In this document: piece by piece, positions 1 to 64,000 of the stretch | Position numbering within the stretch: position 1 is the stretch's first letter | How the letters are laid out: each line of letters begins with the position of its first letter | Source of the DNA: Streptomyces roseofulvus | Lineage (GTDB): Bacteria > Actinomycetota > Actinomycetes > Streptomycetales > Streptomycetaceae | Reading direction: 5' to 3' | Length of the DNA: 64,000 nt | Assembly (NCBI RefSeq): GCF_039534915.1 | Contig: NZ_BAAAWE010000001.1 | Coordinates: forward strand, 4,092,001-4,156,000 | Translations under genes and position numbers: made by a program | Notes under the pieces: generated by a model | Seen by the model: the letters and a program-made list of their open reading frames with translations, nothing else | Told to the model about the DNA's origin: nothing | Database searches by the model: none

Positions 1-1237
1 AGGTGCTCTCGCCGGAGAGCCAGTCGCTGTCGGCGTCCTTCCAGCTGCACATCTCTCCGTTGCCGTTGTGCTCGCTGAAGAAGCAGACGGAGTCGCTCGG
101 GCAGCGGTGGTAGCCGTAGACCACCGCGCCGTCCGGCCCGGTGGGGAACGCCGACGCGGGGTCCAGGGCCCGGTAGACCGGGGCGCCGTCGTCGTCGGAG
201 ACGTACGCGTACACCGCGCCCGCCAGGCCCACGGTCGACACGAGCACCGCGGCGGCGAGCGCCGTCAGGACGGGGTGGCGGCGCGCGAAGCGGGCCCGGC
301 GCCGCGGCCGTCGGGCCGCGCCGCCCCCGGAGGCCTGTTCGACACGGCGCAGGAGCGCACGGCTGTCGTGGGCGACGCGCTCCTCGTGGGTGCGCCCCAG
401 ACAGTCGGCGATGATGTCCCGCCAGTCGTCCGGGAGTTCCGGGGAGAGCCGTAGTTCCTCGGTGCCGCGGGCATAGCGGATCGCCGCTTCGGAGCGGGCC
501 TGGGGGGTGGTGCCGGGCAGGGGGTGGGTGCCGGTCAGGACGAGGTGGGCGAGGACGCCGAACGCCCAGGTGTCGGCCGTGGGGCGGATGCGGGTGCCGC
601 GTTCGTCGACCTCCGGCCAGAGCAGTTCGGGGGCCGTGTAGTCGGGGGTGACGAAGGCGTGGGTGTACGCGTGCGTGCCCTGCATCTCGGCGGCCGTGTT
701 GAAGTCGGCCAGCCGGGCCGAACCGTCCTCCATGAGAAGGATGTTGGCGGCCTTGAGGTCGCCGTGGACCCAGCCGGCTTCGTGGAGCTGGTGGAGGCCC
801 TCGCAGACCTGTGTGAGGAGGGCCTGCGCCTCCGGGGGCGCGGGGGAGCGGGCCAGGAGGTCTTCGAGCGACGACGCGGCCTGTTCCAGGACGAGGACGG
901 TGACACCGTCGAGTTCCGGTCGCCGGTGGTCGTCGACGGTCAGCACCTCGTAGAGGCGGATGAGCCGCGGCGAGCGTAATCGGCTGAGTAACTCGATCTC
1001 CTGCCGGGCGAGTTCCTCCAGGTACCGCAACTGGCGGGGCGTACGCGTTCCGGTGGGGAGAAACTTCAGCGCGGCGCGTTCCGGCAGTGCGACGGCCCCG
1101 TCCCGGGCCCGGTGGCCGTGCGCTCTGCGGGCGGCGTAGACGGTGGCGAAGGCGCCGGACGCGAGCGGCTCGCGCACCTCCCAGACGCCGACGCGGTATC
1201 CCTCCGGCACGTCGACCACGGGCTCCGGTCCGGTCAT
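1..1237 (-). CDS. Membrane Ser/Thr protein kinase with extracytoplasmic I36-like tail (3' end cut by window edge)
   Basis: Reading leftwards from ATG at 1237, the first 310 residues form a protein-kinase domain: a VAxK-like lysine in AALKF near residue 58, the catalytic loop HGDLKAAN at 158-165, and a metal-binding motif that reads DFN (178-180) instead of DFG. HGD in place of HRD makes it a non-RD kinase. A basic stretch and one membrane span (about 321-346) follow, then an outside segment around 383-400 with CFFSEHNGNGEMCSW, which resembles the peptidase-inhibitor I36/beta-gamma-crystallin fold. The stop is beyond position 1. The start overlaps the stop of the FHA-like gene as ATGA, implying translational coupling. 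Leucine codons 83 and 87 are both TTA, so translation probably needs the bldA tRNA. Kinase assignment is firm; the I36-like tail is inferred from a short segment. Confidence 0.85.
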   Translation of the reverse strand, partial: MTGPEPVVDVPEGYRVGVWEVREPLASGAFATVYAARRAHGHRARDGAVALPERAALKFLPTGTRTPRQLRYLEELARQEIELLSRLRSPRLIRLYEVLTVDDHRRPELDGVTVLVLEQAASSLEDLLARSPAPPEAQALLTQVCEGLHQLHEAGWVHGDLKAANILLMEDGSARLADFNTAAEMQGTHAYTHAFVTPDYTAPELLWPEVDERGTRIRPTADTWAFGVLAHLVLTGTHPLPGTTPQARSEAAIRYARGTEELRLSPELPDDWRDIIADCLGRTHEERVAHDSRALLRRVEQASGGGAARRPRRRARFARRHPVLTALAAAVLVSTVGLAGAVYAYVSDDDGAPVYRALDPASAFPTGPDGAVVYGYHRCPSDSVCFFSEHNGNGEMCSWKDADSDWLSGEST

Positions 1238-1971
1238 CGCCCGGCCTTCCCCCGGTCGTGCGCGAGGACGCGCAGATCCTCCTCCCGCACCAGGTCGAAG
1301 CGCAGGGCGAGGGAGACGAGCGACTCCTTCTTGCCGTGGGCGCGCCGCCCTTCCGGCACGGCGTCGGGGCCGGGCCGCAGGCGGAGCTTGACGGCGAGGT
1401 AGTCGATGTTCCACGCGACGGACGACCGGCCGGCCGCGGGCCAGGTCGGCCGCAGCCGCTCCACCACCTGGTCGATCGTCGGCAGCGGCGCGTGCGGTGC
1501 GACGCGCAGCCGGGGCTCGCACAGGGCGGCCAGCACGGCGAAGTAGCGGGTGCTCCGGTCGAGGCTGAAGGCGGGAGCGGTGACCGCGGCTCCCGGCGCG
1601 CCCCGCCAGCCGCCGTACGCGTGCCGCGGAGCCCACACGTCGAAGCTGAGCAGATCGCCCGCGGCCGGCAGGACCACCCGGGAGAACTCGAACGGGACGG
1701 GCGCGTCGAGGCGCCCGGGGGCGACCTTCACGTGTTCCCCGGCTCCCTCCGGGTTCTCCACGACGTAGGTCTGCTCGACGCTGTGGTTGCTGAGGGTCCA
1801 GAAGACGCCCTGCGCGGCGATCTCGCCGGCGAACCGGGAGACCCCCTCGTGCGCGAGGACCAGGTTGTCCGGCGGCGCCTGCCGGCCGAAGACGATCCGC
1901 TCACCGGGAGCGATCTTGAGGTGCTCGTTCGGCCCCTCGGACATCGGCGGCACGATGATGATGGTGTGCAT
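1234..1971 (-). CDS. FHA-like domain protein upstream of kinase
   Basis: This 245-residue protein begins MHTIIIVPPM. Residues 20-70 look like a forkhead-associated fold: the stretch around IVFGRQAPPDNLVL, an EGVSRFAGEI strand and TLSNHS match the GR...S..H / N pattern of FHA phosphothreonine-binding domains, though the canonical histidine is replaced by Phe. The C-terminal half (120-245) is helical, with no family I recognise. It lies directly before the edge kinase with a 4-bp ATGA overlap, so the two are co-translated. Such pairs usually mean that the FHA protein is a substrate or phospho-reader for the kinase; that is inference from context. A related possibility is an effector-associated FHA protein with its own output domain. 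Confidence 0.65.
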   Translation of the reverse strand: MHTIIIVPPMSEGPNEHLKIAPGERIVFGRQAPPDNLVLAHEGVSRFAGEIAAQGVFWTLSNHSVEQTYVVENPEGAGEHVKVAPGRLDAPVPFEFSRVVLPAAGDLLSFDVWAPRHAYGGWRGAPGAAVTAPAFSLDRSTRYFAVLAALCEPRLRVAPHAPLPTIDQVVERLRPTWPAAGRSSVAWNIDYLAVKLRLRPGPDAVPEGRRAHGKKESLVSLALRFDLVREEDLRVLAHDRGKAGR

Positions 1972-2209
1972 GCTGGTCTGCCTCCCCCCGTCAGGGTGGA
2001 CCAGCGTACGGCGTCGGCATCGGGGCGAACGAACCTTTACCGCGGCCCGTGCGGGAGACCCGGAACGGGTTTCCGTGGGCCGTCTCCCGGGCCGCCACAG
2101 AAAGGGTCGGGGCCGGACCGAGCGCCCCCCGGGGCTCCGTCCGTGCCCTGACGCACCGCGCAGGAGATCTCACCGTCGGTACGGCCCGGCTCCCCGCCCC
2201 TGGATGCCG

Positions 2210-2246
2210 AAAAGCCCCCTGACCAGGTTTCCACAGGTCGGAGGGC
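2210..2246 (-). terminator. Terminator of tRNA-Ala
   Basis: Read on the minus strand, an 11-bp imperfect stem (2236-2246 with 2214-2224; one mismatch and one G-T pair) ends in a run of four T (2210-2213). It begins 11 bp past the mature tRNA end, as expected for an intrinsic terminator. Confidence 0.6.
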
Positions 2247-2257
2247 CTCTCGTCCGG

Positions 2258-2330
2258 TGGAGCCTAGGGGAGTCGAACCCCTGACATCTGCCATGCAAAG
2301 ACAGCGCTCTACCAACTGAGCTAAGGCCCC
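2258..2330 (-). tRNA. tRNA-Ala (anticodon UGC)
   Basis: The minus strand folds as a complete 73-nt tRNA: acceptor GGGGCCT pairs with AGGCTCC (one G-T), D-arm AGCTCAGTTGGTAGAGC, anticodon loop with TGC, T-arm GGGTTCGACTCCC and discriminator A. The following bases are CCG, so the CCA end is not encoded. No integrated element or duplicated 3' end is visible beside it. Confidence 0.95.
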
Positions 2331-2458
2331 GGAACGAGGACAGCGTACCGGTTCTCCCCCTGTCCCGGGCAAAAGGTGGGGTCTCCCGATGAACGACCAC
2401 GCTCCGTAAGATGCTGACCGAGGTTCGCAGTGGCGAACCGCAGGGATGGGGAGAAGTG

Positions 2459-3010
2459 ATGGACGCAGCGCAGCAGGAAGCCACGGCAAGAGCCAGAGAG
2501 CTTCAGCGCAGTTGGTACGGGGAGCCGCTGGGGGCGCTCTTCCGTCGGCTGATCGACGATCTCGGGCTCAACCAGGCCAGGCTGGCCGGGGTGCTCGGGC
2601 TCTCCGCGCCCATGCTGTCCCAGCTCATGAGCGGCCAGCGCGCCAAGATCGGCAACCCGGCCGTGGTCCAGCGCGTCCAGGCGCTCCAGGAGCTCGCCGT
2701 GCAGGTCGCCGACGGCAGCGTCAGCGCCGCCGAGGCCACCGACCGCATGGACGAGATCAAGAAGTCCCAGGGCGGATCCGTCCTGACCGGCACCAGCGGG
2801 CAGACCAGCAACGGATCCGGCGCCCCGACCGTGCGCCGCGTGGTCCGCGAGATCCAATCGCTGTTGCGCTCCGTGGCCGCCGCCGGCGACATCATCGACG
2901 CCGCCGACTCCCTCGCCCCGCACCACCCGGAGCTGGCAGAGTTCCTCCGGGTGTACGGCGCCGGGCGCACCGCCGACGCGGTCGCCCACTACGAGTCGCA
3001 CCAGAACTGA
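2459..3010 (+). CDS. Helix-turn-helix DNA-binding protein
   Basis: This 183-residue soluble protein has an XRE-like helix-turn-helix near residues 30-60 (LIDDLGLNQARLAGVLGLSAPMLSQL read in segments; SAPMLSQLMSG is the recognition helix). A polar linker with Ser/Gly repeats and a helical C-terminal half follow. I chose ATG 2459 because a purine-rich GGGGAGAAGTG precedes it; an in-frame ATG at 2411 would add 16 residues without a good ribosome site. A Ser/Thr kinase gene begins 49 bp downstream on the same strand, so the two are probably co-transcribed, and the regulator may be a target or regulator of that kinase. The DNA target cannot be read from the sequence. Confidence 0.75.
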   Translation: MDAAQQEATARARELQRSWYGEPLGALFRRLIDDLGLNQARLAGVLGLSAPMLSQLMSGQRAKIGNPAVVQRVQALQELAVQVADGSVSAAEATDRMDEIKKSQGGSVLTGTSGQTSNGSGAPTVRRVVREIQSLLRSVAAAGDIIDAADSLAPHHPELAEFLRVYGAGRTADAVAHYESHQN

Positions 3011-3059
3011 CACGGGCACGACGGACGACTGACGACGGACGGGGAGCGGGCGCAGCGCG

Positions 3060-4391
3060 ATGGGTGAGGTCTTCGCCGGCAGGTACGAGCTGATCGATCC
3101 GATCGGGCGGGGCGGGGCCGGCGCGGTCTGGCGCGCCTGGGACCACCGGCGGCGCCGCTATGTGGCGGCCAAGGTGCTCCAGCAGAGCGACGCGCACACG
3201 CTGCTCCGCTTCGTCCGCGAGCAGGCGCTGCGGATCGACCATCCGCATGTGCTGGCCCCGGCCAGCTGGGCCGCCGACGACGACCAGGTCCTGTTCACGA
3301 TGGACCTGGTCGCCGGCGGCTCGCTCGCCCACGTCATCGGCGACTACGGGCCGCTGCCGCCGCGCTATGTCTGCACCCTGCTCGACCAGCTGCTGTCGGG
3401 TCTCGCGACGGTGCACGCGGAGGGGGTCGTGCACCGGGACATCAAGCCGGCCAACATCCTGATGGAGGCCACCGGTACGGGCCGTCCGCACCTGCGGCTG
3501 TCGGACTTCGGCATCTCGATGCGCAAGGGCGAACCCCGGCTCACCGAGACCAACTTCGTCGTGGGCACGCCCGGTTACTTCGCGCCCGAGCAACTCCTCG
3601 GCGCCGAGCCGGACTTCACGGCGGACCTGTACGCGGTCGGGCTGGTCGCGCTCTATCTGCTGCACGGCACCCGGCCGGACTCGCAGGCCCTCGTGGAGCA
3701 CTTCCTGACGCACGGCACCCCACCGGCGCCCGCGACCGTCCCCGAGCCGCTGTGGCAGGTCCTGGCCGGGCTGCTGCAGCCCGATCCGCAGGCCCGCTTC
3801 CGGACGGCCACGGGCGCGCGGAAGGCGCTGAACGCGGCCGCGGAGATGCTGCCCGAGCCGGAGGGCGGCGAGGAGCCGGTCGAGATCTTCGACCAGCTCG
3901 GCCCGCTGCCGGCCGGTTTCGGCCCGGACGGCCCGGTCGCCCGCCCGGTCCAGGACGCCGCCCCGCCGACGCCACCGGCCCCGCACCCCGCGCCGGCCCA
4001 CACCGCGCCCGCCCCCCACACCGCTCCCGTCCCCCACACCGCGCCCGTCGCCGCCACCGCGCCGGTCCCACAGGCGTACCAGGAGCCGTACGGGGAGCAG
4101 CCGCAGAACCCGTACCGGCAGCCGGTGCCCGGGCCCTCCGAGACGGGCAGCTTCCACCTGCCCCCGCCGGTCGCCCATCCCGTCCCCCCCTTCGATCCCG
4201 CCGTGCCGCCGACCCAGCCGCAGCAACACGTCCCTACGTATCCATACACCGCTCAGCCCGTTCAGGTTCCCGATCGGCGGCAGGAGGCGCCCGGACGACG
4301 TCCGGGACCGCCCCCGAAGGTGGCGGTCCCGGTGCTGCTGCTCGCGCTGGTGTCGCTGGCGGTCGGTCTCTGGGCGCTGACCCAGGTCTGA
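3060..4391 (+). CDS. Ser/Thr protein kinase with C-terminal membrane anchor
   Basis: This 443-residue protein has a canonical bacterial Hanks-type kinase domain in residues 8-265: glycine loop IGRGGAGAVW, AAKVL lysine, catalytic HRDIKPANI, DFG and the activation segment GTPGYFAPEQ. A Pro/Ala/His-rich linker of about 150 residues with PHTAP repeats follows. A single hydrophobic segment (VAVPVLLLALVSLAVGLWAL) forms the last 22 residues, leaving essentially nothing outside the cell, so there is no sensory domain of the PASTA or I36 kind. It follows the HTH gene by 49 bp. It converges on the neighbouring secreted-protein gene with a gap of only four bases and no obvious terminator between the stops. 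Substrates are unknown. Confidence 0.9.
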   Translation: MGEVFAGRYELIDPIGRGGAGAVWRAWDHRRRRYVAAKVLQQSDAHTLLRFVREQALRIDHPHVLAPASWAADDDQVLFTMDLVAGGSLAHVIGDYGPLPPRYVCTLLDQLLSGLATVHAEGVVHRDIKPANILMEATGTGRPHLRLSDFGISMRKGEPRLTETNFVVGTPGYFAPEQLLGAEPDFTADLYAVGLVALYLLHGTRPDSQALVEHFLTHGTPPAPATVPEPLWQVLAGLLQPDPQARFRTATGARKALNAAAEMLPEPEGGEEPVEIFDQLGPLPAGFGPDGPVARPVQDAAPPTPPAPHPAPAHTAPAPHTAPVPHTAPVAATAPVPQAYQEPYGEQPQNPYRQPVPGPSETGSFHLPPPVAHPVPPFDPAVPPTQPQQHVPTYPYTAQPVQVPDRRQEAPGRRPGPPPKVAVPVLLLALVSLAVGLWALTQV

Positions 4392-4395
4392 GCGC

Positions 4396-5730
4396 CTAGG
4401 AACCGGCCGCCCTGCGGGCCACCAGGGTCCAGGCGCCCAGGCCGACGAGCAGGACGGTGCCGAGGCCGATGCCGCCGGCGGCGAGGGCCACCATGAGGGT
4501 GTTCCCGTCGGCCGCGGCGGCGCCGCTCGCGCCGCTCGCCGCCGCGTCCCGGTCCGCGCCGGTCACCTGGAAGATGCCCGGGTCCCCGTCGTAGTCGGGC
4601 GCGGGCTTCTTCTCGCCCCGGATGGTGACCCGCAGGATCAGCGGCAGGGGCGTGTCGCCGTACTCCTCGGCCATCTCGGGGCTGAGGGTGGCGGTGAGGT
4701 AGTACCAGCCGGCGACCTGCAGGGAGCTCGTGGCGCTCTCGGACGAGGTGCGGTTGGCGTGGGCGACCGGCCGCTGCGGGGGGAGGGCCGCGGTGGCCGG
4801 CTTGCCGGTGTAGCTGACGGTCTGGAGGTCGACGAAGCCGCGCGCCGGGTTGTCGAGGCCGAGCGCGAGCGCGTTGCTCACCAGGTCGTCGCCCGCGTTG
4901 CTGCTGCCGAGCTCGGCGGTGGCGAACAGCTGCTGGCCCCAGTCGACCGGCACCCGCCAGAAGAGCGTCTGGCCCGGCCGGATGTCCGCCCGCCACTCGC
5001 CCTCCTTCAGGGAGACGGCGGTGTGGAAGCCGGCCCCGCCCTCCCGGACCTCGGGCTTGCCGACGGGCGGCGCGGGCGTCCCGGAGGGCCAGGACTCGGG
5101 CAGCTTGTCCGGGCCGTTCTTCCGCAGCAGCGGCTCGGTGACGTGCTGGAGCTCCAGCTCCCAGTCGTCCGGGCTGGAGGTGGCGTCCGACTCGCGCTCG
5201 ACGACCACGTAGTACGTGCCGGCGTCCTGGCACCCGGTCTCGTCCGGGTGGACGATCCGGCGGGCGTAGCCGGCCAGCGGCCGGACGTGGTCGCCGGTGG
5301 CGAAGTTGACGTCCTGGTAGCCGCACTGCGTGCCGGTGCCGTCCTGGATCTCGATCCGGAAGCCGTCGCCGTACTGCGCCTTGCCGCCCGGCTTGGGGAC
5401 GGCGACGGCGGAGACGTACGAGTTCTTCGTGGTGTCCAGGTTGAGCCGGTAATAGACCTTGCCGTCCTTCTTGAGGGTGTCCCGGTAGGTCTTGCCGGGC
5501 TCCAGCACGTCGGCGTCGGCGCTGGAGGCGGCCCCCTGGATCCGCTGTCCCGCGGGGTCGAAGGCGTACGCGGGCAGGGGCGCCTCCTCGGCCGCCCCCG
5601 CGGGCAGGGCGGTGAGCGTGCCCACCGCGGCGGCCGCCGTGAGGAGCGCCGCGGCCTTCCGCGTCCTGGCCGCGCTCCTCCCCCGGCGCCCGGTCCCGTC
5701 CCCTGCCGTGGCCCCCGCCTGCGTGCTCAC
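4396..5730 (-). CDS. Secreted, membrane-anchored protein (paralogue of the VWA protein upstream)
   Basis: GTG 5730 with a GAGGAG site nine bases upstream gives 444 residues. The N-terminus is an Arg-rich signal peptide ending near LPAGAAEEAP; the C-terminus has one span (residues about 415-438) followed by ARRAAGS, so the body is outside the cell. There is no enzymatic motif that I recognise. Two beta-rich regions match the neighbouring VWA protein: one around YYRLNLD...AVAVPKPG and one around GGAGFHTAVSLKEGEWR...VDWGQQL. It starts 23 bp after that gene's stop, so the pair is an operon and probably arose by duplication, this copy lacking the VWA domain. A cell-surface binding or adhesion role is inference only. 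Confidence 0.75.
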   Translation of the reverse strand: MSTQAGATAGDGTGRRGRSAARTRKAAALLTAAAAVGTLTALPAGAAEEAPLPAYAFDPAGQRIQGAASSADADVLEPGKTYRDTLKKDGKVYYRLNLDTTKNSYVSAVAVPKPGGKAQYGDGFRIEIQDGTGTQCGYQDVNFATGDHVRPLAGYARRIVHPDETGCQDAGTYYVVVERESDATSSPDDWELELQHVTEPLLRKNGPDKLPESWPSGTPAPPVGKPEVREGGAGFHTAVSLKEGEWRADIRPGQTLFWRVPVDWGQQLFATAELGSSNAGDDLVSNALALGLDNPARGFVDLQTVSYTGKPATAALPPQRPVAHANRTSSESATSSLQVAGWYYLTATLSPEMAEEYGDTPLPLILRVTIRGEKKPAPDYDGDPGIFQVTGADRDAAASGASGAAAADGNTLMVALAAGGIGLGTVLLVGLGAWTLVARRAAGS

Positions 5731-5752
5731 GCGCTTCTCCTCGTCGTGTCCG

Positions 5753-7663
5753 TCACCGCGCCCTGCCCCGGGCCCGCCGGACGCCGAGGAGGACCGCCGT
5801 GAGCAGGAGGAGCGCCCCGCCGCCGGCCGCCAGGGCCGTCGTGCCGGACCATCCTGCCCCGCTCGTGCCCCCGGTGTCCGCACCGGGGGCGGATTCACCC
5901 GCGCCGGCGGGGGCCTCGGGGTCCGCCACGCGCGCGTGGTGCTCGGGTCCGGCCTTCTCCTGGCCCAGGACGCCGACCCGCAGGACGAAGCCGATCTCCG
6001 GGTCGCCGGGGATCTCGGCGGCGTCGGCGCCCAGGGTGACGGCGATGTAGTGGCTGCCGGGGAGGTGGACGGCGGTGACGTTCGGATCGGGCTCGTAGCG
6101 GTTGGTCCAGGCGACCGGGACCGTGCCCATGCGCAGCTCGGTCGGCTGCCCCGTGTAGACCTTCCGCGCGTCGAAGACGCCGGTGCCGGTGCCGACCGGC
6201 CGCCGGGCGGGGGTGTAGACCTCGGTGGCGACGGAGGAGTGGACCGGTTCCGTCCGGCCGGTGGCGGCCGGCACGTCGCCGAACTCGACGTCGTAGCGCA
6301 GCTGCTGGCCCCAGCCGACGTCCACCTTGTACCAGCGGGTCTGGGCGGGCAGCAGGCGGTCGCGCCAGGCTCCGGCGGTGAGTTCCGTGGCGTCGTTGAA
6401 GCCGGTGCCTCCGCGGACCTCTCGCGGCTCTCCGGCGGGCACGGCGGCCTGGGGGCCGCCGGCGCCGTACTCGGGCTCCGACCGGGCCGGCACGGTCCCG
6501 GCGGGCAGCGGCTTCTCGACGCCGAGGAACAGCTCCAGCGGCCAGCGCGCGGCGTCCGAGCCGGGCTTGCTGGTGCGCTCGACGGTCAGCCAGAAGCGGC
6601 CGGGCCGGTCGCAGGCGGAGTAGCGGGTCCGGGTGGGAACGCGGGCGACGGAGGAGGTGAGCGGGACCGCGCCCTCGTCCTGGTGGAAGATCTCGCTGCG
6701 GGTCTCGCAGCTGCCCTCGTCGCCGACGGAGGAGAGCCAGACGAGGCTGGTGGTGAGCTTGTCGACGGTGTCGACGGCGGCGCCCGGCTGCGGCACGGCG
6801 GTAGCCGCGAAGTGGGCGGTGGAGTCGGCGTCGAGGGTGGAGGCGTAGTAGCGCTTCTCGCCGGGCCCGATGGTGTCGAGGTACTGCCCGGGGGCGAGGT
6901 CCGGCGCGCCGGAGCGGCCGGGGGTGCCCCGGGCGGGTGTGCCGCGCAGCCGGTAGCCGTCGGCGGAGAGCCGGGCGGCGCGCTGGAGCTGGCGGGCGAG
7001 CGCGTCGGCGTCCGGGGCGTCGTAGTAGTGGCCGTTGCCGGCCTCGGCGACGCACTCCAGCTCCGCGCGGGCCCGGCCGGCGACCTGGAAGCCGACGGTG
7101 TCGATGCGCAGGCCGACGCCCTGGCGGGCGAGGTCGGCGGCGACCTCGCAGGGCTCGGGGGTGCCGCAGGTGTCCTCGCCGTCGGAGACCAGCAGGATCG
7201 TCCGGGTGGCGAGGGCGCCGCCGGCGGGCTTCGGGAGGTCCTCGGCGGCCTTGCGGAGGGAGAGCCCGATGGGGGTGTCTCCCTTGGGGGTGAGCGCGGC
7301 GACGGCGGCCTTGAGCCCGGCCCGGTCGAGCGGGGCGACCGGCTCGGCGAGGCGGGTGTCGTCGCAGCCGCTCGTCCGGTCGGCGCCGTAGACGCGCAGT
7401 CCGGTGGGGTGCCCGTCGGGGAGGCCGTCCACGACGGTGCCGATGGCCTCGCGGGCCGCCGCCATCCTCGTACGGCTGCCGGCCCCCGCACCGCCCACCG
7501 GGTCGGCCATGGAGCCGGAGGAGTCGAGGACCATCACCAGGGCGCCGCCGGGGGCGGCCCCGGGGTCCTCCTCGGCTGCCGCCTGCGGTGCCGGTCCGAG
7601 CAGCAGCGCGAGTGCGCCGGCCAGCGCGCCTCCCGCCACGGTCCTTCGTCGTCGTGTGGTCAC
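5753..7663 (-). CDS. VWA-domain secreted protein with C-terminal membrane anchor
   Basis: GTG 7663, preceded by GGGGGGA, gives 636 residues. A signal peptide (residues 1-30, ending AAAEE) leads into a von Willebrand A domain in about 40-230, with the metal-ion MIDAS motif DSSGSM near residue 46 and further conserved acidic positions (VSDGEDTCG). The rest is beta-rich and shared with the downstream gene: YYASTLD...TAVPQPG and GGTGFNDATELTAGAWR...VGWGQQL. A C-terminal membrane span near 605-630 ends RRARGRAR. VWA domains with intact MIDAS bind protein ligands through a divalent metal, so an envelope-bound binding protein is likely. The regulatory palindrome at 7758-7773 lies about 95 bp upstream. 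Confidence 0.8.
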   Translation of the reverse strand: MTTRRRRTVAGGALAGALALLLGPAPQAAAEEDPGAAPGGALVMVLDSSGSMADPVGGAGAGSRTRMAAAREAIGTVVDGLPDGHPTGLRVYGADRTSGCDDTRLAEPVAPLDRAGLKAAVAALTPKGDTPIGLSLRKAAEDLPKPAGGALATRTILLVSDGEDTCGTPEPCEVAADLARQGVGLRIDTVGFQVAGRARAELECVAEAGNGHYYDAPDADALARQLQRAARLSADGYRLRGTPARGTPGRSGAPDLAPGQYLDTIGPGEKRYYASTLDADSTAHFAATAVPQPGAAVDTVDKLTTSLVWLSSVGDEGSCETRSEIFHQDEGAVPLTSSVARVPTRTRYSACDRPGRFWLTVERTSKPGSDAARWPLELFLGVEKPLPAGTVPARSEPEYGAGGPQAAVPAGEPREVRGGTGFNDATELTAGAWRDRLLPAQTRWYKVDVGWGQQLRYDVEFGDVPAATGRTEPVHSSVATEVYTPARRPVGTGTGVFDARKVYTGQPTELRMGTVPVAWTNRYEPDPNVTAVHLPGSHYIAVTLGADAAEIPGDPEIGFVLRVGVLGQEKAGPEHHARVADPEAPAGAGESAPGADTGGTSGAGWSGTTALAAGGGALLLLTAVLLGVRRARGRAR

Positions 7664-7757
7664 GGTGTCCCCCCGGTCGTCCTCGTGCGCGTGCGCGCGG
7701 TCCGAGCGCCCCCGACGTTTGTTCGCGAGCACTCAACTTTGCCACTGCAAGCTAATG

Positions 7758-7773
7758 ATTCGCTTGAGCGAAT
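7758..7773. promoter_or_regulatory. Palindrome upstream of the VWA gene
   Basis: ATTCGCT and AGCGAAT are separated by two bases, a 7-bp perfect dyad in a locally AT-richer stretch 95 bp before the VWA start codon. It could be an operator; the binding factor is unknown. Confidence 0.4.
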
Positions 7774-7818
7774 TCAAGGACTTTCTGTCACGACCCGGGA
7801 ACAGCCGGTGGGAGCCGC

Positions 7819-7863
7819 GTGCGGAAACGCGAGATCCCGGGTGCGGAAACGCCGAGATCCCGG
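7819..7863. repeat. Tandem direct repeat, two units of 22-23 bp
   Basis: 7819-7840 and 7841-7863 carry the same sequence beginning GTGCGGAAACG and ending GAGATCCCGG, differing by one inserted C. The second unit supplies the left arm of the hairpin at 7852-7892. Confidence 0.8.
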
Positions 7864-7892
7864 CCGCGCGGCGCGCGACCGGGATCTCTCGG
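7852..7892 (-). terminator. Hairpin downstream of DLW-39 gene
   Basis: GAGATCCCGG (7854-7863) pairs perfectly with CCGGGATCTC (7879-7888), with a GC-rich 15-base loop. It lies 19 bp past the stop of the small gene at 7911 and separates it from the VWA operon. No U-tract follows. Confidence 0.6.
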
Positions 7893-7910
7893 TTTCAGAT
7901 GGGTGGGGCC

Positions 7911-8045
7911 TCAGACACCGGAACCGGACGGCACGGAGTCGGTCGCCTCCGTCCACAGGTCCTGCTCGGCGCGATCCGCCTGGATCTGGCGGTACACGAG
8001 GAGCCCGCCGATGGCGGCCAGTGCGACCAGGAGCAGCTTCTTCAC
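7911..8045 (-). CDS. DLW-39 family small membrane protein
   Basis: This 44-residue gene starts at GTG 8045 and stops at 7911. The product has an N-terminal KK, a hydrophobic stretch LLLVALAAIGGLLVY (residues 4-18), and then RQIQADRAEQDLWTEATDS, which contains the EQDLW signature of the actinobacterial DLW-39 family. Length and composition fit that family, whose function is unknown. A hydrophobic N-terminus followed by an acidic tail suggests a single-pass membrane peptide. It sits alone between the tRNA-Ile terminator and the hairpin at 7852-7892. It is too short for most gene finders and is easily missed. Confidence 0.8.
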   Translation of the reverse strand: MKKLLLVALAAIGGLLVYRQIQADRAEQDLWTEATDSVPSGSGV

Positions 8046-8149
8046 CGCGCGACCTCGTCTTTCGTTGACGTAGGAGTCTTCCTGACGCCCACTCTACACA
8101 TCGACCGATACCGATCGGTGACCTGTGCGAGCGCCAAACCTCACACAAC

Positions 8150-8188
8150 GAGATCGACCCGGACGGTGGAACCGTCCGGGTCGATCTC
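8150..8188 (-). terminator. Strong terminator of tRNA-Ile
   Basis: An 18-bp perfect stem (8150-8167 with 8171-8188, GAGATCGACCCGGACGGT on the left arm) has a three-base loop. It begins six bases past the mature tRNA 3' end. Confidence 0.8.
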
Positions 8189-8193
8189 TGCTG

Positions 8194-8267
8194 TGGGGCT
8201 AACAGGATTTGAACCTGTGGCCTCATCCTTATCAGGGATGCGCTCTAACCAACTGAGCTATAGCCCC
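8194..8267 (-). tRNA. tRNA-Ile (anticodon GAU)
   Basis: The minus strand gives a complete 74-nt cloverleaf: acceptor GGGGCTA with TAGCCCC, D-arm AGCTCAGTTGGTTAGAGC, anticodon GAT inside CTGATAA, T-arm CAGGTTCAAATCCTG, discriminator A. CCA is not encoded. It lies downstream of the gyrBA-DUF3566 operon, a linkage seen across Streptomyces. Confidence 0.95.
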
Positions 8268-8340
8268 GCCGCGCTTTTCGGTGTGTTTCCCGTCGCGCTG
8301 ACTCCTGAACATTAGCGCACGTGGGGGCCAGTCCCAAAAT

Positions 8341-8368
8341 CGCCCGGAGCCGGAGGCTCCGAAGGGCG
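8341..8368 (-). terminator. Hairpin after gyrB-gyrA-DUF3566 operon
   Basis: GGAGCC/GGCTCC with a three-base loop, extended by outer CGCCC/GGGCG pairing, lies 23 bp past the DUF3566 stop and ahead of tRNA-Ile. Confidence 0.5.
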
Positions 8369-8390
8369 CGCGGGCCGGCCCCCTCGCGGG

Positions 8391-9059
8391 CTACTCGTCC
8401 TCGGCCAGCGTCAGCTCGACGCCGCCGACGAAGCCGGCGGACAGGTTGTAGATGAACGCGCCGAGGGTCGCCAGCGCGGTCATCAGGACCACGTCGATCA
8501 CCGCGATCACCGAGGTGAACATCAGCACGCGCGGCAGCGACAGGAACGACTGCAGGTCGAAGCCGTTGGACTCGTTCGAGCCCGTCGCCTCGCTGATCGT
8601 CCCGCCGACCGTCGAGAAAACGCCCATGGCGTCCATGACCATCCACAGCACGGCCGCCGCGACGACCGTGCAGATGCCCAGCGCGATGGAGAGCAGGAAG
8701 CTCACCTTCATCACCGACCACGGATCGGCCTTCGCCACCCGCAGCCGCGCCTTGCGGGTGCGCGGGGTCGTCCGCGCGCCCGTCCGGGGCCGCCGCACCG
8801 CGCCGGACTGGCCGCCCTGGGTGTGGCCGCCGCCCTGCGGGCCGTCGTAGGCCCGCGGCGGGTGGTAGGCGCCCGCCTGGGGCGCCGCCGGGCGCTCGCC
8901 GGGCAGGGCGCCGTTGTAGCCCTGATAGGGGGGCTGCTGCCCCCGAGTGTCCGTCACCGCAACCCCCTGGGAGTCCGTGGCCGAGCCACGGGCGCCGTGC
9001 GCTCCAGCACCTGCAGAAGCTCCGGCAGCCGCCGATCCGGCGCCCGTGGCTCCACTCAC
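8391..9059 (-). CDS. DUF3566 membrane protein
   Basis: GTG 9059 gives 222 residues. The first 100 are disordered (Gly, Ala, Pro and Gln rich). The C-terminal half has the DUF3566 pattern: a RVAKADPWSVMKVSFLLSI entry segment, a first span (VSFLLSIALGICTVVAAAVLW in part), an extracellular loop, and a second span around VIAVIDVVLMTALATLGAFIYN. The start lies three bases after the gyrA stop, so it is the last gene of the gyrB-gyrA operon. This position is conserved in Streptomyces and mycobacteria. The function is unknown; the linkage suggests only shared growth-related expression. The assignment rests on the conserved DPWSVMK and LATLGAFIYNL motifs. Confidence 0.85.
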   Translation of the reverse strand: MSGATGAGSAAAGASAGAGAHGARGSATDSQGVAVTDTRGQQPPYQGYNGALPGERPAAPQAGAYHPPRAYDGPQGGGHTQGGQSGAVRRPRTGARTTPRTRKARLRVAKADPWSVMKVSFLLSIALGICTVVAAAVLWMVMDAMGVFSTVGGTISEATGSNESNGFDLQSFLSLPRVLMFTSVIAVIDVVLMTALATLGAFIYNLSAGFVGGVELTLAEDE

Positions 9060-9062
9060 GCT

Positions 9063-11657
<2,595 letters not shown>

Positions 11658-11698
11658 TGCTGGTCGTCAGTCCTTTCGTACGGTCAGCTGAGACCGAC

Positions 11699-13804
<2,106 letters not shown>

Positions 13805-13969
13805 CTACCGGTACCGCCGACAGTCATGGGGGTTTGCGGGTACCTGAAAGCGCATGTGCCGCCCTGGGCGCCCCCGAGACGACTCCCCATATCCGGACAG
13901 GGGCTCCAGGGGCCCCTGACGGCCACCTAGCGCTTCGGGTGGTGACGGGTAGTGGCACCCGGCTGTGGT

Positions 13970-14049
13970 CATGCGTTCCGCCCCGTGACGGACATGCGTT
14001 CCGGCCCGTTGCGGACAGTCGCTCCGCCGCGTTGTGGCAGGCGTTCCGC
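13970..14049. repeat. Degenerate 23-bp tandem repeat upstream of gyrB
   Basis: Units start at 13970, 13993 and 14016, with a partial one at 14038. Units 1 and 2 match at 20 of 23 positions, unit 3 at about 16 of 23, and the fourth keeps only the first dozen bases; the core is CATGCGTTCCG. The array lies 265-345 bp before the gyrB start in the 447-bp gap between gyrB and dciA. The rest of that gap shows no gene I can support. Confidence 0.65.
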
Positions 14050-14152
14050 AAGGGCTGGGGGTCCCCCCGGACGGAGTCGGGGGGGGAGGGCGGGCACACC
14101 GCCCACGCGCGGCGCCCGCCTGCTCGGACCCGCGGCCGAGGACCGTCCCGTC

Positions 14153-14713
14153 CTACCCGTACGTGTCCCCGGGCCCCACGGACCCCGGCGCCCGCAACGG
14201 CCCGAACCGCCGCGCACCCGCCCCGGGCCCCAGCACCTTGATCAGCCGCACGGTCCCGTGCCCGAGGTCCTCGTTGAGCCGCGCGACCAGCGTCGGCGCC
14301 AGCAACCGCAGCTGCGTCGCCCACGCCGTCGAGTCGCACTGCACCGTCAGCACGCGCGCGTCCGGCTCCTCCTCGTACCTCACCGGTACGCAGTGCTTGG
14401 CCAGGTCCTCGCCGACGATCTGCGGCCAGCGGCCCATGACGCCGCCGACGGCCGCCGGCGTCTCCCAGCCCCGCTCGGCGAGCAGCCGGTTGATCGCGGC
14501 GCCGAGCGCCATCGGGTCCCGCCCGTCGGCACGCGCGCCGGAGCGCAGGCCGCCGCCGCGCCGGGCCTGCTTCTTCTGCTGCGCGGCCGCCCCACGCGCG
14601 CGTGCCTGCTCCTTCGCGGCGCGCAGCGCGACCCGGGCGAGGTCCACACCCGAGGGCTCGGGGGCCGCGGGCTTGTCCACAGCCTGTGGGGAAGTCTCCT
14701 CGGCGCCGCTCAT
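14153..14713 (-). CDS. dciA: DciA-type helicase loader (DUF721)
   Basis: The 186-residue product has an Ala/Arg/Gln-rich disordered first half and a C-terminal DUF721 domain (about 75-165) with [29 protein letters not shown], and the core [24 protein letters not shown]. DciA proteins load the replicative helicase DnaB in bacteria that lack DnaC. The actinobacterial position next to recF near oriC matches mycobacterial Rv0004. The start overlaps the recF stop as ATGA, so it is coupled to recF. Its partner dnaB is in this window at 53.9 kb. The family is clear; the loader role is inferred from the family. Confidence 0.85.
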
Positions 14714-15831
14714 ACGCGCTCCACCGTCCCTCCGCTCACCGCGTACCGCGTCCCGGCCAGGACGTCCGGCACGTCGTCGTCGACCGCCGCGGTCACCAGC
14801 ACCTGCTCGCCGTGGGCCACCAGCTCGGCCAGCCGCTCGCGCCGGCGCGCGTCCAGCTCGGCGAAGACGTCGTCCAGGACGAGGACCGGCTCGTTGCCCT
14901 CGGAGCGCAGCAGGTCGTACGAGGCGAGCCGGAGCGCCAGCGCGTACGACCAGGACTCGCCGTGGCTCGCGTACCCCTTGGCCGGCAGGTCGCCGAGGCG
15001 GAGCAGCAGCTCGTCGCGGTGCGGGCCGACGAGGGTGACCCCGCGCTCGATCTCCTGCTTGCGGGCCTCCGCGAGGGCGGCGATCAGCTGCTCGTACAGC
15101 TCCTCGCGGGTGTGCCCGGTGCCGGGGGCGGAGGGCCGGTACTCCAGCAGAATCGGTCCGCCGCCGGGCGCGAGCTGTTCGTACGCCTTGTCCGCGAGCG
15201 GCTGCAGGGTGTGGACGAGGTCGAGCCGCTGGGCGAGCAGCTCGGCGCCGGCCCGGGCCAGGTGCTGGTCCCAGACGTCGAGCGTGGAGAGGTCCATGCC
15301 GCGGCCGCCGTGCCGGCGGGCCATCGCCGCGGACTTCAGCAGGGTGTTCCGCTGCTTCAGCACGCGCTCGTAGTCGGAGCGCACGCCCGCCATGCGCGGC
15401 GCCCGCGCGGTGATCAGTTCGTCGAGGAAGCGCCGGCGCTCGCCGGGGTCGCCCTTGATCAGCGACAGGTCCTCGGGGGCGAAGAGCACGGTCCGCACGA
15501 TGCCCAGCACGTCACGCGGCCTGACCTGCGAGGACCGGTTGATGCGGGCGCGGTTGGCGCGGCCCGGGTTGAGCTCCAGCTCGACCAGCTGGGACCGCTC
15601 GCCCTGGGTGACGGCGGCCCGGATGACGGCCCGCTCGGCGCCCATCCGCACCAGCGGCGCGTCCGAGGCGACGCGGTGGCTGCCGAGGGTGGCGAGATAG
15701 CCGACGGCCTCGACGAGGTTGGTCTTGCCCTGGCCGTTCGCCCCCACGAACGCGGTGACGCCCGGGTCGAGGGGTACCTCGGCCCGGGCGTACGAGCGGA
15801 AGTCGGCCAGCGAGAGATGCGTGACGTGCAT
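14710..15831 (-). CDS. recF: DNA replication/repair ATPase RecF
   Basis: ATG 15831 gives 373 residues. RecF binds gapped DNA and helps load RecA with RecO and RecR. Visible signatures are the N-terminal [14 protein letters not shown], Walker [11 protein letters not shown] at 30-39, the ABC-type signature region around [14 protein letters not shown], and Walker [13 protein letters not shown]. The length is usual for the family. It follows gnd with a 59-bp gap and precedes dciA with an overlap. The order dnaA-dnaN-gnd-recF-dciA-gyrB is typical for Streptomyces; the gnd insertion distinguishes it from E. coli. Confidence 0.95.
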
Positions 15832-15890
15832 GGTGGGCGCCGGCCTTCCCCCGGTCGCTGTGCACCGGGTGGTGCACAGCCTGTGGATTG

Positions 15891-16766
15891 CTACTTCTTC
15901 TCGACCGCGTGGCCGCCGAACTGGTTGCGCAGCGCGGCGATCATCTTCATCTGCGGCGAGTCGTCCTGACGGGACGCGAACCGCGCGAACAGCGACGCGG
16001 TGATCGCCGGGAGCGGTACGGCGTTGTCGATGGCGGCCTCGACGGTCCACCGGCCCTCGCCGGAGTCCGACGCGTAGCCGCGCAGCTGGTCCAGGTGCTC
16101 GTCCTCGTCGAGGGCGTTGACGGCGAGGTCGAGCAGCCAGGAACGGATGACCGTGCCCTCCTGCCAGGAGCGGAAGATCTCGCGGACGTTCTCCACCGAG
16201 TCGACCTTCTCCAGCAGCTCCCAGCCCTCGGCGTACGCCTGCATCATCGCGTACTCGATGCCGTTGTGGACCATCTTGGCGAAGTGGCCCGCGCCGACCT
16301 TGCCGGCGTGGACGGAGCCGAACTCGCCCTCGGGCTTGAGCGCGTCGAAGATCGGCTGGACCTTCGCCACGTTCTCGGCGTCGCCGCCGTACATCAGCGC
16401 GTAGCCGTTCTCCAGGCCCCAGACGCCGCCGGAGACGCCGCAGTCGACGAAGCCGATGCCCTTGGCGGCGAGCTCCTCGGCGTGCTTCTCGTCGTCGGTC
16501 CAGCGGGAGTTCCCGCCGTCCACGACGACGTCGCCGGGGGAGAGCAGCTCCGCCAGCTCGTCGATGGTGGACTGGGTCGCCGCGCCGGCGGGGACCATGA
16601 CCCACACGACGCGCGGACCCTTGAGCTTGTTCACAAGCTCTTCGAGGCTGTGGACGTCGGCGAGGTCCGGGTTGCGGTCGTATCCGATGACGGTGTGGCC
16701 TGCGCGGCGGATGCGCTCGCGCATGTTGCCGCCCATCTTGCCGAGACCGACGAGACCGAGCTCCAT
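15891..16766 (-). CDS. gnd: 6-phosphogluconate dehydrogenase, decarboxylating (short form)
   Basis: This 291-residue cytoplasmic enzyme oxidises and decarboxylates 6-phosphogluconate to ribulose 5-phosphate. The N-terminal Rossmann motif [12 protein letters not shown] (4-15) binds the dinucleotide. DGGNSRW is the conserved substrate segment, and the catalytic lysine is in [17 protein letters not shown]. It is the short (about 300-residue) type common in actinobacteria, not the 470-residue E. coli type. It lies between dnaN and recF on the same strand. The link to replication is positional, not functional, as far as known. It provides NADPH and pentose for nucleotide synthesis. Confidence 0.95.
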
Positions 16767-16878
16767 CAGAGTGTTCCTTTAGCGTCGTGTGCGGTTCCTA
16801 CCCGGGTCCGAGCCTACGCCCGGACCCGGCCGCACACCTGTGGGGTCAGCCGCTCAGTCGACGCCCCTCACCCGCAGG

Positions 16879-18009
16879 TCAGCCGCTCAGTCGCACCGGC
16901 ATGATCAGGTACTTGTAGGCGTCGTCCGCCTCCGCGTCCACGGCCGGGCGGCCGCTCAGCAGGGCGGGCTTGGTGGAGGTCGTGAAGGAGAGCTGGGCCA
17001 CCGGGGAGTCGATCGCGCTCAGGCCGTCCAGCAGGAAGGTCGGGTTGAAGGCGATCGAGATGTCGTCGCCGTCCAGCTGCGCGTCGACCCGCTCCACAGC
17101 CTGTGCGTCGTCGCTGGAGCCGGCCTCCAGGATGAGCACGCCCTGCTCGAAGCTGAGCCGGACGGGCGTGTTGCGCTCGGCGACGAGGGCCACGCGCTTG
17201 ACGGCCTCCACGAAGGGGGCGGTCTCGATCACCGCGACCGAGTTGAACTCGGTGGGGAAGAGCGTGCGGTACTTCGGGAGGTCGCCCTCCAGGAGGCGGG
17301 TGGTGGTGCGGCGGCCCGCGCCCTCGAAGCCGATGAGGCCCTCGCCCTTGCCGGAGCCGGAGAGCGCCAGCGTGACGGTGTCGCCGCTGGTGAGCGCCTT
17401 CGCGGTGTCCAGGAGGGTCTTCGCGGGCACCAGGGCGACCGCGGAGGCGTCCGGGGACTCCGGCTTCCACAGGAACTCGCGGACCGCGAAGCGGTAGCGG
17501 TCGGTGGAGGCCAGGGTGACGGTGTCGCCCTCGATCTCGATGCGCACGCCGGTGAGGACGGGCAGCGTGTCGTCACGGCCGGCGGCGATGGCCACCTGGG
17601 CGGCGGCGGCCGCGAAGACCTCGCCGGGGACGGTGCCGGTCGCGGTGGGCATCTCCGGCAGCGCCGGGTACTCCTCCACAGGGAGGGTGTGGAGGGTGAA
17701 GCGGGAGGAGCCGCAGACCACGGTCGCCCGTACACCGTCTGTGGAGATCTCCACCGGACGGTTGGGGAGGGCGCGGCAGATGTCGGCGAGGAGGCGGCCG
17801 GAGACGAGGACGGTGCCGTCCTCCTCGACCTCCGCCTCGACGGAGACGCGGGCGGAGACCTCGTAGTCGAAGCTCGAGAAGCTCAGCGCGCCGTCCTCGG
17901 CCTTCAGCAGAAGGCCCGCGAGTACGGGCGCCGGCGGACGGGCCGGAAGGCTGCGGGCCACCCACGCCACCGCCTCCGCGAGTACATCGCGCTCCACCCG
18001 GATCTTCAC
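16879..18009 (-). CDS. dnaN: DNA polymerase III beta subunit (sliding clamp)
   Basis: The 376-residue clamp has three similar domains; the start MKIRVERDVLAEAVAWVARSLP and the C-terminal TYKYLIMPVRL-like end (here DAYKYLIMPVRLSG) are diagnostic. The dimeric ring tethers the polymerase and recruits other proteins through its hydrophobic pocket. ATG 18009 lies directly beside oriC, and the dnaA stop is 912 bp away with the DnaA boxes in between, the usual Streptomyces arrangement. The gene is followed by gnd at a 112-bp gap. Confidence 0.97.
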   Translation of the reverse strand: MKIRVERDVLAEAVAWVARSLPARPPAPVLAGLLLKAEDGALSFSSFDYEVSARVSVEAEVEEDGTVLVSGRLLADICRALPNRPVEISTDGVRATVVCGSSRFTLHTLPVEEYPALPEMPTATGTVPGEVFAAAAAQVAIAAGRDDTLPVLTGVRIEIEGDTVTLASTDRYRFAVREFLWKPESPDASAVALVPAKTLLDTAKALTSGDTVTLALSGSGKGEGLIGFEGAGRRTTTRLLEGDLPKYRTLFPTEFNSVAVIETAPFVEAVKRVALVAERNTPVRLSFEQGVLILEAGSSDDAQAVERVDAQLDGDDISIAFNPTFLLDGLSAIDSPVAQLSFTTSTKPALLSGRPAVDAEADDAYKYLIMPVRLSG

Positions 18010-18136
18010 CGGAACCGCCTCCTGCTTGTTGCTGGCTCTTCGTCGACTGCGGGATCCAGTCTGACGTACGCCGCCGACACTCGGTGCGGCTCGGGGTCAA
18101 GTCGTGACGAGAGCGCGTCAGGGCTCCGGCGCCGAG

Positions 18137-18788
18137 TTGTGCACAGGCCCCGCTTCAAAACGATTCCCGGGCTAACTATGAGTGGAAGTAGTAGTAGGGC
18201 CTGTGGAAACCGTGGATAACGCCGTCTGCGCAGGTCAGGGCCTGTTTTTTGTCCACCGCCCCTGTGGGTGGAACCGGTGGACAACCACGGTTCTCTGTGG
18301 ACACACGAAAGTTCTGCACACCCGATACACAGGCAGGGGGTAGTTCTCCCCAGTGCTGTCCCCAGCTTTCCCCAGGTTCCCCACAGCCCAAACGTCTCCC
18401 TTGGTGTGACGCCTTTCACTCCGGCCGGTGAGAGGGGGTGTTTTGTTGCCGAACAGTGGACAGCGGTGTGGAGAAGCTGTGGGCAACCTGCCCCTCCCTG
18501 TGGGCAGCCGGTGGACAACTCTTCCGGGCCCCTGTGGACGAAAGATTCATCCACAGGCTGTGGAGATCGGTTGCCAACAAATCCACACCCCCCTGAGCTG
18601 GTGTGATGGGCTGTCACCAGGCCGACCTGTGGACACAATCCGGATAACTCGACAGTCCCCACCCTGTGGACGGGAGATCATCCCCCAATCTGTGGAGAAC
18701 CCGCCACCGGAACGGAGTAATCGAACACGGCCGTCCGGGTCACGGCCCCCTCGTGGCGTCCGTGCGCCATCCACAGACCCTCTCCACA
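18137..18788. other. oriC: Chromosomal replication origin oriC (DnaA box cluster)
   Basis: The 912-bp dnaN-dnaA gap holds no gene but about twenty DnaA boxes related to TTGTCCACA. Those matching 8 of 9 start at 18137, 18249, 18276, 18296, 18467, 18478, 18510, 18533, 18628 and 18691; 18211 (CGTGGATAA) matches the E. coli form at 8 of 9. Boxes matching 7 of 9 start at 18202, 18312, 18377, 18455, 18499, 18547, 18559, 18665 and 18779. Most are in the TGTGGACAA orientation on the + strand. They fall into two groups, 18137-18385 and 18455-18788, separated by a box-poor 70 bp. This fits the split Streptomyces oriC with about nineteen boxes. Confidence 0.95.
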
Positions 18789-18792
18789 ACGC

Positions 18793-18830
18793 CGAAGGGC
18801 GCCCCGGGAGGTGTCCCGGGGCGCCCTTCG
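18793..18830 (-). terminator. dnaA terminator
   Basis: A 17-bp perfect stem (CGAAGGGCGCCCCGGGA, 18793-18809, pairing with 18814-18830) has a GGTG loop, 92 bp past the dnaA stop. It should keep dnaA transcription out of oriC. Confidence 0.85.
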
Positions 18831-18921
18831 ATGCCTGCACGGTCGGCGTACGGCCGGCGCATGGCCGCGTACCGGCTGCGGTACGGCGCTGTGCGGCCCT
18901 TCTGCGGCCGTACGGAGGCGG

Positions 18922-20718
18922 TCAGCCGTTCTTGATGCGGTTGGTCAGCTCCGTGACCTGGTTGTAGATGGAACGTCGCTCCGCCATCAGGGCGCGGATC
19001 TTCCGGTCCGCGTGCATGACGGTCGTGTGGTCGCGGCCGCCGAACTGCGCGCCGATCTTCGGCAGCGACAGATCGGTGAGCTCCCGGCACAGGTACATGG
19101 CGATCTGGCGGGCCGTCACGAGCACCCGACTGCGCGAGGAACCGCAGAGGTCCTCCACCGTCAGCCCGAAGTAGTCGGCCGTGGCCGCCATGATGGCCGG
19201 CGCCGTGATCTCCGGCGACGAGTCCTCGCCGCCCGGGATCAGGTCCTTGAGGACGACCTCGGTCAGCCCCAGGTCGACCGGCTGCCGGTTGAGGCTCGCG
19301 AAGGCCGTCACCCGGATCAGCGCGCCCTCCAGCTCGCGGATGTTCCGCGAGATCCGGGAGGCGATGAACTCCAGTACCTCCGGCGGGGCGTTCAGCTGCT
19401 CCTGCACCGCCTTCTTGCGGAGGATCGCGATGCGCGTCTCCAGCTCCGGCGGCTGCACGTCGGTGGTGAGTCCCCACTCGAAGCGGTTCCGCAGCCGGTC
19501 CTCCAGGGTCACCAGCTGCCGGGGCGGCCGGTCGGAGGAGAGCACGATCTGCTTGTTCGCGTTGTGGAGCGTGTTGAAGGTGTGGAAGAACTCCTCCTGC
19601 GTCGACTCCTTGCTCGCGAGGAACTGGATGTCGTCGACGAGCAGGATGTCCACATCGCGGTAGCGCTTGCGGAAGGCGTCGCCCTTGCCGTCGCGGATCG
19701 AGTTGATGAACTCGTTGGTGAACTCCTCCGAGCTCACGTACCGCACGCGCGTGCCGGGGTACAGGCTCCGCGCGTAGTGCCCGATGGCGTGCAGCAGGTG
19801 CGTCTTGCCGAGCCCCGACTCGCCGTAGATGAAGAGGGGGTTGTACGCCTTCGCCGGCGCCTCGGCCACCGCGACCGCGGCGGCGTGCGCGAAGCGGTTC
19901 GAGGAACCGATCACGAAGGTGTCGAAGAGGTAGCGCGGGTTCAGCCGCGCGTGCTGCTCGCCGGGCCCGCCGGAGCCGGCACCGCCGCCGGAGCCCGTAC
20001 CGGAGGAACCGAGGGAGCCCTGGCCGATGCCGGGACCCACGCCCTGGCCGCCCACGCCGGGCCCGGGGCGCGGACCGGCCCCCGGCGGCTCGGGCAGCTC
20101 GGCGCGCTCCGGGCGCTGCGGCTGCTCGTAGCCGCGGGACGGCTCGTCGTAGCGCGGCAGCCCGGTCTGCTCCGGGGCCGGACCGGTGTACGGGGCGCGC
20201 TCGGGGAAACCGCCGAGGCGCGGCTGCTGCCAGGAGAGGTCCTCCTGCGAGCGCGGCCAGGCGCCCGGCTCGGGGCGCGGCGGCTGCGGGTAGTCCGGGT
20301 AGGCGGGGCGCGCGGTGGGCAGCCCGTCGTCGGACAGCGCCCGGTGGCCGTACCCGTCGTACTTCTCGTACGGCTCGGGCTGCGGCCGCTCGTCGTAGCG
20401 GGGCTGCGGCGGCCGGCCGGGGGAGGGCGCGGGGGGCTGCTCGCCGACGGAGTCGTCGACGGTGATCGCGATCCGGATCGGGCGGCCGCACTCGCGGCTG
20501 AGGGTCTCGCTGATCAGCGGGGCCAGCCGGCCCTCCAGGACCCGCTTGCCCCATTCGTTGGGGACGGCGAGCAGGGCCGTGTCGGCGACCAGGGCGAGCG
20601 GCTGGCAGCGCTCGATCCACTGCTTGTCCTTGGGCTCGATGCCCTGCTGTCCTTCTCCCAGCAGCTGGTCGAGCACGCGTGGCCACACTGCGGCAAGATC
20701 GGCAGGTACGTCAGCCAC
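18922..20718 (-). CDS. dnaA: Chromosomal replication initiator DnaA
   Basis: GTG 20718 gives 598 residues. Domain I (1-90) starts [20 protein letters not shown]. Domain II is a long Pro/Gly/Arg/Tyr-rich linker of about 170 residues, which explains the length compared with 467 in E. coli and is typical of Streptomyces. Domain III is AAA+ with Walker [12 protein letters not shown] and Walker [10 protein letters not shown]. Domain IV has the DnaA-box recognition helix [15 protein letters not shown]. DnaA-ATP binds the oriC boxes, melts DNA and, through DciA, brings in DnaB. The upstream region carries an inverted box pair (20836-20856), suggesting autoregulation. rpmH is divergent. Confidence 0.98.
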
Positions 20719-20835
20719 AGGGCACGCTTTCTCGCAGGTCCCACGAATGTGTGGTTCTCGGGACGACAGGAACAGAACGGAAGAGACAGTCGAGTCCAGT
20801 CACGGTAGTCGCGGCGGCTGACGTGGTTCAAGTTG

Positions 20836-20856
20836 TTGTCCACAGCCTGTGCACAA
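20836..20856. promoter_or_regulatory. Inverted DnaA boxes in the dnaA-rpmH promoter region
   Basis: TTGTCCACA (20836-20844, perfect) faces TGTGCACAA (20848-20856, 8 of 9), three bases apart, 118 bp upstream of the dnaA start codon. Binding of DnaA here would repress its own gene, as known for Streptomyces dnaA. Confidence 0.75.
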
Positions 20857-20878
20857 AGGGGCCCTGCGACGGGTCGGT

Positions 20879-20908
20879 TTGACCGGATGGCGTAACCGCG
20901 CGTACCGT
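20879..20908 (+). promoter_or_regulatory. Possible rpmH promoter
   Basis: TTGACC (20879-20884) and TACCGT (20903-20908) are 18 bp apart, a housekeeping-type pair leaving a leader of about 160 bases before rpmH. This is weak evidence from one pair of hexamers. The rest of the 356-bp dnaA-rpmH gap shows no gene. Confidence 0.35.
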
Positions 20909-21074
20909 AACCAGGTCGAGTTGTCGATGGCTGCTGCCGCCTGCCTCCGATGGGCAAAGATCACCCTGTGTGATCGCGTAGCGGTGCACTCGAGCGTATG
21001 CGAGCTACTCGTGGGCGCACGGTGACAGCCAGGCGATGTCCCGCCACCACCCGAATCATTTCTGGAGCCCCCGA

Positions 21075-21212
21075 GTGAGCAAGCGCACCTTCCAGCCGAA
21101 CAACCGTCGTCGCGCGAAGACCCACGGCTTCCGCCTGCGCATGCGTACCCGTGCCGGCCGCGCCATCCTGGCGAACCGCCGTGCCAAGGGTCGCGCGAGC
21201 CTGTCCGCCTGA
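21075..21212 (+). CDS. rpmH: Ribosomal protein bL34
   Basis: GTG 21075 to TGA 21212 encodes 45 residues, [20 protein letters not shown] followed by [20 protein letters not shown] and ASLSA, the invariant bL34 sequence. It is a 50S subunit protein rich in Arg and Lys. It heads the rpmH-rnpA-yidD-yidC-jag-rsmG series, divergent from dnaA, the conserved bacterial origin arrangement. Confidence 0.97.
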
Positions 21213-21233
21213 TCCACCTAAACAGGTCATGAC

Positions 21234-21605
21234 GTGCTGCCTACCGAGAATCGGCTGAGGCGGCGCGAGGACTTCGCAACCGCGGTACGCCGAGGACGCC
21301 GGGCCGGTCGCCCGCTCCTCGTCGTCCACCTACGAAGCGGTGCAACGGACCCGCACGCGCCTGGGGAGAGCGCTCCCCCGACGCGTGCGGGTTTCGTCGT
21401 GAGCAAGGCCGTGGGCGGTGCGGTCGTCCGCAACCAGGTGAAGCGTCGTCTGCGCCACCTCGTCCGCGACCGGCTGTCCGCGCTGCCCCCCGGTAGCCTG
21501 GTGGTCGTACGGGCGTTGCCCGGAGCCGGTGACGCCGACCACGCCCACCTGGCCCGCGACCTGGACGCCGCTCTCCAGCGGCTGCTGGGAGGGGGTACGC
21601 GATGA
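21234..21605 (+). CDS. rnpA: Ribonuclease P protein component
   Basis: GTG 21234 gives 123 residues. RnpA binds the catalytic RNA and helps it remove 5' leaders from pre-tRNAs. The family signature is visible as [19 protein letters not shown] (residues about 62-80), with the N-terminal [20 protein letters not shown]. It begins 21 bp after rpmH and its stop overlaps the yidD start (ATGA). Length is normal. The RNA component is not in this window. Confidence 0.95.
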
Positions 21606-21928
21606 AGTACCCGTTCCTCGCCCTCATCAAGCTGTACCAGTGGACGATCAGCCCGCTTCTGGGCGACGTCTGCCGGTACTACCCGTCGTGTTCCCACTAC
21701 GGATTCACGGCCATAGACCGGCATGGCGCGATCAAGGGCATCGCCCTGACCGCCTGGCGCATCCTGCGGTGCAATCCGTGGTCGCCCGGCGGAGTGGACC
21801 ATGTCCCCCCGCGGAAGCGTCCGCGCTGGCACGAGATGCTCAGGAACGCGCTGCGCGGCGACAAGGGCGGGATCTCCGCCGAGACGAGCCCGGCCGCAGA
21901 GACCTCGCCCAATGCTCAAGGAGCCTGA
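21602..21928 (+). CDS. yidD: Membrane protein insertion efficiency factor
   Basis: The 108-residue product has the YidD core: [14 protein letters not shown], the cysteine-rich [19 protein letters not shown], and [18 protein letters not shown]. The C-terminal 35 residues are a polar extension. YidD is a peripheral membrane protein that assists YidC-dependent insertion. It overlaps rnpA by 4 bp and precedes yidC by three bases, so all are co-translated. Confidence 0.95.
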
Positions 21929-21931
21929 TTA

Positions 21932-23224
21932 GTGGACACGATTGCCAGTCTGTTCAGCTTCATCACCTGGCCCGTTTCCTGGGTCATCGTCCAGTTCCAC
22001 AAGCTGTACGGGGCCGTCTTCGGCCCTGACACGGGCTGGGCCTGGGGTCTGTCGATCGTGTCCCTCGTGGTGCTGATCCGCATCTGTCTGATCCCGCTCT
22101 TCGTGAAGCAGATCAAGGCGACGCGGAACATGCAGGCGCTCCAGCCGAAGATGAAGGCGATCCAGGAGCGCTACAAGAGCGACAAGCAGCGTCAGTCCGA
22201 AGAGATGATGAAGCTGTACAAGGAGACGGGCACCAACCCGCTCTCCTCGTGCCTTCCCATCCTCGCCCAGTCGCCGTTCTTCTTCGCCCTGTACCACGTG
22301 CTGTCCAACATCGCGTCGGGCAAGGAGATCGGTGTCCTCAACCAGGAGCTGGTCGACAGCGCCCGCCAGGCGCACATCTTCGGTGCCCCGATCGCCTCGA
22401 AGTTCATGGACTCGCCCGAGGCCGTCGCGGCCCTCGGCGCCTCGCTGACCGATGTCCGCATCGTCACCGCGATCATGATCGTCCTGATGTCGGCCTCGCA
22501 GTTCTTCACCCAGCGCCAGCTGATGATGAAGAACGTCGACCTCTCGGTGAAGACCCCGTACATGCAGCAGCAGAAGATGCTCATGTACATCTTCCCGGTG
22601 ATCTTCGCCGTCATGGGCATCAACTTCCCCGTCGGTGTCCTCGTCTACTGGCTGACCACCAACGTGTGGACCATGGGCCAGCAGATGTACGTGATCAACC
22701 AGAACCCGACCCCGGGCAGCAAGGCGCAGGACTCCTACCTGCAGCGCCTGCTGAAGAGCGTCACGCACCACGGTGAGGTCCGCAGCCGGCGCCACAAGGC
22801 CGTCGTCAAGGCGATCGTCGCCAAGGGCTCCGACCGCAACGAGAACGAGCGCCGCTTCATCGGCGCCCTGGCCAAGGCCGGCTTCGCCGCCCAGGCCGAC
22901 GGCACCGTGGTGAAGAGCGACGCCGCCGTCGCCGAGGCCGAGGGCACCGCCGCCCCCAAGCGGCAGCAGCCCAAGCGCCAGACCAAGGCCCAGCGCCAGT
23001 CCGGCGGCCAGCAGGCCAAGAGCGACGAGACGGTCACCGAGACCGCCGAGGAGTCCGCGGGCGAGACCGCCCAGGACACCGGGGCGAAGACCTCGCTGGA
23101 GAGGAAGCCCGAGACGCCCGCCAAGGGCGCTCCGCAGGGCGGCGGCCGCAGCCGCGCCAACTCCGGCGGCTCCCGCCAGCGCAAGGGCCAGCAGCGGCCC
23201 AAGCACCCGTCCTCCAAGAAGTAG
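21932..23224 (+). CDS. yidC: Membrane protein insertase YidC/Oxa1
   Basis: GTG 21932 gives 430 residues. This is the Gram-positive/actinobacterial short type without the large E. coli periplasmic domain. Spans occur near the N-terminus, at [20 protein letters not shown], near FFALYHVLS, and at [16 protein letters not shown] and [20 protein letters not shown]. The conserved arginine lies in the second of these. Residues 275-430 form a basic, Lys/Gln/Glu-rich cytoplasmic tail ending RPKHPSSKK, which probably contacts ribosomes. It inserts membrane proteins with or without SecYEG. Confidence 0.96.
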
Positions 23225-23266
23225 AAGCGTCCACGTAGCTTCCCCGTAGTTAGAAGGAGTCCATCC

Positions 23267-23776
23267 GTGACGGAAGGCACCACCTCCGCCGCCGAGGGTG
23301 GCGACACCCTGACCCGCCTGGAGCAGGAGGGTGAGATCGCGGCCGACTACCTTGAGGGCCTGCTCGACATCGCCGACCTCGACGGCGACATCGACATGGA
23401 CGTCGAGGCGGACCGGGCCGCGGTCTCGATCATCAGCGACTCCGGCAGCCGCGACCTGCAGAAGCTCGTGGGCCGCGACGGCGAGGTGCTGGAGGCGCTC
23501 CAGGAGCTGACCCGCCTCGCCGTGCACCGGGAGACCGGTGACCGCAGCCGGCTGATGCTCGACATCGCCGGGTTCCGTGCGCAGAAGCGCACGGAGCTGG
23601 CCCAGATCGGCGCCAAGGCCGCGGACGAGGTGAAGTCCACCGGCCAGCCGGTCAAGCTGGACCCGATGACCCCGTTCGAGCGCAAGGTCGTGCACGACGC
23701 GGTCGCCGCCGCCGGTCTGCGCAGCGAGTCCGAGGGCGAGGAGCCGCAGCGCTTCGTCGTCGTCCTCCCTGCCTGA
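23267..23776 (+). CDS. jag: KH/R3H RNA-binding protein Jag (KhpB)
   Basis: GTG 23267, with GAAGGAG upstream, gives 169 residues. A KH domain lies in about 60-120 (SIISDSGSRDLQKLVGRDGEVLEALQEL, given in part) and an R3H domain at the end (MTPFERKVVHDAVAAAGLRSESEG; the R-x3-H pair is visible). The long Jag-N domain seen in Firmicutes is missing, as is usual in actinobacteria. KhpB binds RNA with KhpA and influences growth and division. It follows yidC by 42 bp. A good terminator (23791-23820) closes this part of the series. Confidence 0.92.
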   Translation: MTEGTTSAAEGGDTLTRLEQEGEIAADYLEGLLDIADLDGDIDMDVEADRAAVSIISDSGSRDLQKLVGRDGEVLEALQELTRLAVHRETGDRSRLMLDIAGFRAQKRTELAQIGAKAADEVKSTGQPVKLDPMTPFERKVVHDAVAAAGLRSESEGEEPQRFVVVLPA

Positions 23777-23790
23777 CCCCCCTCATCGCG

Positions 23791-23820
23791 TCGGCCCCGT
23801 CTGTTCGCAGACGGGGCCGA
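23791..23820 (+). terminator. Terminator after jag
   Basis: TCGGCCCCGTCTG pairs perfectly with CAGACGGGGCCGA across a stable TTCG loop, followed by TCTTTGT. It separates the rpmH-to-jag genes from rsmG. Confidence 0.85.
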
Positions 23821-23894
23821 TCTTTGTCAGCCTGATAGTTCAGCCACCACAGTGCGCTCGCACGGTACGCGTGCGGTACGGAAGGACGGTCCCC

Positions 23895-24611
23895 GTGACG
23901 GAGGCAGCGGAGCTCCCCGAGGCGCCCGAGCAGGCACGGAAGGTCTTCGGCGAGTACTTCCCCGAGGCCGTGCGGTACGCGGAGCTGCTCGCGGACGCCG
24001 GTGTGAAGCGGGGGCTCATCGGCCCCCGCGAGGTCCCGCGACTGTGGGAGCGCCACCTCCTGAACTGCGCCGTCCTCGGCGAGGTCGTCCCCGAGGGCGT
24101 GACCGTGTGCGACGTGGGCTCCGGGGCCGGTCTGCCCGGCATCCCGCTGGCCCTGGTGCGGCCCGATCTGAAGATCACGCTCCTGGAGCCGCTGCTGCGC
24201 CGGATCACCTTCCTCCAGGAGGTCGTCGAGCTGCTCGGGCTCGACCACGTGACCGTCGTGCGCGGTCGTGCCGAGGAGATGCTCGGCAAGTTCCCGCCGG
24301 TCCACGTCGTGACCGCCCGTGCCGTGGCGCCCCTCGACCGGCTGGCCGGCTGGGGCGTCCCCCTGCTCCGCCCCTACGGCGAGATGCTGCTCCTGAAGGG
24401 CGACACCGCGGAGGAGGAGCTCGACGGGGCGCGTTCCGCGCTCTCCAAGCTGGGCGTGGTGGAGACCTCGGTGCTCCACGTCGGCGAGGGCATCGTCGAT
24501 CCGATGTCCACGGTGGTGCGGGTCGAGGTCGGCGAGAGCCCCGGTGGTGTGCGCTTCGCGGCCAAGCGGGCCAAGGCCGCACGGACGAGCAAGACCCGTC
24601 GGCGCCGCTGA
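23895..24611 (+). CDS. rsmG: 16S rRNA (guanine-N7) methyltransferase RsmG
   Basis: GTG 23895 with GGAAGGA upstream gives 238 residues; an in-frame start at 23871 is possible but lacks that site. The SAM-binding motif is CDVGSGAGLPGIPLAL, with ARAVAPLDRLAGWGVPLL further on. RsmG methylates G527 of 16S rRNA; loss gives low-level streptomycin resistance and antibiotic overproduction in Streptomyces. The C-terminus is very basic (AAKRAKAARTSKTRRRR). It lies between the jag terminator and parA, with the first parS site 63 bp after its stop. Confidence 0.95.
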   Translation: MTEAAELPEAPEQARKVFGEYFPEAVRYAELLADAGVKRGLIGPREVPRLWERHLLNCAVLGEVVPEGVTVCDVGSGAGLPGIPLALVRPDLKITLLEPLLRRITFLQEVVELLGLDHVTVVRGRAEEMLGKFPPVHVVTARAVAPLDRLAGWGVPLLRPYGEMLLLKGDTAEEELDGARSALSKLGVVETSVLHVGEGIVDPMSTVVRVEVGESPGGVRFAAKRAKAARTSKTRRRR

Positions 24612-24673
24612 GCGTCGCATTCGTCCGCTTTCACGGAGTGTCGGACGGTCCCGGCATGGCCGCAGGGGCATCG

Positions 24674-24689
24674 TGTTTCACGTGAAACG
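24674..24689. other. parS: parS site 1
   Basis: TGTTTCACGTGAAACG matches 15 of 16 to the Streptomyces parS consensus TGTTTCACGTGAAACA. It lies in the rsmG-parA gap. Confidence 0.95.
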
Positions 24690-24849
24690 TCGCTCACTGC
24701 TCCAGGGGATCATCAGCCGCGGGCGCGCGGCTGCCACCCCCCGGGACCGCCGACCCCGTGTGAAGCCACCCGCGAGGGTTACGGAGTTTTCCACAGAGGT
24801 GGATTCACCCACAGATCCACCGACCTCGCTGGTTCCGGACCCCGAAGGC

Positions 24850-25929
24850 ATGGCAGGCTCTTCCCATCGCGAGCTTGATGCCGAGGAGAGTGAATCCTTG
24901 CGGTCCGACGCCAACATCGCGGGACCGATGACCGATCCGGTCCCCGGTCCCCGAACCGAATCGGCGGGGGAGGATGTTTCACGTGAAACACTGCCCCCGA
25001 TGGACGACACCCCCATTGGCCGTGCCGCCCAGCTGGCCGTAGAGGCCCTGGGCCGGGCCGGGGAGGGACTGCCCCGTCCCGAGCAGACGCGCATCATGGT
25101 GGTGGCCAACCAGAAGGGCGGCGTGGGCAAGACGACCACGACCGTCAACCTGGCCGCTTCCCTGGCGCTGCACGGTGCCCGCGTCCTCGTCATCGACCTG
25201 GACCCGCAGGGCAACGCCTCCACGGCCCTGGGCATCGACCACCACGCCGACGTGCCCTCCATCTACGACGTCCTCGTCGACAGCCGGCCGCTCTCCGAGG
25301 TGGTCCAGCCGGTCCTGGACGTCGAAGGCCTCTTCTGTGCCCCGGCCACGATCGATCTCGCCGGTGCGGAGATCGAGCTGGTCTCGATGGTGGCGCGGGA
25401 GAGCCGGCTCCAGCGCGCGATCCAGGCGTACGAGCAGCCGCTGGACTACGTCCTGATCGACTGCCCGCCCTCCCTCGGCCTGCTCTCGGTGAACGCCCTG
25501 GTGGCGGGCGCCGAGGTGCTCATCCCGATCCAGTGCGAGTACTACGCGCTGGAGGGCCTGGGGCAGCTCCTGAAGAACGTGGACCTGGTCCGCGGCCACC
25601 TCAACCCGACGCTGCACGTCTCGACGATCCTGCTGACCATGTACGACGGCCGGACCCGGCTCGCGTCGCAGGTCGCCGAGGAGGTCCGCAGCCACTTCGG
25701 GAAGGAGGTGCTCCGGACCAGCATCCCTCGGTCCGTCCGCATCTCCGAGGCACCCAGCTACGGCCAGACCGTGATCACCTACGACCCCGGCTCCAGCGGA
25801 GCCCTGTCGTACATCGAAGCGGCGCGCGAGATCGCCTTCCGGGGCGTCGCCGTCCACTACGAGCCCCAGCAGCACGGCCGCGTGGGGCACCAGAACAACC
25901 AGCACAGCATGGCGGAGGAACTTCAGTGA
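24850..25929 (+). CDS. parA: Chromosome partitioning ATPase ParA
   Basis: ATG 24850 gives 359 residues, close to the 357 of the S. coelicolor protein; the frame stays open upstream, so the start is uncertain. The deviant Walker A KGGVGKTTT is at 89-97, followed by VLVIDLDPQGNAS and DYVLIDCPPSLGLL. The first 80 residues are a low-complexity extension containing VSRET (43-47), which is parS site 2 read as protein. ParA binds DNA nonspecifically and, with ParB, places origins along sporulating hyphae. The stop overlaps the parB start (GTGA), so the pair is coupled. Confidence 0.95.
   Translation: MAGSSHRELDAEESESLRSDANIAGPMTDPVPGPRTESAGEDVSRETLPPMDDTPIGRAAQLAVEALGRAGEGLPRPEQTRIMVVANQKGGVGKTTTTVNLAASLALHGARVLVIDLDPQGNASTALGIDHHADVPSIYDVLVDSRPLSEVVQPVLDVEGLFCAPATIDLAGAEIELVSMVARESRLQRAIQAYEQPLDYVLIDCPPSLGLLSVNALVAGAEVLIPIQCEYYALEGLGQLLKNVDLVRGHLNPTLHVSTILLTMYDGRTRLASQVAEEVRSHFGKEVLRTSIPRSVRISEAPSYGQTVITYDPGSSGALSYIEAAREIAFRGVAVHYEPQQHGRVGHQNNQHSMAEELQ
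24975..24990. other. parS: parS site 2 (inside parA)
   Basis: A perfect TGTTTCACGTGAAACA sits within the 5' part of parA, encoding VSRET. Confidence 0.97.
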
Positions 25930-26981
25930 GCGACCGACGTAGGGGACTGGGGCCGCGGGGGCTCGGCGCGCTGTTCGCCGGCGCCCCCCAGGACCAGCAG
26001 GCGCCGGAGACCGGCGCCGTCTCCACGCTCCCCGGGAGCGGCGCGGCACGCCTGTTCCCCCAGGGAGCCCCGCAGCCCGAGACCGCCGTCGCGCCGGCGG
26101 AGCCCGAGCCGACGCTGGTCGCCGGGGCGTACTTCACCGAGATCCCGATCGGTGACATCAGCCCCAACGCGCAGCAGCCGCGGAAGGTCTTCGACGAGGA
26201 CGCCCTCGCCGAGCTGGTCACCTCCATCAAGGAGGTCGGCCTGCTCCAGCCCGTGGTCGTCCGCAAGGCCGAGGGCGGGCGCTACGAACTGATCATGGGC
26301 GAGCGGCGCTGGCGGGCCTCCGACGAGGCCGGCCTGCAGACCATTCCCGCGATCGTCCGGGCCACCGACGACGAGAAGATGCTCCTGGACGCGCTCCTGG
26401 AGAACCTGCACCGGGCCCAGCTGAACCCGCTGGAGGAGGCCGCCGCCTACGAGCAGCTGCTGACCGACTTCAGCTGCACCCACGACCAGCTCGCCGACCG
26501 GATCGGGCGCTCCCGGTCGCAGGTCTCCAACACCCTGCGGCTGCTGCGGCTCTCCCCGGCGGTCCAGCGCCGGGTCGCCGCCGGGGTGCTCTCCGCCGGC
26601 CACGCCCGTGCCCTTCTCGGCGTGGAGGACCCGGAGGCGCAGGACCAGCTGGCGCAGCGGATCGTCGCCGAGGGGCTCTCGGTGCGCTCGGTCGAGGAGA
26701 TCGTGCGGCTCATGAGCTTCGACGAGCCCGCCGCCGCCAAGACGCGCAAGCCGCGCGCGGGCGGCCGGGTCTCGCCGGTCTTCTCCAGCCTGGCCACCCG
26801 TCTCTCGGACCGCTTCGAGACCCGGGTGAAGGTCGACCTGGGCCAGTCGAAGGGCAAGATCGTCGTCGAGTTCGCCTCGGTGGAGGACCTCGACCGGATC
26901 CTCTCCACGCTCGCCCCGGGCGAGGACAACGTGAAGCAGATGCTGAAGGCGGAGCAGGAGTGGGAGGAGGACGGGGAGTAG
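25926..26981 (+). CDS. parB: Chromosome partitioning protein ParB
   Basis: GTG 25926 overlaps the parA stop by 4 bp and gives 351 residues. The N-terminus GLGPRGLGALF resembles the ParA-interacting box. The CTP-binding patch GERRWRA is at 125-131, and ENLHRAQLNPLEEA follows. The helix-turn-helix that reads parS lies around 180-205 (LADRIGRSRSQVSNTLRLL). The C-terminal dimerisation domain ends in acidic EQEWEEDGE. ParB loads on the parS sites in this window, spreads as a CTP-dependent clamp and recruits SMC; the array of thirteen sites here would form one large nucleoprotein complex at oriC. Confidence 0.96.
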   Translation: MSDRRRGLGPRGLGALFAGAPQDQQAPETGAVSTLPGSGAARLFPQGAPQPETAVAPAEPEPTLVAGAYFTEIPIGDISPNAQQPRKVFDEDALAELVTSIKEVGLLQPVVVRKAEGGRYELIMGERRWRASDEAGLQTIPAIVRATDDEKMLLDALLENLHRAQLNPLEEAAAYEQLLTDFSCTHDQLADRIGRSRSQVSNTLRLLRLSPAVQRRVAAGVLSAGHARALLGVEDPEAQDQLAQRIVAEGLSVRSVEEIVRLMSFDEPAAAKTRKPRAGGRVSPVFSSLATRLSDRFETRVKVDLGQSKGKIVVEFASVEDLDRILSTLAPGEDNVKQMLKAEQEWEEDGE

Positions 26982-26997
26982 TCCCCGCCGGACCCCC

Positions 26998-27041
26998 AGG
27001 GCGGGTCGTGTTCCGGTCGTCATCGGAACGCGGCCCGCCCT
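26998..27041 (+). terminator. parAB terminator
   Basis: An 18-bp stem (26998-27015 with 27024-27041; two G-T pairs) has an 8-base loop followed by TTT, 17 bp after the parB stop. Confidence 0.8.
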
Positions 27042-27143
27042 TTGCCTGTGTGCGGTGTCGCCCCGACAGCCCGCTGGTTACGATTCCGAGAGCCGTATCC
27101 GTGCTCGGTGGCCGTCCGACGGCCAGGGAAGCGAGGGGCAGCC

Positions 27144-27761
27144 GTGGGGCGTCGGCTCGTACCGCTCACGCTGGACAATCTTCCGCACCTTCCGAAGCGC
27201 TGTCGCTCCTGCGTCTTCTGGGAGCTCGATCCGGTGAGCGGGGAGGCCGCCGTGAAGGCGGGCCGCGCGGAGGTCGAGAAGGAGGCGTGGATCTCCGCCG
27301 TCCTGCTGGAGTGGGGGTCCTGCGGCCGGGTCGTCTACGTGGACGAGGTGCCGGTCGGTTACGTGCTCTACGCTCCCCCGGCCTATGTGCCCCGGTCGAC
27401 GGCCTTCCCCACGAGCCCCGTGTCGGCCGACGCCGTCCAGTTGATGACGGCCTGGATCATGCCGGAGTACCAGGGGCAGGGCCTGGGGCGGGTGATGGTG
27501 CAGACGGTCGCCAAGGACGTGCTGCGGCGGGGCTTCAAGGCGATCGAGGCGTTCGGCGACGCCCGCTGGAAGGAACCGGCCTGCGTGCTGCCGGCCGACC
27601 ACCTGCTGGCGGTCGGCTTCAAGACCGTCCGGCCGCACCCCGCCTTCCCCCGGCTCCGCCTGGAACTGCGGACGACGCTCTCCTGGAAGGAGGACGTCGA
27701 GATGGCCCTGGACCGCCTGCTCGGCGCGGTACAGAAGGAGCCGGCCCTTCGGCCCCTGTGA
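27144..27761 (+). CDS. GNAT-family acetyltransferase
   Basis: GTG 27144 with GAGGGGCAG upstream gives 205 residues; the frame is open further upstream but has no ribosome site. The acetyl-CoA motif A is TAWIMPEYQGQGLGRVMVQTV in part (Q/R-x2-G-x-G/A as QGQGLG). An N-terminal CRSCVFWE segment with two cysteines is characteristic of this actinobacterial subfamily. The substrate is unknown. It sits immediately downstream of parAB beyond a terminator and converges on trxA. The position next to parB is common in Streptomyces, but no functional link is established. Confidence 0.85.
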   Translation: MGRRLVPLTLDNLPHLPKRCRSCVFWELDPVSGEAAVKAGRAEVEKEAWISAVLLEWGSCGRVVYVDEVPVGYVLYAPPAYVPRSTAFPTSPVSADAVQLMTAWIMPEYQGQGLGRVMVQTVAKDVLRRGFKAIEAFGDARWKEPACVLPADHLLAVGFKTVRPHPAFPRLRLELRTTLSWKEDVEMALDRLLGAVQKEPALRPL

Positions 27762-27780
27762 GCACGGCGACGGAGAACGC

Positions 27781-27817
27781 GAAACGGCCCGCCCCTTTTC
27801 CAGGGGCGGGCCGTTTC
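27781..27817. terminator. Bidirectional terminator overlapping parS site 3
   Basis: GAAACGGCCCGCCCCT (27781-27796) pairs perfectly with 27802-27817 around a 5-base loop, between the convergent acetyltransferase and trxA genes. The right arm shares its last six bases with parS site 3. Confidence 0.85.
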
Positions 27818-27827
27818 ACGTGAAACA
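27812..27827. other. parS: parS site 3
   Basis: CGTTTCACGTGAAACA, 15 of 16 to consensus, in the convergent gap before the trxA stop and sharing bases with a terminator arm. Confidence 0.95.
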
Positions 27828-27835
27828 GTGCGGGG

Positions 27836-28168
27836 TCACTTCGCCGCGACGAAGGGCTCCAGGTCGCGCAGGATCGCGGCCTTCGGCTTGGCACCGACGA
27901 TGGTCTTCACGACCTCGCCGCCCTGGTAGACGTTGAGCGTCGGGATGGACATGACGCCGTACTTGGCGGCCGTGGCCGGGTTCTCGTCGATGTTGAGCTT
28001 CACGATCTCGATCTCGCCGTGCTCGGCGGCGATGGCCTCCAGCGACGGGGCGATCTGGCGGCACGGGCCGCACCAGGCAGCCCAGAAGTCCACCAGAACG
28101 GGCTTGTCGCTCTTGAGGACGTCCTCTTCGAAGGAAGCGTCGGTCACGTTCTTCAGGGCGCCGGCCAC
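27836..28168 (-). CDS. trxA: Thioredoxin
   Basis: GTG 28168 with an ideal AAGGAGG site gives 110 residues. The redox motif WCGPC is at 32-36 and the cis-proline is in [14 protein letters not shown]. It is a cytoplasmic disulfide reductase kept reduced by TrxB, whose gene ends 46 bp upstream; the two form a trxB-trxA operon. The SigR-type promoter before trxB would induce both under disulfide stress. Length and motifs are normal. The stop lies eight bases from parS site 3. Confidence 0.96.
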
Positions 28169-28214
28169 GGCGGCCTCCTTAACTTCGCGGGGTGTGGGGT
28201 GGAGAGAGTTCGGG

Positions 28215-29180
28215 TCAGACCGCGGGGGTCTCGGCCAGCTTCTCGCTGTCGGCGAGGGCGGCCAGGAAGCGCTCGGCGTCGAGCGCGGCGGAGCAGCCGG
28301 TACCGGCGGCCGTGATGGCCTGGCGGTAGGTGTGGTCGACGACGTCACCGGCGCCGAAGACACCGGTGAGGTTGGTACGGGTCGACGGGGCGTCGACCTT
28401 GAGGTAGCCCTCCTCGTCGAGGTCCAGCTGGCCCTTGAAGAGCTCGGTCCGCGGGTCGTGGCCCACGGCGATGAAGAGACCGGTCACCGGCAGCGCGGTG
28501 GTCTCGCCCGTCTTCGTGTTGCGCAGGGTCAGACCGGAGAGCTTCTGCTCGCCGTGGATCTCGGTCACCTCGTTGTCCCAGGCGAACTTGATCTTCGGGT
28601 CGGCGAAGGCGCGCTCCTGCATCGCCTTGGAGGCGCGCAGGGTGTCGCGGCGGTGGACGATCGTCACCGACTTGGCGAAGCGCGAGAGGAAGGTCGCCTC
28701 CTCGATCGCGGTGTCGCCGCCGCCGACGACGGCGATGTCCTGGTCCTTGAAGAAGAAGCCGTCGCAGGTGGCGCACCAGGAGACACCGCGGCCGGAGAGA
28801 GTGTCCTCGTTCGGCAGGCCCAGCTTGCGGTGCTGCGAGCCGGTGGTGACGATGACGGCCTTGGCGCGGTGCACGGTGCCGGCGGTGTCGGTGACGGTCT
28901 TGATCTCACCGGTGAGGTCCACGGCGACGACGTCGTCCGGGACGAGCTCGGCACCGAAGCGCTCGGCCTGCGCCCGCATGTTGTCCATGAGGTCCGGGCC
29001 CATGATGCCGTCACGGAAACCGGGGAAGTTCTCGACCTCGGTGGTGTTCATCAGGGCGCCACCGGCGGTCACGGCGCCCTCGAAGACCAGCGGGTTCAGC
29101 GACGCGCGGGCCGTGTAGAGCGCGGCGGTGTAACCCGCGGGCCCGGAGCCGATGATGATCACGTTACGGACGTCGCTCAC
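28215..29180 (-). CDS. trxB: Thioredoxin reductase
   Basis: This 321-residue flavoenzyme uses NADPH to reduce TrxA. The FAD motif is [15 protein letters not shown] (8-22), the redox-active CATC is at 136-139, the NADPH motif is [12 protein letters not shown], and the final FAD segment is [26 protein letters not shown] 29180 is the start. An excellent SigR-type promoter sits 71-98 bp upstream. It precedes trxA by 46 bp. All conserved residues are present. Confidence 0.97.
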
Positions 29181-29250
29181 GGGTTTCTTCCTCGTCTCTG
29201 CAGACTGCCTACTGCCTACGGGGCGGTGTCTCGGTCACTCTCACCCCACC

Positions 29251-29278
29251 CAACGGATCCTAAGGGGCCAGCATTCCC
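29251..29278 (-). promoter_or_regulatory. SigR-type promoter of trxB-trxA
   Basis: On the minus strand, GGGAAT (29273-29278) is followed by exactly 18 bases and then GTTG (29251-29254). This matches the GGAAT-N18-GTT consensus of the disulfide-stress sigma factor SigR, which is known to drive trxBA in S. coelicolor. SigR itself is not in the window. Confidence 0.9.
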
Positions 29279-29341
29279 GAGGGCGCCGCGCGGCGCGTGC
29301 GTGAGACGAAGAGTGAGACGGGACCGTGGGACGGGGCGCGT

Positions 29342-30286
29342 TCAGGGCTTCGGGTAGGAGGACGTCTGCAGCAGCTGGGCCGGGGTGTCCCCGGTACAGG
29401 AGGCGTCGACGACGTATGCCTGGACGCGGCCGGCGTCGGCCCGGTCGGGGAGGACGAGCAGATAGGCGGCGACGCCCCCGTACTCGCCGCGCTCCGAGGC
29501 GAGGACGGTGTCCTGGCGCCCGGTGCCCGCGAGCACGCAGCCAGGCACGGCGGGGTCGCTGTTCCGCTGGGCGGCGCCGACGTCCTCCGTCTGCTCGGCG
29601 GCGAGCGATTCGGGCCGCTCGCCCTTCGGCGTCCGGGCGGTGGGGTCCGCCGTGAGCAGACCCCGGACGCGGTCCTCGACCGGTTCGCCGGAGAAGGTGC
29701 CGACGGCCGCGCTCACGGCGGTGTCGGCCTTGGCGCCCTGGCTCTCCGGTGAGCCGTTCTGGGTGAGCGCGTAGAGACTCACGGCGCAGAACGCGGCGAC
29801 GACCGTGCCGGCGAGGCCCGTGAGGGCGGCGATGCGGCCCCGGTGGCGGGTGCGCCCCCGCCCGGGACCGGTGGCCGTCTGGGGGCGGCCCTGCGGGCGG
29901 TCGGAGCCCGCCGTACGCCTGCCTGCGGCAGGGGTGACGGAGGCCGACTGCGTTGTTTCACGTGAAACACCGTCCTCCCCGGCCGTGGTTTCACGTGAAA
30001 CAGGCCGGGCGGAATCCGGGGCGGTGGCATTGAGGAGCGCCTCGGCGGCGAGAGCGGCGTCGATCCGGCCGGCGATCTCGGCGGGCATGCGCGGCGGGCC
30101 CGGGAGGGTGCCGAGGAGCCCGCGGATCTCCTCCAGGGAGCTCCGGACGTCGGCGCAGAGGGCGCAGCCGTCGAGGTGCCGGCGGATCGTGGCGGAGCGG
30201 CTCGGCGAGAGCAGCCCCTCCGTCAGGTCGGAGATCTCCGAGACGTCCGGGTGCTGTGCTGTGTCGGCCTTGTCGGTCGTGGTCAC
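29342..30286 (-). CDS. Zinc-binding anti-sigma factor, membrane-anchored
   Basis: The 314-residue protein starts at GTG 30286, overlapping the sigma-factor stop as GTGA. The N-terminal anti-sigma domain has the ZAS-type H-x3-C-x2-C (H37, C41, C44; HLDGCALC). A polar linker follows, one membrane span at about 150-172, and a 140-residue extracytoplasmic domain. Two parS sites lie inside the gene and are translated as VSRET at 96-100 and 107-111. It should bind and inhibit the sigma factor encoded upstream. Whether its zinc motif is redox-sensitive, as in RsrA, is not known. Confidence 0.88.
   Translation of the reverse strand: MTTTDKADTAQHPDVSEISDLTEGLLSPSRSATIRRHLDGCALCADVRSSLEEIRGLLGTLPGPPRMPAEIAGRIDAALAAEALLNATAPDSARPVSRETTAGEDGVSRETTQSASVTPAAGRRTAGSDRPQGRPQTATGPGRGRTRHRGRIAALTGLAGTVVAAFCAVSLYALTQNGSPESQGAKADTAVSAAVGTFSGEPVEDRVRGLLTADPTARTPKGERPESLAAEQTEDVGAAQRNSDPAVPGCVLAGTGRQDTVLASERGEYGGVAAYLLVLPDRADAGRVQAYVVDASCTGDTPAQLLQTSSYPKP
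29954..29969. other. parS: parS site 4 (inside anti-sigma gene)
   Basis: Perfect TGTTTCACGTGAAACA; translated as VSRET in the linker of the anti-sigma factor. Confidence 0.97.
29987..30002. other. parS: parS site 5 (inside anti-sigma gene)
   Basis: GGTTTCACGTGAAACA, 15 of 16 to consensus, 33 bp from site 4 and in the same reading frame. Confidence 0.95.
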
Positions 30287-30984
30287 GCGCGCCCACCTCC
30301 GCCCTTCACAGCAGCTGGATCGATCGGTCCGGTTTCCGTCGGCTCCGACACCGGTGGGACGGATGCCCCCGGCGTCCGGTTCCTTCCCCCTTCGGGAGCC
30401 TCGTTACCCACGGTGTCGGCGCGCAGATGAGTGAGCATCGGCAGCAGCCGGGCCCGGCCGCGTGCGCAGCGGCTTTTCACGGTGCCGGTGGGAACGCCGA
30501 GGATACGGGCCGCCTCGGCGACGGGGTATCCCTGCATGTCGACGAGGACGAGCGCGGCGCGCTGGTCGGGGGCGAGGGTGGCGAGCGCGCCGAGCAGTTG
30601 CCGGTGGAGGTCCTGACGTTCGGCGGGTGCCTCGGCGGACTCGTGCGGTTCGAGGAGCTGCTCGAAGCGGGCGGTGTCGTCCACCGGCGAGGTCCTGCGG
30701 CTGGCGCTCTTCCGCAGGCGGTCCAGGCAGGCGTTCACGGTGATGCGGTGGAGCCAGGTCGTGACGGCCGACTGGCCCCGGAAGGTGTGGGCGGCCCGGA
30801 AGGCCGAGAGGAGGGCGTCCTGGACGGCGTCGGCGGCCTCCTCGCGGTCGCCCAGGGTGCGGAGCGCCACCGCCCACAGGCGGTCGCGGTGGCGCCGTAC
30901 GAGCTCACCGAAGGCGTCCGGGTCCCCGGCGACATGACGGGCCAGGAGTTCCCGGTCGTCTGCGGCGTCTATCGGACGGTCCAA
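30283..30984 (-). CDS. sigM: ECF RNA polymerase sigma factor (SigM type)
   Basis: The start is TTG 30984 (LDRPIDAADDREL), preceded by GGGGAGGGGG; no better codon is near. The 233-residue product has sigma region 2 (FGELVRRHRDRLWAVALRTLGDREEAADAVQDALLSAF in part), with the region 2.4 segment AHTFRGQSAVTTWLHRITVN, and sigma region 4 with its HTH around VAEAARILGVPTGTVKSRCARGR. About 45 disordered residues follow. It overlaps the anti-sigma gene by 4 bp. The position two genes from trxBA matches sigM in S. coelicolor, from which the symbol is taken. It probably autoregulates an envelope stress response, but its own promoter was not identified. Confidence 0.88.
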   Translation of the reverse strand: MDRPIDAADDRELLARHVAGDPDAFGELVRRHRDRLWAVALRTLGDREEAADAVQDALLSAFRAAHTFRGQSAVTTWLHRITVNACLDRLRKSASRRTSPVDDTARFEQLLEPHESAEAPAERQDLHRQLLGALATLAPDQRAALVLVDMQGYPVAEAARILGVPTGTVKSRCARGRARLLPMLTHLRADTVGNEAPEGGRNRTPGASVPPVSEPTETGPIDPAAVKGGGGRA

Positions 30985-31011
30985 CGGTGACAGCCCCCTC
31001 CCCTTCGGTCG

Positions 31012-32703
31012 TCAGCCCATGACCTTGACTTCGCTCAGCTGGCCGCGGAACTCGCCCTCGTTGAGGGGGAGCTCGGTCAGCCAGACCAGAACGTACCGGG
31101 TCGTGACCGGCTTGGTGAGCTCCAGCTTCAGGTCGGTGCCGGCCTTGGACGCCTGGGTGGTGAAGCCGTCCGCCGTGGACGGTGCCGCGGAGGCGTCCTC
31201 GGGCGCCGTGCGGATCTCCACCGAGGTGTTCCCGACGAGCGAGAGGTCGACCTCGCGGACCTTCTGCGCCGATCCCAGGTCCAGGACGATCCCGACGCCG
31301 TCTTTCTGGTTGCCGAGGTTGGCGCTGGCGTAGTTCTTGGTGTGCCAGTAGGTGCCCGGGTCGCCGTCGAGGGCGTTCGGCACCGCCTCGGGGTACTCCT
31401 CGCCGTTGCCCTCGGGGAAGGGGTCGAAGTCCGTGGCCGAGGCGATCGTGAGCGGCTTCGGCGGCTCCGGCTTCTCGTCGGCCGGGGGCTGGACGACCGG
31501 CGCCTCCTGCGGGGTCTCCTTGGGGAGCAGACGGTCGGCGATCTGCCAACTGCCCAGGCCCAGGGCGGCGATGAGGAGAGCGCCGACGGCCCACTTCAGG
31601 GCCTTGCCGGTACGGCTCTCCAGCGGCGCCGGCGGCTGCGGGAGGGGCTGGGTGACCATGGGACGCGGCTGGGGGCGTCCGTACGTGCCCTGCTGGTACG
31701 TGGTGCGCTGGTACTCGGCGGGGGCGGGGAACTCGGGCTCCGGCGGCTTGACGCGGGGCATCGCGCCGACGGCCTTGGCGAGTTCGTCCGGCGTGGTGCA
31801 GGGCGGTTCCTGACGGGACGCGGTGGCCCCGTCGTTGGCGAGGGCGCGCATGGCGATCTCGGAGAGGCCGCGGTGGACTCCGGCGCGGACCTGGTCCGGC
31901 GGGATCAGGCCGACGCCCTTGGGCAGCCCGGAGAGGCCGTAGGCGTCGCTCTCGTACGGCCAGCGCTGGGTGAGCGCCGCGTAGAGGAGGGCGCCGATGG
32001 CCTCGGTGTCGGTGCGCTGCGGGCGGTCGGCGGTGATGCCGCGCAGGGCGGCGTTCACGGCGAGACCGCGGATGCGGTACTGACCGGTCGAGCTGCGCAG
32101 GACGGCGCTCGGCGTGAGCCGCAGGTGGGCCAGGCCCTCCCGGTGCGCGGCGGCCATCGCCTGGGAGACCTGGGTGACGAGCTGGTAGGCGTCATGGGCC
32201 GGCAGCGGGCCGTCCGCGAGGAGCGCGGTCAGCTCGGTGGTGTCCGGGAGCCACTCGTGGACGACGTAGACGAGGTCGTTCTCCTCGACCGCGTCGAGGA
32301 CCTGGACGAACCGGGGGTCACCGAGCAGGGCCGCGGAACGGGCGGCGGCCAGGACGGAGCGGGCGCGTGGGTGGTCGGCCGGGAGCAGGTGCACGCCGAC
32401 GGCCCGCCGCAGCTTCTCGTCGACGGCACGCCAGCTGCTGAATCCGTCCAGACGGGTGACGCACTCCTCCAACCGGTAGCGCCGGGCCAGTTTGTGGCCG
32501 CTGTGCAACTCCGGCGCCGCGATGGAGGGCTGTTCGCCGTTCTTCCGTTCGACCGCCTTCTGCTCGGGGGCCTCGGTGGGCTCCTCCGCCGTCTTCCGCT
32601 CTTCCGCCACCCCGTCGGTCGCGGCCGTGTCCGCCTGCGCGGTCAGCGGGTCGTCACCGCTGTTGTCGGCCACGTCGACGGCAGCCGTGCTACGTTCCGC
32701 CAC
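31012..32703 (-). CDS. Membrane pseudokinase associated with MurJ
   Basis: GTG 32703 with GGCAGGAACG upstream gives 563 residues. A kinase-like fold occupies about 75-330 but the catalytic residues are lost: the HRD position reads HLRLTPSA and the DFG position is RGL, so it is a pseudokinase. One membrane span follows at about 390-410, then an extracytoplasmic beta-sandwich (ALDGDPGTYWHTKNYASANLG in part) of the discoidin-like kind seen in actinobacterial cell-wall proteins. In mycobacteria the same modules are fused to MviN/MurJ in one protein (Rv3910), where the phosphorylated pseudokinase recruits FhaA. Here it lies 117 bp downstream of murJ as a separate gene. Confidence 0.85.
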   Translation of the reverse strand: MAERSTAAVDVADNSGDDPLTAQADTAATDGVAEERKTAEEPTEAPEQKAVERKNGEQPSIAAPELHSGHKLARRYRLEECVTRLDGFSSWRAVDEKLRRAVGVHLLPADHPRARSVLAAARSAALLGDPRFVQVLDAVEENDLVYVVHEWLPDTTELTALLADGPLPAHDAYQLVTQVSQAMAAAHREGLAHLRLTPSAVLRSSTGQYRIRGLAVNAALRGITADRPQRTDTEAIGALLYAALTQRWPYESDAYGLSGLPKGVGLIPPDQVRAGVHRGLSEIAMRALANDGATASRQEPPCTTPDELAKAVGAMPRVKPPEPEFPAPAEYQRTTYQQGTYGRPQPRPMVTQPLPQPPAPLESRTGKALKWAVGALLIAALGLGSWQIADRLLPKETPQEAPVVQPPADEKPEPPKPLTIASATDFDPFPEGNGEEYPEAVPNALDGDPGTYWHTKNYASANLGNQKDGVGIVLDLGSAQKVREVDLSLVGNTSVEIRTAPEDASAAPSTADGFTTQASKAGTDLKLELTKPVTTRYVLVWLTELPLNEGEFRGQLSEVKVMG

Positions 32704-32820
32704 CGTCGTTCCTGCCTCCCCATCCGTTGCGCCACATCCAACAGCCAAGCCAATTGTGCCCACAGTCGGACGCTATGCACGACACACGGTTCCCCCCGAT
32801 GGTTGTCCTGGGGGACGGGA

Positions 32821-35091
32821 TCAGCGTCCCAGGCGTCCCCGCACCATGCCCACGAGGGTGTTCAGTTCGGTGATCCGCATGCGGCGCGCGGCGACGAAGA
32901 AGGCCCCGAGGAGGACCGCGCCGCCGACGACGAGCGCCACCAGAGAACCGAGGGCGCCCTCGCCGAGCAGCTTCAGCAGGCCGAAGCCGGCGGCGCCGGC
33001 CAGCACCGCGGCCGGCAGCGAGGCCATGCAGAGACGGGCGTAGGTGCGCAGCACGTGGGCGCCGTCCAGGTCGCCGCCGAGGCGGTTGCGCAGCCGGCGC
33101 CAGGCGATGCCGACGCCGACGGCGTAGGCGAGGCCGTAGGAGGCGGCCATGCCGACCACGGCCCACTGCGCGGGCAGCAGGACGTAGCAGAGGGCGGAGG
33201 CCGCCGCGTTGACGGCGGCGACGATGACCGTGTTGTAGAAGGGGGTGCGGGTGTCCTCGTAGGCGTAGAAGCCGCGGAGGACGACGTACTGCACCGAGTA
33301 CGGGATCAGGCCGAGGCCGAACGCCATCAGGATGAAGCCCATGCCCTGGGCGGCCTCGACGCCGCTGGAGGCGTACAGCAGGGTGCACATCGGGACGCCG
33401 AGGGCCAGGAAGGCGAAGGCGACCGGGACGATGGCGACGGCCGAGTTGCGCAGGCCCTGGGAGATGTCGTCGCGGACGGCGCCCGGGTCGTCGTCGCTGG
33501 CGGCGCGGGAGATCCGGGGCAGCAGGGCGGCCATGACGGAGACCGTGATGATGGCCTGCGGCATGCCCCAGATCAGCTGCGCGTTGGAGTACGCCAGGAA
33601 GCCGGCGCCGTTCTTGCCGGACTCCTCGCCGGCCGCGGTGGCGAGCTGGGTGACGACCAGGACGCCCGCCTGGTTCGCGAGGACGAAGAGGACGGTCCAC
33701 TTGGCGAGCTTGACGGTCTTGCCGAGGCCGTGGCCCTTCCAGTCGAAGCGGGGCCGGAAGCGGAAGCCCGTCTCGCGCAGGTACGGGATCATCGCCAGCG
33801 CCTGGACGACGAGGCCGAGCAGGGTGCCGACGCCGAGAAGGCGGATGCCCTCGTCGGGGATGGTCTGCACGCCCATGTGGGACTCGGCGGAGGTGCCGTA
33901 GACCCAGATGAACAGGCCGAAGGTGACGATCATGACGATGTTGTTGAGGACCGGGGTCCACATCATCGCGCCGAACTTGCCGCGGGCGTTGAGGATCTGG
34001 CCCATCACCACGTGCACACCCATGAAGAAGATCGTGGGCAGGCAGTAGCGGGCGAAGGTCACCGCGACGCTGTTGGCGGCGGCGTCGTCGGCGATGGTGT
34101 TCGACATCAGCCGGATCAGCACGGGCGCCGCGAACACCGCGGCGACCACGATCAGGCCGAGCGCCACCATGACGAGGGTGAGCAGCCGGTTGGCGTACGC
34201 CTCGCCGCCGTCCTCGTCGTTCTTCATCGAGCGGACGAGCTGCGGCACGAAGACCGAGTTGAGGCCGCCGCCGACGGTGAGGATGTAGATCATCGTCGGC
34301 AGGGTGTACGCGATGGTGAAGGTGTCACCGAGCAGCGCGGCGCCGAGGGCGCCGGTGATGACCAGCGAGCGGACGAAGCCGGTGAGCCGGGAGACCAGGG
34401 TGCCCGCGGCCATCACGGCGCTCGACTTCAGCAGCCCGGAGGCGCGGCCGGTCCGCTTCGGCGCGGGCGCCGGCAGCGGGTCGGGCTCGGCGGCGGGGGC
34501 GGGCACCTGGCCCTGGCCCTGCTGGTCCCGGTAGAGGTGGGCGAAGGCGTCCTGCTCGGGCCGGTCGTCCTCGCTCGCCCGGGTCACCAGGTCGTCGACG
34601 CCGGTGAACTGGACCGTGCGGGCGTCGTCGCCGTACGGCAGGTGGCGGGAGGGGCCGTCGGGCTCGGGCGCCGGGGTGTGCGCCCAGACCCGCGGGTCCG
34701 GGGCGTGCTGCGGCGCGGCCGGCTGCTGGTAGAGCGCCGCGGGGTCCTGGTACGTGCCCGGCGGGGGCGGCGGGTGGGCGGCGCGGTCGTACAGCGCCTC
34801 GCCCACCGGGTCCTGCGCGGCCAGGTCCTGCGCCCGGTAGGGGTCGTGGGCGTAGGCGTCCTGGACGTAGGGGTCCTGGGCGTACGGGTTCTCGGGGTTC
34901 TGCGTGGACGGGTCCTGCGGCGCGGCCGCGTACGGGCTCTGCGCGTACGGAGCCTGCCCGTACGGGTCCTGCGGCGGGTACCCGGGGTGCTGCCCCTGCT
35001 GCGGGGCCTGCCCCTGCTGGGGGGGCGTGCCGCCGGACGGTGCGGCGCCGCCCGCACCCTGGCCGCGGTCAGCGTCGTACGGCGCGTTCAT
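32821..35091 (-). CDS. murJ: Lipid II flippase MurJ
   Basis: The 756-residue protein has a 200-residue cytoplasmic N-terminus rich in Pro, Gln and Tyr with DPY repeats, then about fourteen spans starting at LLKSSAVMAAGTLVSRLTGFVRS, the typical MurJ/MATE-like entry. The flippase core contains GQILNARGKFGAMMWTP and other conserved segments. MurJ moves lipid II to the outer leaflet for peptidoglycan synthesis. ATG 35091 is 45 bp after the DUF6049 stop. The downstream pseudokinase probably regulates it, as in mycobacteria. The long N-terminal extension is usual in Streptomyces. Confidence 0.95.
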   Translation of the reverse strand: MNAPYDADRGQGAGGAAPSGGTPPQQGQAPQQGQHPGYPPQDPYGQAPYAQSPYAAAPQDPSTQNPENPYAQDPYVQDAYAHDPYRAQDLAAQDPVGEALYDRAAHPPPPPGTYQDPAALYQQPAAPQHAPDPRVWAHTPAPEPDGPSRHLPYGDDARTVQFTGVDDLVTRASEDDRPEQDAFAHLYRDQQGQGQVPAPAAEPDPLPAPAPKRTGRASGLLKSSAVMAAGTLVSRLTGFVRSLVITGALGAALLGDTFTIAYTLPTMIYILTVGGGLNSVFVPQLVRSMKNDEDGGEAYANRLLTLVMVALGLIVVAAVFAAPVLIRLMSNTIADDAAANSVAVTFARYCLPTIFFMGVHVVMGQILNARGKFGAMMWTPVLNNIVMIVTFGLFIWVYGTSAESHMGVQTIPDEGIRLLGVGTLLGLVVQALAMIPYLRETGFRFRPRFDWKGHGLGKTVKLAKWTVLFVLANQAGVLVVTQLATAAGEESGKNGAGFLAYSNAQLIWGMPQAIITVSVMAALLPRISRAASDDDPGAVRDDISQGLRNSAVAIVPVAFAFLALGVPMCTLLYASSGVEAAQGMGFILMAFGLGLIPYSVQYVVLRGFYAYEDTRTPFYNTVIVAAVNAAASALCYVLLPAQWAVVGMAASYGLAYAVGVGIAWRRLRNRLGGDLDGAHVLRTYARLCMASLPAAVLAGAAGFGLLKLLGEGALGSLVALVVGGAVLLGAFFVAARRMRITELNTLVGMVRGRLGR

Positions 35092-35136
35092 GGTTACCCC
35101 ACCTCATCGTCCCCGGCCGACCGGCCACGACATCGC

Positions 35137-37518
35137 TCAACGGTCCACTTTCTCACTCGGGCTCGACGGGTCGCCGCTTTCGGGGCCGGTGTCCGTGTCC
35201 GGGTCACTCGGGTGCTCGGCCGCGGGGGTGTCCTGCGCGGTCGTGTCGTCCTCGGGGCCGGCCGGCTCGGCCTCGGCCTCCGGCTCGGACTCTGCCTCCG
35301 GCTCGACCTCGGTCTCCGTCTCGGCCTCTGCCTCGGCGGCGCGGGCGGCCAGCCGCTTGCGCTGGCTGTACATGCGGACGCCGGCGAGGACGAGCAGCAG
35401 CACACCGCCGGCGATGACCAGCATCACCGTCGGGGTCATCTCGGAGACCCGCACGGTGAAGGTCATCGGGGCGCCGTAGGGCGTGCCGTCCACCGTGTAG
35501 AGCTGGGCGGTCATCGAGACCTGGCCGTTGGCGTTGGCCGAGGCGGGGAACTTCACCGACTGGCTGTGCCCGGCGCGGACCGTGATGGGCAGGTCCGCCG
35601 AGCCCTCGCCGTCGACCTTCAGACGGGCCTTGTTGCTGGAGGACAGCCGCAGGACCAGCCCCTCCACGTCCTGGAGGAGCTTGTTCTGCACCGTGACCGG
35701 GATGGTCGCGCTGCGCCCCGACAGGGTCAGGTCGGACTTGTCGACGAGGACGACGCTCTTGGTGAGCCGCTGGAGGACGTCCCGGACGTCGACGCGGTAG
35801 ATCGCCGCCTCGCTCGCCCGGCCGCGCCAGGAGGTGGACATCTCGCGGTTGATCGCGTTGCCCACCGGCGGCACGACGCGGGTCGCGTCGGTGAGGATGA
35901 CCTTGAAGTCGTCCAGCTCGTCACGGGTGGTCTTCATGTCCCGGAACGCCTGCACGGGAAGCTCGCCGTCCCGGAGCCTCTTCGGGTACTGCGAGCCGCG
36001 CGGCACCGTGGTGGAGGCGTCCGGGTCGGGCTTGACCGCGGCCGCGGCGACCAGGTCGAGCGGCTGCGTCCAGCGGCGCGCGCCGAGCCCGCGCACGGCG
36101 GTGGCCATCGCCTGCGCCTGCGCCACGCTCGGCCGGCGCTGCGGGGCGACCACGACGCTGCGCTGGTCCTGCGGCTGCTCCAGGGTGATCGCGAGGGTCT
36201 GCGCCAGGAACTCCTGCACGGCGAGCGTCGACGTCTCGGCGCGGACCATGTCCCCCTGGAAGGCGGTCGACAGCTCCGCGTCGCTCACCACCGCCGTCGT
36301 CCCGCCGCCGAGGGGACGGGCCGCGGTGGGCGTGTACGAGAGGTCGTCGTCCTGGATGCTGTCGCTGCGGGCGATCACCTTGCGGGCGCCGGCCGAGGTC
36401 GCGACGGCCATGATCGACGGGTCGACGGCGCCGTCGACCGGCCAGGCGAAGTCGGTGGCCGGCTGGACGTGGAGGATCGTCTCGACGGTCGACCCGGCAA
36501 GCTCCGTCGCCGACTGGAGGTGCTCGAGGGAGCCGGGGACGGCCTTGCCGTGGTGGGCGAGGGAGGCGAGGTCGGGGTCGGCGAAGGGCAGCGCGACCAC
36601 CTTGCGGCCCTGCACCGCCTTCTCCAGCATGCCGAGCCAGCGCTCGGCCAGCTTCCTGTTCGCCTCCGTGCCGGCGGTGTGCCCGGTGCCGTCCTTGACG
36701 CGGTAGCCGTTGGCCATGGCGTCGACGGAGGCCAGCAGGTCCGGGTCGATCACCCAGGTGACCGGGAGGCCCTGGCCCAGGGTGACCAGCTCGTCGAGCC
36801 GGCCGCCGGGGCGGAGCTCCTCGGCCAGGTCGTCGTCCTGGAAGACGGGGGTCTGCTGGTCGTCCGAGGCGGTGTCGGCCGAGATGTGTGCCGAGGACAT
36901 CAGCGGCCAGAGGTAGGTGAGCTGGGTCCGCTTGTCGGTCGGCTCGGGCTGGTACGGCAGGAAGGTCCGCTCGATGCCGAGGACGCGGTCGTACTGCGCC
37001 TCGGAGGTCTGCCCGGTGATCGAGACGCCCAGCTGGTAGATGCCGCCCTCGTCGTCGAGGCCCAGCTTGGAGACGGGTACGGAGATCCGGAAGTCGTGCG
37101 CGACGCCGACGTCCAGCCGGGGGATGTCGATCTCGGGGGCGGCGTCCAGCGGCTGCGGGTCGCTGTCGGAGCGGAAGCCCTTGCGCCGGGCGACCTGGTC
37201 GATCTCGCTGCGGCTGTTCATCCGCGGGCCGACCCGCAGGTTCACCGTGGCGTCCGTGATGGCGCGCTTGCCGCGGTTGGTCATCGTCCCGGTGACGGTG
37301 ACGGTGTCCCCCTCGACCGGGGCGCTCGGGGTGAGCGTGTCGATCGACACATCGACCGTCCGGGAGACCTGGCCCTCCTCGGGCGCCTTGGCGGACGCCG
37401 AGGGGTTGTGGAGGAGGCCGGCGAGCAGGGGCGCTCCGACGGCGATGGTGAGGGTGCGCCGCAGCCATCGGCGGGCAGGTGAGGGACCGGTTCCCTGGAA
37501 AGCTGCCGCCTCAGCCAC
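35137..37518 (-). CDS. DUF6049 secreted membrane-anchored protein
   Basis: I chose GTG 37518 (VAEAAAFQG) because GAGGACGGGCG precedes it; the frame is open far upstream, so the start is not certain. This gives 793 residues. A signal peptide (RRTLTIAVGAPLLAGLLHNPSASA, in part) opens the protein, followed by beta-sandwich repeats (GDTVTVTGTMTNRGKRAITDA) and a middle region with LPVTWVIDPDLLASVD. One span lies near TVMLVIAGGVLLLVLAGV, followed by a Glu-rich cytoplasmic tail of about 80 residues. This family sits upstream of murJ in most actinobacteria. It probably works in peptidoglycan export or remodelling, but no activity has been shown. Confidence 0.8.
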   Translation of the reverse strand: MAEAAAFQGTGPSPARRWLRRTLTIAVGAPLLAGLLHNPSASAKAPEEGQVSRTVDVSIDTLTPSAPVEGDTVTVTGTMTNRGKRAITDATVNLRVGPRMNSRSEIDQVARRKGFRSDSDPQPLDAAPEIDIPRLDVGVAHDFRISVPVSKLGLDDEGGIYQLGVSITGQTSEAQYDRVLGIERTFLPYQPEPTDKRTQLTYLWPLMSSAHISADTASDDQQTPVFQDDDLAEELRPGGRLDELVTLGQGLPVTWVIDPDLLASVDAMANGYRVKDGTGHTAGTEANRKLAERWLGMLEKAVQGRKVVALPFADPDLASLAHHGKAVPGSLEHLQSATELAGSTVETILHVQPATDFAWPVDGAVDPSIMAVATSAGARKVIARSDSIQDDDLSYTPTAARPLGGGTTAVVSDAELSTAFQGDMVRAETSTLAVQEFLAQTLAITLEQPQDQRSVVVAPQRRPSVAQAQAMATAVRGLGARRWTQPLDLVAAAAVKPDPDASTTVPRGSQYPKRLRDGELPVQAFRDMKTTRDELDDFKVILTDATRVVPPVGNAINREMSTSWRGRASEAAIYRVDVRDVLQRLTKSVVLVDKSDLTLSGRSATIPVTVQNKLLQDVEGLVLRLSSSNKARLKVDGEGSADLPITVRAGHSQSVKFPASANANGQVSMTAQLYTVDGTPYGAPMTFTVRVSEMTPTVMLVIAGGVLLLVLAGVRMYSQRKRLAARAAEAEAETETEVEPEAESEPEAEAEPAGPEDDTTAQDTPAAEHPSDPDTDTGPESGDPSSPSEKVDR

Positions 37519-37753
37519 GCGTTCGCCCGTCCTCGTCGTTGTCGGTGGTGCCGGTGATGCCAGTGGTGCCCGGTTGCTGTGTCCAGGCATGGTAACGAGG
37601 CATGGCGGGGCCGAGTGCCGGGGACTCCTCCAGCCGATGGCCCGGGTGGAGGCCGTTTTCACAGGAACCCCACAGGCGTCATCCGCCGGGGCGGGGGCGG
37701 TGCCGGGAAAACGGGGACGTCGGGGCGGGACGGGGCACGTACCCTTTTCTGTT

Positions 37754-39196
37754 GTGCCGAACGCCAACGAAGACACCTCGACCGAACTGAGCCAGGTGCA
37801 GCGCCGCGCCGTCAGCGAGCTGCTGCGCGTGTCCCCTGTCGCCGACGACCTCGCCCGCCGCTTCCAGGCGGCCGGATTCCGCCTCGCCCTGGTCGGCGGC
37901 TCGGTACGGGACGCCCTCCTCGGCCGGCTCGGCAACGACCTGGACTTCACCACGGACGCCCGCCCCGAGGACGTCCTGAAGATCGTCCGCCCCTGGGCCG
38001 ACGCGGTCTGGGAGGTCGGGATCGCCTTCGGGACCGTCGGGTCGCAGAAGGACGGCTACCAGATCGAGGTCACGACGTACCGCTCCGAGGCGTACGACCG
38101 CACCTCCCGCAAGCCCGAGGTCTCCTACGGCGACTCCATCGACCAGGACCTCGTCCGCCGCGACTTCACCGTCAACGCGATGGCCGTGGCACTCCCCGAG
38201 AAGGAGTTCGTCGACCCGTACGGCGGCCTGGAGGACCTCGCCGCCCGGGTGCTGCGCACTCCCGGCACGCCCGAGGAGTCCTTCTCCGACGACCCCCTGC
38301 GGATGATGCGGGCGGCCCGCTTCGCGGCCCAGCTCGACTTCGAGGTCGCCCCCGAGGTCGTCTCGGGCATGACGGAGATGGCGGACCGGATCGAGATCGT
38401 CTCCGCCGAGCGCGTCCGGGACGAGCTGAACAAGCTGCTGCTCTCGGCCCACCCGCGCAAGGGCCTCGGCCTCCTCGTCGAGACCGGCCTCGCCGCGCAC
38501 GTCCTCCCCGAGCTGCCCGCGCTGCGGCTGGAGAGCGACGAGCACCACCGGCACAAGGACGTGTACGAGCACTCGCTGACCGTCCTCGACCAGGCGATCG
38601 ACCTGGAGGAGGACGGCCCGGACCTGGTGCTGCGCCTGGCCGCGCTCCTTCACGACATCGGCAAGCCGCGCACCCGCCGCTTCGAGAAGGACGGGCGGGT
38701 CTCCTTCCACCACCACGAGGTGGTGGGCGCCAAGATGACCAAGAAGCGCATGACCGCGCTGAAGTACTCCAACGAGATGATCAAGGACGTCTCGCGGCTG
38801 GTGGAGCTGCACCTGCGCTTCCATGGATACGGGACCGGCGAGTGGACCGACTCGGCCGTGCGCCGCTACGTCCGCGACGGCGGTCCGCTCCTCTCCCGGC
38901 TGCACAAGCTGACCCGCTCGGACTGCACCACGCGCAACAAGCGCAAGGCGTCGGCGCTCTCCCGCGCCTACGACGGCCTGGAGGCGCGGATCGCCCAGCT
39001 CCAGGAGCAGGAGGAGCTGGACTCGATCCGTCCCGACCTCGACGGCAACCAGATCCAGGAGATCCTGGAGATCAAGCCGGGTCCCGCCGTCGGGCAGGCG
39101 TACAAGTTCCTGCTGGAGCTCCGCCTGGAGAACGGTCCGATGGAGCACGAGGAGGCCGTGGCCGCGCTCAAGGAGTGGTGGGCCTCGCGCGCCTGA
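37754..39196 (+). CDS. cca: CCA tRNA nucleotidyltransferase
   Basis: GTG 37754 gives 480 residues. The nucleotidyltransferase motif is LVGGSVRDALLGR, followed by the metal ligands in DLDFTTDA; RRDFTVNAMA and the DDPLRMMRAARFAAQL segment are class II hallmarks. An HD domain follows, with LLHDIGKPRTRR and the histidine cluster SFHHHEVVGA. It adds or repairs the 3' CCA of tRNAs, which matters because neither tRNA gene in this window encodes CCA. There is no clear ribosome site before the GTG, so a leaderless or short-leader message is possible. It converges on the MFS gene across two parS sites. Confidence 0.95.
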   Translation: MPNANEDTSTELSQVQRRAVSELLRVSPVADDLARRFQAAGFRLALVGGSVRDALLGRLGNDLDFTTDARPEDVLKIVRPWADAVWEVGIAFGTVGSQKDGYQIEVTTYRSEAYDRTSRKPEVSYGDSIDQDLVRRDFTVNAMAVALPEKEFVDPYGGLEDLAARVLRTPGTPEESFSDDPLRMMRAARFAAQLDFEVAPEVVSGMTEMADRIEIVSAERVRDELNKLLLSAHPRKGLGLLVETGLAAHVLPELPALRLESDEHHRHKDVYEHSLTVLDQAIDLEEDGPDLVLRLAALLHDIGKPRTRRFEKDGRVSFHHHEVVGAKMTKKRMTALKYSNEMIKDVSRLVELHLRFHGYGTGEWTDSAVRRYVRDGGPLLSRLHKLTRSDCTTRNKRKASALSRAYDGLEARIAQLQEQEELDSIRPDLDGNQIQEILEIKPGPAVGQAYKFLLELRLENGPMEHEEAVAALKEWWASRA

Positions 39197-39207
39197 CGCG
39201 CGACCGA

Positions 39208-39223
39208 TGTTTCACGTGAAACA
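39208..39223. other. parS: parS site 6
   Basis: Perfect TGTTTCACGTGAAACA, 11 bp past the cca stop. Confidence 0.97.
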
Positions 39224-39243
39224 CCGCGGAGCGTCACCGCCGG

Positions 39244-39259
39244 TGTTTCACGTGAAACA
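39244..39259. other. parS: parS site 7
   Basis: Perfect TGTTTCACGTGAAACA, ending next to the stop codon of the MFS transporter gene. Confidence 0.97.
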
Positions 39260-40534
39260 TCACCTCTCCTCGCGCTCCCCGCGCAGCAGCAGGGCGATCG
39301 CCGCGTAGCCGGCCGCCACCAGCGCGATCAGCAGCGGAGAGCGGCCGTCGGGCGGCAGCATCAGGGCGGCGACTCCGGCCGCCGCCACGAAGGCGACGTT
39401 GAACAACACGTCGTACAGGGAGAAGACCCGTCCGCGGAAGGCGTCGTCCACGTGCGTCTGGACCACGGTGTCGGTCGCGATCTTCGCTCCCTGGGTGATG
39501 AGCCCCAGGACGAAGGCGGCGACGAGGAAGGGCGTGGGCGCGAACGGCAGCGCGAGCGCCGGGACGAGGACGGCGGCCGCGAGGGAGCACACGATCATCC
39601 AGCCGAAGGGCCCGAATCTCCCCACAGCCCAGGGTGAGAGCACGGCGGCGGCGAAGAAGCCGGCGCCGGAGGCGGCGACGGCGATCCCCAGAAGCCCCAG
39701 CCCCTCGGACTCGGTGGAGCTCCAGGCGTACCGGCAGAGCATGAGCACGGTCACGAGCAGGGCGCCGTAGCAGAAGCGCATCAGCCCGACGGCGGTGAGC
39801 GCGCGGGCGGCCGGGCGCCGCTCGGCGAGATGGCGCAGCCCGGCGGCCAGGCCCCGGGCGGTGGAGGCGAGCGCCGTGGAGAGCCGGGGCGGCACCTGGT
39901 CCGGGTCGGGGCCGAGCAGCGTGCGGGGGATCCGCAGCGAGGCGAGCGCGGCGCAGAGGTAGAGGACGGCGCCGAAGGCGACCACGGCGGCGTCGGAGTC
40001 GTCGGCGAGCAGCCGGACGCCGAAGGCGAGTCCTCCGCCGGCGGTGGCGGCGAGGGTGCCGGCGGTGGGGGAGAGCGAGTTGGCGATGACGAGCCGTTCC
40101 TCGTCGACGACCCGGGGCAGGGCGGCGGAGAGTCCGGCGAGGACGAAGCGGTTGACGGCTGTGACGGAGAGGGCGGAGGCGTAGAAGAGCCAGTCCGGGA
40201 CGGCGGCGAGGACCAGCAGGGCGGTCCCGGCGGCCAGCAGGGCGCGGAGCAGGTTCCCGTAGAGGAAGACCTGGCGGCGCTGCCAGCGGTCGAGGAGGAC
40301 TCCCGCGAAGGGGCCGACAAGGGAGTACGGGAGCAGGAGCACGGCCATGGCGGAGGCGATGGCGGCGGGGGAGGTCTGTTTCTCGGGGGAGAAGACGACG
40401 TACGTGGCCAGGGCCACCTGGTAGACGCCGTCGGCGCACTGGGAGAGCAGCCGGACGGCGAGCAGGCGCCGGAAGGCGCGCAGGCGCAGCAGTACGCGCA
40501 GATCACGTACGACGGACATGCCAGCAAGACTCAC
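39260..40534 (-). CDS. MFS transporter
   Basis: The 424-residue protein (start GTG 40534 or ATG 40519; neither has a strong ribosome site) is an integral membrane protein of about 10-12 spans with the MFS loop pattern GVLLDRWQRRQVFLYGN between the second and third spans. The N-terminus LRAFRRLLAVRLLSQCADGVYQVAL is typical of the drug-efflux/enterobactin-exporter branch of the superfamily. The substrate cannot be read from sequence. It converges on cca across parS sites 6 and 7, and ino1 lies upstream on the same strand 69 bp away. Confidence 0.85.
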   Translation of the reverse strand: MSLAGMSVVRDLRVLLRLRAFRRLLAVRLLSQCADGVYQVALATYVVFSPEKQTSPAAIASAMAVLLLPYSLVGPFAGVLLDRWQRRQVFLYGNLLRALLAAGTALLVLAAVPDWLFYASALSVTAVNRFVLAGLSAALPRVVDEERLVIANSLSPTAGTLAATAGGGLAFGVRLLADDSDAAVVAFGAVLYLCAALASLRIPRTLLGPDPDQVPPRLSTALASTARGLAAGLRHLAERRPAARALTAVGLMRFCYGALLVTVLMLCRYAWSSTESEGLGLLGIAVAASGAGFFAAAVLSPWAVGRFGPFGWMIVCSLAAAVLVPALALPFAPTPFLVAAFVLGLITQGAKIATDTVVQTHVDDAFRGRVFSLYDVLFNVAFVAAAGVAALMLPPDGRSPLLIALVAAGYAAIALLLRGEREER

Positions 40535-40603
40535 ATACGGCGAGGGTCCCCGGGCAGTGCCGCGGGGACCCTCGTCAGGTGAAACGCATCGGACCTCGGA
40601 AGG

Positions 40604-41686
40604 TCAGCGCTCGACCTCGCCCTTGATGAACTTCTCGACGTTGGCCAGGGCCTCGTCGTCGAAGTACTGGACCGGCGGGGACTTCATGAAGTACGAGGAC
40701 GCGGAGAGGATCGGGCCGCCGATGCCGCGGTCCTTGGCGATCTTCGCGGCGCGCAGGGCGTCGATGATGACACCGGCCGAGTTCGGGGAGTCCCAGACCT
40801 CGAGCTTGTACTCCAGGTTCAGCGGGACGTCGCCGAAGGCGCGGCCCTCGAGGCGCACGTACGCCCACTTGCGGTCGTCCAGCCAGGCCACGTAGTCCGA
40901 GGGGCCGATGTGGACGTTCTTCTCGCCCAGCTCGCGGTCCGGGATCTGCGAGGTGACGGCCTGCGTCTTCGAGATCTTCTTGGACTCCAGGCGCTCGCGC
41001 TCGAGCATGTTCTTGAAGTCCATGTTGCCGCCGACGTTCAGCTGCATCGTGCGCTCGAGGCGGACACCGCGGTCCTCGAACAGCTTCGCCATCACGCGGT
41101 GCGTGATGGTCGCGCCGACCTGCGACTTGATGTCGTCGCCGACGATCGGGACACCGGCCTCGGTGAACTTGTCCGCCCACTCCTTGGTGCCGGCGATGAA
41201 GACCGGGAGCGCGTTGACGAAGGCGACCTTGGCGTCGATGGCGCACTGGGCGTAGAACTTCGCCGCGTCCTCGGAACCGACGGGCAGGTAGCAGACGAGG
41301 ACGTCGACCTGGCGGTCCTTCAGGATCTGGACGACGTCGACCGGCTCCTCGGCGGACTCCTCGATGGTCTGGCGGTAGTACTTGCCGAGACCGTCGAGCG
41401 TGTGACCGCGCTGGACCGTGACGCCCTTGTTCGGGACGTCGCAGATCTTGATGGTGTTGTTCTCGCTGGCGCCGATGGCGTCGGAGAGGTCGAGGCCGAC
41501 CTTCTTCGCGTCGACGTCGAAGGCGGCGACGAACTCGACGTCACCGACGTGGTAGTCGCCGAACTGGACGTGCATGAGGCCGGGCACCTTGGTCGCCGGG
41601 TCGGCGTCCTTGTAGTACTCGACGCCCTGAACCAGCGAGGCGGCGCAGTTGCCCACGCCGACGATGGCTACGCGAACCGAACCCAT
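40604..41686 (-). CDS. ino1: Inositol-3-phosphate synthase
   Basis: ATG 41686 with GGGAG upstream gives 360 residues. The enzyme makes 1L-myo-inositol 1-phosphate from glucose 6-phosphate with NAD; it feeds phosphatidylinositol and mycothiol, the main thiol of actinobacteria. Visible features are the NAD motif [16 protein letters not shown] (6-21), the conserved [17 protein letters not shown], and [12 protein letters not shown], which form the catalytic centre. The length is that of the short bacterial form. It follows padR by 47 bp, so the PadR regulator probably controls it through the palindrome at 42461. Confidence 0.95.
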
Positions 41687-41733
41687 TCCGGTTGCTCCCT
41701 GTGTGATCGTGGAAGCCCTGCTGGCGCAGGGTT

Positions 41734-42408
41734 TCACTTGGCGGTGTCGTCGGACGGATCCGGCCGGGTACTGCCCCCGTGCCGGGGCAGGCCGCCCGTC
41801 TCTCCAGAATCGTTGTCGTGCGGAGCGTCGGTGCCGGGCCGCTGGTCGCGGCCCGCCCGCTCGCTCTCGATGAGCTCGTTCAGCCAGCGCACTTCGCGCT
41901 CCACGGACTCCATTCCGTGGCGCTGGAGCTCAAGCGTGTAGTCGTCGAGTCGCTCGCGCGTCCGGGCCAGCGAGGCGCGCATCTTCTCCAGGCGCTCCTC
42001 CAGCCGGCTGCGGCGGCCTTCGAGCACCCGCATCCGCACCTCGCGCTCGGTCTGGCCGAAGAACGCGAAGCGGGCGGCGAAGTGCTCGTCCTCCCAGGCG
42101 TCGGGGCCGGTGTGGGAGAGGAGCTCCTCGAAGTGCTCCTTACCTTCCGGCGTCAACCGATAGACGATCTTGGCCCGGCGTCCTGCGAGTGACGAGGCCA
42201 CGGCCTCCTCGGGGGCGCTGCCCGGCTCCTCGATCAACCAGCCGTTGGCGACCAGCGTCTTGAGGCAGGGGTAGAGCGTCCCGTAGCTGAACGCGCGGAA
42301 GATGCCGAGCGAGGTGTTGAGGCGCTTGCGCAGCTCGTAGCCGTGCATCGGGGCCTCGCGCAGCAGGCCGAGAACGGCGAACTCGAGGATGCCGGAGCGT
42401 CTGCTCAT
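41734..42408 (-). CDS. PadR-family transcriptional regulator
   Basis: ATG 42408, preceded by AGGAGG, gives 224 residues. The winged helix lies in residues 1-85 ([43 protein letters not shown] is the recognition region). The C-terminal 90 residues are a helical coiled-coil dimerisation region with many Arg and Glu, followed by a disordered tail. It lies 47 bp before ino1, so this is a regulator-enzyme operon. A perfect palindrome 53 bp upstream of its start is the likely operator, so autoregulation is expected. The effector is unknown. Confidence 0.9.
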
Positions 42409-42460
42409 AGGTCGCCTCCTCCGTCCCGCCGGTCCGCCTCGGAAAACTTTATGCCGTGCT

Positions 42461-42481
42461 GATGTATCGACTCGATACATC
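42461..42481. promoter_or_regulatory. PadR-type operator upstream of padR-ino1
   Basis: A 21-bp perfect dyad has half-sites GATGTATCGA and TCGATACATC about a single C. It contains ATGT...ACAT, the ends typical of PadR boxes, though with a wider spacer than the B. subtilis site. CATAAA (42445-42450 on the minus strand) downstream could be the -10 box. The rest of the 382-bp gap to the divergent PBP gene holds nothing else I can support. Confidence 0.8.
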
Positions 42482-42790
42482 ACGACGATAGAACGGCCCG
42501 AGAGGTCCGACAAGTGGGGGTGCAGTGACCGGCGTCACATCGTCAATTCACAGCGTGCGACTTGCCTGATTTGGGGTGAACTCCGGCGCAAGAGGGGTTT
42601 TGGCCGTGCGTAGTCTGTGCGGCATGCACACCACCGGGAACCAGGAGCCGCGCTGGGGCGTCAGTGCAGCGGGTGACCGGCTGCGATACGAAAGGGGCCT
42701 CCGATGGGCTCCGGTCGTGCGCATTTCGGGGGGACCGGAACTCAACTGCCGCTTCCAGGCGTACGCGCCTGCCCGAGGAGTAGTCGTTCG

Positions 42791-45637
42791 ATGAGCGAGC
42801 ACCGTCGCAGGATGCCGTCGCAGGAGCCGCCGACGGGCGGCCGCGCGGCGGCACGACGCGCCGCCCAGCAGCCGACGGGCCGCAGGTCGGCCCCGGCCCA
42901 TGACACCGGTACGGGGACGCCCCCGTACGGATCGCCGGCCCCTTACGGGTCGTCCGGCGGGTACGGGGGGGCCTCGTCCTCCCACGGGGAGGAGGCGCGT
43001 CCGTACGGCGGACGCGCGGAGGCCCGGCGTGCCGCCCAGCGGGGCGGACGCCGACGCGCGCCCGCGGCCGGCCCCGGCGGACCGAACGGTCCCGGCGGCG
43101 GTGGCCGCCGCGGCGGTGGCGGCGGTGGCGGCGGACGCGGTGGCGGCCAGGGCGGTCGCCCGCCCGGCAAGAAGCGGATCATCGACTACCCGCGCCACGA
43201 CAAGGACGGCTGGCGTCGCTGGATGCCGTCCTGGAAGCTCGTGACGGGCACGTTCCTGCTCTTCTGCGCGCTCCTCATGGGCGGCGCGGTCATCGCGTAC
43301 TCGCAGGTCGTCGTCCCCAAGGTGGACGCGACCGCGACCTCGCAGAACAACATCTACTACTGGTCCGACGGCAGCCGCATGGTCGCCACCGGCGCCGGCC
43401 AGAACCGCCAGATCATCGGCATCGACCAAATTCCGCTGGTCATGCAGGAGGCCGTGATCTCGGCGGAGAACAAGACGTTCCGCACCGACTGGGGCGTCGA
43501 CCCGATGGGCATCGGCCGCGCCGTGTGGAACATGGCGAAGGGCGGCGAGACCCAGGGCGGCTCGACCATCACCCAGCAGTACGTGAAGAACGGACTGCTC
43601 GCCGACCAGTCGCAGACCCTGTCCCGGAAGGTGAAGGAACTCTTCATCTCCATCAAGGTCGGCAACGAGGTCGACAAGCGCGACATCCTGTCCGGTTACC
43701 TCAACACCGCGTACTACGGCCGCGGTGCCTACGGCATCCAGGCCGCTTCCCGCGCGTACTTCAACAAGGACGCCAAGCACCTCAACGCCTCCGAGTCGGC
43801 GGTGCTCGCCTCCGTGCTCAAGGGCGCCACGTACTTCGACCCGGCCGGCTACCCCGAGGTCGACCCCAACGCCACCCCCGCGAACAACCTGGCGCGTCTC
43901 ACCGAGCGCTGGACGTGGATCCTCGACGAGATGGTCAAGGACGGGAAGATCCCGGCCGAGGAGCGGGCGAAGTACACGACCCTGCCGAAGATCCAGAAGC
44001 CGAAGCAGGACGCCCAGCTGAGCGGCCAGATCGGTTACCTGGTCGCCACCGCGAAGGCCAACTTCCGCAGCAAGTACGACATCAGCGCCGAGGCCCTGGA
44101 TCTGGGCGGTTACGAGATCCACACCACCTTCGACAAGAAGAAGGTGAAGGCGATGGAGGACTCGGTCAAGAAGATCTACGACGAGTACATCGACGAGAAG
44201 AAGCGTCCGGAGGACGACACCAACGTCGAGTTCGGCGGCGCCTCCGTCGACGTCAAGACCGGTGCCCTCGTCGCGCTCTACGGCGGCCAGGACGCGACCA
44301 AGCACTACACCAACAACGCCGACACCACCGGTGCCCAGGTCGGTTCGACGTTCAAGCCCTTCGTGCTCGCCGCCGCCATGAGGGACGGCGTCCGCGACCC
44401 GGAGGGCCCCCCGACGCAGGACGCCTCCACGCGCACCCTCGTCGACCCCGACAAGAGCCGGTACAGCGGCAAGGACGATCTCAAGGTCCGCACCTACAAG
44501 GGCGAGATCTGGCACGACGAGAACGGGAAGGAGTGGGAGCAGAACAACGAGGGCGACCAGAGCTACGGCAACATCAGCCTGCGCAAGGCCATGGTCGTCT
44601 CCGCCAACTCCCCCTTCGTGCAGCTGGGCATGGACGTCGGCATCGACAAGGTGCGTGAGGCGGCCATCGACGCCGGCCTGCGCCCCGACTCCCTGGTGAA
44701 GGGCGAGGTCCCGTCGTTCTCGCTCGGTATCTCCAGCCCGAGCGCCATCCGCATGGCCGGTGCCTACTCCACCTTCGCCAACCAGGGCATGCGCAACGAG
44801 CCGTACTCGGTGACCAAGGTCGTCAAGGAGGGCCAGGTCATCTACAAGCACGAGCCCAAGGCGCAGCAGGCGTTCTCCTCCGCCATCTCCTCCAACGTCA
44901 CCGACGTGCTCCGCAGCGTCGTCGAGGACAAGGGCGGCACCGGTAAGAACGCCGCCATCCCGGGCCGCGACGTGGCCGGCAAGACCGGTACCACCGACGA
45001 CAACATGTCGGCCTGGTTCGTGGGCTACACCCCGCAGCTCTCGACGGCGATCGACATGTACCGCTTCGACGACGACGAGACGAAGAAGAACCGCCAGTTC
45101 CAGGAGATGTACGGCACGGGTGGCCAGGACTCGATCCACGGTTCGTCGTTCCCGTCCCAGATCTGGAACGACTACATGACGGACGCCGTCGCGGACATGC
45201 CCGTCGAGGAGTTCCCGGAGCCGGAGAGGCTCGCGGACGCCAAGGCGGTCTACGGCGGTGGCGCCACGCCCAAGCCGACGGCCACCCCGACCCCGACCGA
45301 GTCGGCGACGCCGACGGAGACGGCCACCACCGCTCCGACGACGACTCCCCCGGCCACGCCCACCGACCCGGGCCGTCCGACCACCAAGGAGCCGAAGCCC
45401 GGCAAGACGACCTGCAACGTCTGGGACTGGGGCTGCGACACCACCAGCGGCGGCGGCGACCAGGGCGGCAGCACCGGCGGCACGACGGAACCGACCCCGA
45501 CGGGCAGCACGGAGCCGACACCGACGGACACCACGACGGACCCGGGCGGCCCAGGCAGCGGCGGCAACGGGAACGGCGGCGGCAGCGGTGGCGAGCCGAC
45601 CGACGGATCGACGGGAGACGGAAGCCTCTTCGGCTGA
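42791..45637 (+). CDS. Bifunctional class A penicillin-binding protein
   Basis: ATG 42791 with GAGGAG upstream gives 948 residues; ATG 42704 also has a good site (AAAGGGG), but the extra 29 codons have poor GC3. A 130-residue cytoplasmic Gly/Arg/Ala-rich segment precedes one span (LVTGTFLLFCALLMGGAVIAY). The glycosyltransferase 51 domain shows GGSTITQQYVKN and a first motif reading AENKTFRTDWGVD, so the catalytic Glu is kept but the usual Asp is Asn. The transpeptidase motifs are STFK (Ser519), SAN (604) and KTGT (731). A Pro/Thr/Gly-rich tail of 150 residues ends the protein. It polymerises and cross-links peptidoglycan. Confidence 0.95.
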   Translation: MSEHRRRMPSQEPPTGGRAAARRAAQQPTGRRSAPAHDTGTGTPPYGSPAPYGSSGGYGGASSSHGEEARPYGGRAEARRAAQRGGRRRAPAAGPGGPNGPGGGGRRGGGGGGGGRGGGQGGRPPGKKRIIDYPRHDKDGWRRWMPSWKLVTGTFLLFCALLMGGAVIAYSQVVVPKVDATATSQNNIYYWSDGSRMVATGAGQNRQIIGIDQIPLVMQEAVISAENKTFRTDWGVDPMGIGRAVWNMAKGGETQGGSTITQQYVKNGLLADQSQTLSRKVKELFISIKVGNEVDKRDILSGYLNTAYYGRGAYGIQAASRAYFNKDAKHLNASESAVLASVLKGATYFDPAGYPEVDPNATPANNLARLTERWTWILDEMVKDGKIPAEERAKYTTLPKIQKPKQDAQLSGQIGYLVATAKANFRSKYDISAEALDLGGYEIHTTFDKKKVKAMEDSVKKIYDEYIDEKKRPEDDTNVEFGGASVDVKTGALVALYGGQDATKHYTNNADTTGAQVGSTFKPFVLAAAMRDGVRDPEGPPTQDASTRTLVDPDKSRYSGKDDLKVRTYKGEIWHDENGKEWEQNNEGDQSYGNISLRKAMVVSANSPFVQLGMDVGIDKVREAAIDAGLRPDSLVKGEVPSFSLGISSPSAIRMAGAYSTFANQGMRNEPYSVTKVVKEGQVIYKHEPKAQQAFSSAISSNVTDVLRSVVEDKGGTGKNAAIPGRDVAGKTGTTDDNMSAWFVGYTPQLSTAIDMYRFDDDETKKNRQFQEMYGTGGQDSIHGSSFPSQIWNDYMTDAVADMPVEEFPEPERLADAKAVYGGGATPKPTATPTPTESATPTETATTAPTTTPPATPTDPGRPTTKEPKPGKTTCNVWDWGCDTTSGGGDQGGSTGGTTEPTPTGSTEPTPTDTTTDPGGPGSGGNGNGGGSGGEPTDGSTGDGSLFG

Positions 45638-45678
45638 CGTGGCCGGGGCCGGGCCGTGAGGCCTGATCCCGGCGAAGC

Positions 45679-45734
45679 GAGGGCCGTCGCGGCCGCTGCG
45701 TACGACACGTACGGAGCGGACCGCGGCGGCCCTC
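45679..45734 (+). terminator. Hairpin after the PBP gene
   Basis: A long imperfect stem (GAGGGCCG at 45679 with CGGCCCTC ending 45734, continued inwards by GCGGCCGC-type pairing) lies 42 bp past the stop, directly before parS site 8. Confidence 0.55.
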
Positions 45735-45736
45735 CG

Positions 45737-45752
45737 TGTTTCACGTGAAACA
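45737..45752. other. parS: parS site 8
   Basis: Perfect TGTTTCACGTGAAACA between the PBP hairpin and the glycosyltransferase start. Confidence 0.97.
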
Positions 45753-45825
45753 ACGCGGCATCCGGCGCCGGATTTCCGTCCTGGTCGAGGCCGGATTCCC
45801 AGGGGCGTACGGCAGGATGTCCCCC

Positions 45826-47379
45826 ATGCCGAGCCTGAAGAAGACGAGCGGCCCCCAGGACGGGGCCGCGGCGCCGGACGGAGCGCGCGGGGGCGAGCCC
45901 CCCGTCGTCGCACCCACCCGGCGGGACGAGGTGGCCGCCGCGGGCAGCCAGCTCATCGGCGGCCGCTACGGGCGCCGCGCCCTGCCGGGCAGCGGGCCCG
46001 CGGGCGGGCAGCTCACGCCGGTGCGGGTGATCGCCCTCGTGGCCATCGGCATGTTCGCCCTCGGCATGGTGCAGAAGCTGCCCTGCTACAACTGGGCCTG
46101 GTTCCGCGGCACCACCTCCCAGTACACCCATGCCTGCTACTCGGACATCCCGCACCTGTTCGCCGGGCGCGGCTTCGCCGAGGGCCTGGTGCCCTACTTC
46201 GACCGGCTCCCCGGCGACATACCGTTCCTGGAGTACCCCGTGCTGACGGGGCTCTTCATGGAGGTCGCGTCCTGGCTGACGCCCGGCGGCGAGCTCCAGG
46301 CCCAGGAACAGGCGTACTGGCTGATCAACGCCGGACTGCTGATGGTCTGCGCGGCCGTCCTCGCCGTCTGTGTCGCCCGGACGCACCGCCGACGCCCCTG
46401 GGACGGCCTGCTGGTCGCCCTGGCGCCCTCCGTGGCCCTCACCGCCACGATCAACTGGGACCTGCTGGCCGTGGCGCTCACCGCCGCCGCGCTCCTGATG
46501 TGGTCCCGCTCCCGGCCGCTCGCCGCCGGCATCCTGCTCGGCCTCGCCGTCGCCGCCAAGTTCTACCCCGTGCTGCTCCTGTGGCCGCTGCTGCTGCTGT
46601 GCGTCCGTGCGGGCAGGCTGCGCGCCTTCGGCACCGCGCTGCTCGGCGCGGCGGGCTCCTGGCTCGTGGTGAACCTGCCGGTGCTGCTCCTCGCGCCCGA
46701 CGGGTGGAAGCAGTTCTACCTCTTCAGCCGCGACCGGAACGTGGACTTCGGCTCCGTCTGGCTGCTCGTCAGCCAGCGCTCCGGCCAGACGATCCCGCCC
46801 GAGCGGGCCAACCTGTACGCGCTGCTGCTCCTGATCCTGGCAGCGGGCGGCCTCGCCTGGCTGGCCCTCGCCGCGCCCCGCCGGCCGCGGCTCGTCCAGC
46901 TGGCGTTCCTGATGGTCGCCGCGTTCGTCCTCACCAACAAGGTCTACTCACCGCAGTACGTGCTCTGGCTGGTGCCGCTCGCCGCGCTCGCCCGGCCCCG
47001 CTGGCGGGACTTCCTCATCTGGCAGTCCTGCGAGGTCCTGTACTACCTCGGGATCTGGATGTACCTCGCGTTCACCGGCAGCGGCAGCAAGCAGGGACTG
47101 CCGCTGGACGGCTACCACGTCGCGATCGTGCTGCACCTGCTGGGCACCCTGTACCTGTGCGCCATGGTCGTCCGCGACGCCCTCGCGCCCGAGAAGGACC
47201 CGGTGCGGCGCGACGGCTCCGACGACCCCTCGGGCGGCGTCCTGGACGGCACGTCCGACGTCTTCGTCGTGGGCCGGGCCGCCCACCCGGCCCGGCACGC
47301 GGCCCCGGCGCCCGACTCCGGCACGCAGGAACTGCTCGTGACATGGGGAACCCCCGGGGCCGAGGGCTCCCGGGGGTGA
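45826..47379 (+). CDS. Family 87 membrane glycosyltransferase
   Basis: ATG 45826 with GGCAGGA nine bases upstream gives 517 residues; ATG 45817 is also possible. The reading frame is open back through parS site 8, but that part would read FHVKQ and is not coding. After a 60-residue cytoplasmic tail there are about ten spans, beginning at VRVIALVAIGMFALGM, with an extracytoplasmic loop bearing YSDIPHLFAGRGFAEG and the family 87 segment FLEYPVLTGLFMEVASWL. Such enzymes use polyprenyl-phosphate sugars on the outer face, as the mannosyltransferases of mycobacterial lipoglycans do. The acceptor is unknown. Position after the PBP suggests cell-envelope work. Confidence 0.85.
   Translation: MPSLKKTSGPQDGAAAPDGARGGEPPVVAPTRRDEVAAAGSQLIGGRYGRRALPGSGPAGGQLTPVRVIALVAIGMFALGMVQKLPCYNWAWFRGTTSQYTHACYSDIPHLFAGRGFAEGLVPYFDRLPGDIPFLEYPVLTGLFMEVASWLTPGGELQAQEQAYWLINAGLLMVCAAVLAVCVARTHRRRPWDGLLVALAPSVALTATINWDLLAVALTAAALLMWSRSRPLAAGILLGLAVAAKFYPVLLLWPLLLLCVRAGRLRAFGTALLGAAGSWLVVNLPVLLLAPDGWKQFYLFSRDRNVDFGSVWLLVSQRSGQTIPPERANLYALLLLILAAGGLAWLALAAPRRPRLVQLAFLMVAAFVLTNKVYSPQYVLWLVPLAALARPRWRDFLIWQSCEVLYYLGIWMYLAFTGSGSKQGLPLDGYHVAIVLHLLGTLYLCAMVVRDALAPEKDPVRRDGSDDPSGGVLDGTSDVFVVGRAAHPARHAAPAPDSGTQELLVTWGTPGAEGSRG
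47350..47377. terminator. Terminator at the 3' end of the glycosyltransferase gene
   Basis: ACCCCCGGG (47350-47358) pairs with CCCGGGGGT (47369-47377), loop ten bases, ending two bases before the stop. It separates the convergent glycosyltransferase and racemase-like genes. Confidence 0.6.
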
Positions 47380-47413
47380 TCCGCTGACGTGACGTACGGC
47401 CGGCTCGGCGCGC

Positions 47414-48445
47414 TCAGCGCTCGACGAGCCGGTCGTACTGCGTCGTGGTGTGGCGCAGGTGCGCCACCAGCTCGTCGCCGACCTGCGGCTCCTGCGCGTC
47501 GGCCGGCACGAACAGGATCGACACCTGCATGTGCGGCGGCTCGGCGAACCAGCGCTGCTTGCCCGCCCAGACGAACGGCGACAGGTTCCGGTTGACCGTG
47601 GCCAGACCGGCCCGTGCCACGCCCTTGGCGCGCGGCATCACGCCGTGCATCGCCTTCGGGGCCTCCAGGCCCACGCCGTGCGAGGTGCCGCCGGCGACCA
47701 CGACCAGCCAGCCGTCCGAGGCGGCCTTCTGCTGGCGGTAGCCGAAGCGGTCGCCCTTGGCGACCCGGGTGACGTCCAGGACGGAGCCGCGGTACTCGGT
47801 GGCCTCGTGGTCGCCCAGCCAGAGCCGGGTGCCGATCCGGGCGCGGAAGCGGGTCTGCGGGAACTGCTGCTGGAGCCTGGCCTGCTCCTCGGCCCGCAGA
47901 TGGCTCACGAACATGGTGTGCAGCGGCAGCCGGGCGGCCCGCAGCCGGTCCATCCAGGCGATGACCTCCTCGACGGCGTCCGTGCCGTCCGGGCGGTCGA
48001 GCGGCAGGTGCAGGGCGAAGCCCTCCAGGCGTACGTCCTCGATCGCGGAGGCGAGCTGCCCGAGCTCCTCCTCGCGTACGCCGTGCCGCTTCATCGAGCT
48101 CATGACCTCGATGACGACGCGGGCGCCGACCAGGGCGTGCACGCCGTCCACGGAGGAGACGGAGCGGATCACCCGGTCGGGGAGCGGCACCGGCTCCTCG
48201 CCGCGCCGGAACGGCGTGAGGACCAGCAGGTCGCCGCCGAACCAGTCCTTGATCTTCGCCGCCTCGTACGTGGTCCCCACCGCGAGCATGTCGGCGCCGA
48301 ACCGGGCCGTCTCCTCGGCGAGCCGCTCGTGCCCGAAGCCGTAGCCGTTGCCCTTGCAGACCGGGATCAGACCGGGGAACTGGTCGATCACGGACTTCTG
48401 GTGCGCCCGCCAGCGAGCGGTGTCGACGTAGAGGGAGAGCGCCAT
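47414..48445 (-). CDS. Alanine racemase-like PLP protein
   Basis: ATG 48445 gives 343 residues. The N-terminal barrel has [11 protein letters not shown] (28-38), equivalent to the PLP-lysine motif K-A-x-A-Y-G of alanine racemases (Lys31), and the fold continues through [20 protein letters not shown]. The C-terminal domain keeps VGDEL but not the motifs for the second catalytic base: GY-x-DG is replaced by GGTSHGV and the MD-x4-D stretch by VSILFVPAD. It therefore may not racemise alanine. It lies 96 bp downstream of femX on the same strand, suggesting a role in making or editing the bridge amino acids of peptidoglycan. The fold is clear; the function is not. Confidence 0.75.
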
Positions 48446-48541
48446 GGCCGGCCCGGAACCTTTCTGATGGCTGCGGTGGGGTGTCGGAGATGTGTACGAG
48501 ACCCGCGGAACTACGAGGGTACGCAAGCCCCGCGGGGAGCG

Positions 48542-49660
48542 TCAGCGACGCGACATGTAGATGTCGAGCGCCTTGTGCAGAAGCTTGTTCAGCGGGAAGT
48601 CCCACTCGCCGACGTACTCCACGGCCTCGCCGCCGGTGCCGACCTTGAACTGGATCAGGCCGAAGAGGTGGTCGGTCTCGTCGAGCGAGTCCGAGATGCC
48701 GCGCAGGTCGTAGACGGTCGCGCCCATCGCGTACGCGTCGCGGAGCATCCGCCACTGCATGGCGTTGGACGGGCGGACCTCGCGGCCGATGTTGTCGGAG
48801 GCGCCGTACGAGTACCAGACGTGCCCGCCGACGACGAGCATGGTCGCCGCGGAGAGGTTCACGCCGTTGTGGCGGGCGAAGTAGAGGCGCATCCGGTTGG
48901 GGTCCTCGTTGTTGAGGACCGTCCACATGCGCTGGAAGTACGAGAGCGGGCGCGGCCGGAACTTGTCGCGGACCGCGGTGATCTCGTACAGGCGCTGCCA
49001 CTCGGCGAGGTCCTCGTAACCGCCCTGGACGACCTCGACGCCGGCCTTCTCGGCCTTCTTGATGTTGCGGCGCCACAGCTGGTTGAAGCCCTTGAGGACG
49101 TCGTCCAGGGAGCGGTTGGCCAGCGGGACCTGGAAGACATAGCGCGGCTGCACGTCGCCGAAGCCGGCGCCGCCGTCCTCGCCCTGCTGCCAGCCCATCT
49201 TCCGCAGCCGGTCGGCGACCTCGAACGCCTGCGGCACGATCTCGGTGGCCTGGACGTCCTTGAGGCGCTTGACGTCCGGGTCCTGGATGCCGGACTTGAT
49301 CGCGGCGGCGTCCCAGCGGCGGATGACGACCGGCGGGCCCATCTTCACGGAGAAGGCGCCCTGCTGCTTGAGGTGGGCCAGCATCGGCTGGAGCCACTCG
49401 TCGAGGTTGGGGGCGTACCAGTTGATGACCGGGCCCTCGGGGAGGTAGGCCAGGTAGCGCTTGAGCTTGGGGAGCTGGCGGTAGAGCACCAGGCCCACGC
49501 CGACGAGCTCGCCGTTCTTGTCGAACCAGCCGAGGTTCTCCGAGCGCCACTCGGTCTTCACGTCAGCCCACGCCGGGACCTGGCAGTGGCTCGCGCCGGG
49601 CAGTGTCTGGATGTACGCCAGATGCTGCTCTCGGCTGATGGTCCTCAGGGTCAGGCTCAT
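48542..49660 (-). CDS. femX: FemX/FemABX peptidyltransferase for the peptidoglycan bridge
   Basis: The 372-residue protein belongs to the FemABX family, whose two GNAT-like domains use aminoacyl-tRNA to add bridge residues to lipid II. Visible family segments are [19 protein letters not shown] and [16 protein letters not shown], then [19 protein letters not shown], and [19 protein letters not shown] ahead of the C-terminal [18 protein letters not shown]. In S. coelicolor FemX adds the first glycine to the stem peptide of LL-diaminopimelate peptidoglycan and is essential; this gene occupies the same position. The adjacent racemase-like gene is probably co-transcribed. Confidence 0.92.
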
Positions 49661-49747
49661 GCGGGGCGCTCCTCGGCAGGTGTGTCCCCATCGGTCAGGG
49701 GCTCCGGCTCTCGCGCCGAAGCCTACTGCGACCGGGGAGCGCCCCGA

Positions 49748-49764
49748 AGGGCCGTGGGGGCCCT
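49748..49764 (-). terminator. Short hairpin after the small membrane protein gene
   Basis: AGGGCC and GGCCCT with a five-base loop, 14 bp past the stop at 49778 on the minus strand. Confidence 0.45.
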
Positions 49765-49777
49765 GACGTGCTCGGTG

Positions 49778-50092
49778 TCAGTTGATCACGCCGGTGAAGA
49801 GCCCGCCGTGGGCCATGCCGAGATAGAAGCCCACCGCCGCGGCGCCGAGGCCGATGATCAGGAAGAAGCGTTCGCGGGTGGTGACGGAGATGAACTGCCC
49901 GTAGGCCCCGGTCAGGATGCCGATCAGGCCCGTCCACGAGCTGAGCAGGTGCAGGCTGTGGAACTGCGCCGTGACGAAGGACAGGATGCCGAGCACCAGG
50001 GTCACCGCGAGCAGCGTGTCCTGGAGCGGGTGCGGCTTGCCGTCCGTCGCGAAGAGGGAGTGGCCGGGGTCGGGTCGCATTGCCTGTGCCAT
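49778..50092 (-). CDS. Small conserved membrane protein
   Basis: ATG 50092 with a perfect AGGAGG site gives 104 residues. After a 25-residue polar start there are three spans: [33 protein letters not shown] and [18 protein letters not shown]. The loop reads [10 protein letters not shown] recognise it as a conserved actinobacterial protein of the origin region, but it has no known function. It lies divergent from rpsF, 240 bp away, and is followed by femX on the same strand after a weak hairpin. No catalytic residues are obvious, so a structural or regulatory membrane role is likely. Confidence 0.75.
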
Positions 50093-50332
50093 GGGGCACC
50101 TCCTGGCGTGCCGTGCGGAGGGCGGCGCATCCTAGCGCCGCCGACGTCCGATGTGTACAGATTGCGTCCCCTCCCCGCCGGATTTCAACCGCAAGGCGAT
50201 GTGCAGGTACTCTGTACGGTCTGCGCCGGTGTCTGCCCTGGTCCTGCCAGCTGGGACGCCGTCGCTCACGCATCACGACCCTCCTGCCACGGAACGACCG
50301 TGGCCGCTGAGTCCAAAGGAGGTGGGTTCCAC

Positions 50333-50623
50333 ATGCGTCACTACGAGGTGATGGTCATCCTCGACCCCGATCTCGAGGAGCGCGCTGTCTCCCCGCTGAT
50401 CGAGAACTTCCTCTCCGTCGTCCGTGAGGGCAACGGAAAGGTCGAGAAGGTCGACACCTGGGGCCGTCGTCGTCTCGCCTACGAGATCAAGAAGAAGCCC
50501 GAGGGCATCTACTCGGTCATCGACCTGCAGGCCGAGCCTGCGGTCGTCAAGGAGCTCGACCGCCAGATGAACCTGAACGAGTCGGTCCTCCGGACCAAGG
50601 TCCTCCGCCCCGAGACCCACTGA
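50333..50623 (+). CDS. rpsF: Ribosomal protein bS6
   Basis: ATG 50333, preceded by the near-perfect AAAGGAGGTGG, gives 96 residues starting [19 protein letters not shown]. It has the bS6 ferredoxin-like fold, with [21 protein letters not shown]. bS6 pairs with bS18 on the 30S platform. It heads the rpsF-ssb-rpsR-rplI operon, in which bS6-bS18 commonly regulate the leader; the 240 bp before it hold the presumed promoter and leader, but I did not identify a clear structure. Confidence 0.97.
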
Positions 50624-50695
50624 GCTCTCGCTCAGAGGTAATCGGGTCCGAGTAGCAGCAAGCAGCCAGAAGCAATCCCGCCGAGAGGTTCACCC

Positions 50696-51286
50696 ATGGC
50701 AGGCGAGACCGTCATCACGGTCGTCGGCAATCTCGTCGACGACCCCGAGCTGCGCTTCACCCCGTCCGGTGCGGCGGTCGCGAAGTTCCGCGTCGCGTCC
50801 ACTCCCCGCACCTTCGACCGGCAGACCAACGAGTGGAAGGACGGCGAGAGCCTGTTCCTGACCTGCTCGGTCTGGCGTCAGGCGGCGGAGAACGTCGCCG
50901 AGTCCCTTCAGCGAGGCATGCGCGTCGTCGTGCAGGGCCGGCTGAAGCAGCGGTCCTATGAGGACAACCAGGGCATCAAGCGCACGGTCTTCGAGCTGGA
51001 CGTCGAGGAAGTCGGCCCCAGCCTGCGCAACGCCACGGCCAAGGTCACCAAGACCACCGGCCGCGGTGGCCAGGGTGGCGGCGGCGGTTTCGGCGGCGGC
51101 GGTGGCCAGCAGGGTGGCGGCGGCTGGGGTGGCAACTCCGGCGGCGGCCAGCAGGGCGGCGGCGGTGCTCCCGCCGACGACCCCTGGGCCTCCGGCGGCT
51201 CCTCCGGCGGCGGCCAGCAGGCCGGCGGCGGTGGCGGCTGGGGTGGCAACTCCGGCGGCGGCTACTCGGACGAGCCCCCCTTCTAG
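50696..51286 (+). CDS. ssb: Single-stranded DNA-binding protein
   Basis: The 196-residue SSB has an OB fold in residues 1-115 ([43 protein letters not shown]). A Gly/Gln-rich linker of 70 residues with repeated [17 protein letters not shown] follows. The conserved acidic tip SDEPPF binds repair and replication proteins. It coats single-stranded DNA at the forks started from oriC. Streptomyces usually has a second SSB elsewhere; this one, in the rpsF operon, is the essential type. It starts 72 bp after rpsF. Confidence 0.97.
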
Positions 51287-51350
51287 GGATCCCTCGGGGC
51301 CCTGGAAGCGGCTCGTACCCCACACTTCTTGATCACACAGGAGAAACACC

Positions 51351-51587
51351 ATGGCGAAGCCGCCTGTGCGCAAGCCTAAGAAGAAGGTCTGCGCGTTCTG
51401 CAAGGACAAGACCGCGTACGTGGACTACAAGGACACGAACATGCTGCGGAAGTTCATTTCCGACCGCGGCAAGATCCGTGCCCGCCGCGTGACCGGCAAC
51501 TGCACGCAGCACCAGCGTGACGTCGCCACGGCCGTCAAGAACAGCCGTGAGATGGCGCTGCTGCCCTACACGTCCACCGCGCGATAA
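51351..51587 (+). CDS. rpsR: Ribosomal protein bS18
   Basis: ATG 51351 with CAGGAGA upstream gives 78 residues. [18 protein letters not shown] carries the CxxC of the zinc-binding (C+) form of bS18, with the third cysteine in TGNCTQHQ. It is thus the housekeeping copy; the cysteine-free paralogue that Streptomyces uses under zinc shortage is not in this window. It binds bS6 in the 30S subunit. Confidence 0.97.
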
Positions 51588-51605
51588 GGGAAGGGTGACC
51601 GAAAA

Positions 51606-52052
51606 ATGAAGATCATCCTCACCCAGGAAGTCTCCGGCCTCGGTGCGGCCGGCGACGTCGTCGAGGTCAAGGACGGCTACGCTCGCAACTACCTGGTCCC
51701 GCGTGGTTTCGCGATCCGCTGGACCAAGGGTGGCGAGAAGGACGTGGCGCAGATCCGCCGCGCCCGCAAGATCCACGAGATCGCGACCATCGAGCAGGCC
51801 AACGAGGTCAAGGCCAAGCTCGAGGGCACGAAGGTGCGCCTGGCCGTTCGCTCCGGCGACGCCGGCCGTCTCTTCGGCTCCGTGACCCCGGCCGACGTCG
51901 CCTCGGCGATCAAGTCCGCCGGTGGCCCCGAGGTCGACAAGCGTCGCGTCGAGCTCGGTTCGCCGATCAAGACCCTGGGCTCGCACCAGGTGCTCGTGCG
52001 TCTGCACCCCGAGGTCGCCGCGAAGCTCGGCATCGAGGTCGTTGCCGCGTAA
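51606..52052 (+). CDS. rplI: Ribosomal protein bL9
   Basis: The 148-residue protein starts [21 protein letters not shown] followed by [13 protein letters not shown], the diagnostic bL9 N-domain; the long central helix and C-domain ([17 protein letters not shown]) follow. It is the last gene of the rpsF operon, 18 bp after rpsR, and is closed by the terminator at 52071. Confidence 0.97.
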
Positions 52053-52070
52053 CGCTGCGCTCAGCAGTAC

Positions 52071-52105
52071 GGATGGGCCGCTCCCCGCTGGGGGGCGGCC
52101 CATCC
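52071..52105 (+). terminator. Terminator of the rpsF-ssb-rpsR-rplI operon
   Basis: A 16-bp stem (52071-52086 with 52090-52105; one G-T pair) has a three-base loop, 18 bp after the rplI stop. parS site 9 follows three bases later. Confidence 0.85.
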
Positions 52106-52107
52106 GC

Positions 52108-52123
52108 CGTTTCACGTGAAACA
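52108..52123. other. parS: parS site 9
   Basis: CGTTTCACGTGAAACA, 15 of 16 to consensus, directly after the rplI terminator. Confidence 0.95.
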
Positions 52124-52144
52124 CGGGCTTGTGGCCCTTTGCGG

Positions 52145-52160
52145 TGTTTCACGTGAAACA
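52145..52160. other. parS: parS site 10
   Basis: Perfect TGTTTCACGTGAAACA inside a 24-bp perfect palindrome (52141-52164), ten bases from the MATE stop codon. Confidence 0.97.
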
Positions 52161-52170
52161 CCGCACTCGG

Positions 52171-53508
52171 TCAGCGGGTGGCGCCCGTGACGATCCAGCG
52201 GCCGGAGCGCATCCGGAACCAGAGCGTGGCCATGCGGACCGTCATCATCAGTGTCATCGCCCACCAGAGCGCGGTCAGCCCGCCGCCGGACACCGGCACC
52301 AGCAGGGCGACGGGGGCGAAGACCGCCAGGGTGAGCAGCATCGCCCAGGCGAGGTAGGGGCCGTCGCCCGCGCCCATGAGGACGCCGTCGAGGACGAAGA
52401 CCACCCCGGAGACCGGCTGGGACAGTGCCACGACGAGCAGCGCCGGGAGCAGGGTGGACTGGACGGCGGGGTCGCCGGTGAAGAGCGGGACGAAGAGCGG
52501 GCGGGTCAGGACGAGGAGCAGTCCGAGGACGGCGCCGGAGACCACACCCCACTGGACCATCCGACGGCAGACCTGACGGGCGCCCTCGGCGTCGTCGGCG
52601 CCCAGGTAGCGTCCGATGATGGCCTGGCCCGCGATGGCGATGGCGTCCAGGGCGAAGGCCATCAGGCTCCACAGGGAGATGATGATCTGGTGGGCGGCGA
52701 CCTCGGTGTCGCCCATGCGGGCGGCGACGGCGGTTGCGATCATCAGGACGGCGCGGAGCGACAGCGTACGGACCAGGAGCGGGGCGCCGGCCTGGGCGGA
52801 GGCCCGGATGCCGGCCGCGTCGGGCCGGAGCGAGGCGCCGTGGCGGCGGGCGCCCCGGACGACCACGACGAGGTACGCGGCGGCCATGCCGCACTGGGCG
52901 ATGACGGTGCCCCAGGCGGAGCCCGCGATGCCGAGTCCGGCACCGTAGACGAGTCCGGCGTTGAGGGCGCCGTTGGCCGCGAAGCCGCCGATGGCCACGT
53001 AGAGCGGGGTCCTGGTGTCCTGGAGGCCGCGCAGGATGCCGGTGGCGGCCAGGACGATCAGCATCGCGGGGATGCCGAGGATCGAGATCCGCAGGTAGGT
53101 GGTGGCGTAGGGGGCGGCGGTGTCGGAGGCGCCGAAGAGCTGGACCAGCCCGGGGGCCGTGGGCAGGGTGACGGCGACGACGGCGAGGCCCAGGAGGAGG
53201 GCCAGCCAGATGCCGTCGATGCCCTGTCGGAGAGCGGCGGGCAGGTCGCCGGCGCCGACCCGCCGGGCGACGGCGGCCGTGGTGGCGTAGGCGAGGAAGA
53301 CGAAGACGCTGACGGCGGTGGAGAGCAGGGTGCCGGCGATGGCGAGGCCCGCGAGCTGGGGGGTGCCGAGGTGCCCGACGATGGCGCTGTCGACCATCAG
53401 GAAGAGCGGTTCGGCGACAAGGGCGCCGAAGGCCGGCAGGGCGAGCGAGAGGATCTCGCGGTCGTGCCGGCGCAGTGCGGCCTTGGAGCTCGAGGTGGCC
53501 TGGGTCAT
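52171..53508 (-). CDS. MATE-family efflux transporter
   Basis: The 445-residue protein has twelve spans and the MATE pattern: the N-terminal LSLALPAFGALVAEPLFLMVDSAIVGHLG and the second-half QIIISLWSLMAFALDAIAIAGQAIIGRYLGAD, both given in part. It is of the DinF-like branch and uses a sodium or proton gradient to export cationic drugs or metabolites. ATG 53508 opens into the 424-bp gap shared with dnaB; the palindrome ATGCAATGCAT (53539-53549) is 31 bp upstream and may be its operator. It converges on rplI across parS sites 9 and 10. Confidence 0.9.
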   Translation of the reverse strand: MTQATSSSKAALRRHDREILSLALPAFGALVAEPLFLMVDSAIVGHLGTPQLAGLAIAGTLLSTAVSVFVFLAYATTAAVARRVGAGDLPAALRQGIDGIWLALLLGLAVVAVTLPTAPGLVQLFGASDTAAPYATTYLRISILGIPAMLIVLAATGILRGLQDTRTPLYVAIGGFAANGALNAGLVYGAGLGIAGSAWGTVIAQCGMAAAYLVVVVRGARRHGASLRPDAAGIRASAQAGAPLLVRTLSLRAVLMIATAVAARMGDTEVAAHQIIISLWSLMAFALDAIAIAGQAIIGRYLGADDAEGARQVCRRMVQWGVVSGAVLGLLLVLTRPLFVPLFTGDPAVQSTLLPALLVVALSQPVSGVVFVLDGVLMGAGDGPYLAWAMLLTLAVFAPVALLVPVSGGGLTALWWAMTLMMTVRMATLWFRMRSGRWIVTGATR

Positions 53509-53521
53509 GGGGCCAATCTAA

Positions 53522-53784
53522 TCGTCCACAGGTAAGCGATGCAATGCATGTGTGATCCTTACTTTCATGGGGATCTGGGCTTCGGGTGTGGGCTGTTTGT
53601 TCTGATCGCGATCCAGGGGGAAAAGTTTTTCTCCCCCACAGCCCGTGGATGGAAAAGTCGCAGGTCAGAGCCGTAGCCGGGTGAGTGTTATGAGTTTGTC
53701 CACATGGCTGTCCCCCGGTCCGTGCACAGGATCCGGCGGCTTATCCACAGCATTGGGGCCTTCACCCACAGAGCCTGTGGATAA
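53522..53784. promoter_or_regulatory. DnaA-box cluster upstream of dnaB
   Basis: Four strong boxes occur in the MATE-dnaB gap: TCGTCCACA at 53522-53530 (8 of 9), TTGTCCACA at 53696-53704 (perfect), TTATCCACA at 53741-53749 and TGTGGATAA at 53776-53784 (both perfect to the E. coli form, facing each other). The same 424-bp gap also has a G/A-C/T hairpin at 53616-53638 around AAAAGTTTTT, GATCGCGATC at 53604-53613, and the ATGCAATGCAT dyad. The cluster could titrate DnaA or regulate dnaB. Confidence 0.7.
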
Positions 53785-53932
53785 CCAGATTGGCTGATGC
53801 CCCTCGCGGGCCTACCGTGGACCGGCGCCCGACGCGCCAGCAGCGGACGCAAAGCCACTCTTTGATCAAGGCCGTGGCGTAAGAAGGAGTGGCACGGCGA
53901 GGTCCGCGGAGCGGACGGGAAGAGGTGGCCTG

Positions 53933-55438
53933 GTGAGCGTTCCCGAGCCCATGGACGACCCCTGGGCCGACGGCGGACCGAGCGACCGGCTGCCCGTCCG
54001 CACCCGGGGCGAAGGCCGCGGGGACGGCCGTGGCGAGGGCCGCGGGCGCGGCCGGGGCCGCGACGAGCAGCATGAGCGCGGCAGCGACGGACCCTGGGAC
54101 GGCGGACTCTCCGGCTTCGAACGGGTCCCCCCGCAGGACCTCGACGCCGAACAGTCCGTGCTCGGCGGCATGCTGCTCTCCAAGGACGCCATCGCCGACG
54201 TCGTGGAGATCATCAAGGGCCACGACTTCTACAAGCCGGCCCACGAGACCGTCTTCGGCGCGATCCTCGACCTCTACGCCAAGGGCGAGCCCGCCGACCC
54301 GATCACCGTCGGCGCCGAGCTCACCAAGCGCGGCGAGATCAACCGCGTCGGCGGCGCCTCCTACCTGCACACCCTCGTCCAGTCGGTGCCGACGGCGGCG
54401 AACGCCTCGTACTACGCGGAGATCGTCCACGAGCGCGCCGTGCTGCGCCGGCTCGTCGAGGCCGGCACCAAGATCACGCAGATGGGGTACGCGGCCGACG
54501 GCGACGTCGACGAGATCGTGAACTCGGCCCAGGCGGAGATCTACAAGGTCACCGAGCAACGGACCACCGAGGACTACCTGCCGCTCGGCGACATCATGGA
54601 GGGCGCGCTCGACGAGATCGAGGCGATCGGCTCCCGCAGTGGCGAGATGACCGGTGTGCCCACCGGCTTCAGCGACCTCGACTCGCTCACCAACGGTCTC
54701 CATCCCGGTCAGATGATCATCATCGCGGCCCGTCCCGCCATGGGTAAGTCGACGCTCGCCCTCGACTTCGCCCGGGCCGCGTCCATCAAGAACAACCTCC
54801 CCAGCGTCATCTTCTCCCTCGAAATGGGCCGCAACGAGATCGCGATGCGTCTGCTGTCCGCCGAGGCCCGGGTCGCCCTGCACCACATGCGCTCCGGCAC
54901 GATGACCGACGAGGACTGGACCCGGCTCGCCCGCCGCATGCCGGACGTCTCCCAGGCCCCGCTCTACATCGACGACTCCCCGAACCTGTCGATGATGGAG
55001 ATCCGCGCCAAGTGCCGCCGCCTCAAGCAGCGCAACGGCCTCAAGCTCGTCATCATCGACTACCTTCAGCTGATGCAGTCCGGCGGCTCCAAGCGGCAGG
55101 AGAGCCGTCAGCAGGAGGTCTCCGACATGTCGCGAAACCTCAAGCTCCTCGCCAAGGAGCTGGAGCTGCCGGTGATCGCGCTCTCCCAGCTGAACCGTGG
55201 ACCCGAGCAGCGCACCGACAAGAAGCCCATGGTCTCCGACCTCCGAGAGTCCGGCTCCATCGAGCAGGACGCCGACATGGTCATCCTGCTGCACCGCGAG
55301 GACGCCTACGAGAAGGAGTCCCCGCGCGCCGGCGAGGCCGACATCATCGTCGGCAAGCACCGTAACGGCCCGACGGCCACCATCACCGTCGCCTTCCAGG
55401 GTCACTACTCGCGCTTCGTGGACATGGCGCAGACCTGA
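53933..55438 (+). CDS. dnaB: Replicative DNA helicase DnaB
   Basis: GTG 53933 with AGAGGTGG upstream gives 500 residues; ATG 53951 is possible. A Gly/Arg-rich 55-residue start precedes the N-terminal domain (VPPQDLDAEQSVLGGMLLSK). The RecA-like motor shows Walker A ARPAMGKSTLALD and Walker B VIIDYLQLMQSGG, and the C-terminal DLRESGSIEQDADMV and YSRFVDMAQ are conserved. The hexamer unwinds DNA at the fork and is loaded at oriC through DnaA and DciA. No intein is present. Its upstream region carries the DnaA-box cluster. Confidence 0.97.
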   Translation: MSVPEPMDDPWADGGPSDRLPVRTRGEGRGDGRGEGRGRGRGRDEQHERGSDGPWDGGLSGFERVPPQDLDAEQSVLGGMLLSKDAIADVVEIIKGHDFYKPAHETVFGAILDLYAKGEPADPITVGAELTKRGEINRVGGASYLHTLVQSVPTAANASYYAEIVHERAVLRRLVEAGTKITQMGYAADGDVDEIVNSAQAEIYKVTEQRTTEDYLPLGDIMEGALDEIEAIGSRSGEMTGVPTGFSDLDSLTNGLHPGQMIIIAARPAMGKSTLALDFARAASIKNNLPSVIFSLEMGRNEIAMRLLSAEARVALHHMRSGTMTDEDWTRLARRMPDVSQAPLYIDDSPNLSMMEIRAKCRRLKQRNGLKLVIIDYLQLMQSGGSKRQESRQQEVSDMSRNLKLLAKELELPVIALSQLNRGPEQRTDKKPMVSDLRESGSIEQDADMVILLHREDAYEKESPRAGEADIIVGKHRNGPTATITVAFQGHYSRFVDMAQT

Positions 55439-55474
55439 TCGTGACCGGGCGGCGCGGCGCGGCATGATCGGTTC

Positions 55475-56857
55475 ATGACCTCAGCCTTCGAAGCCCTGTT
55501 GCCCACCACCGAGCGTTCCCTGCTGCACCGGGTGGCCCGCGCCCAGAGCGAGGGCCGCGCGCCCTCCTTCGTGGCCGCCGTCGCGCGCGGGGGAGCGATG
55601 GTCTGGAGCGGAGCCCGCAGCTGCGTCGACGGGCACGACCCCGACGCCGACACGCAGTACCGGATCGGATCGATCACCAAGGTGTTCACCGCCGTCCTCG
55701 TCCTGCGGCTGCGCGACGAAGGGCTGATCGGCCTCGACGACCCGCTGGAGAAGCACCTCCCCGGTACGGGGATGGGCGAGGTGACCGTCGCCCAGCTGCT
55801 CGCCCACACTGGGGGGCTCGCCGCGGAGACCCCCTCGCCCTGGTGGGAGCGGACGCCTGGTTCCACGCGCCCCGAGCTCTCCGACGTCCTGGGGGAGACG
55901 CCCGCGCTCCACCCGACGGGCCGGAGCTTCCACTACTCCAACCCCGGCTACACCCTGCTCGGCTCCCTGATCGAGGCGGTCCGCGGAGTCTCCTGGGAGG
56001 AGGCGCTGCGCACCGAGATCCTGGAGCCGCTGGGCATGGACCGGACGACGGCGGAACCGGTCGCCCCGCACGCCGGGGGCTGGGCGGTGCACCCCTGGGC
56101 CGACGTCATGCTGCCCGAGCCGTCCGAGGACCTGGGGGTGATGGCCCCGGCCGGGCAGCTGTGGTCGACCGCCGCCGACCTGTGCCGGTTCGGTCTCTTC
56201 CTCGCGGAGGGCGACGACCGCGTGCTGAGCGCCGCCACCGTCGCCGAGATGCGGGTGCCCGCCGCGCCGCCGGCCGCGGGCGACGCGCAGATGGGGTACG
56301 GCCTCGGGCTCCAGCTCGCCCACGGCGAGCACGGCACGCTCATCGGCCACGGCGGCTCGCTGCCCGGCTTCGTCGCCGGGCTGTGGGTGGACGTCGCGGA
56401 GGGCCTGGTCGGCGTGGCCCTCGCCAACGCGACGAGCGGCCCGCAGCCCGGGGTCGTCGCCGCCGACCTCGTACGGATCGTGGCGGAGGCCGAGCCGCGG
56501 CTGCCCGACCCGTGGCGCCCGCTGCCGGCGTCCGAGGTCGACCAGGACCTCCTGGCGCTGACCGGCCCCTGGTACTGGGGGACGTACGCCTACGGGCTGC
56601 GGCTCGGCGTGGAGGGCGGGGTGGTGCTGGAGCCGCTGCGGGGCACGGGCAGGCGCGCCGTCTTCCGTGCGTTGCCCGAGGGCGGCTGGATCGGCCTGGA
56701 CGGCTACTACGCGGGGGAGACGCTCCGGGTGGTGCGGCGCCCCGACGGCACGGTCAGCCATCTCGACCTGGGCTCCTTCGTCTTCACGCGGGAGCCGTAC
56801 GAGCCCGGGGACGCGGTCCCGGGCGGGGTGGACGCCCAGGGCTGGCGCGGGCTCTGA
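55475..56857 (+). CDS. Serine beta-lactamase/D-alanyl-D-alanine peptidase-like hydrolase
   Basis: The 460-residue protein has the serine penicillin-recognising fold: S-x-x-K as SITK (Ser66, Lys69), Y-x-N as YSN in FHYSNPGYTLLG, and HGG in IGHGGSLPGF. These are the class C/AmpC-like motifs. There is no signal peptide, so it is probably cytoplasmic and may be an esterase or peptidase instead of a resistance enzyme. A C-terminal extension of about 130 residues (residues 330-460) is beta-rich. It begins 36 bp after dnaB. A parS-containing palindrome lies 17 bp after its stop. Confidence 0.85.
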   Translation: MTSAFEALLPTTERSLLHRVARAQSEGRAPSFVAAVARGGAMVWSGARSCVDGHDPDADTQYRIGSITKVFTAVLVLRLRDEGLIGLDDPLEKHLPGTGMGEVTVAQLLAHTGGLAAETPSPWWERTPGSTRPELSDVLGETPALHPTGRSFHYSNPGYTLLGSLIEAVRGVSWEEALRTEILEPLGMDRTTAEPVAPHAGGWAVHPWADVMLPEPSEDLGVMAPAGQLWSTAADLCRFGLFLAEGDDRVLSAATVAEMRVPAAPPAAGDAQMGYGLGLQLAHGEHGTLIGHGGSLPGFVAGLWVDVAEGLVGVALANATSGPQPGVVAADLVRIVAEAEPRLPDPWRPLPASEVDQDLLALTGPWYWGTYAYGLRLGVEGGVVLEPLRGTGRRAVFRALPEGGWIGLDGYYAGETLRVVRRPDGTVSHLDLGSFVFTREPYEPGDAVPGGVDAQGWRGL

Positions 56858-56873
56858 TCCTGCCTCAGGGCAC

Positions 56874-56907
56874 GAAGGCCCGTGTTTCACGTGAAACACG
56901 GGCCTTC
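56874..56907. terminator. 34-bp perfect palindrome containing parS
   Basis: GAAGGCCCGTGTTTCAC (56874-56890) is followed immediately by its exact complement (56891-56907). The centre is parS site 11. It lies between the convergent beta-lactamase-like and acetyltransferase genes and would act as a terminator stem in RNA, though the loop would have to open a few pairs. Confidence 0.7.
56883..56898. other. parS: parS site 11
   Basis: Perfect TGTTTCACGTGAAACA at the centre of the palindrome 56874-56907. Confidence 0.97.
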
Positions 56908-56919
56908 TTCTCCGAAGGG

Positions 56920-57372
56920 TCAGAGGGCGCGTTTGAACCCCACGTGGCTCGCCTCGAAGCCGAGCCGCTCGTAGAAGCGGTGGGCGTCGGTGCGGGTGAC
57001 GTCGGAGGTGAGCTGGACCAGTGCGCATCCCTGGCGCCGTGACTCCTCGACGGCCCACTCGATGAGCAGGGTTCCCAGACCGCTGCCGCGCTCCTCGGAG
57101 TGGATCCGCACCCCCTCGATGATCGAGCGGGTGGCGCCGCGCCGGGAGAGGCCGGGGACGATCGTCAGCTGGAGGGTGCCGACGACCTTCTCGGCGCGGA
57201 CGGCGACGACGAGGTGCTGGTTCGGGTCGTCGGCGAGCCGTGCGAAGGCCGTGAGGTAGGGCGCCGGGTCGTCCGGGGACTCCCGCTGGGCGCCGAGGGG
57301 ATCGTCGGCGAGCATTGCGACGATGGCGGGCACGTCCTCCGCGGTGGCGGGGCGGATCTCGAGATCGCTCAT
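56920..57372 (-). CDS. GNAT-family acetyltransferase
   Basis: The 150-residue single-domain protein starts MSDLEIRPATAEDVPAIVAM and carries the acetyl-CoA motif around EGVRIHSEERGSGLGTLLIEW (R-G-S-G-L-G), with the C-terminal HRFYERLGFEASHVGFK. This is the classic phosphinothricin/aminoalkylphosphonate-acetyltransferase-like shape, but the substrate is unknown. It follows marR by 21 bp, so the two are probably co-transcribed. Confidence 0.88.
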   Translation of the reverse strand: MSDLEIRPATAEDVPAIVAMLADDPLGAQRESPDDPAPYLTAFARLADDPNQHLVVAVRAEKVVGTLQLTIVPGLSRRGATRSIIEGVRIHSEERGSGLGTLLIEWAVEESRRQGCALVQLTSDVTRTDAHRFYERLGFEASHVGFKRAL

Positions 57373-57393
57373 GCGCGCAGCGTACGACCCGCC

Positions 57394-57852
57394 TCAGAGG
57401 GCGGCGGGCTCGCCCTCGACGACCCGGACCAGAGGGGCCAGCTCCGGGTTCTTCGCGGCCTCGTCCAGAGCCTCGCGCAGCGCGCGGTCGTGGGTGGGCC
57501 GGGCCTCCGCCAGGAGCGCCTGGCCGGCCTCGGTGACATCGGTGTAGATGCCGCGCCGGTCGGTCGCGCAGAGGTAGCGGGTGAGCAGTCCCCGGTCCTC
57601 CAGGCGGGTGACCAGCCGGGTGGTGGCGCTCTGGCTGAGCACGACGGCGTCGGCGACCTGCTTCATCTGGAGGTGGCCGCCGGGGCCGTCGTGCTGACGG
57701 CTGAGGACGTCGAGGAGCGAGTACTCGCGGGCGCTCAGGCCGTGTCCGGACTCGAGCGCGCGCTCCACGTGGGACTCGATGCGGCCGTGCAGCAGGGAGA
57801 GGGCGCACCAGCGCTGCGCGAGCCCGGTGAGGGCGGGGTCCGTCGCGGTCAT
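57394..57852 (-). CDS. MarR-family transcriptional regulator
   Basis: The 152-residue protein has the MarR winged helix in about 30-115: HGLSAREYSLLDVLSRQ, then LQMKQVADAVVLSQSATTRLVTRLEDRGLL (in part) with the recognition helix, and the wing LCATDRRGIYTDVTEAG. MarR dimers repress efflux, stress or catabolic genes and release DNA on binding a ligand. It is followed 21 bp later by a GNAT gene, which is the likely target. ATG 57852 is the start. Confidence 0.9.
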   Translation of the reverse strand: MTATDPALTGLAQRWCALSLLHGRIESHVERALESGHGLSAREYSLLDVLSRQHDGPGGHLQMKQVADAVVLSQSATTRLVTRLEDRGLLTRYLCATDRRGIYTDVTEAGQALLAEARPTHDRALREALDEAAKNPELAPLVRVVEGEPAAL

Positions 57853-57907
57853 GTGCTCTCCTCGTGCCTCTCCTCGCCCGTGGGCCGCTGCGGGTCCAGG
57901 GTAGAGG

Positions 57908-58771
57908 TCAGCCCGCCGCGACGGTCAGCGGGGCGAAGCGGCGGTCGGCGTCGCCGGGGAGGCCGGGGAGCGAGCGGATCATCATCGCGTTGACGGTGAT
58001 CGGCTCCAGGCCGTTCTCCTTGAGCCAGCCCAGCAGCTCGGTGTGCCGGAGGTCGACGTCCGTGCGCAGCGGGCGGTCACTGGCCTCGGCCAAGGACGCC
58101 ACCAGTGCCTGGGCGGTGGCGGTGTCGCGGGCGATCAGCGGGCCGACGACATGGGTGTCCATGTTGGGCCAGGCCGCGGCGAAGCCGATGATGTGGCCGT
58201 CCTCGACGGCGACCCGCAGATGGTCGGCGAAGGCCGGGAGCCGGGTGATGAGCGGCGTCCGGTCGAGGCCGAAGATCTCCTCGTCCAGACGGAGCACCTC
58301 CTGGAGGTCCTCGGCGGTCGCCGGGCGGACCGGGACGCGGGGTGCGGGCACGGAGGCGGAGAAGCGGCCCTTGACCATCTCGGAGCGGCCGAACTCGGTG
58401 AAGCCGAGCCCTTCGTAGAGCGGCTTTCCGTTGGGGGTGGCGTAGAGCGTCAGCGGCGTCTCCCCTGCCGCGTCCAGGACGTACTCCATCAGCCGGCGCC
58501 CGATGCCGCGGCGGGCGTAGCGCTCGGCGACGAGCACCATGCCGATGGCCGCGAGGTCGGGGCCGTACGAGGTGACCACACAGCAGGCGAGCAGACCCTC
58601 GCCGTCGGGGTCGTCGATGCCGTACCCGGTGCCCGCGGCGAGCAGCAGGCCCCATTTGTGCTCTTCGCGCGGCCAGCCGCGGTTCTCGGAGAGGTCGGCG
58701 CAGGCCAGGAGGTCGGTGGGGTCGAGGCGCCGGACGGGGAGCTGTGCGAGGTCTGCGGGGGAGATCGGCAT
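57908..58771 (-). CDS. Tandem-GNAT acetyltransferase
   Basis: ATG 58771, with GGAGAG nine bases upstream, gives 287 residues; a start at 58831 would place parS site 12 over the start codon and is less likely. The N-terminal GNAT domain has GMVLVAERYARRGIGRRLMEY in part, with the R-x2-G-I-G acetyl-CoA loop and LYEGLGFTEFG. The C-terminal half (150-287) is a second, degenerate acetyltransferase-like domain without a clear motif A, of the DUF1248 kind. Substrate unknown. Its promoter region holds parS sites 12 and 13 between it and the divergent flavohaemoglobin-like gene. Confidence 0.82.
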   Translation of the reverse strand: MPISPADLAQLPVRRLDPTDLLACADLSENRGWPREEHKWGLLLAAGTGYGIDDPDGEGLLACCVVTSYGPDLAAIGMVLVAERYARRGIGRRLMEYVLDAAGETPLTLYATPNGKPLYEGLGFTEFGRSEMVKGRFSASVPAPRVPVRPATAEDLQEVLRLDEEIFGLDRTPLITRLPAFADHLRVAVEDGHIIGFAAAWPNMDTHVVGPLIARDTATAQALVASLAEASDRPLRTDVDLRHTELLGWLKENGLEPITVNAMMIRSLPGLPGDADRRFAPLTVAAG

Positions 58772-58823
58772 GACGGCCAGGCTCTCCGACGGGGTGATCT
58801 TCCGTCCAGAGGTTTTCAGGTGA

Positions 58824-58839
58824 TGTTTCACGTGAAACG
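58824..58839. other. parS: parS site 12
   Basis: TGTTTCACGTGAAACG, 15 of 16, in the divergent intergenic region. Confidence 0.95.
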
Positions 58840-58900
58840 CGCCTCGCTGTTCTCCGGCGAACAGCCGTCCGCGTGGTTCCGTCCGAGGCGCGCCCTCGCC

Positions 58901-58916
58901 TGTTTCACGTGAAACA
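58901..58916. other. parS: parS site 13
   Basis: Perfect TGTTTCACGTGAAACA, extended to the 20-bp palindrome CCTGTTTCACGTGAAACAGG. It is the rightmost parS site in the window. Confidence 0.97.
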
Positions 58917-59047
58917 GGCCCGCGCCGAAAGAGTGGAGCCTAGTCCGCAACCCCGCCCTTTGGCCCGAGAACGCCGCTTTCCGCCCGAAGCCTTTCCGGC
59001 GGCCGTCATGCTGCGAGCACGGAAGCCGGCTGCGTGAGGCGAGGCAC

Positions 59048-60280
59048 ATGATGGATGGTCCGACCAGCACGACCGACGGGACGGGGGCCCGAATAGCGGG
59101 GCCCTCCCCCGATGCGGTGCTCGTCCGCCGCACCCTTGAGGAGATCGCGCCGGTCGCCGACAAGGTGACGTCGTACTTCTACGCGCTGCTCTTCGTCCGG
59201 AGCCCGGCCCTGCGGGATCTCTTCCCGGCCGCGATGGACACCCAGCGGGACCGGCTGCTCAAGGCGCTGCTCACGGTCGCCGAGCGGATGGACGACAGCG
59301 CCTTCCTCGCCGAGTACCTGGGCCATCTCGGACGCGGGCACCGCAAGTACGGCGTCGAGGCGGCCCACTACCCGGCGGTCGGGGAGGCGCTGATCGGCGC
59401 GCTCGTCCGGTACGCGGAGCGGAGCTGGGACGCGGAGACCGAGGCGGCCTGGGTCCGGGCGTACACGGCGATCTCGCAGATCATGATCGACGCGGCCGCC
59501 GAGGACGAGGCGAAGGCCCCGGCCTGGTGGCAGGCCGAGGTGGTCTCGCACGATCTGCGGACCCCCGACATCGCGGTGCTCACGCTGCGGCCGGACGCAC
59601 CGTACCCGTTCCTCGCCGGGCAGTACACGACGCTGGAGACGCCCTGGTGGCCGCGCGTCTGGCGGCACTACTCCTTCGCGTCGGCGCCCCGCCCGGACGG
59701 ACTGCTCACCCTGCACGTCAAGTCCGTGCCGGCCGGCTGGGTCTCCCAGGCGCTGGTCCACCGTGCCCGCCCCGGAGACGTGCTCCGGCTGGGACCGCCG
59801 GCCGGTTCCATGACGGTCGACCACGCCACCGACACGGGCCTGGTCTGTCTGGGCGGCGGGACCGGCATCGCGCCGATCAAGGCGCTGGTGGAGGACGTCG
59901 CGGAGCACGGCGACCGGCGGAGGGTCGACGTCTTCTACGGGGCCCGCAGGGGCCATGACCTCTACGACATGGACACCCTGCTGCGGCTCCAGAAGACCTT
60001 CCCGTGGCTCGCCGTCCACCCGGTCACCGAGGCACAGTGCCCGCTGCCGGAGGCGGTCCGCGAGGCGGGCCCGTGGCCCGAGCGGGACGCGTACCTCTCG
60101 GGCCCGCTCGGCATGGTCCGGGAGGGCATCGACGTGCTGCGCGGCTCGGGGGTCCCCACGGAGCGGATCCGCCACGACTTCCTGGCGGAGCTCGCCGTGG
60201 TGGGGACCGGGTCAGCCGAGGTCGGGGGCGTGCATGGCGCGCACCCCCTCGATGTTCCCGTCGAGGTAGTGGCGCAGTGA
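59048..60280 (+). CDS. Flavohaemoglobin-like globin/FAD oxidoreductase
   Basis: The 410-residue protein joins a globin domain (20-150; proximal His107 in HYP) to a ferredoxin-reductase module: the FAD motif RHYSFAS (206-212), the NAD(P)-binding GGGTGIAP (269-276), and YLSGPLGMV near the C-terminus. This is the layout of flavohaemoglobins, which convert nitric oxide to nitrate. The globin part lacks the standard N-terminus, so it may be a related globin-coupled reductase. The last 69 bp overlap, in convergent direction, the 3' end of the Nudix gene. Confidence 0.85.
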   Translation: MMDGPTSTTDGTGARIAGPSPDAVLVRRTLEEIAPVADKVTSYFYALLFVRSPALRDLFPAAMDTQRDRLLKALLTVAERMDDSAFLAEYLGHLGRGHRKYGVEAAHYPAVGEALIGALVRYAERSWDAETEAAWVRAYTAISQIMIDAAAEDEAKAPAWWQAEVVSHDLRTPDIAVLTLRPDAPYPFLAGQYTTLETPWWPRVWRHYSFASAPRPDGLLTLHVKSVPAGWVSQALVHRARPGDVLRLGPPAGSMTVDHATDTGLVCLGGGTGIAPIKALVEDVAEHGDRRRVDVFYGARRGHDLYDMDTLLRLQKTFPWLAVHPVTEAQCPLPEAVREAGPWPERDAYLSGPLGMVREGIDVLRGSGVPTERIRHDFLAELAVVGTGSAEVGGVHGAHPLDVPVEVVAQ

Positions 60281-60691
60281 GAGCGGCACCAGGTGGACGG
60301 CGGCGATCCCGACGCGGCTGAAGGGCACCCGGACGATCTCGTACGCGCCGACGGGTTCGTCGACCTCGGGGCCGTGCCGCTGCCTGAGGTCCATCGACTC
60401 CAGCCGGCAGACGAAGAAGTGCTGGACCTTCACGCCGGAGACACCGCCGTCGACGATGTGCTCGACGGTGTCGACGAAACAGGGGACCACATCGACGATC
60501 TTGGCGCCGAGTTCTTCGTGCACCTCGCGGTGGAGGGCCTCGACGACGGTGGAGTCGGAGGGTTCGACGCCGCCACCGGGCGTGACCCAGTACGGATCCA
60601 CCCCCGGCTTGGTGCGTTTGATGAGGATGAGGTCGTCTCCGTCGAGCAGGATGGCGCGTGCGGTGCGCTTGACCACGGGGCGTTCGGTCAT
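60212..60691 (-). CDS. Nudix hydrolase
   Basis: ATG 60691 gives 159 residues. The Nudix box reads GVEPSDSTVVEALHREVHEELG, in part: REVHEELG is intact, but the first glutamate of the G-x5-E part is Ser. Such enzymes hydrolyse nucleoside diphosphates linked to other groups. N-terminal VVKRTARAILLDGDDLILIKR is typical. The gene overlaps the end of the flavohaemoglobin-like gene by 69 bp on the opposite strand. LysR lies 35 bp upstream on the same strand, so they may share a transcript. Confidence 0.85.
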   Translation of the reverse strand: MTERPVVKRTARAILLDGDDLILIKRTKPGVDPYWVTPGGGVEPSDSTVVEALHREVHEELGAKIVDVVPCFVDTVEHIVDGGVSGVKVQHFFVCRLESMDLRQRHGPEVDEPVGAYEIVRVPFSRVGIAAVHLVPLSLRHYLDGNIEGVRAMHAPDLG

Positions 60692-60726
60692 GGGAAGAAA
60701 ATGGCCCGTTCCCGCGCGGCTGAAAC

Positions 60727-61623
60727 TCACCACTCCCCCGCGGCCCGCACCAGTTCCTCGTGGGCCCGTGCGATGTGGGTCAGTGCGAGGGTGCCGGTGC
60801 GGGCCACCAGGAAGTAGGTCCGCAGCGGCGGGACCGGCGGATCGAGCAGCGCCACGAGCCGTCCCCGCTCCAGCGCCTCCTCGCAGAGATAGCGGGGCAG
60901 CACGGCCAGCCCCGCCCCGGCCGCCGCGGCCTCCCGGACGGCCCGCAGGTCGGGTGCGATGACGGTGGCCGCCGCGGCCGGCGCGGTCTCGAAGACGGCG
61001 GCCCAGTAGCGGGCGGCGAACGGCAGCGACTCGTGCACCTCGACCACCGGGAGCTGCTCCAGGACCACCGCGCCGGTGGCGAGCAGCACCTCGGGGGAGA
61101 GCCGGGCGGCCCAGCGGGGGGCCGCGACCAGGACGAGCTCCTCGTCGCAGAGCGGGGTGGCGGTGAGCAGTCCGCCGCGTGGGCGGGCGGTGGCGAGGGC
61201 CAGGTCGTGGTGGCCTGCGGCGAGCCCGTCGAGCAGCTCCTCCGTGTTGCCGACGAAGGAGGCGCGCAGGGCGAGGCCCTGGGCGACGAGCGGGGCGAGC
61301 GCGGGCAGGGCGCGCAGTGAGGTGAACTCCGGGGGCCCGGCGACGTGGAGGGTGCGGACGCCGCGCTCGACGTCGAGCCCGGTCTCCGCGATCTCCACCA
61401 GGGCGTCCAGGTGCGGGGCGGCGCGGTGGGCGAGTTCGTCGCCGATGCTGGTCGGGGTGACCCCGCGGGCCTGTCTCAGGAAGAGCGGCCGGCCGAGCTG
61501 GCGCTCCAGGGTGCGGATCTGGCTGGTCACGGCGGGCTGCGAGAGGCCGAGGAGCGCGGCGGCGCGGGTGAAGGAACCGGCCCGGTGCACCGCGACGAAG
61601 GTGCGCAGCAGGGCCAGATCCAT
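60727..61623 (-). CDS. LysR-family transcriptional regulator
   Basis: The 298-residue protein starts MDLALLRTFVAVHRAGSFTR and has the LysR N-terminal HTH AAALLGLSQPAVTSQIRTLERQLG in part. The effector-binding domain with two lobes is in 90-298, including VRTLHVAGPPEF and a GAGLAVLPRYL segment. LysR proteins are activators whose target is often divergent; here the upstream gene is on the same strand, and the AT-rich CTATAAATATGTCGATAG (61671-61688) is the best candidate operator. The Nudix gene downstream is a possible target. Confidence 0.88.
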   Translation of the reverse strand: MDLALLRTFVAVHRAGSFTRAAALLGLSQPAVTSQIRTLERQLGRPLFLRQARGVTPTSIGDELAHRAAPHLDALVEIAETGLDVERGVRTLHVAGPPEFTSLRALPALAPLVAQGLALRASFVGNTEELLDGLAAGHHDLALATARPRGGLLTATPLCDEELVLVAAPRWAARLSPEVLLATGAVVLEQLPVVEVHESLPFAARYWAAVFETAPAAAATVIAPDLRAVREAAAAGAGLAVLPRYLCEEALERGRLVALLDPPVPPLRTYFLVARTGTLALTHIARAHEELVRAAGEW

Positions 61624-61760
61624 GTGCGCCCCTCCCGAGCCGGCGTGCGTCATCGCAGGATCGTCCCACTATAAATATGTCGATAGGTCGCTGTCGCTCC
61701 CGTGATTGGACACTGACGCACAGTCAACTAGCCTTGTCCGGGCGGGTTCCGCGTGAGGAC

Positions 61761-61801
61761 GGGGGCGTTCCGAGCCACGAGGGGGGAGGCTCGGAGCGCC
61801 C
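61761..61801 (-). terminator. Terminator of the holin-like/phosphatase/lyase operon
   Basis: GGGGCGTTCCGAGCC pairs with GGCTCGGAGCGCCCC (one G-T), loop eleven bases, 14 bp after the PLP-lyase stop. Confidence 0.75.
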
Positions 61802-61815
61802 CGGTCCGAGCCCCG

Positions 61816-62976
61816 TCAGCCTGCCTTGCGTGCCGCGTCGAGCGCCCGCAGCACGTCGGCGATCAGATCCTCCGGGTCCTCCGCGCCGACCGAGAAGCGG
61901 ATGAAGCCCTCCGCGACGGCGTCCCCGCCCCAGCGTCCGCGCCGCTCCGCCGAGGAGCGCACCCCGCCGAAGCTGGTGGCGTCGTCGACCAGGCGCAGTT
62001 CGTCCAGGAAGCGTTCGGCCCGCGCGCGGTCGGCGAGCTCGAAGGAGATCACCGAGCCGAAGCGGCGCATCTGCCGGGCGGCGACCTCGTGCGAGGGGTC
62101 GCCCGGGAGGCCGGGGTGGCGCAGCCCGGTGACGTCGGGATGGTCGGCCAGGACCCGGGCGAGCTCCAGGGCGGTGGCGCACTGGCGGTCGATCCGCAGC
62201 TGGAGCGTGGCCAGCGAGCGGTGGGCGAGCCATGCCTCCATGGGCCCGGGGATGGCGCCGACGATCTTGCGCCAGCGGCGTACCTCCGCGGCCCGGCGCG
62301 GATCGCGGCAGCTGACGTGCCCGAGCAGGATGTCGCCGTGGCCGGTCATGCCCTTCGTGTCGCTGGCGACCGAGAAGTCCGCGCCGAGCTCCAGCGGCCG
62401 CTGGCCGAGCGGGGTGGCGAGGGTGTTGTCGACGGCGACGAGCGCCCCGCCGGCGTGCGCCGCGTCGACCAGCCGGCGGATGTCGCAGACGTCGAGCCCC
62501 GGGTTGGACGGGGTCTCGATCCACAGCAGCTTGGCGCCGTCGAGCACGTCGAGCTGGGCGTCGCCCCCGGTCGGGGCGGTGCGCACCTCGATCCCGTACG
62601 CGCGCAGCTGCTCGTGGAGGAGCGGCAGGGCCTGGTAGCCGTCGGTCGGCAGGACGACGGCGTCGCCGGCGGAGAGCTGGGAGAGGAGGACGGCGGAGAT
62701 GGCGGCCATGCCGGAGGCGAAGACCACGGTCTCGACCGTGGCTTCCCCGGGCGCTTCCAGGGTGCCGATGGCCCGTTCCAGGTGGGTCCAGGTCGGGTTC
62801 TCGTCGCGGCCGTAGGTGTACGGGCCGGTGGGCTCGCCGGGGAGGTGGAAGTGGGCGGCGAAGACCGGTCCGGGCAGGGTCGGTTCGTACTTGACGGGCT
62901 CGGGCAGTCCGGCCCGCACCGCGAGGGTGCCGTCGCCGGGTCCCTCGCCGGGGTGGTGCTGTTCCTGGGGGCTCAC
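61816..62976 (-). CDS. Cystathionine gamma-synthase/lyase family PLP enzyme
   Basis: The 386-residue protein is a Cys/Met-metabolism PLP enzyme: ASGMAAISAVLLSQL, WIETPSNPGLDV with the PLP-ring aspartate in VAVDNTLATP, and the Schiff-base lysine Lys208 in ASDTKGMTGHGD. The C-terminal SFGGVRSSAERR contacts the substrate carboxylate. It probably acts on cystathionine in transsulfuration; synthase and lyase activities cannot be separated by sequence alone. It starts four bases after the phosphatase stop and is the last gene of a three-gene operon. Confidence 0.88.
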   Translation of the reverse strand: MSPQEQHHPGEGPGDGTLAVRAGLPEPVKYEPTLPGPVFAAHFHLPGEPTGPYTYGRDENPTWTHLERAIGTLEAPGEATVETVVFASGMAAISAVLLSQLSAGDAVVLPTDGYQALPLLHEQLRAYGIEVRTAPTGGDAQLDVLDGAKLLWIETPSNPGLDVCDIRRLVDAAHAGGALVAVDNTLATPLGQRPLELGADFSVASDTKGMTGHGDILLGHVSCRDPRRAAEVRRWRKIVGAIPGPMEAWLAHRSLATLQLRIDRQCATALELARVLADHPDVTGLRHPGLPGDPSHEVAARQMRRFGSVISFELADRARAERFLDELRLVDDATSFGGVRSSAERRGRWGGDAVAEGFIRFSVGAEDPEDLIADVLRALDAARKAG

Positions 62977-62980
62977 GGGT

Positions 62981-63499
62981 TCACAGGGTCCTTTCCTCGA
63001 TCTCGTCCCCCGTCGTGCCGGCCCGGAGTCCGGCCCGGACCGCGGCGAGCAGTCCCTCGCTCGCGGCCTCGGTCATGCGCAGGCATTCCTCGAACCCCTC
63101 CCGCCCGCCGTAGTACGGGTCGGGGACGTCGAGCGCGCCCCCGGCGGCGGGGTCGTACGAGCGGAGCAGCCGGATCTTCGCCGCCTCGTCGGGGGTACGG
63201 GCGAGGCGGCGGAGCTCCCGGAGGTGGCCCTCGTCGAGCGCGATCACCAGATCGAGGGCGGCGAACCAGGAGGCGCGGAACTGCCGGGCGGTGTGGCCGG
63301 CGGGGTAGCCGTGCTCCGTCAGGACGGCGACGGTGCGCGGATCCGCTCCCTCGCCCTCGTGCCAGCCGCCGGTGCCCGCACTGTCCACCTCGACCGCGCC
63401 GCCGAGGCCGGCCTCCTCCACGCGCGCGCGGAAGACGTGCTCGGCCATCGGGGAGCGGCAGATGTTGCCGGTGCAGACGAAGCAGACGCGGTAGGTCAT
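62981..63499 (-). CDS. Low-molecular-weight protein-tyrosine phosphatase
   Basis: The 172-residue enzyme has the active-site loop VCTGNICRSP (Cys9-x5-Arg15) and the general-acid region DVPDPYYGG. It dephosphorylates tyrosine residues through a cysteinyl intermediate. In S. coelicolor PtpA of this family affects antibiotic production; this gene may be its counterpart, which I cannot confirm. It lies nine bases after the holin-like gene and four before the PLP-lyase, so expression is coupled. Confidence 0.92.
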   Translation of the reverse strand: MTYRVCFVCTGNICRSPMAEHVFRARVEEAGLGGAVEVDSAGTGGWHEGEGADPRTVAVLTEHGYPAGHTARQFRASWFAALDLVIALDEGHLRELRRLARTPDEAAKIRLLRSYDPAAGGALDVPDPYYGGREGFEECLRMTEAASEGLLAAVRAGLRAGTTGDEIEERTL

Positions 63500-63508
63500 G
63501 GCGGTCGC

Positions 63509-63886
63509 TCAGTCCCCGTCCGGGAGCACCACGTTGAGCGCCCACGAGACGACGGAGATGATCAGGCCGCCGAGTACGGCGGTCCAGAAGCCCTCGACGT
63601 GGAAGCTGAGGTCGAACTGGTCGGCCAGCCACGAGGTGAGCAGCAGCATCAGGGCGTTGACCACCAGGGTGATCAGGCCGAGGGTCAGAATGAAGAGGGG
63701 CAGCGTCAGCAGCTTCACGATCGGCTTGACCAGGAAGTTGACGAGGCCGAAGACGAGGGCGACGAGCAGCAGGGTGACGATCTTGTTGCCCGTGCTGTCA
63801 CCGGTCAGGGTGATGTCCTGGAGGAGCCAGATCGCCACCCACAGGGCACCCGCGTTGGCGAGCGTCTTGACTACGAAATTCTTCAT
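63509..63886 (-). CDS. Phage-holin-family four-span membrane protein
   Basis: ATG 63886 gives 125 residues with four spans: ANAGALWVAIWLLQ, VTLLLVALVFGLVNFLV, LPLFILTLGLITLVVNALMLLL, and FWTAVLGGLIISVVSWALNVVL (each in part). This is the mycobacterial-type '4 TMS holin' family, widespread in actinobacterial chromosomes and not evidence of a prophage. It starts the three-gene operon, divergent by 50 bp from the gene at the right edge. The function is unknown. Confidence 0.82.
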   Translation of the reverse strand: MKNFVVKTLANAGALWVAIWLLQDITLTGDSTGNKIVTLLLVALVFGLVNFLVKPIVKLLTLPLFILTLGLITLVVNALMLLLTSWLADQFDLSFHVEGFWTAVLGGLIISVVSWALNVVLPDGD

Positions 63887-63936
63887 GTGTCTGATCGTGG
63901 CAGAGACGATCGGGCCTAGGGCAGGGGCGAACGGCA

Positions 63937-64000
63937 GTGAAGGCATTCCGGCTGGACGATCTGGAGGCGGAGCGCGTCGCCAACCAGGGGGCGTACCTCC
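63937..64000 (+). CDS. Probable cupin-domain protein (5' end only)
   Basis: GTG 63937 with GGGCAGGGG upstream opens a frame reading VKAFRLDDLEAERVANQGAYL to the window edge. The start resembles small actinobacterial cupin proteins whose first residues are KAFRLD-LEAER-AN-GAYL; this is from memory and only 21 residues are visible, so the family is tentative. It is divergent from the holin-like gene, with 50 bp between the starts. Confidence 0.4.
   Translation, partial: MKAFRLDDLEAERVANQGAYL

What the first reader, a model, noticed from the sequence alone, without database searches (positions are those of the whole stretch)
53522..53784. Strong DnaA boxes outside oriC, upstream of dnaB
Three perfect boxes (one TTGTCCACA, two facing TTATCCACA) and one 8/9 box lie in 263 bp, 33 kb from oriC. 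High-affinity clusters near oriC (H69, H24, D78) are known in S. coelicolor, where D78 deletion raises initiation. This may be the equivalent, and its position suggests that DnaA also controls the helicase gene.
Basis: partly seen in the sequence, partly recalled or inferred. Interest (0 to 1): 0.55.

Follow-up and report, generated by a model that had tools for sequence, protein, structure and literature searches.

The report
Conserved DnaA-controlled helicase gene promoter
A fixed row of binding sites for the replication initiator DnaA sits just upstream of the replicative helicase gene dnaB in this Streptomyces and in nearly all relatives sampled, so the protein that starts chromosome copying very probably also sets the supply of the helicase it loads.

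Summary
The boxes are real and beyond chance: three perfect DnaA boxes in 89 bp, 35 kb from oriC, plus a weak fourth (C). With the predicted dnaB promoter they form a fixed array: in 101 of 101 Streptomyces examined, box D (TTATCCACA) starts 37 bp before a TAnnnT -10 with a TTG -35 and 17-bp spacer. Boxes also occur there in 40 of 40 genomes sampled from 21 other families of the class (permuted 9-mers: mean 2.4, max 17); promoter phasing is clear in fewer (27 of 61). Outside the class the count (5 of 20) is within the permuted range. Published mycobacterial data show DnaA bound upstream of dnaB, and a DnaA mutant binding it less under-expresses dnaB (PMC7738170, passages). Most likely this is a DnaA-responsive dnaB promoter, probably activated, that also holds DnaA near oriC. 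Control of dnaB: supported. D78 equivalence: not supported; recalled cosmid numbering fits H24. DnaA binding upstream of dnaB is already known in mycobacteria; the class-wide conservation and geometry are added here. Side result: DnaA boxes 3' of crgA are also widespread in the class, possibly the counterpart of the mycobacterial Rv0010c-Rv0011c site.

The parts
53696..53704 (+). DnaA box A, TTGTCCACA
   Evidence: at exactly 80 bp before box D in 91 of 101 Streptomyces (48 perfect, 43 with 1 mismatch)
53741..53749 (+). DnaA box B, TTATCCACA (TTCTCCACA in 82 of 101)
   Evidence: within 1 mismatch 35 bp before D in 92 of 101
53762..53770 (+). weak DnaA box C, TCACCCACA; faces box D with a 5-bp gap
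   Evidence: TCRTCCACA in 87 of 101 Streptomyces at this offset; in other families a plus box at the matching 51/52 bp before a TAnnnT
53776..53784 (-). DnaA box D, TTATCCACA, invariant
   Evidence: perfect in 101 of 101 Streptomyces; starts 37/38 bp before a TAnnnT in 32 of 38 family members of other genera that have a minus-strand box, 7 of 17 of other families, 7 of 15 of family f3
53790..53795 (+). predicted dnaB -35 (TTGGCT)
   Evidence: TTGG in 101 of 101; TTG with 17-bp spacer in 101 of 101; no transcript start was measured
53813..53818 (+). predicted dnaB -10 (TACCGT)
   Evidence: T, A and final T invariant in 101 of 101; S. coelicolor dnaB is in the modelled HrdB regulon (PMC6344877, passage)
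53933..55438 (+). dnaB, replicative DNA helicase
   Evidence: Pfam DnaB_C 1.5e-108 and DnaB 3.2e-36
53522..53530 (+). outlying 8/9 box E, 174 bp before A; lies between the predicted -35 (53539-53544, minus strand) and -10 (53515-53520, minus strand) of the divergent gene
   Evidence: at this offset 33 of 101 Streptomyces have 1 mismatch and 59 have 2; the promoter assignment is inference from the sequence
52171..53508 (-). divergent MATE-family transporter gene
   Evidence: Pfam MatE 5.2e-47
53660..53668 (+). GCAGGTCAG, motif of unknown role upstream of the array; also inside oriC at 18230 and at three other places in the window
53871..53898 (+). possible hairpin in the dnaB leader (GCCGTG...CACGGC)
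   Evidence: no Rfam family reaches its threshold there; covariation not tested
18130..18780 (.). oriC (reference point): many boxes with 1 mismatch, no perfect TTRTCCACA

Best explanation
The stretch is the DnaA-responsive control region of the replicative helicase gene. DnaA binds boxes A, B, C and D upstream of a primary-sigma-type dnaB promoter; D ends 5 bp before the -35, and in Streptomyces the boxes keep constant distances from the -10. From there DnaA most likely raises dnaB transcription (upstream position, no conserved box over -10/-35), so that helicase supply rises with the initiator that loads it. Because the boxes include perfect ones 35 kb from oriC, they should also hold DnaA and act as one of several origin-flanking DnaA reservoirs. 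Shown here: the array, its geometry and conservation. Shown by others in mycobacteria: DnaA binding upstream of dnaB in vitro and in vivo, and lower dnaB expression in one DnaA mutant that binds it less. Inferred: binding in this Streptomyces, the promoter and its start, the sign of regulation, and the buffering role.
For: Invariant box D, and a 37-bp start-to-start distance to the -10 with TTG at -35 and a 17-bp spacer, in 101 of 101 Streptomyces. The 37/38 offset recurs in 32 of 38 other-genus family members with a minus-strand box (other offset pairs: mean 0.03, max 1), 7 of 17 genomes of other families (mean 0.31, max 2) and 7 of 15 of family f3 (mean 0.53, max 4); a combined test with box C gives 27 of 61 against a shift null of mean 3.1, max 14. 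Boxes with up to 1 mismatch lie 100-450 bp upstream of the DnaB match in 40 of 40 sampled genomes of 21 other families (120 permuted 9-mers: mean 2.4, max 17); the 450-900 and 900-1300 bp stretches give 9 and 4 of 40 (permuted means 1.8 and 2.5). PMC7738170 (passages): M. tuberculosis DnaA pull-down and M. smegmatis ChIP-seq both find the region upstream of dnaB; DnaA I282T binds less there and uniquely under-expresses dnaB. PMC8203912 (passage): predicted DnaA boxes upstream of Caulobacter dnaB, which belongs to the DnaA regulon.
Against: No binding, transcript start or expression was measured in Streptomyces here. Outside Streptomycetaceae the phasing is seen in 27 of 61 genomes (11 of 40 across 7 of 21 families; 16 of 21 in family f3), and a few of these will be chance (null mean 3.1), so boxes are more general than one geometry. 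In the class dnaB stays near oriC: in 25 of the 40 sampled genomes both genes are on one contig, 22-124 kb apart (by hand), so gene control and origin proximity are confounded. Of the other 15, G213 has dnaB at least 470 kb from dnaA and keeps boxes, but its sister G460 has 79 kb, so the move may be recent. Other clusters near this oriC are not at promoters of replication genes, which fits a general holding role. The mycobacterial evidence for activation is one allele and may be indirect.
Confidence: 0.7

Rival explanations
1. Primarily a DnaA titration or buffering site near oriC (the H24/D78 idea); its place at dnaB is incidental and dnaB transcription does not respond.
For: 17 of 57 perfect boxes lie within 100 kb of oriC, 2.4% of the genome (p 2e-14; 11 of 44 sites after collapsing neighbours, p 7e-9); TTATCCACA boxes are the most origin-bound, 9 of 14 against 8 of 43 TTGTCCACA, Fisher p 0.002 (positions). 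Other clusters lie at crgA, kptA and serS-pheA. Deletion of S. coelicolor D78 raises initiation (stated in the finding and recalled, not seen).
Against: Exact phasing to the dnaB -35/-10 in 101 of 101 Streptomyces and its recurrence in other families is not needed for titration. Mycobacterial dnaB expression is lower in a DnaA mutant that binds this promoter less.
Confidence: 0.15
2. DnaA represses dnaB through this array, as it regulates its own gene, so excess initiator lowers helicase.
For: DnaA autoregulation by binding its own promoter is known in S. lividans (PMC8203912, passage). A DnaA filament spreading from D could cover the -35.
Against: Box D ends 5 bp upstream of the -35 and no conserved box overlaps the core promoter; the mycobacterial mutant with less binding has less dnaB expression, not more.
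Confidence: 0.1
3. A nucleotide-exchange or hydrolysis site for DnaA, like E. coli DARS or datA.
For: Ordered boxes outside oriC are common to these (recalled; the E. coli sites are named in the abstract of PMC4585315, listing).
Against: No partner-protein site was sought here, and coupling to the dnaB promoter would be unexplained.
Confidence: 0.04
4. Chance or shared ancestry without function.
For: Close Streptomyces relatives share much intergenic sequence.
Against: Boxes in 40 of 40 sampled genomes of other families, invariance of box D amid drifting neighbours, and binding at the corresponding place in M. smegmatis.
Confidence: 0.01

Closest known systems
DnaA site upstream of dnaB in Mycobacterium tuberculosis and M. 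smegmatis (PMC7738170, passages)
   Same: DnaA bound upstream of the replicative helicase gene in vitro and in vivo; dnaB expression is lower in a DnaA mutant that binds it less
   Different: No named mycobacterial sequence was compared here; the passages seen describe no promoter phasing; Streptomyces carries a fixed array of three strong boxes and one weak one
Streptomyces coelicolor off-origin DnaA clusters H69, H24, D78 (recalled; paper not held)
   Same: Perfect-box clusters flanking oriC; the dnaB cluster fits H24 by recalled cosmid numbering
   Different: D78, the one with a known deletion effect, is by the same recall one of the +69/+83 kb clusters; whether that paper discusses dnaB or conservation could not be checked
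Caulobacter crescentus dnaB in the DnaA regulon (via PMC8203912, passage)
   Same: Predicted DnaA boxes upstream of dnaB; expression depends on DnaA
   Different: Distant phylum; common origin of the site is not implied
E. coli double DnaA boxes (PMC11317965, passages)
   Same: DnaA prefers closely spaced box pairs with strict spacing at regulatory sites
   Different: E. coli pairs are 2-3 bp apart; here C and D face each other across 5 bp and further boxes lie 21 and 45 bp away, start to start

Membership tests
DnaA-regulated dnaB promoter (mycobacterial type) | DnaA boxes in the upstream region of dnaB | tested here: met
DnaA-regulated dnaB promoter (mycobacterial type) | DnaA binding and dnaB expression that depends on it | not testable with these tools
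   shown for mycobacteria only (PMC7738170, passages)
DnaA-regulated promoter in general | boxes at constant distance from the promoter core | tested here: met
   101 of 101 Streptomyces; 27 of 61 genomes of other families against shift null mean 3.1, max 14; the promoter itself is predicted
Streptomyces off-origin DnaA clusters | two or more perfect boxes within about 300 bp near oriC, outside it | tested here: met
Streptomyces off-origin DnaA clusters | higher affinity for DnaA than oriC; deletion raises origin/end ratio (D78, recalled) | not testable with these tools
   no measurement; oriC has no perfect TTRTCCACA while this site has three
D78 equivalent | same neighbourhood as S. coelicolor D78 | tested here: inconclusive
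   paper not held; this genome has separate clusters at kptA and serS-pheA, which recalled cosmid numbering assigns to D78
E. coli DARS/datA-type site | partner-protein sites and effect on DnaA nucleotide state | not tested
   none

The most novel reading that the evidence does not exclude
Actinomycetes share an ancestral, origin-flanking DnaA control set: a DnaA-driven dnaB promoter on one side of oriC and a DnaA cluster 3' of crgA on the other, the latter being the counterpart of the mycobacterial Rv0010c-Rv0011c site that its authors could not match to other species. Helicase supply and free DnaA would then be set together across the class.
Probability: 0.4. Interest if true: 0.65.

Novelty: new member of a known kind. 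Interest (0 to 1): 0.47.

Why it matters
It links two separate literatures: off-origin DnaA clusters in Streptomyces and DnaA binding sites mapped in mycobacteria. If the dnaB promoter is DnaA-driven throughout the class, initiator activity and helicase supply are wired together, and effects of off-origin clusters on Streptomyces initiation could partly run through gene expression instead of pure titration. Changing one invariant box in place would test this directly.

Tried and rejected
D78 equivalence: not accepted, because other clusters at +69 and +83 kb exist and recalled cosmid numbering favours H24; not settled, since the 2006 paper is not held. A search with D78 as a term showed no occurrence in the 20 listed of 55 papers, D78 was absent from the four papers searched for it, and a search for cosmid-type names gave 23 unrelated papers.

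Separating titration from gene control by genome rearrangement: outside the class, 0 of 7 genomes with dnaB about 225-890 kb from dnaA and 4 of 9 with dnaB 32-61 kb away have a box with up to 1 mismatch (distances by hand; boxes). Four of the seven far ones are one family (f43), and the class boundary confounds the test; inside the class only G213 was seen to have moved dnaB, and its sister has not. Inconclusive.

Outside the class: 5 of 20 genomes have a box with up to 1 mismatch and 1 a perfect one; permuted 9-mers give mean 1.1, max 8 of 20, so a weak excess cannot be told from chance.

A riboswitch in the dnaB leader (the string GGACGCAAAGCC recalled a c-di-GMP riboswitch): Rfam gives nothing there at gathering level, and at E up to 10 only a weak radC match, 14.8 bits against a gathering score of 40. 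A possible hairpin remains; 36 leaders fold at -15.9 against -0.4 for column shuffles, but that control is weak and covariation was not tested.

GCAGGTCAG as a shared oriC/dnaB motif: exact in 12 of 40 class genomes and 3 of 22 of family f3 within 40-520 bp upstream, 0 of 40 and 0 of 22 in the 520-1000 bp control, and in 58 of 101 Streptomyces. It also occurs three more times in the window and is absent from five other box-bearing stretches of this genome. Left open.

Sampling limits: the Streptomyces set is 101 of the 148 genomes with a DnaB match (own plus 100; 160 searched), chosen for contiguity and spread, not at random; the 12 without a match were not examined. The 50 family loci are all 50 matches of 61 genomes; 41 are from other genera, and L132, with 104 bp upstream, gave no data. 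The class rows are 40 of 71 non-Streptomyces matches, mostly the best-scoring. Family f3: 22 matches of 26 genomes. Phylum rows: 20 of 135 matches, picked by hand for distance. crgA: the 30 best of 74 matches in 78 genomes; no locus of family f4, whose G252 and relatives look mycobacteria-like, was among them. In the combined phasing count L338 was left out because it is G213 again.

Full report
What is there. The window is part of a Streptomyces-type chromosome of 8,205,451 bp (window = bases 4092001-4156000). Between a MATE transporter gene (minus strand, 52171-53508) and dnaB (GTG at 53933) lie 424 bp that hold three perfect DnaA boxes, A (53696), B (53741) and D (53776, minus strand), one weak box C (53762) and an outlying 8/9 box E (53522). 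In the window TTNTCCACA is found 8 times against 0.34 expected. The genome has 57 perfect TTRTCCACA boxes, against 15 for the backward pattern. oriC itself (18130-18780) has only boxes with mismatches.

Anatomy. Box D ends 5 bp before TTGGCT; after a 17-bp spacer lies TACCGT, a fair primary-sigma promoter; the coding start follows 114 bp after the end of the -10. In S. coelicolor dnaB (SCO3911) is listed in the modelled HrdB regulon (PMC6344877, passage). The start codon, promoter and transcript start are predictions here.

Conservation in Streptomyces. Upstream regions were taken for 101 of the 148 genus genomes with a DnaB match, the window included. Box D is TTATCCACA in 101 of 101; A, B and D keep exact offsets with at most one mismatch in 91 of 101; all four do so in 78, and with at most two mismatches in 91. 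TTG at -35, a 17-bp spacer and TAnnnT 37 bp from the start of D are found in 101 of 101. The own genome is unusual in having a perfect TTATCCACA at B (mostly TTCTCCACA elsewhere) and a degenerate C.

Conservation beyond. Of 41 loci of other Streptomycetaceae genera (one without data), 40 have a box, 38 a minus-strand box, and 32 have the -10 at 37 or 38 bp from one; other offset pairs give mean 0.03, max 1. In 40 genomes of 21 other families of the class, 40 have a box with at most one mismatch 100-450 bp upstream of the DnaB match, 36 have two or more and 27 a perfect one; permuted 9-mers give means of 2.4, 0.2 and 0.1 and maxima of 17, 6 and 2. Farther upstream the counts fall to 9 and 4 of 40, with permuted means of 1.8 and 2.5. 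In family f3, 19 of 22 have boxes (permuted mean 2.1, max 10). Counting a minus box at 37/38 or a plus box at 51/52 before a TAnnnT, 27 of 61 class genomes are phased (11 of 40, in 7 of 21 families, and 16 of 21 of f3), against a shift null with mean 3.1 and maximum 14; the highest null values are at shifts of -31 and +11, which I take to be other boxes of the same arrays. Outside the class, 5 of 20 genomes of the phylum have a box with at most one mismatch and 1 a perfect one, within the permuted range of mean 1.1, max 8. So the feature looks like a trait of the class.

Function. The passages of PMC7738170 read here report that M. [quoted passage not shown] that ChIP-seq in M. smegmatis found homologues of the same five; [quoted passage not shown] The review PMC8203912 (passages) notes DnaA boxes upstream of Caulobacter dnaB, a member of the DnaA regulon. 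The Streptomyces array therefore most likely does the same job, and its position just upstream of the -35 with no conserved box over the core favours activation. In S. coelicolor the dnaB upstream region is also reported to carry methylated cytosines, and a demethylating drug raises dnaB mRNA (PMC10148868, passages); whether that touches DnaA is unknown.

Titration. 17 of 57 perfect boxes lie within 100 kb of oriC (p 2e-14; 11 of 44 sites after collapsing neighbours, p 7e-9), and TTATCCACA boxes more so than TTGTCCACA ones (9 of 14 against 8 of 43, Fisher p 0.002). A holding role is therefore likely too; the two roles do not exclude each other. dnaB marks the right border of the conserved origin island of about 50 kb in 20 closed streptomycete genomes (PMC8743542, passages). 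In the 25 of 40 class genomes with dnaA and dnaB on one contig they are 22-124 kb apart (by hand), so position near oriC and position at dnaB cannot be parted by comparison alone.

Which known cluster. The four clusters near this oriC are: 3' of crgA (-25 kb), upstream of dnaB (+35 kb), beside kptA (+69 kb) and between serS and pheA (+83 kb). From recalled S. coelicolor cosmid numbering they match H69, H24, D78 and D78; no call bears this. A pair of the kptA type (TTRTCCACA-N12-18-TGTGGAYAA) is found once in each of 40 of 61 Streptomyces genomes, with no match of the reversed control pattern; its place beside kptA was checked only in this genome, but in the 33 genomes with dnaB on the same contig it lies 30-60 kb from dnaB (by hand).

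Side finding. Boxes also lie 3' of crgA in 7 of 7 Streptomyces and 22 of 23 other-family genomes (at most one mismatch, within 500 bp), against 0 of 7 and 1 of 23 on the 5' side; permuted 9-mers on the 3' side give at most 3 of 7 and 13 of 23 (means 0.4 and 1.3). Nine of the 23 show one pattern, plus, plus at 13 and minus at 23 bp; the Streptomyces copies do not, and have a plus and a minus box farther apart. Rv0011c is CrgA (recalled; the paper does not use that name), so the mycobacterial palindromic site that PMC7738170 says has no obvious correspondence in other species probably has one here; no mycobacteria-like locus was among those examined. The listings of two searches (6 papers; 10 of 75) show no paper on this link.

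Verdict. Observation confirmed; interpretation half right: the cluster very probably controls the helicase gene, but it is not shown to be D78. One literature search for DnaA with 'upstream of dnaB' found only PMC7738170, in a library that lacks most subscription papers.

Noticed in passing
L102:1611-1811 (own genome 4085010-4085210), and L357-L386: DnaA boxes 3' of crgA are widespread in the class (7 of 7 Streptomyces, 22 of 23 other-family genomes; 9 of the 23 with a plus/+13/minus+23 pattern that Streptomyces lacks); possibly the counterpart of the mycobacterial Rv0010c-Rv0011c DnaA site.
   Followed up: partly
L103 (own genome 4179210-4179243): A facing pair TTATCCACA-N16-TGTGGACAA beside kptA (RNA 2'-phosphotransferase); the same type of pair occurs once in each of 40 of 61 Streptomyces genomes, control 0. 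A candidate for the D78 cluster, by recall.
   Followed up: partly
L104:853-1111 (own genome 4193352-4193610): Two perfect TTATCCACA boxes facing each other about 250 bp apart between serS and pheA, +83 kb from oriC.
   Followed up: no
L105 (own genome 2810484-2810526): Three perfect boxes in one direction within 43 bp, 1.3 Mb from oriC; neighbourhood not read.
   Followed up: no
53660-53668 and 18230-18238: GCAGGTCAG occurs upstream of the dnaB array and inside oriC; exact upstream of dnaB in 12 of 40 class genomes (0 of 40 in the control stretch) and 58 of 101 Streptomyces. Binder unknown.
   Followed up: partly
53819-53932: The dnaB leader is conserved in part and may form a hairpin (GCCGTG...CACGGC) and a second one before the ribosome site; no Rfam match.
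   Followed up: partly
53506-53544: Box E lies between the predicted -35 and -10 of the MATE gene, whose predicted transcript start falls on the ATG (leaderless); DnaA bound there would be expected to block it.
   Followed up: partly
20836-20856: Facing boxes TTGTCCACA and TTGTGCACA with a 3-bp gap upstream of dnaA, fitting the autoregulation known in S. lividans (PMC8203912, passage).
   Followed up: no
61682-61804: Rfam match to the Streptomyces small RNA Scr3920 (99.6 bits).
   Followed up: no
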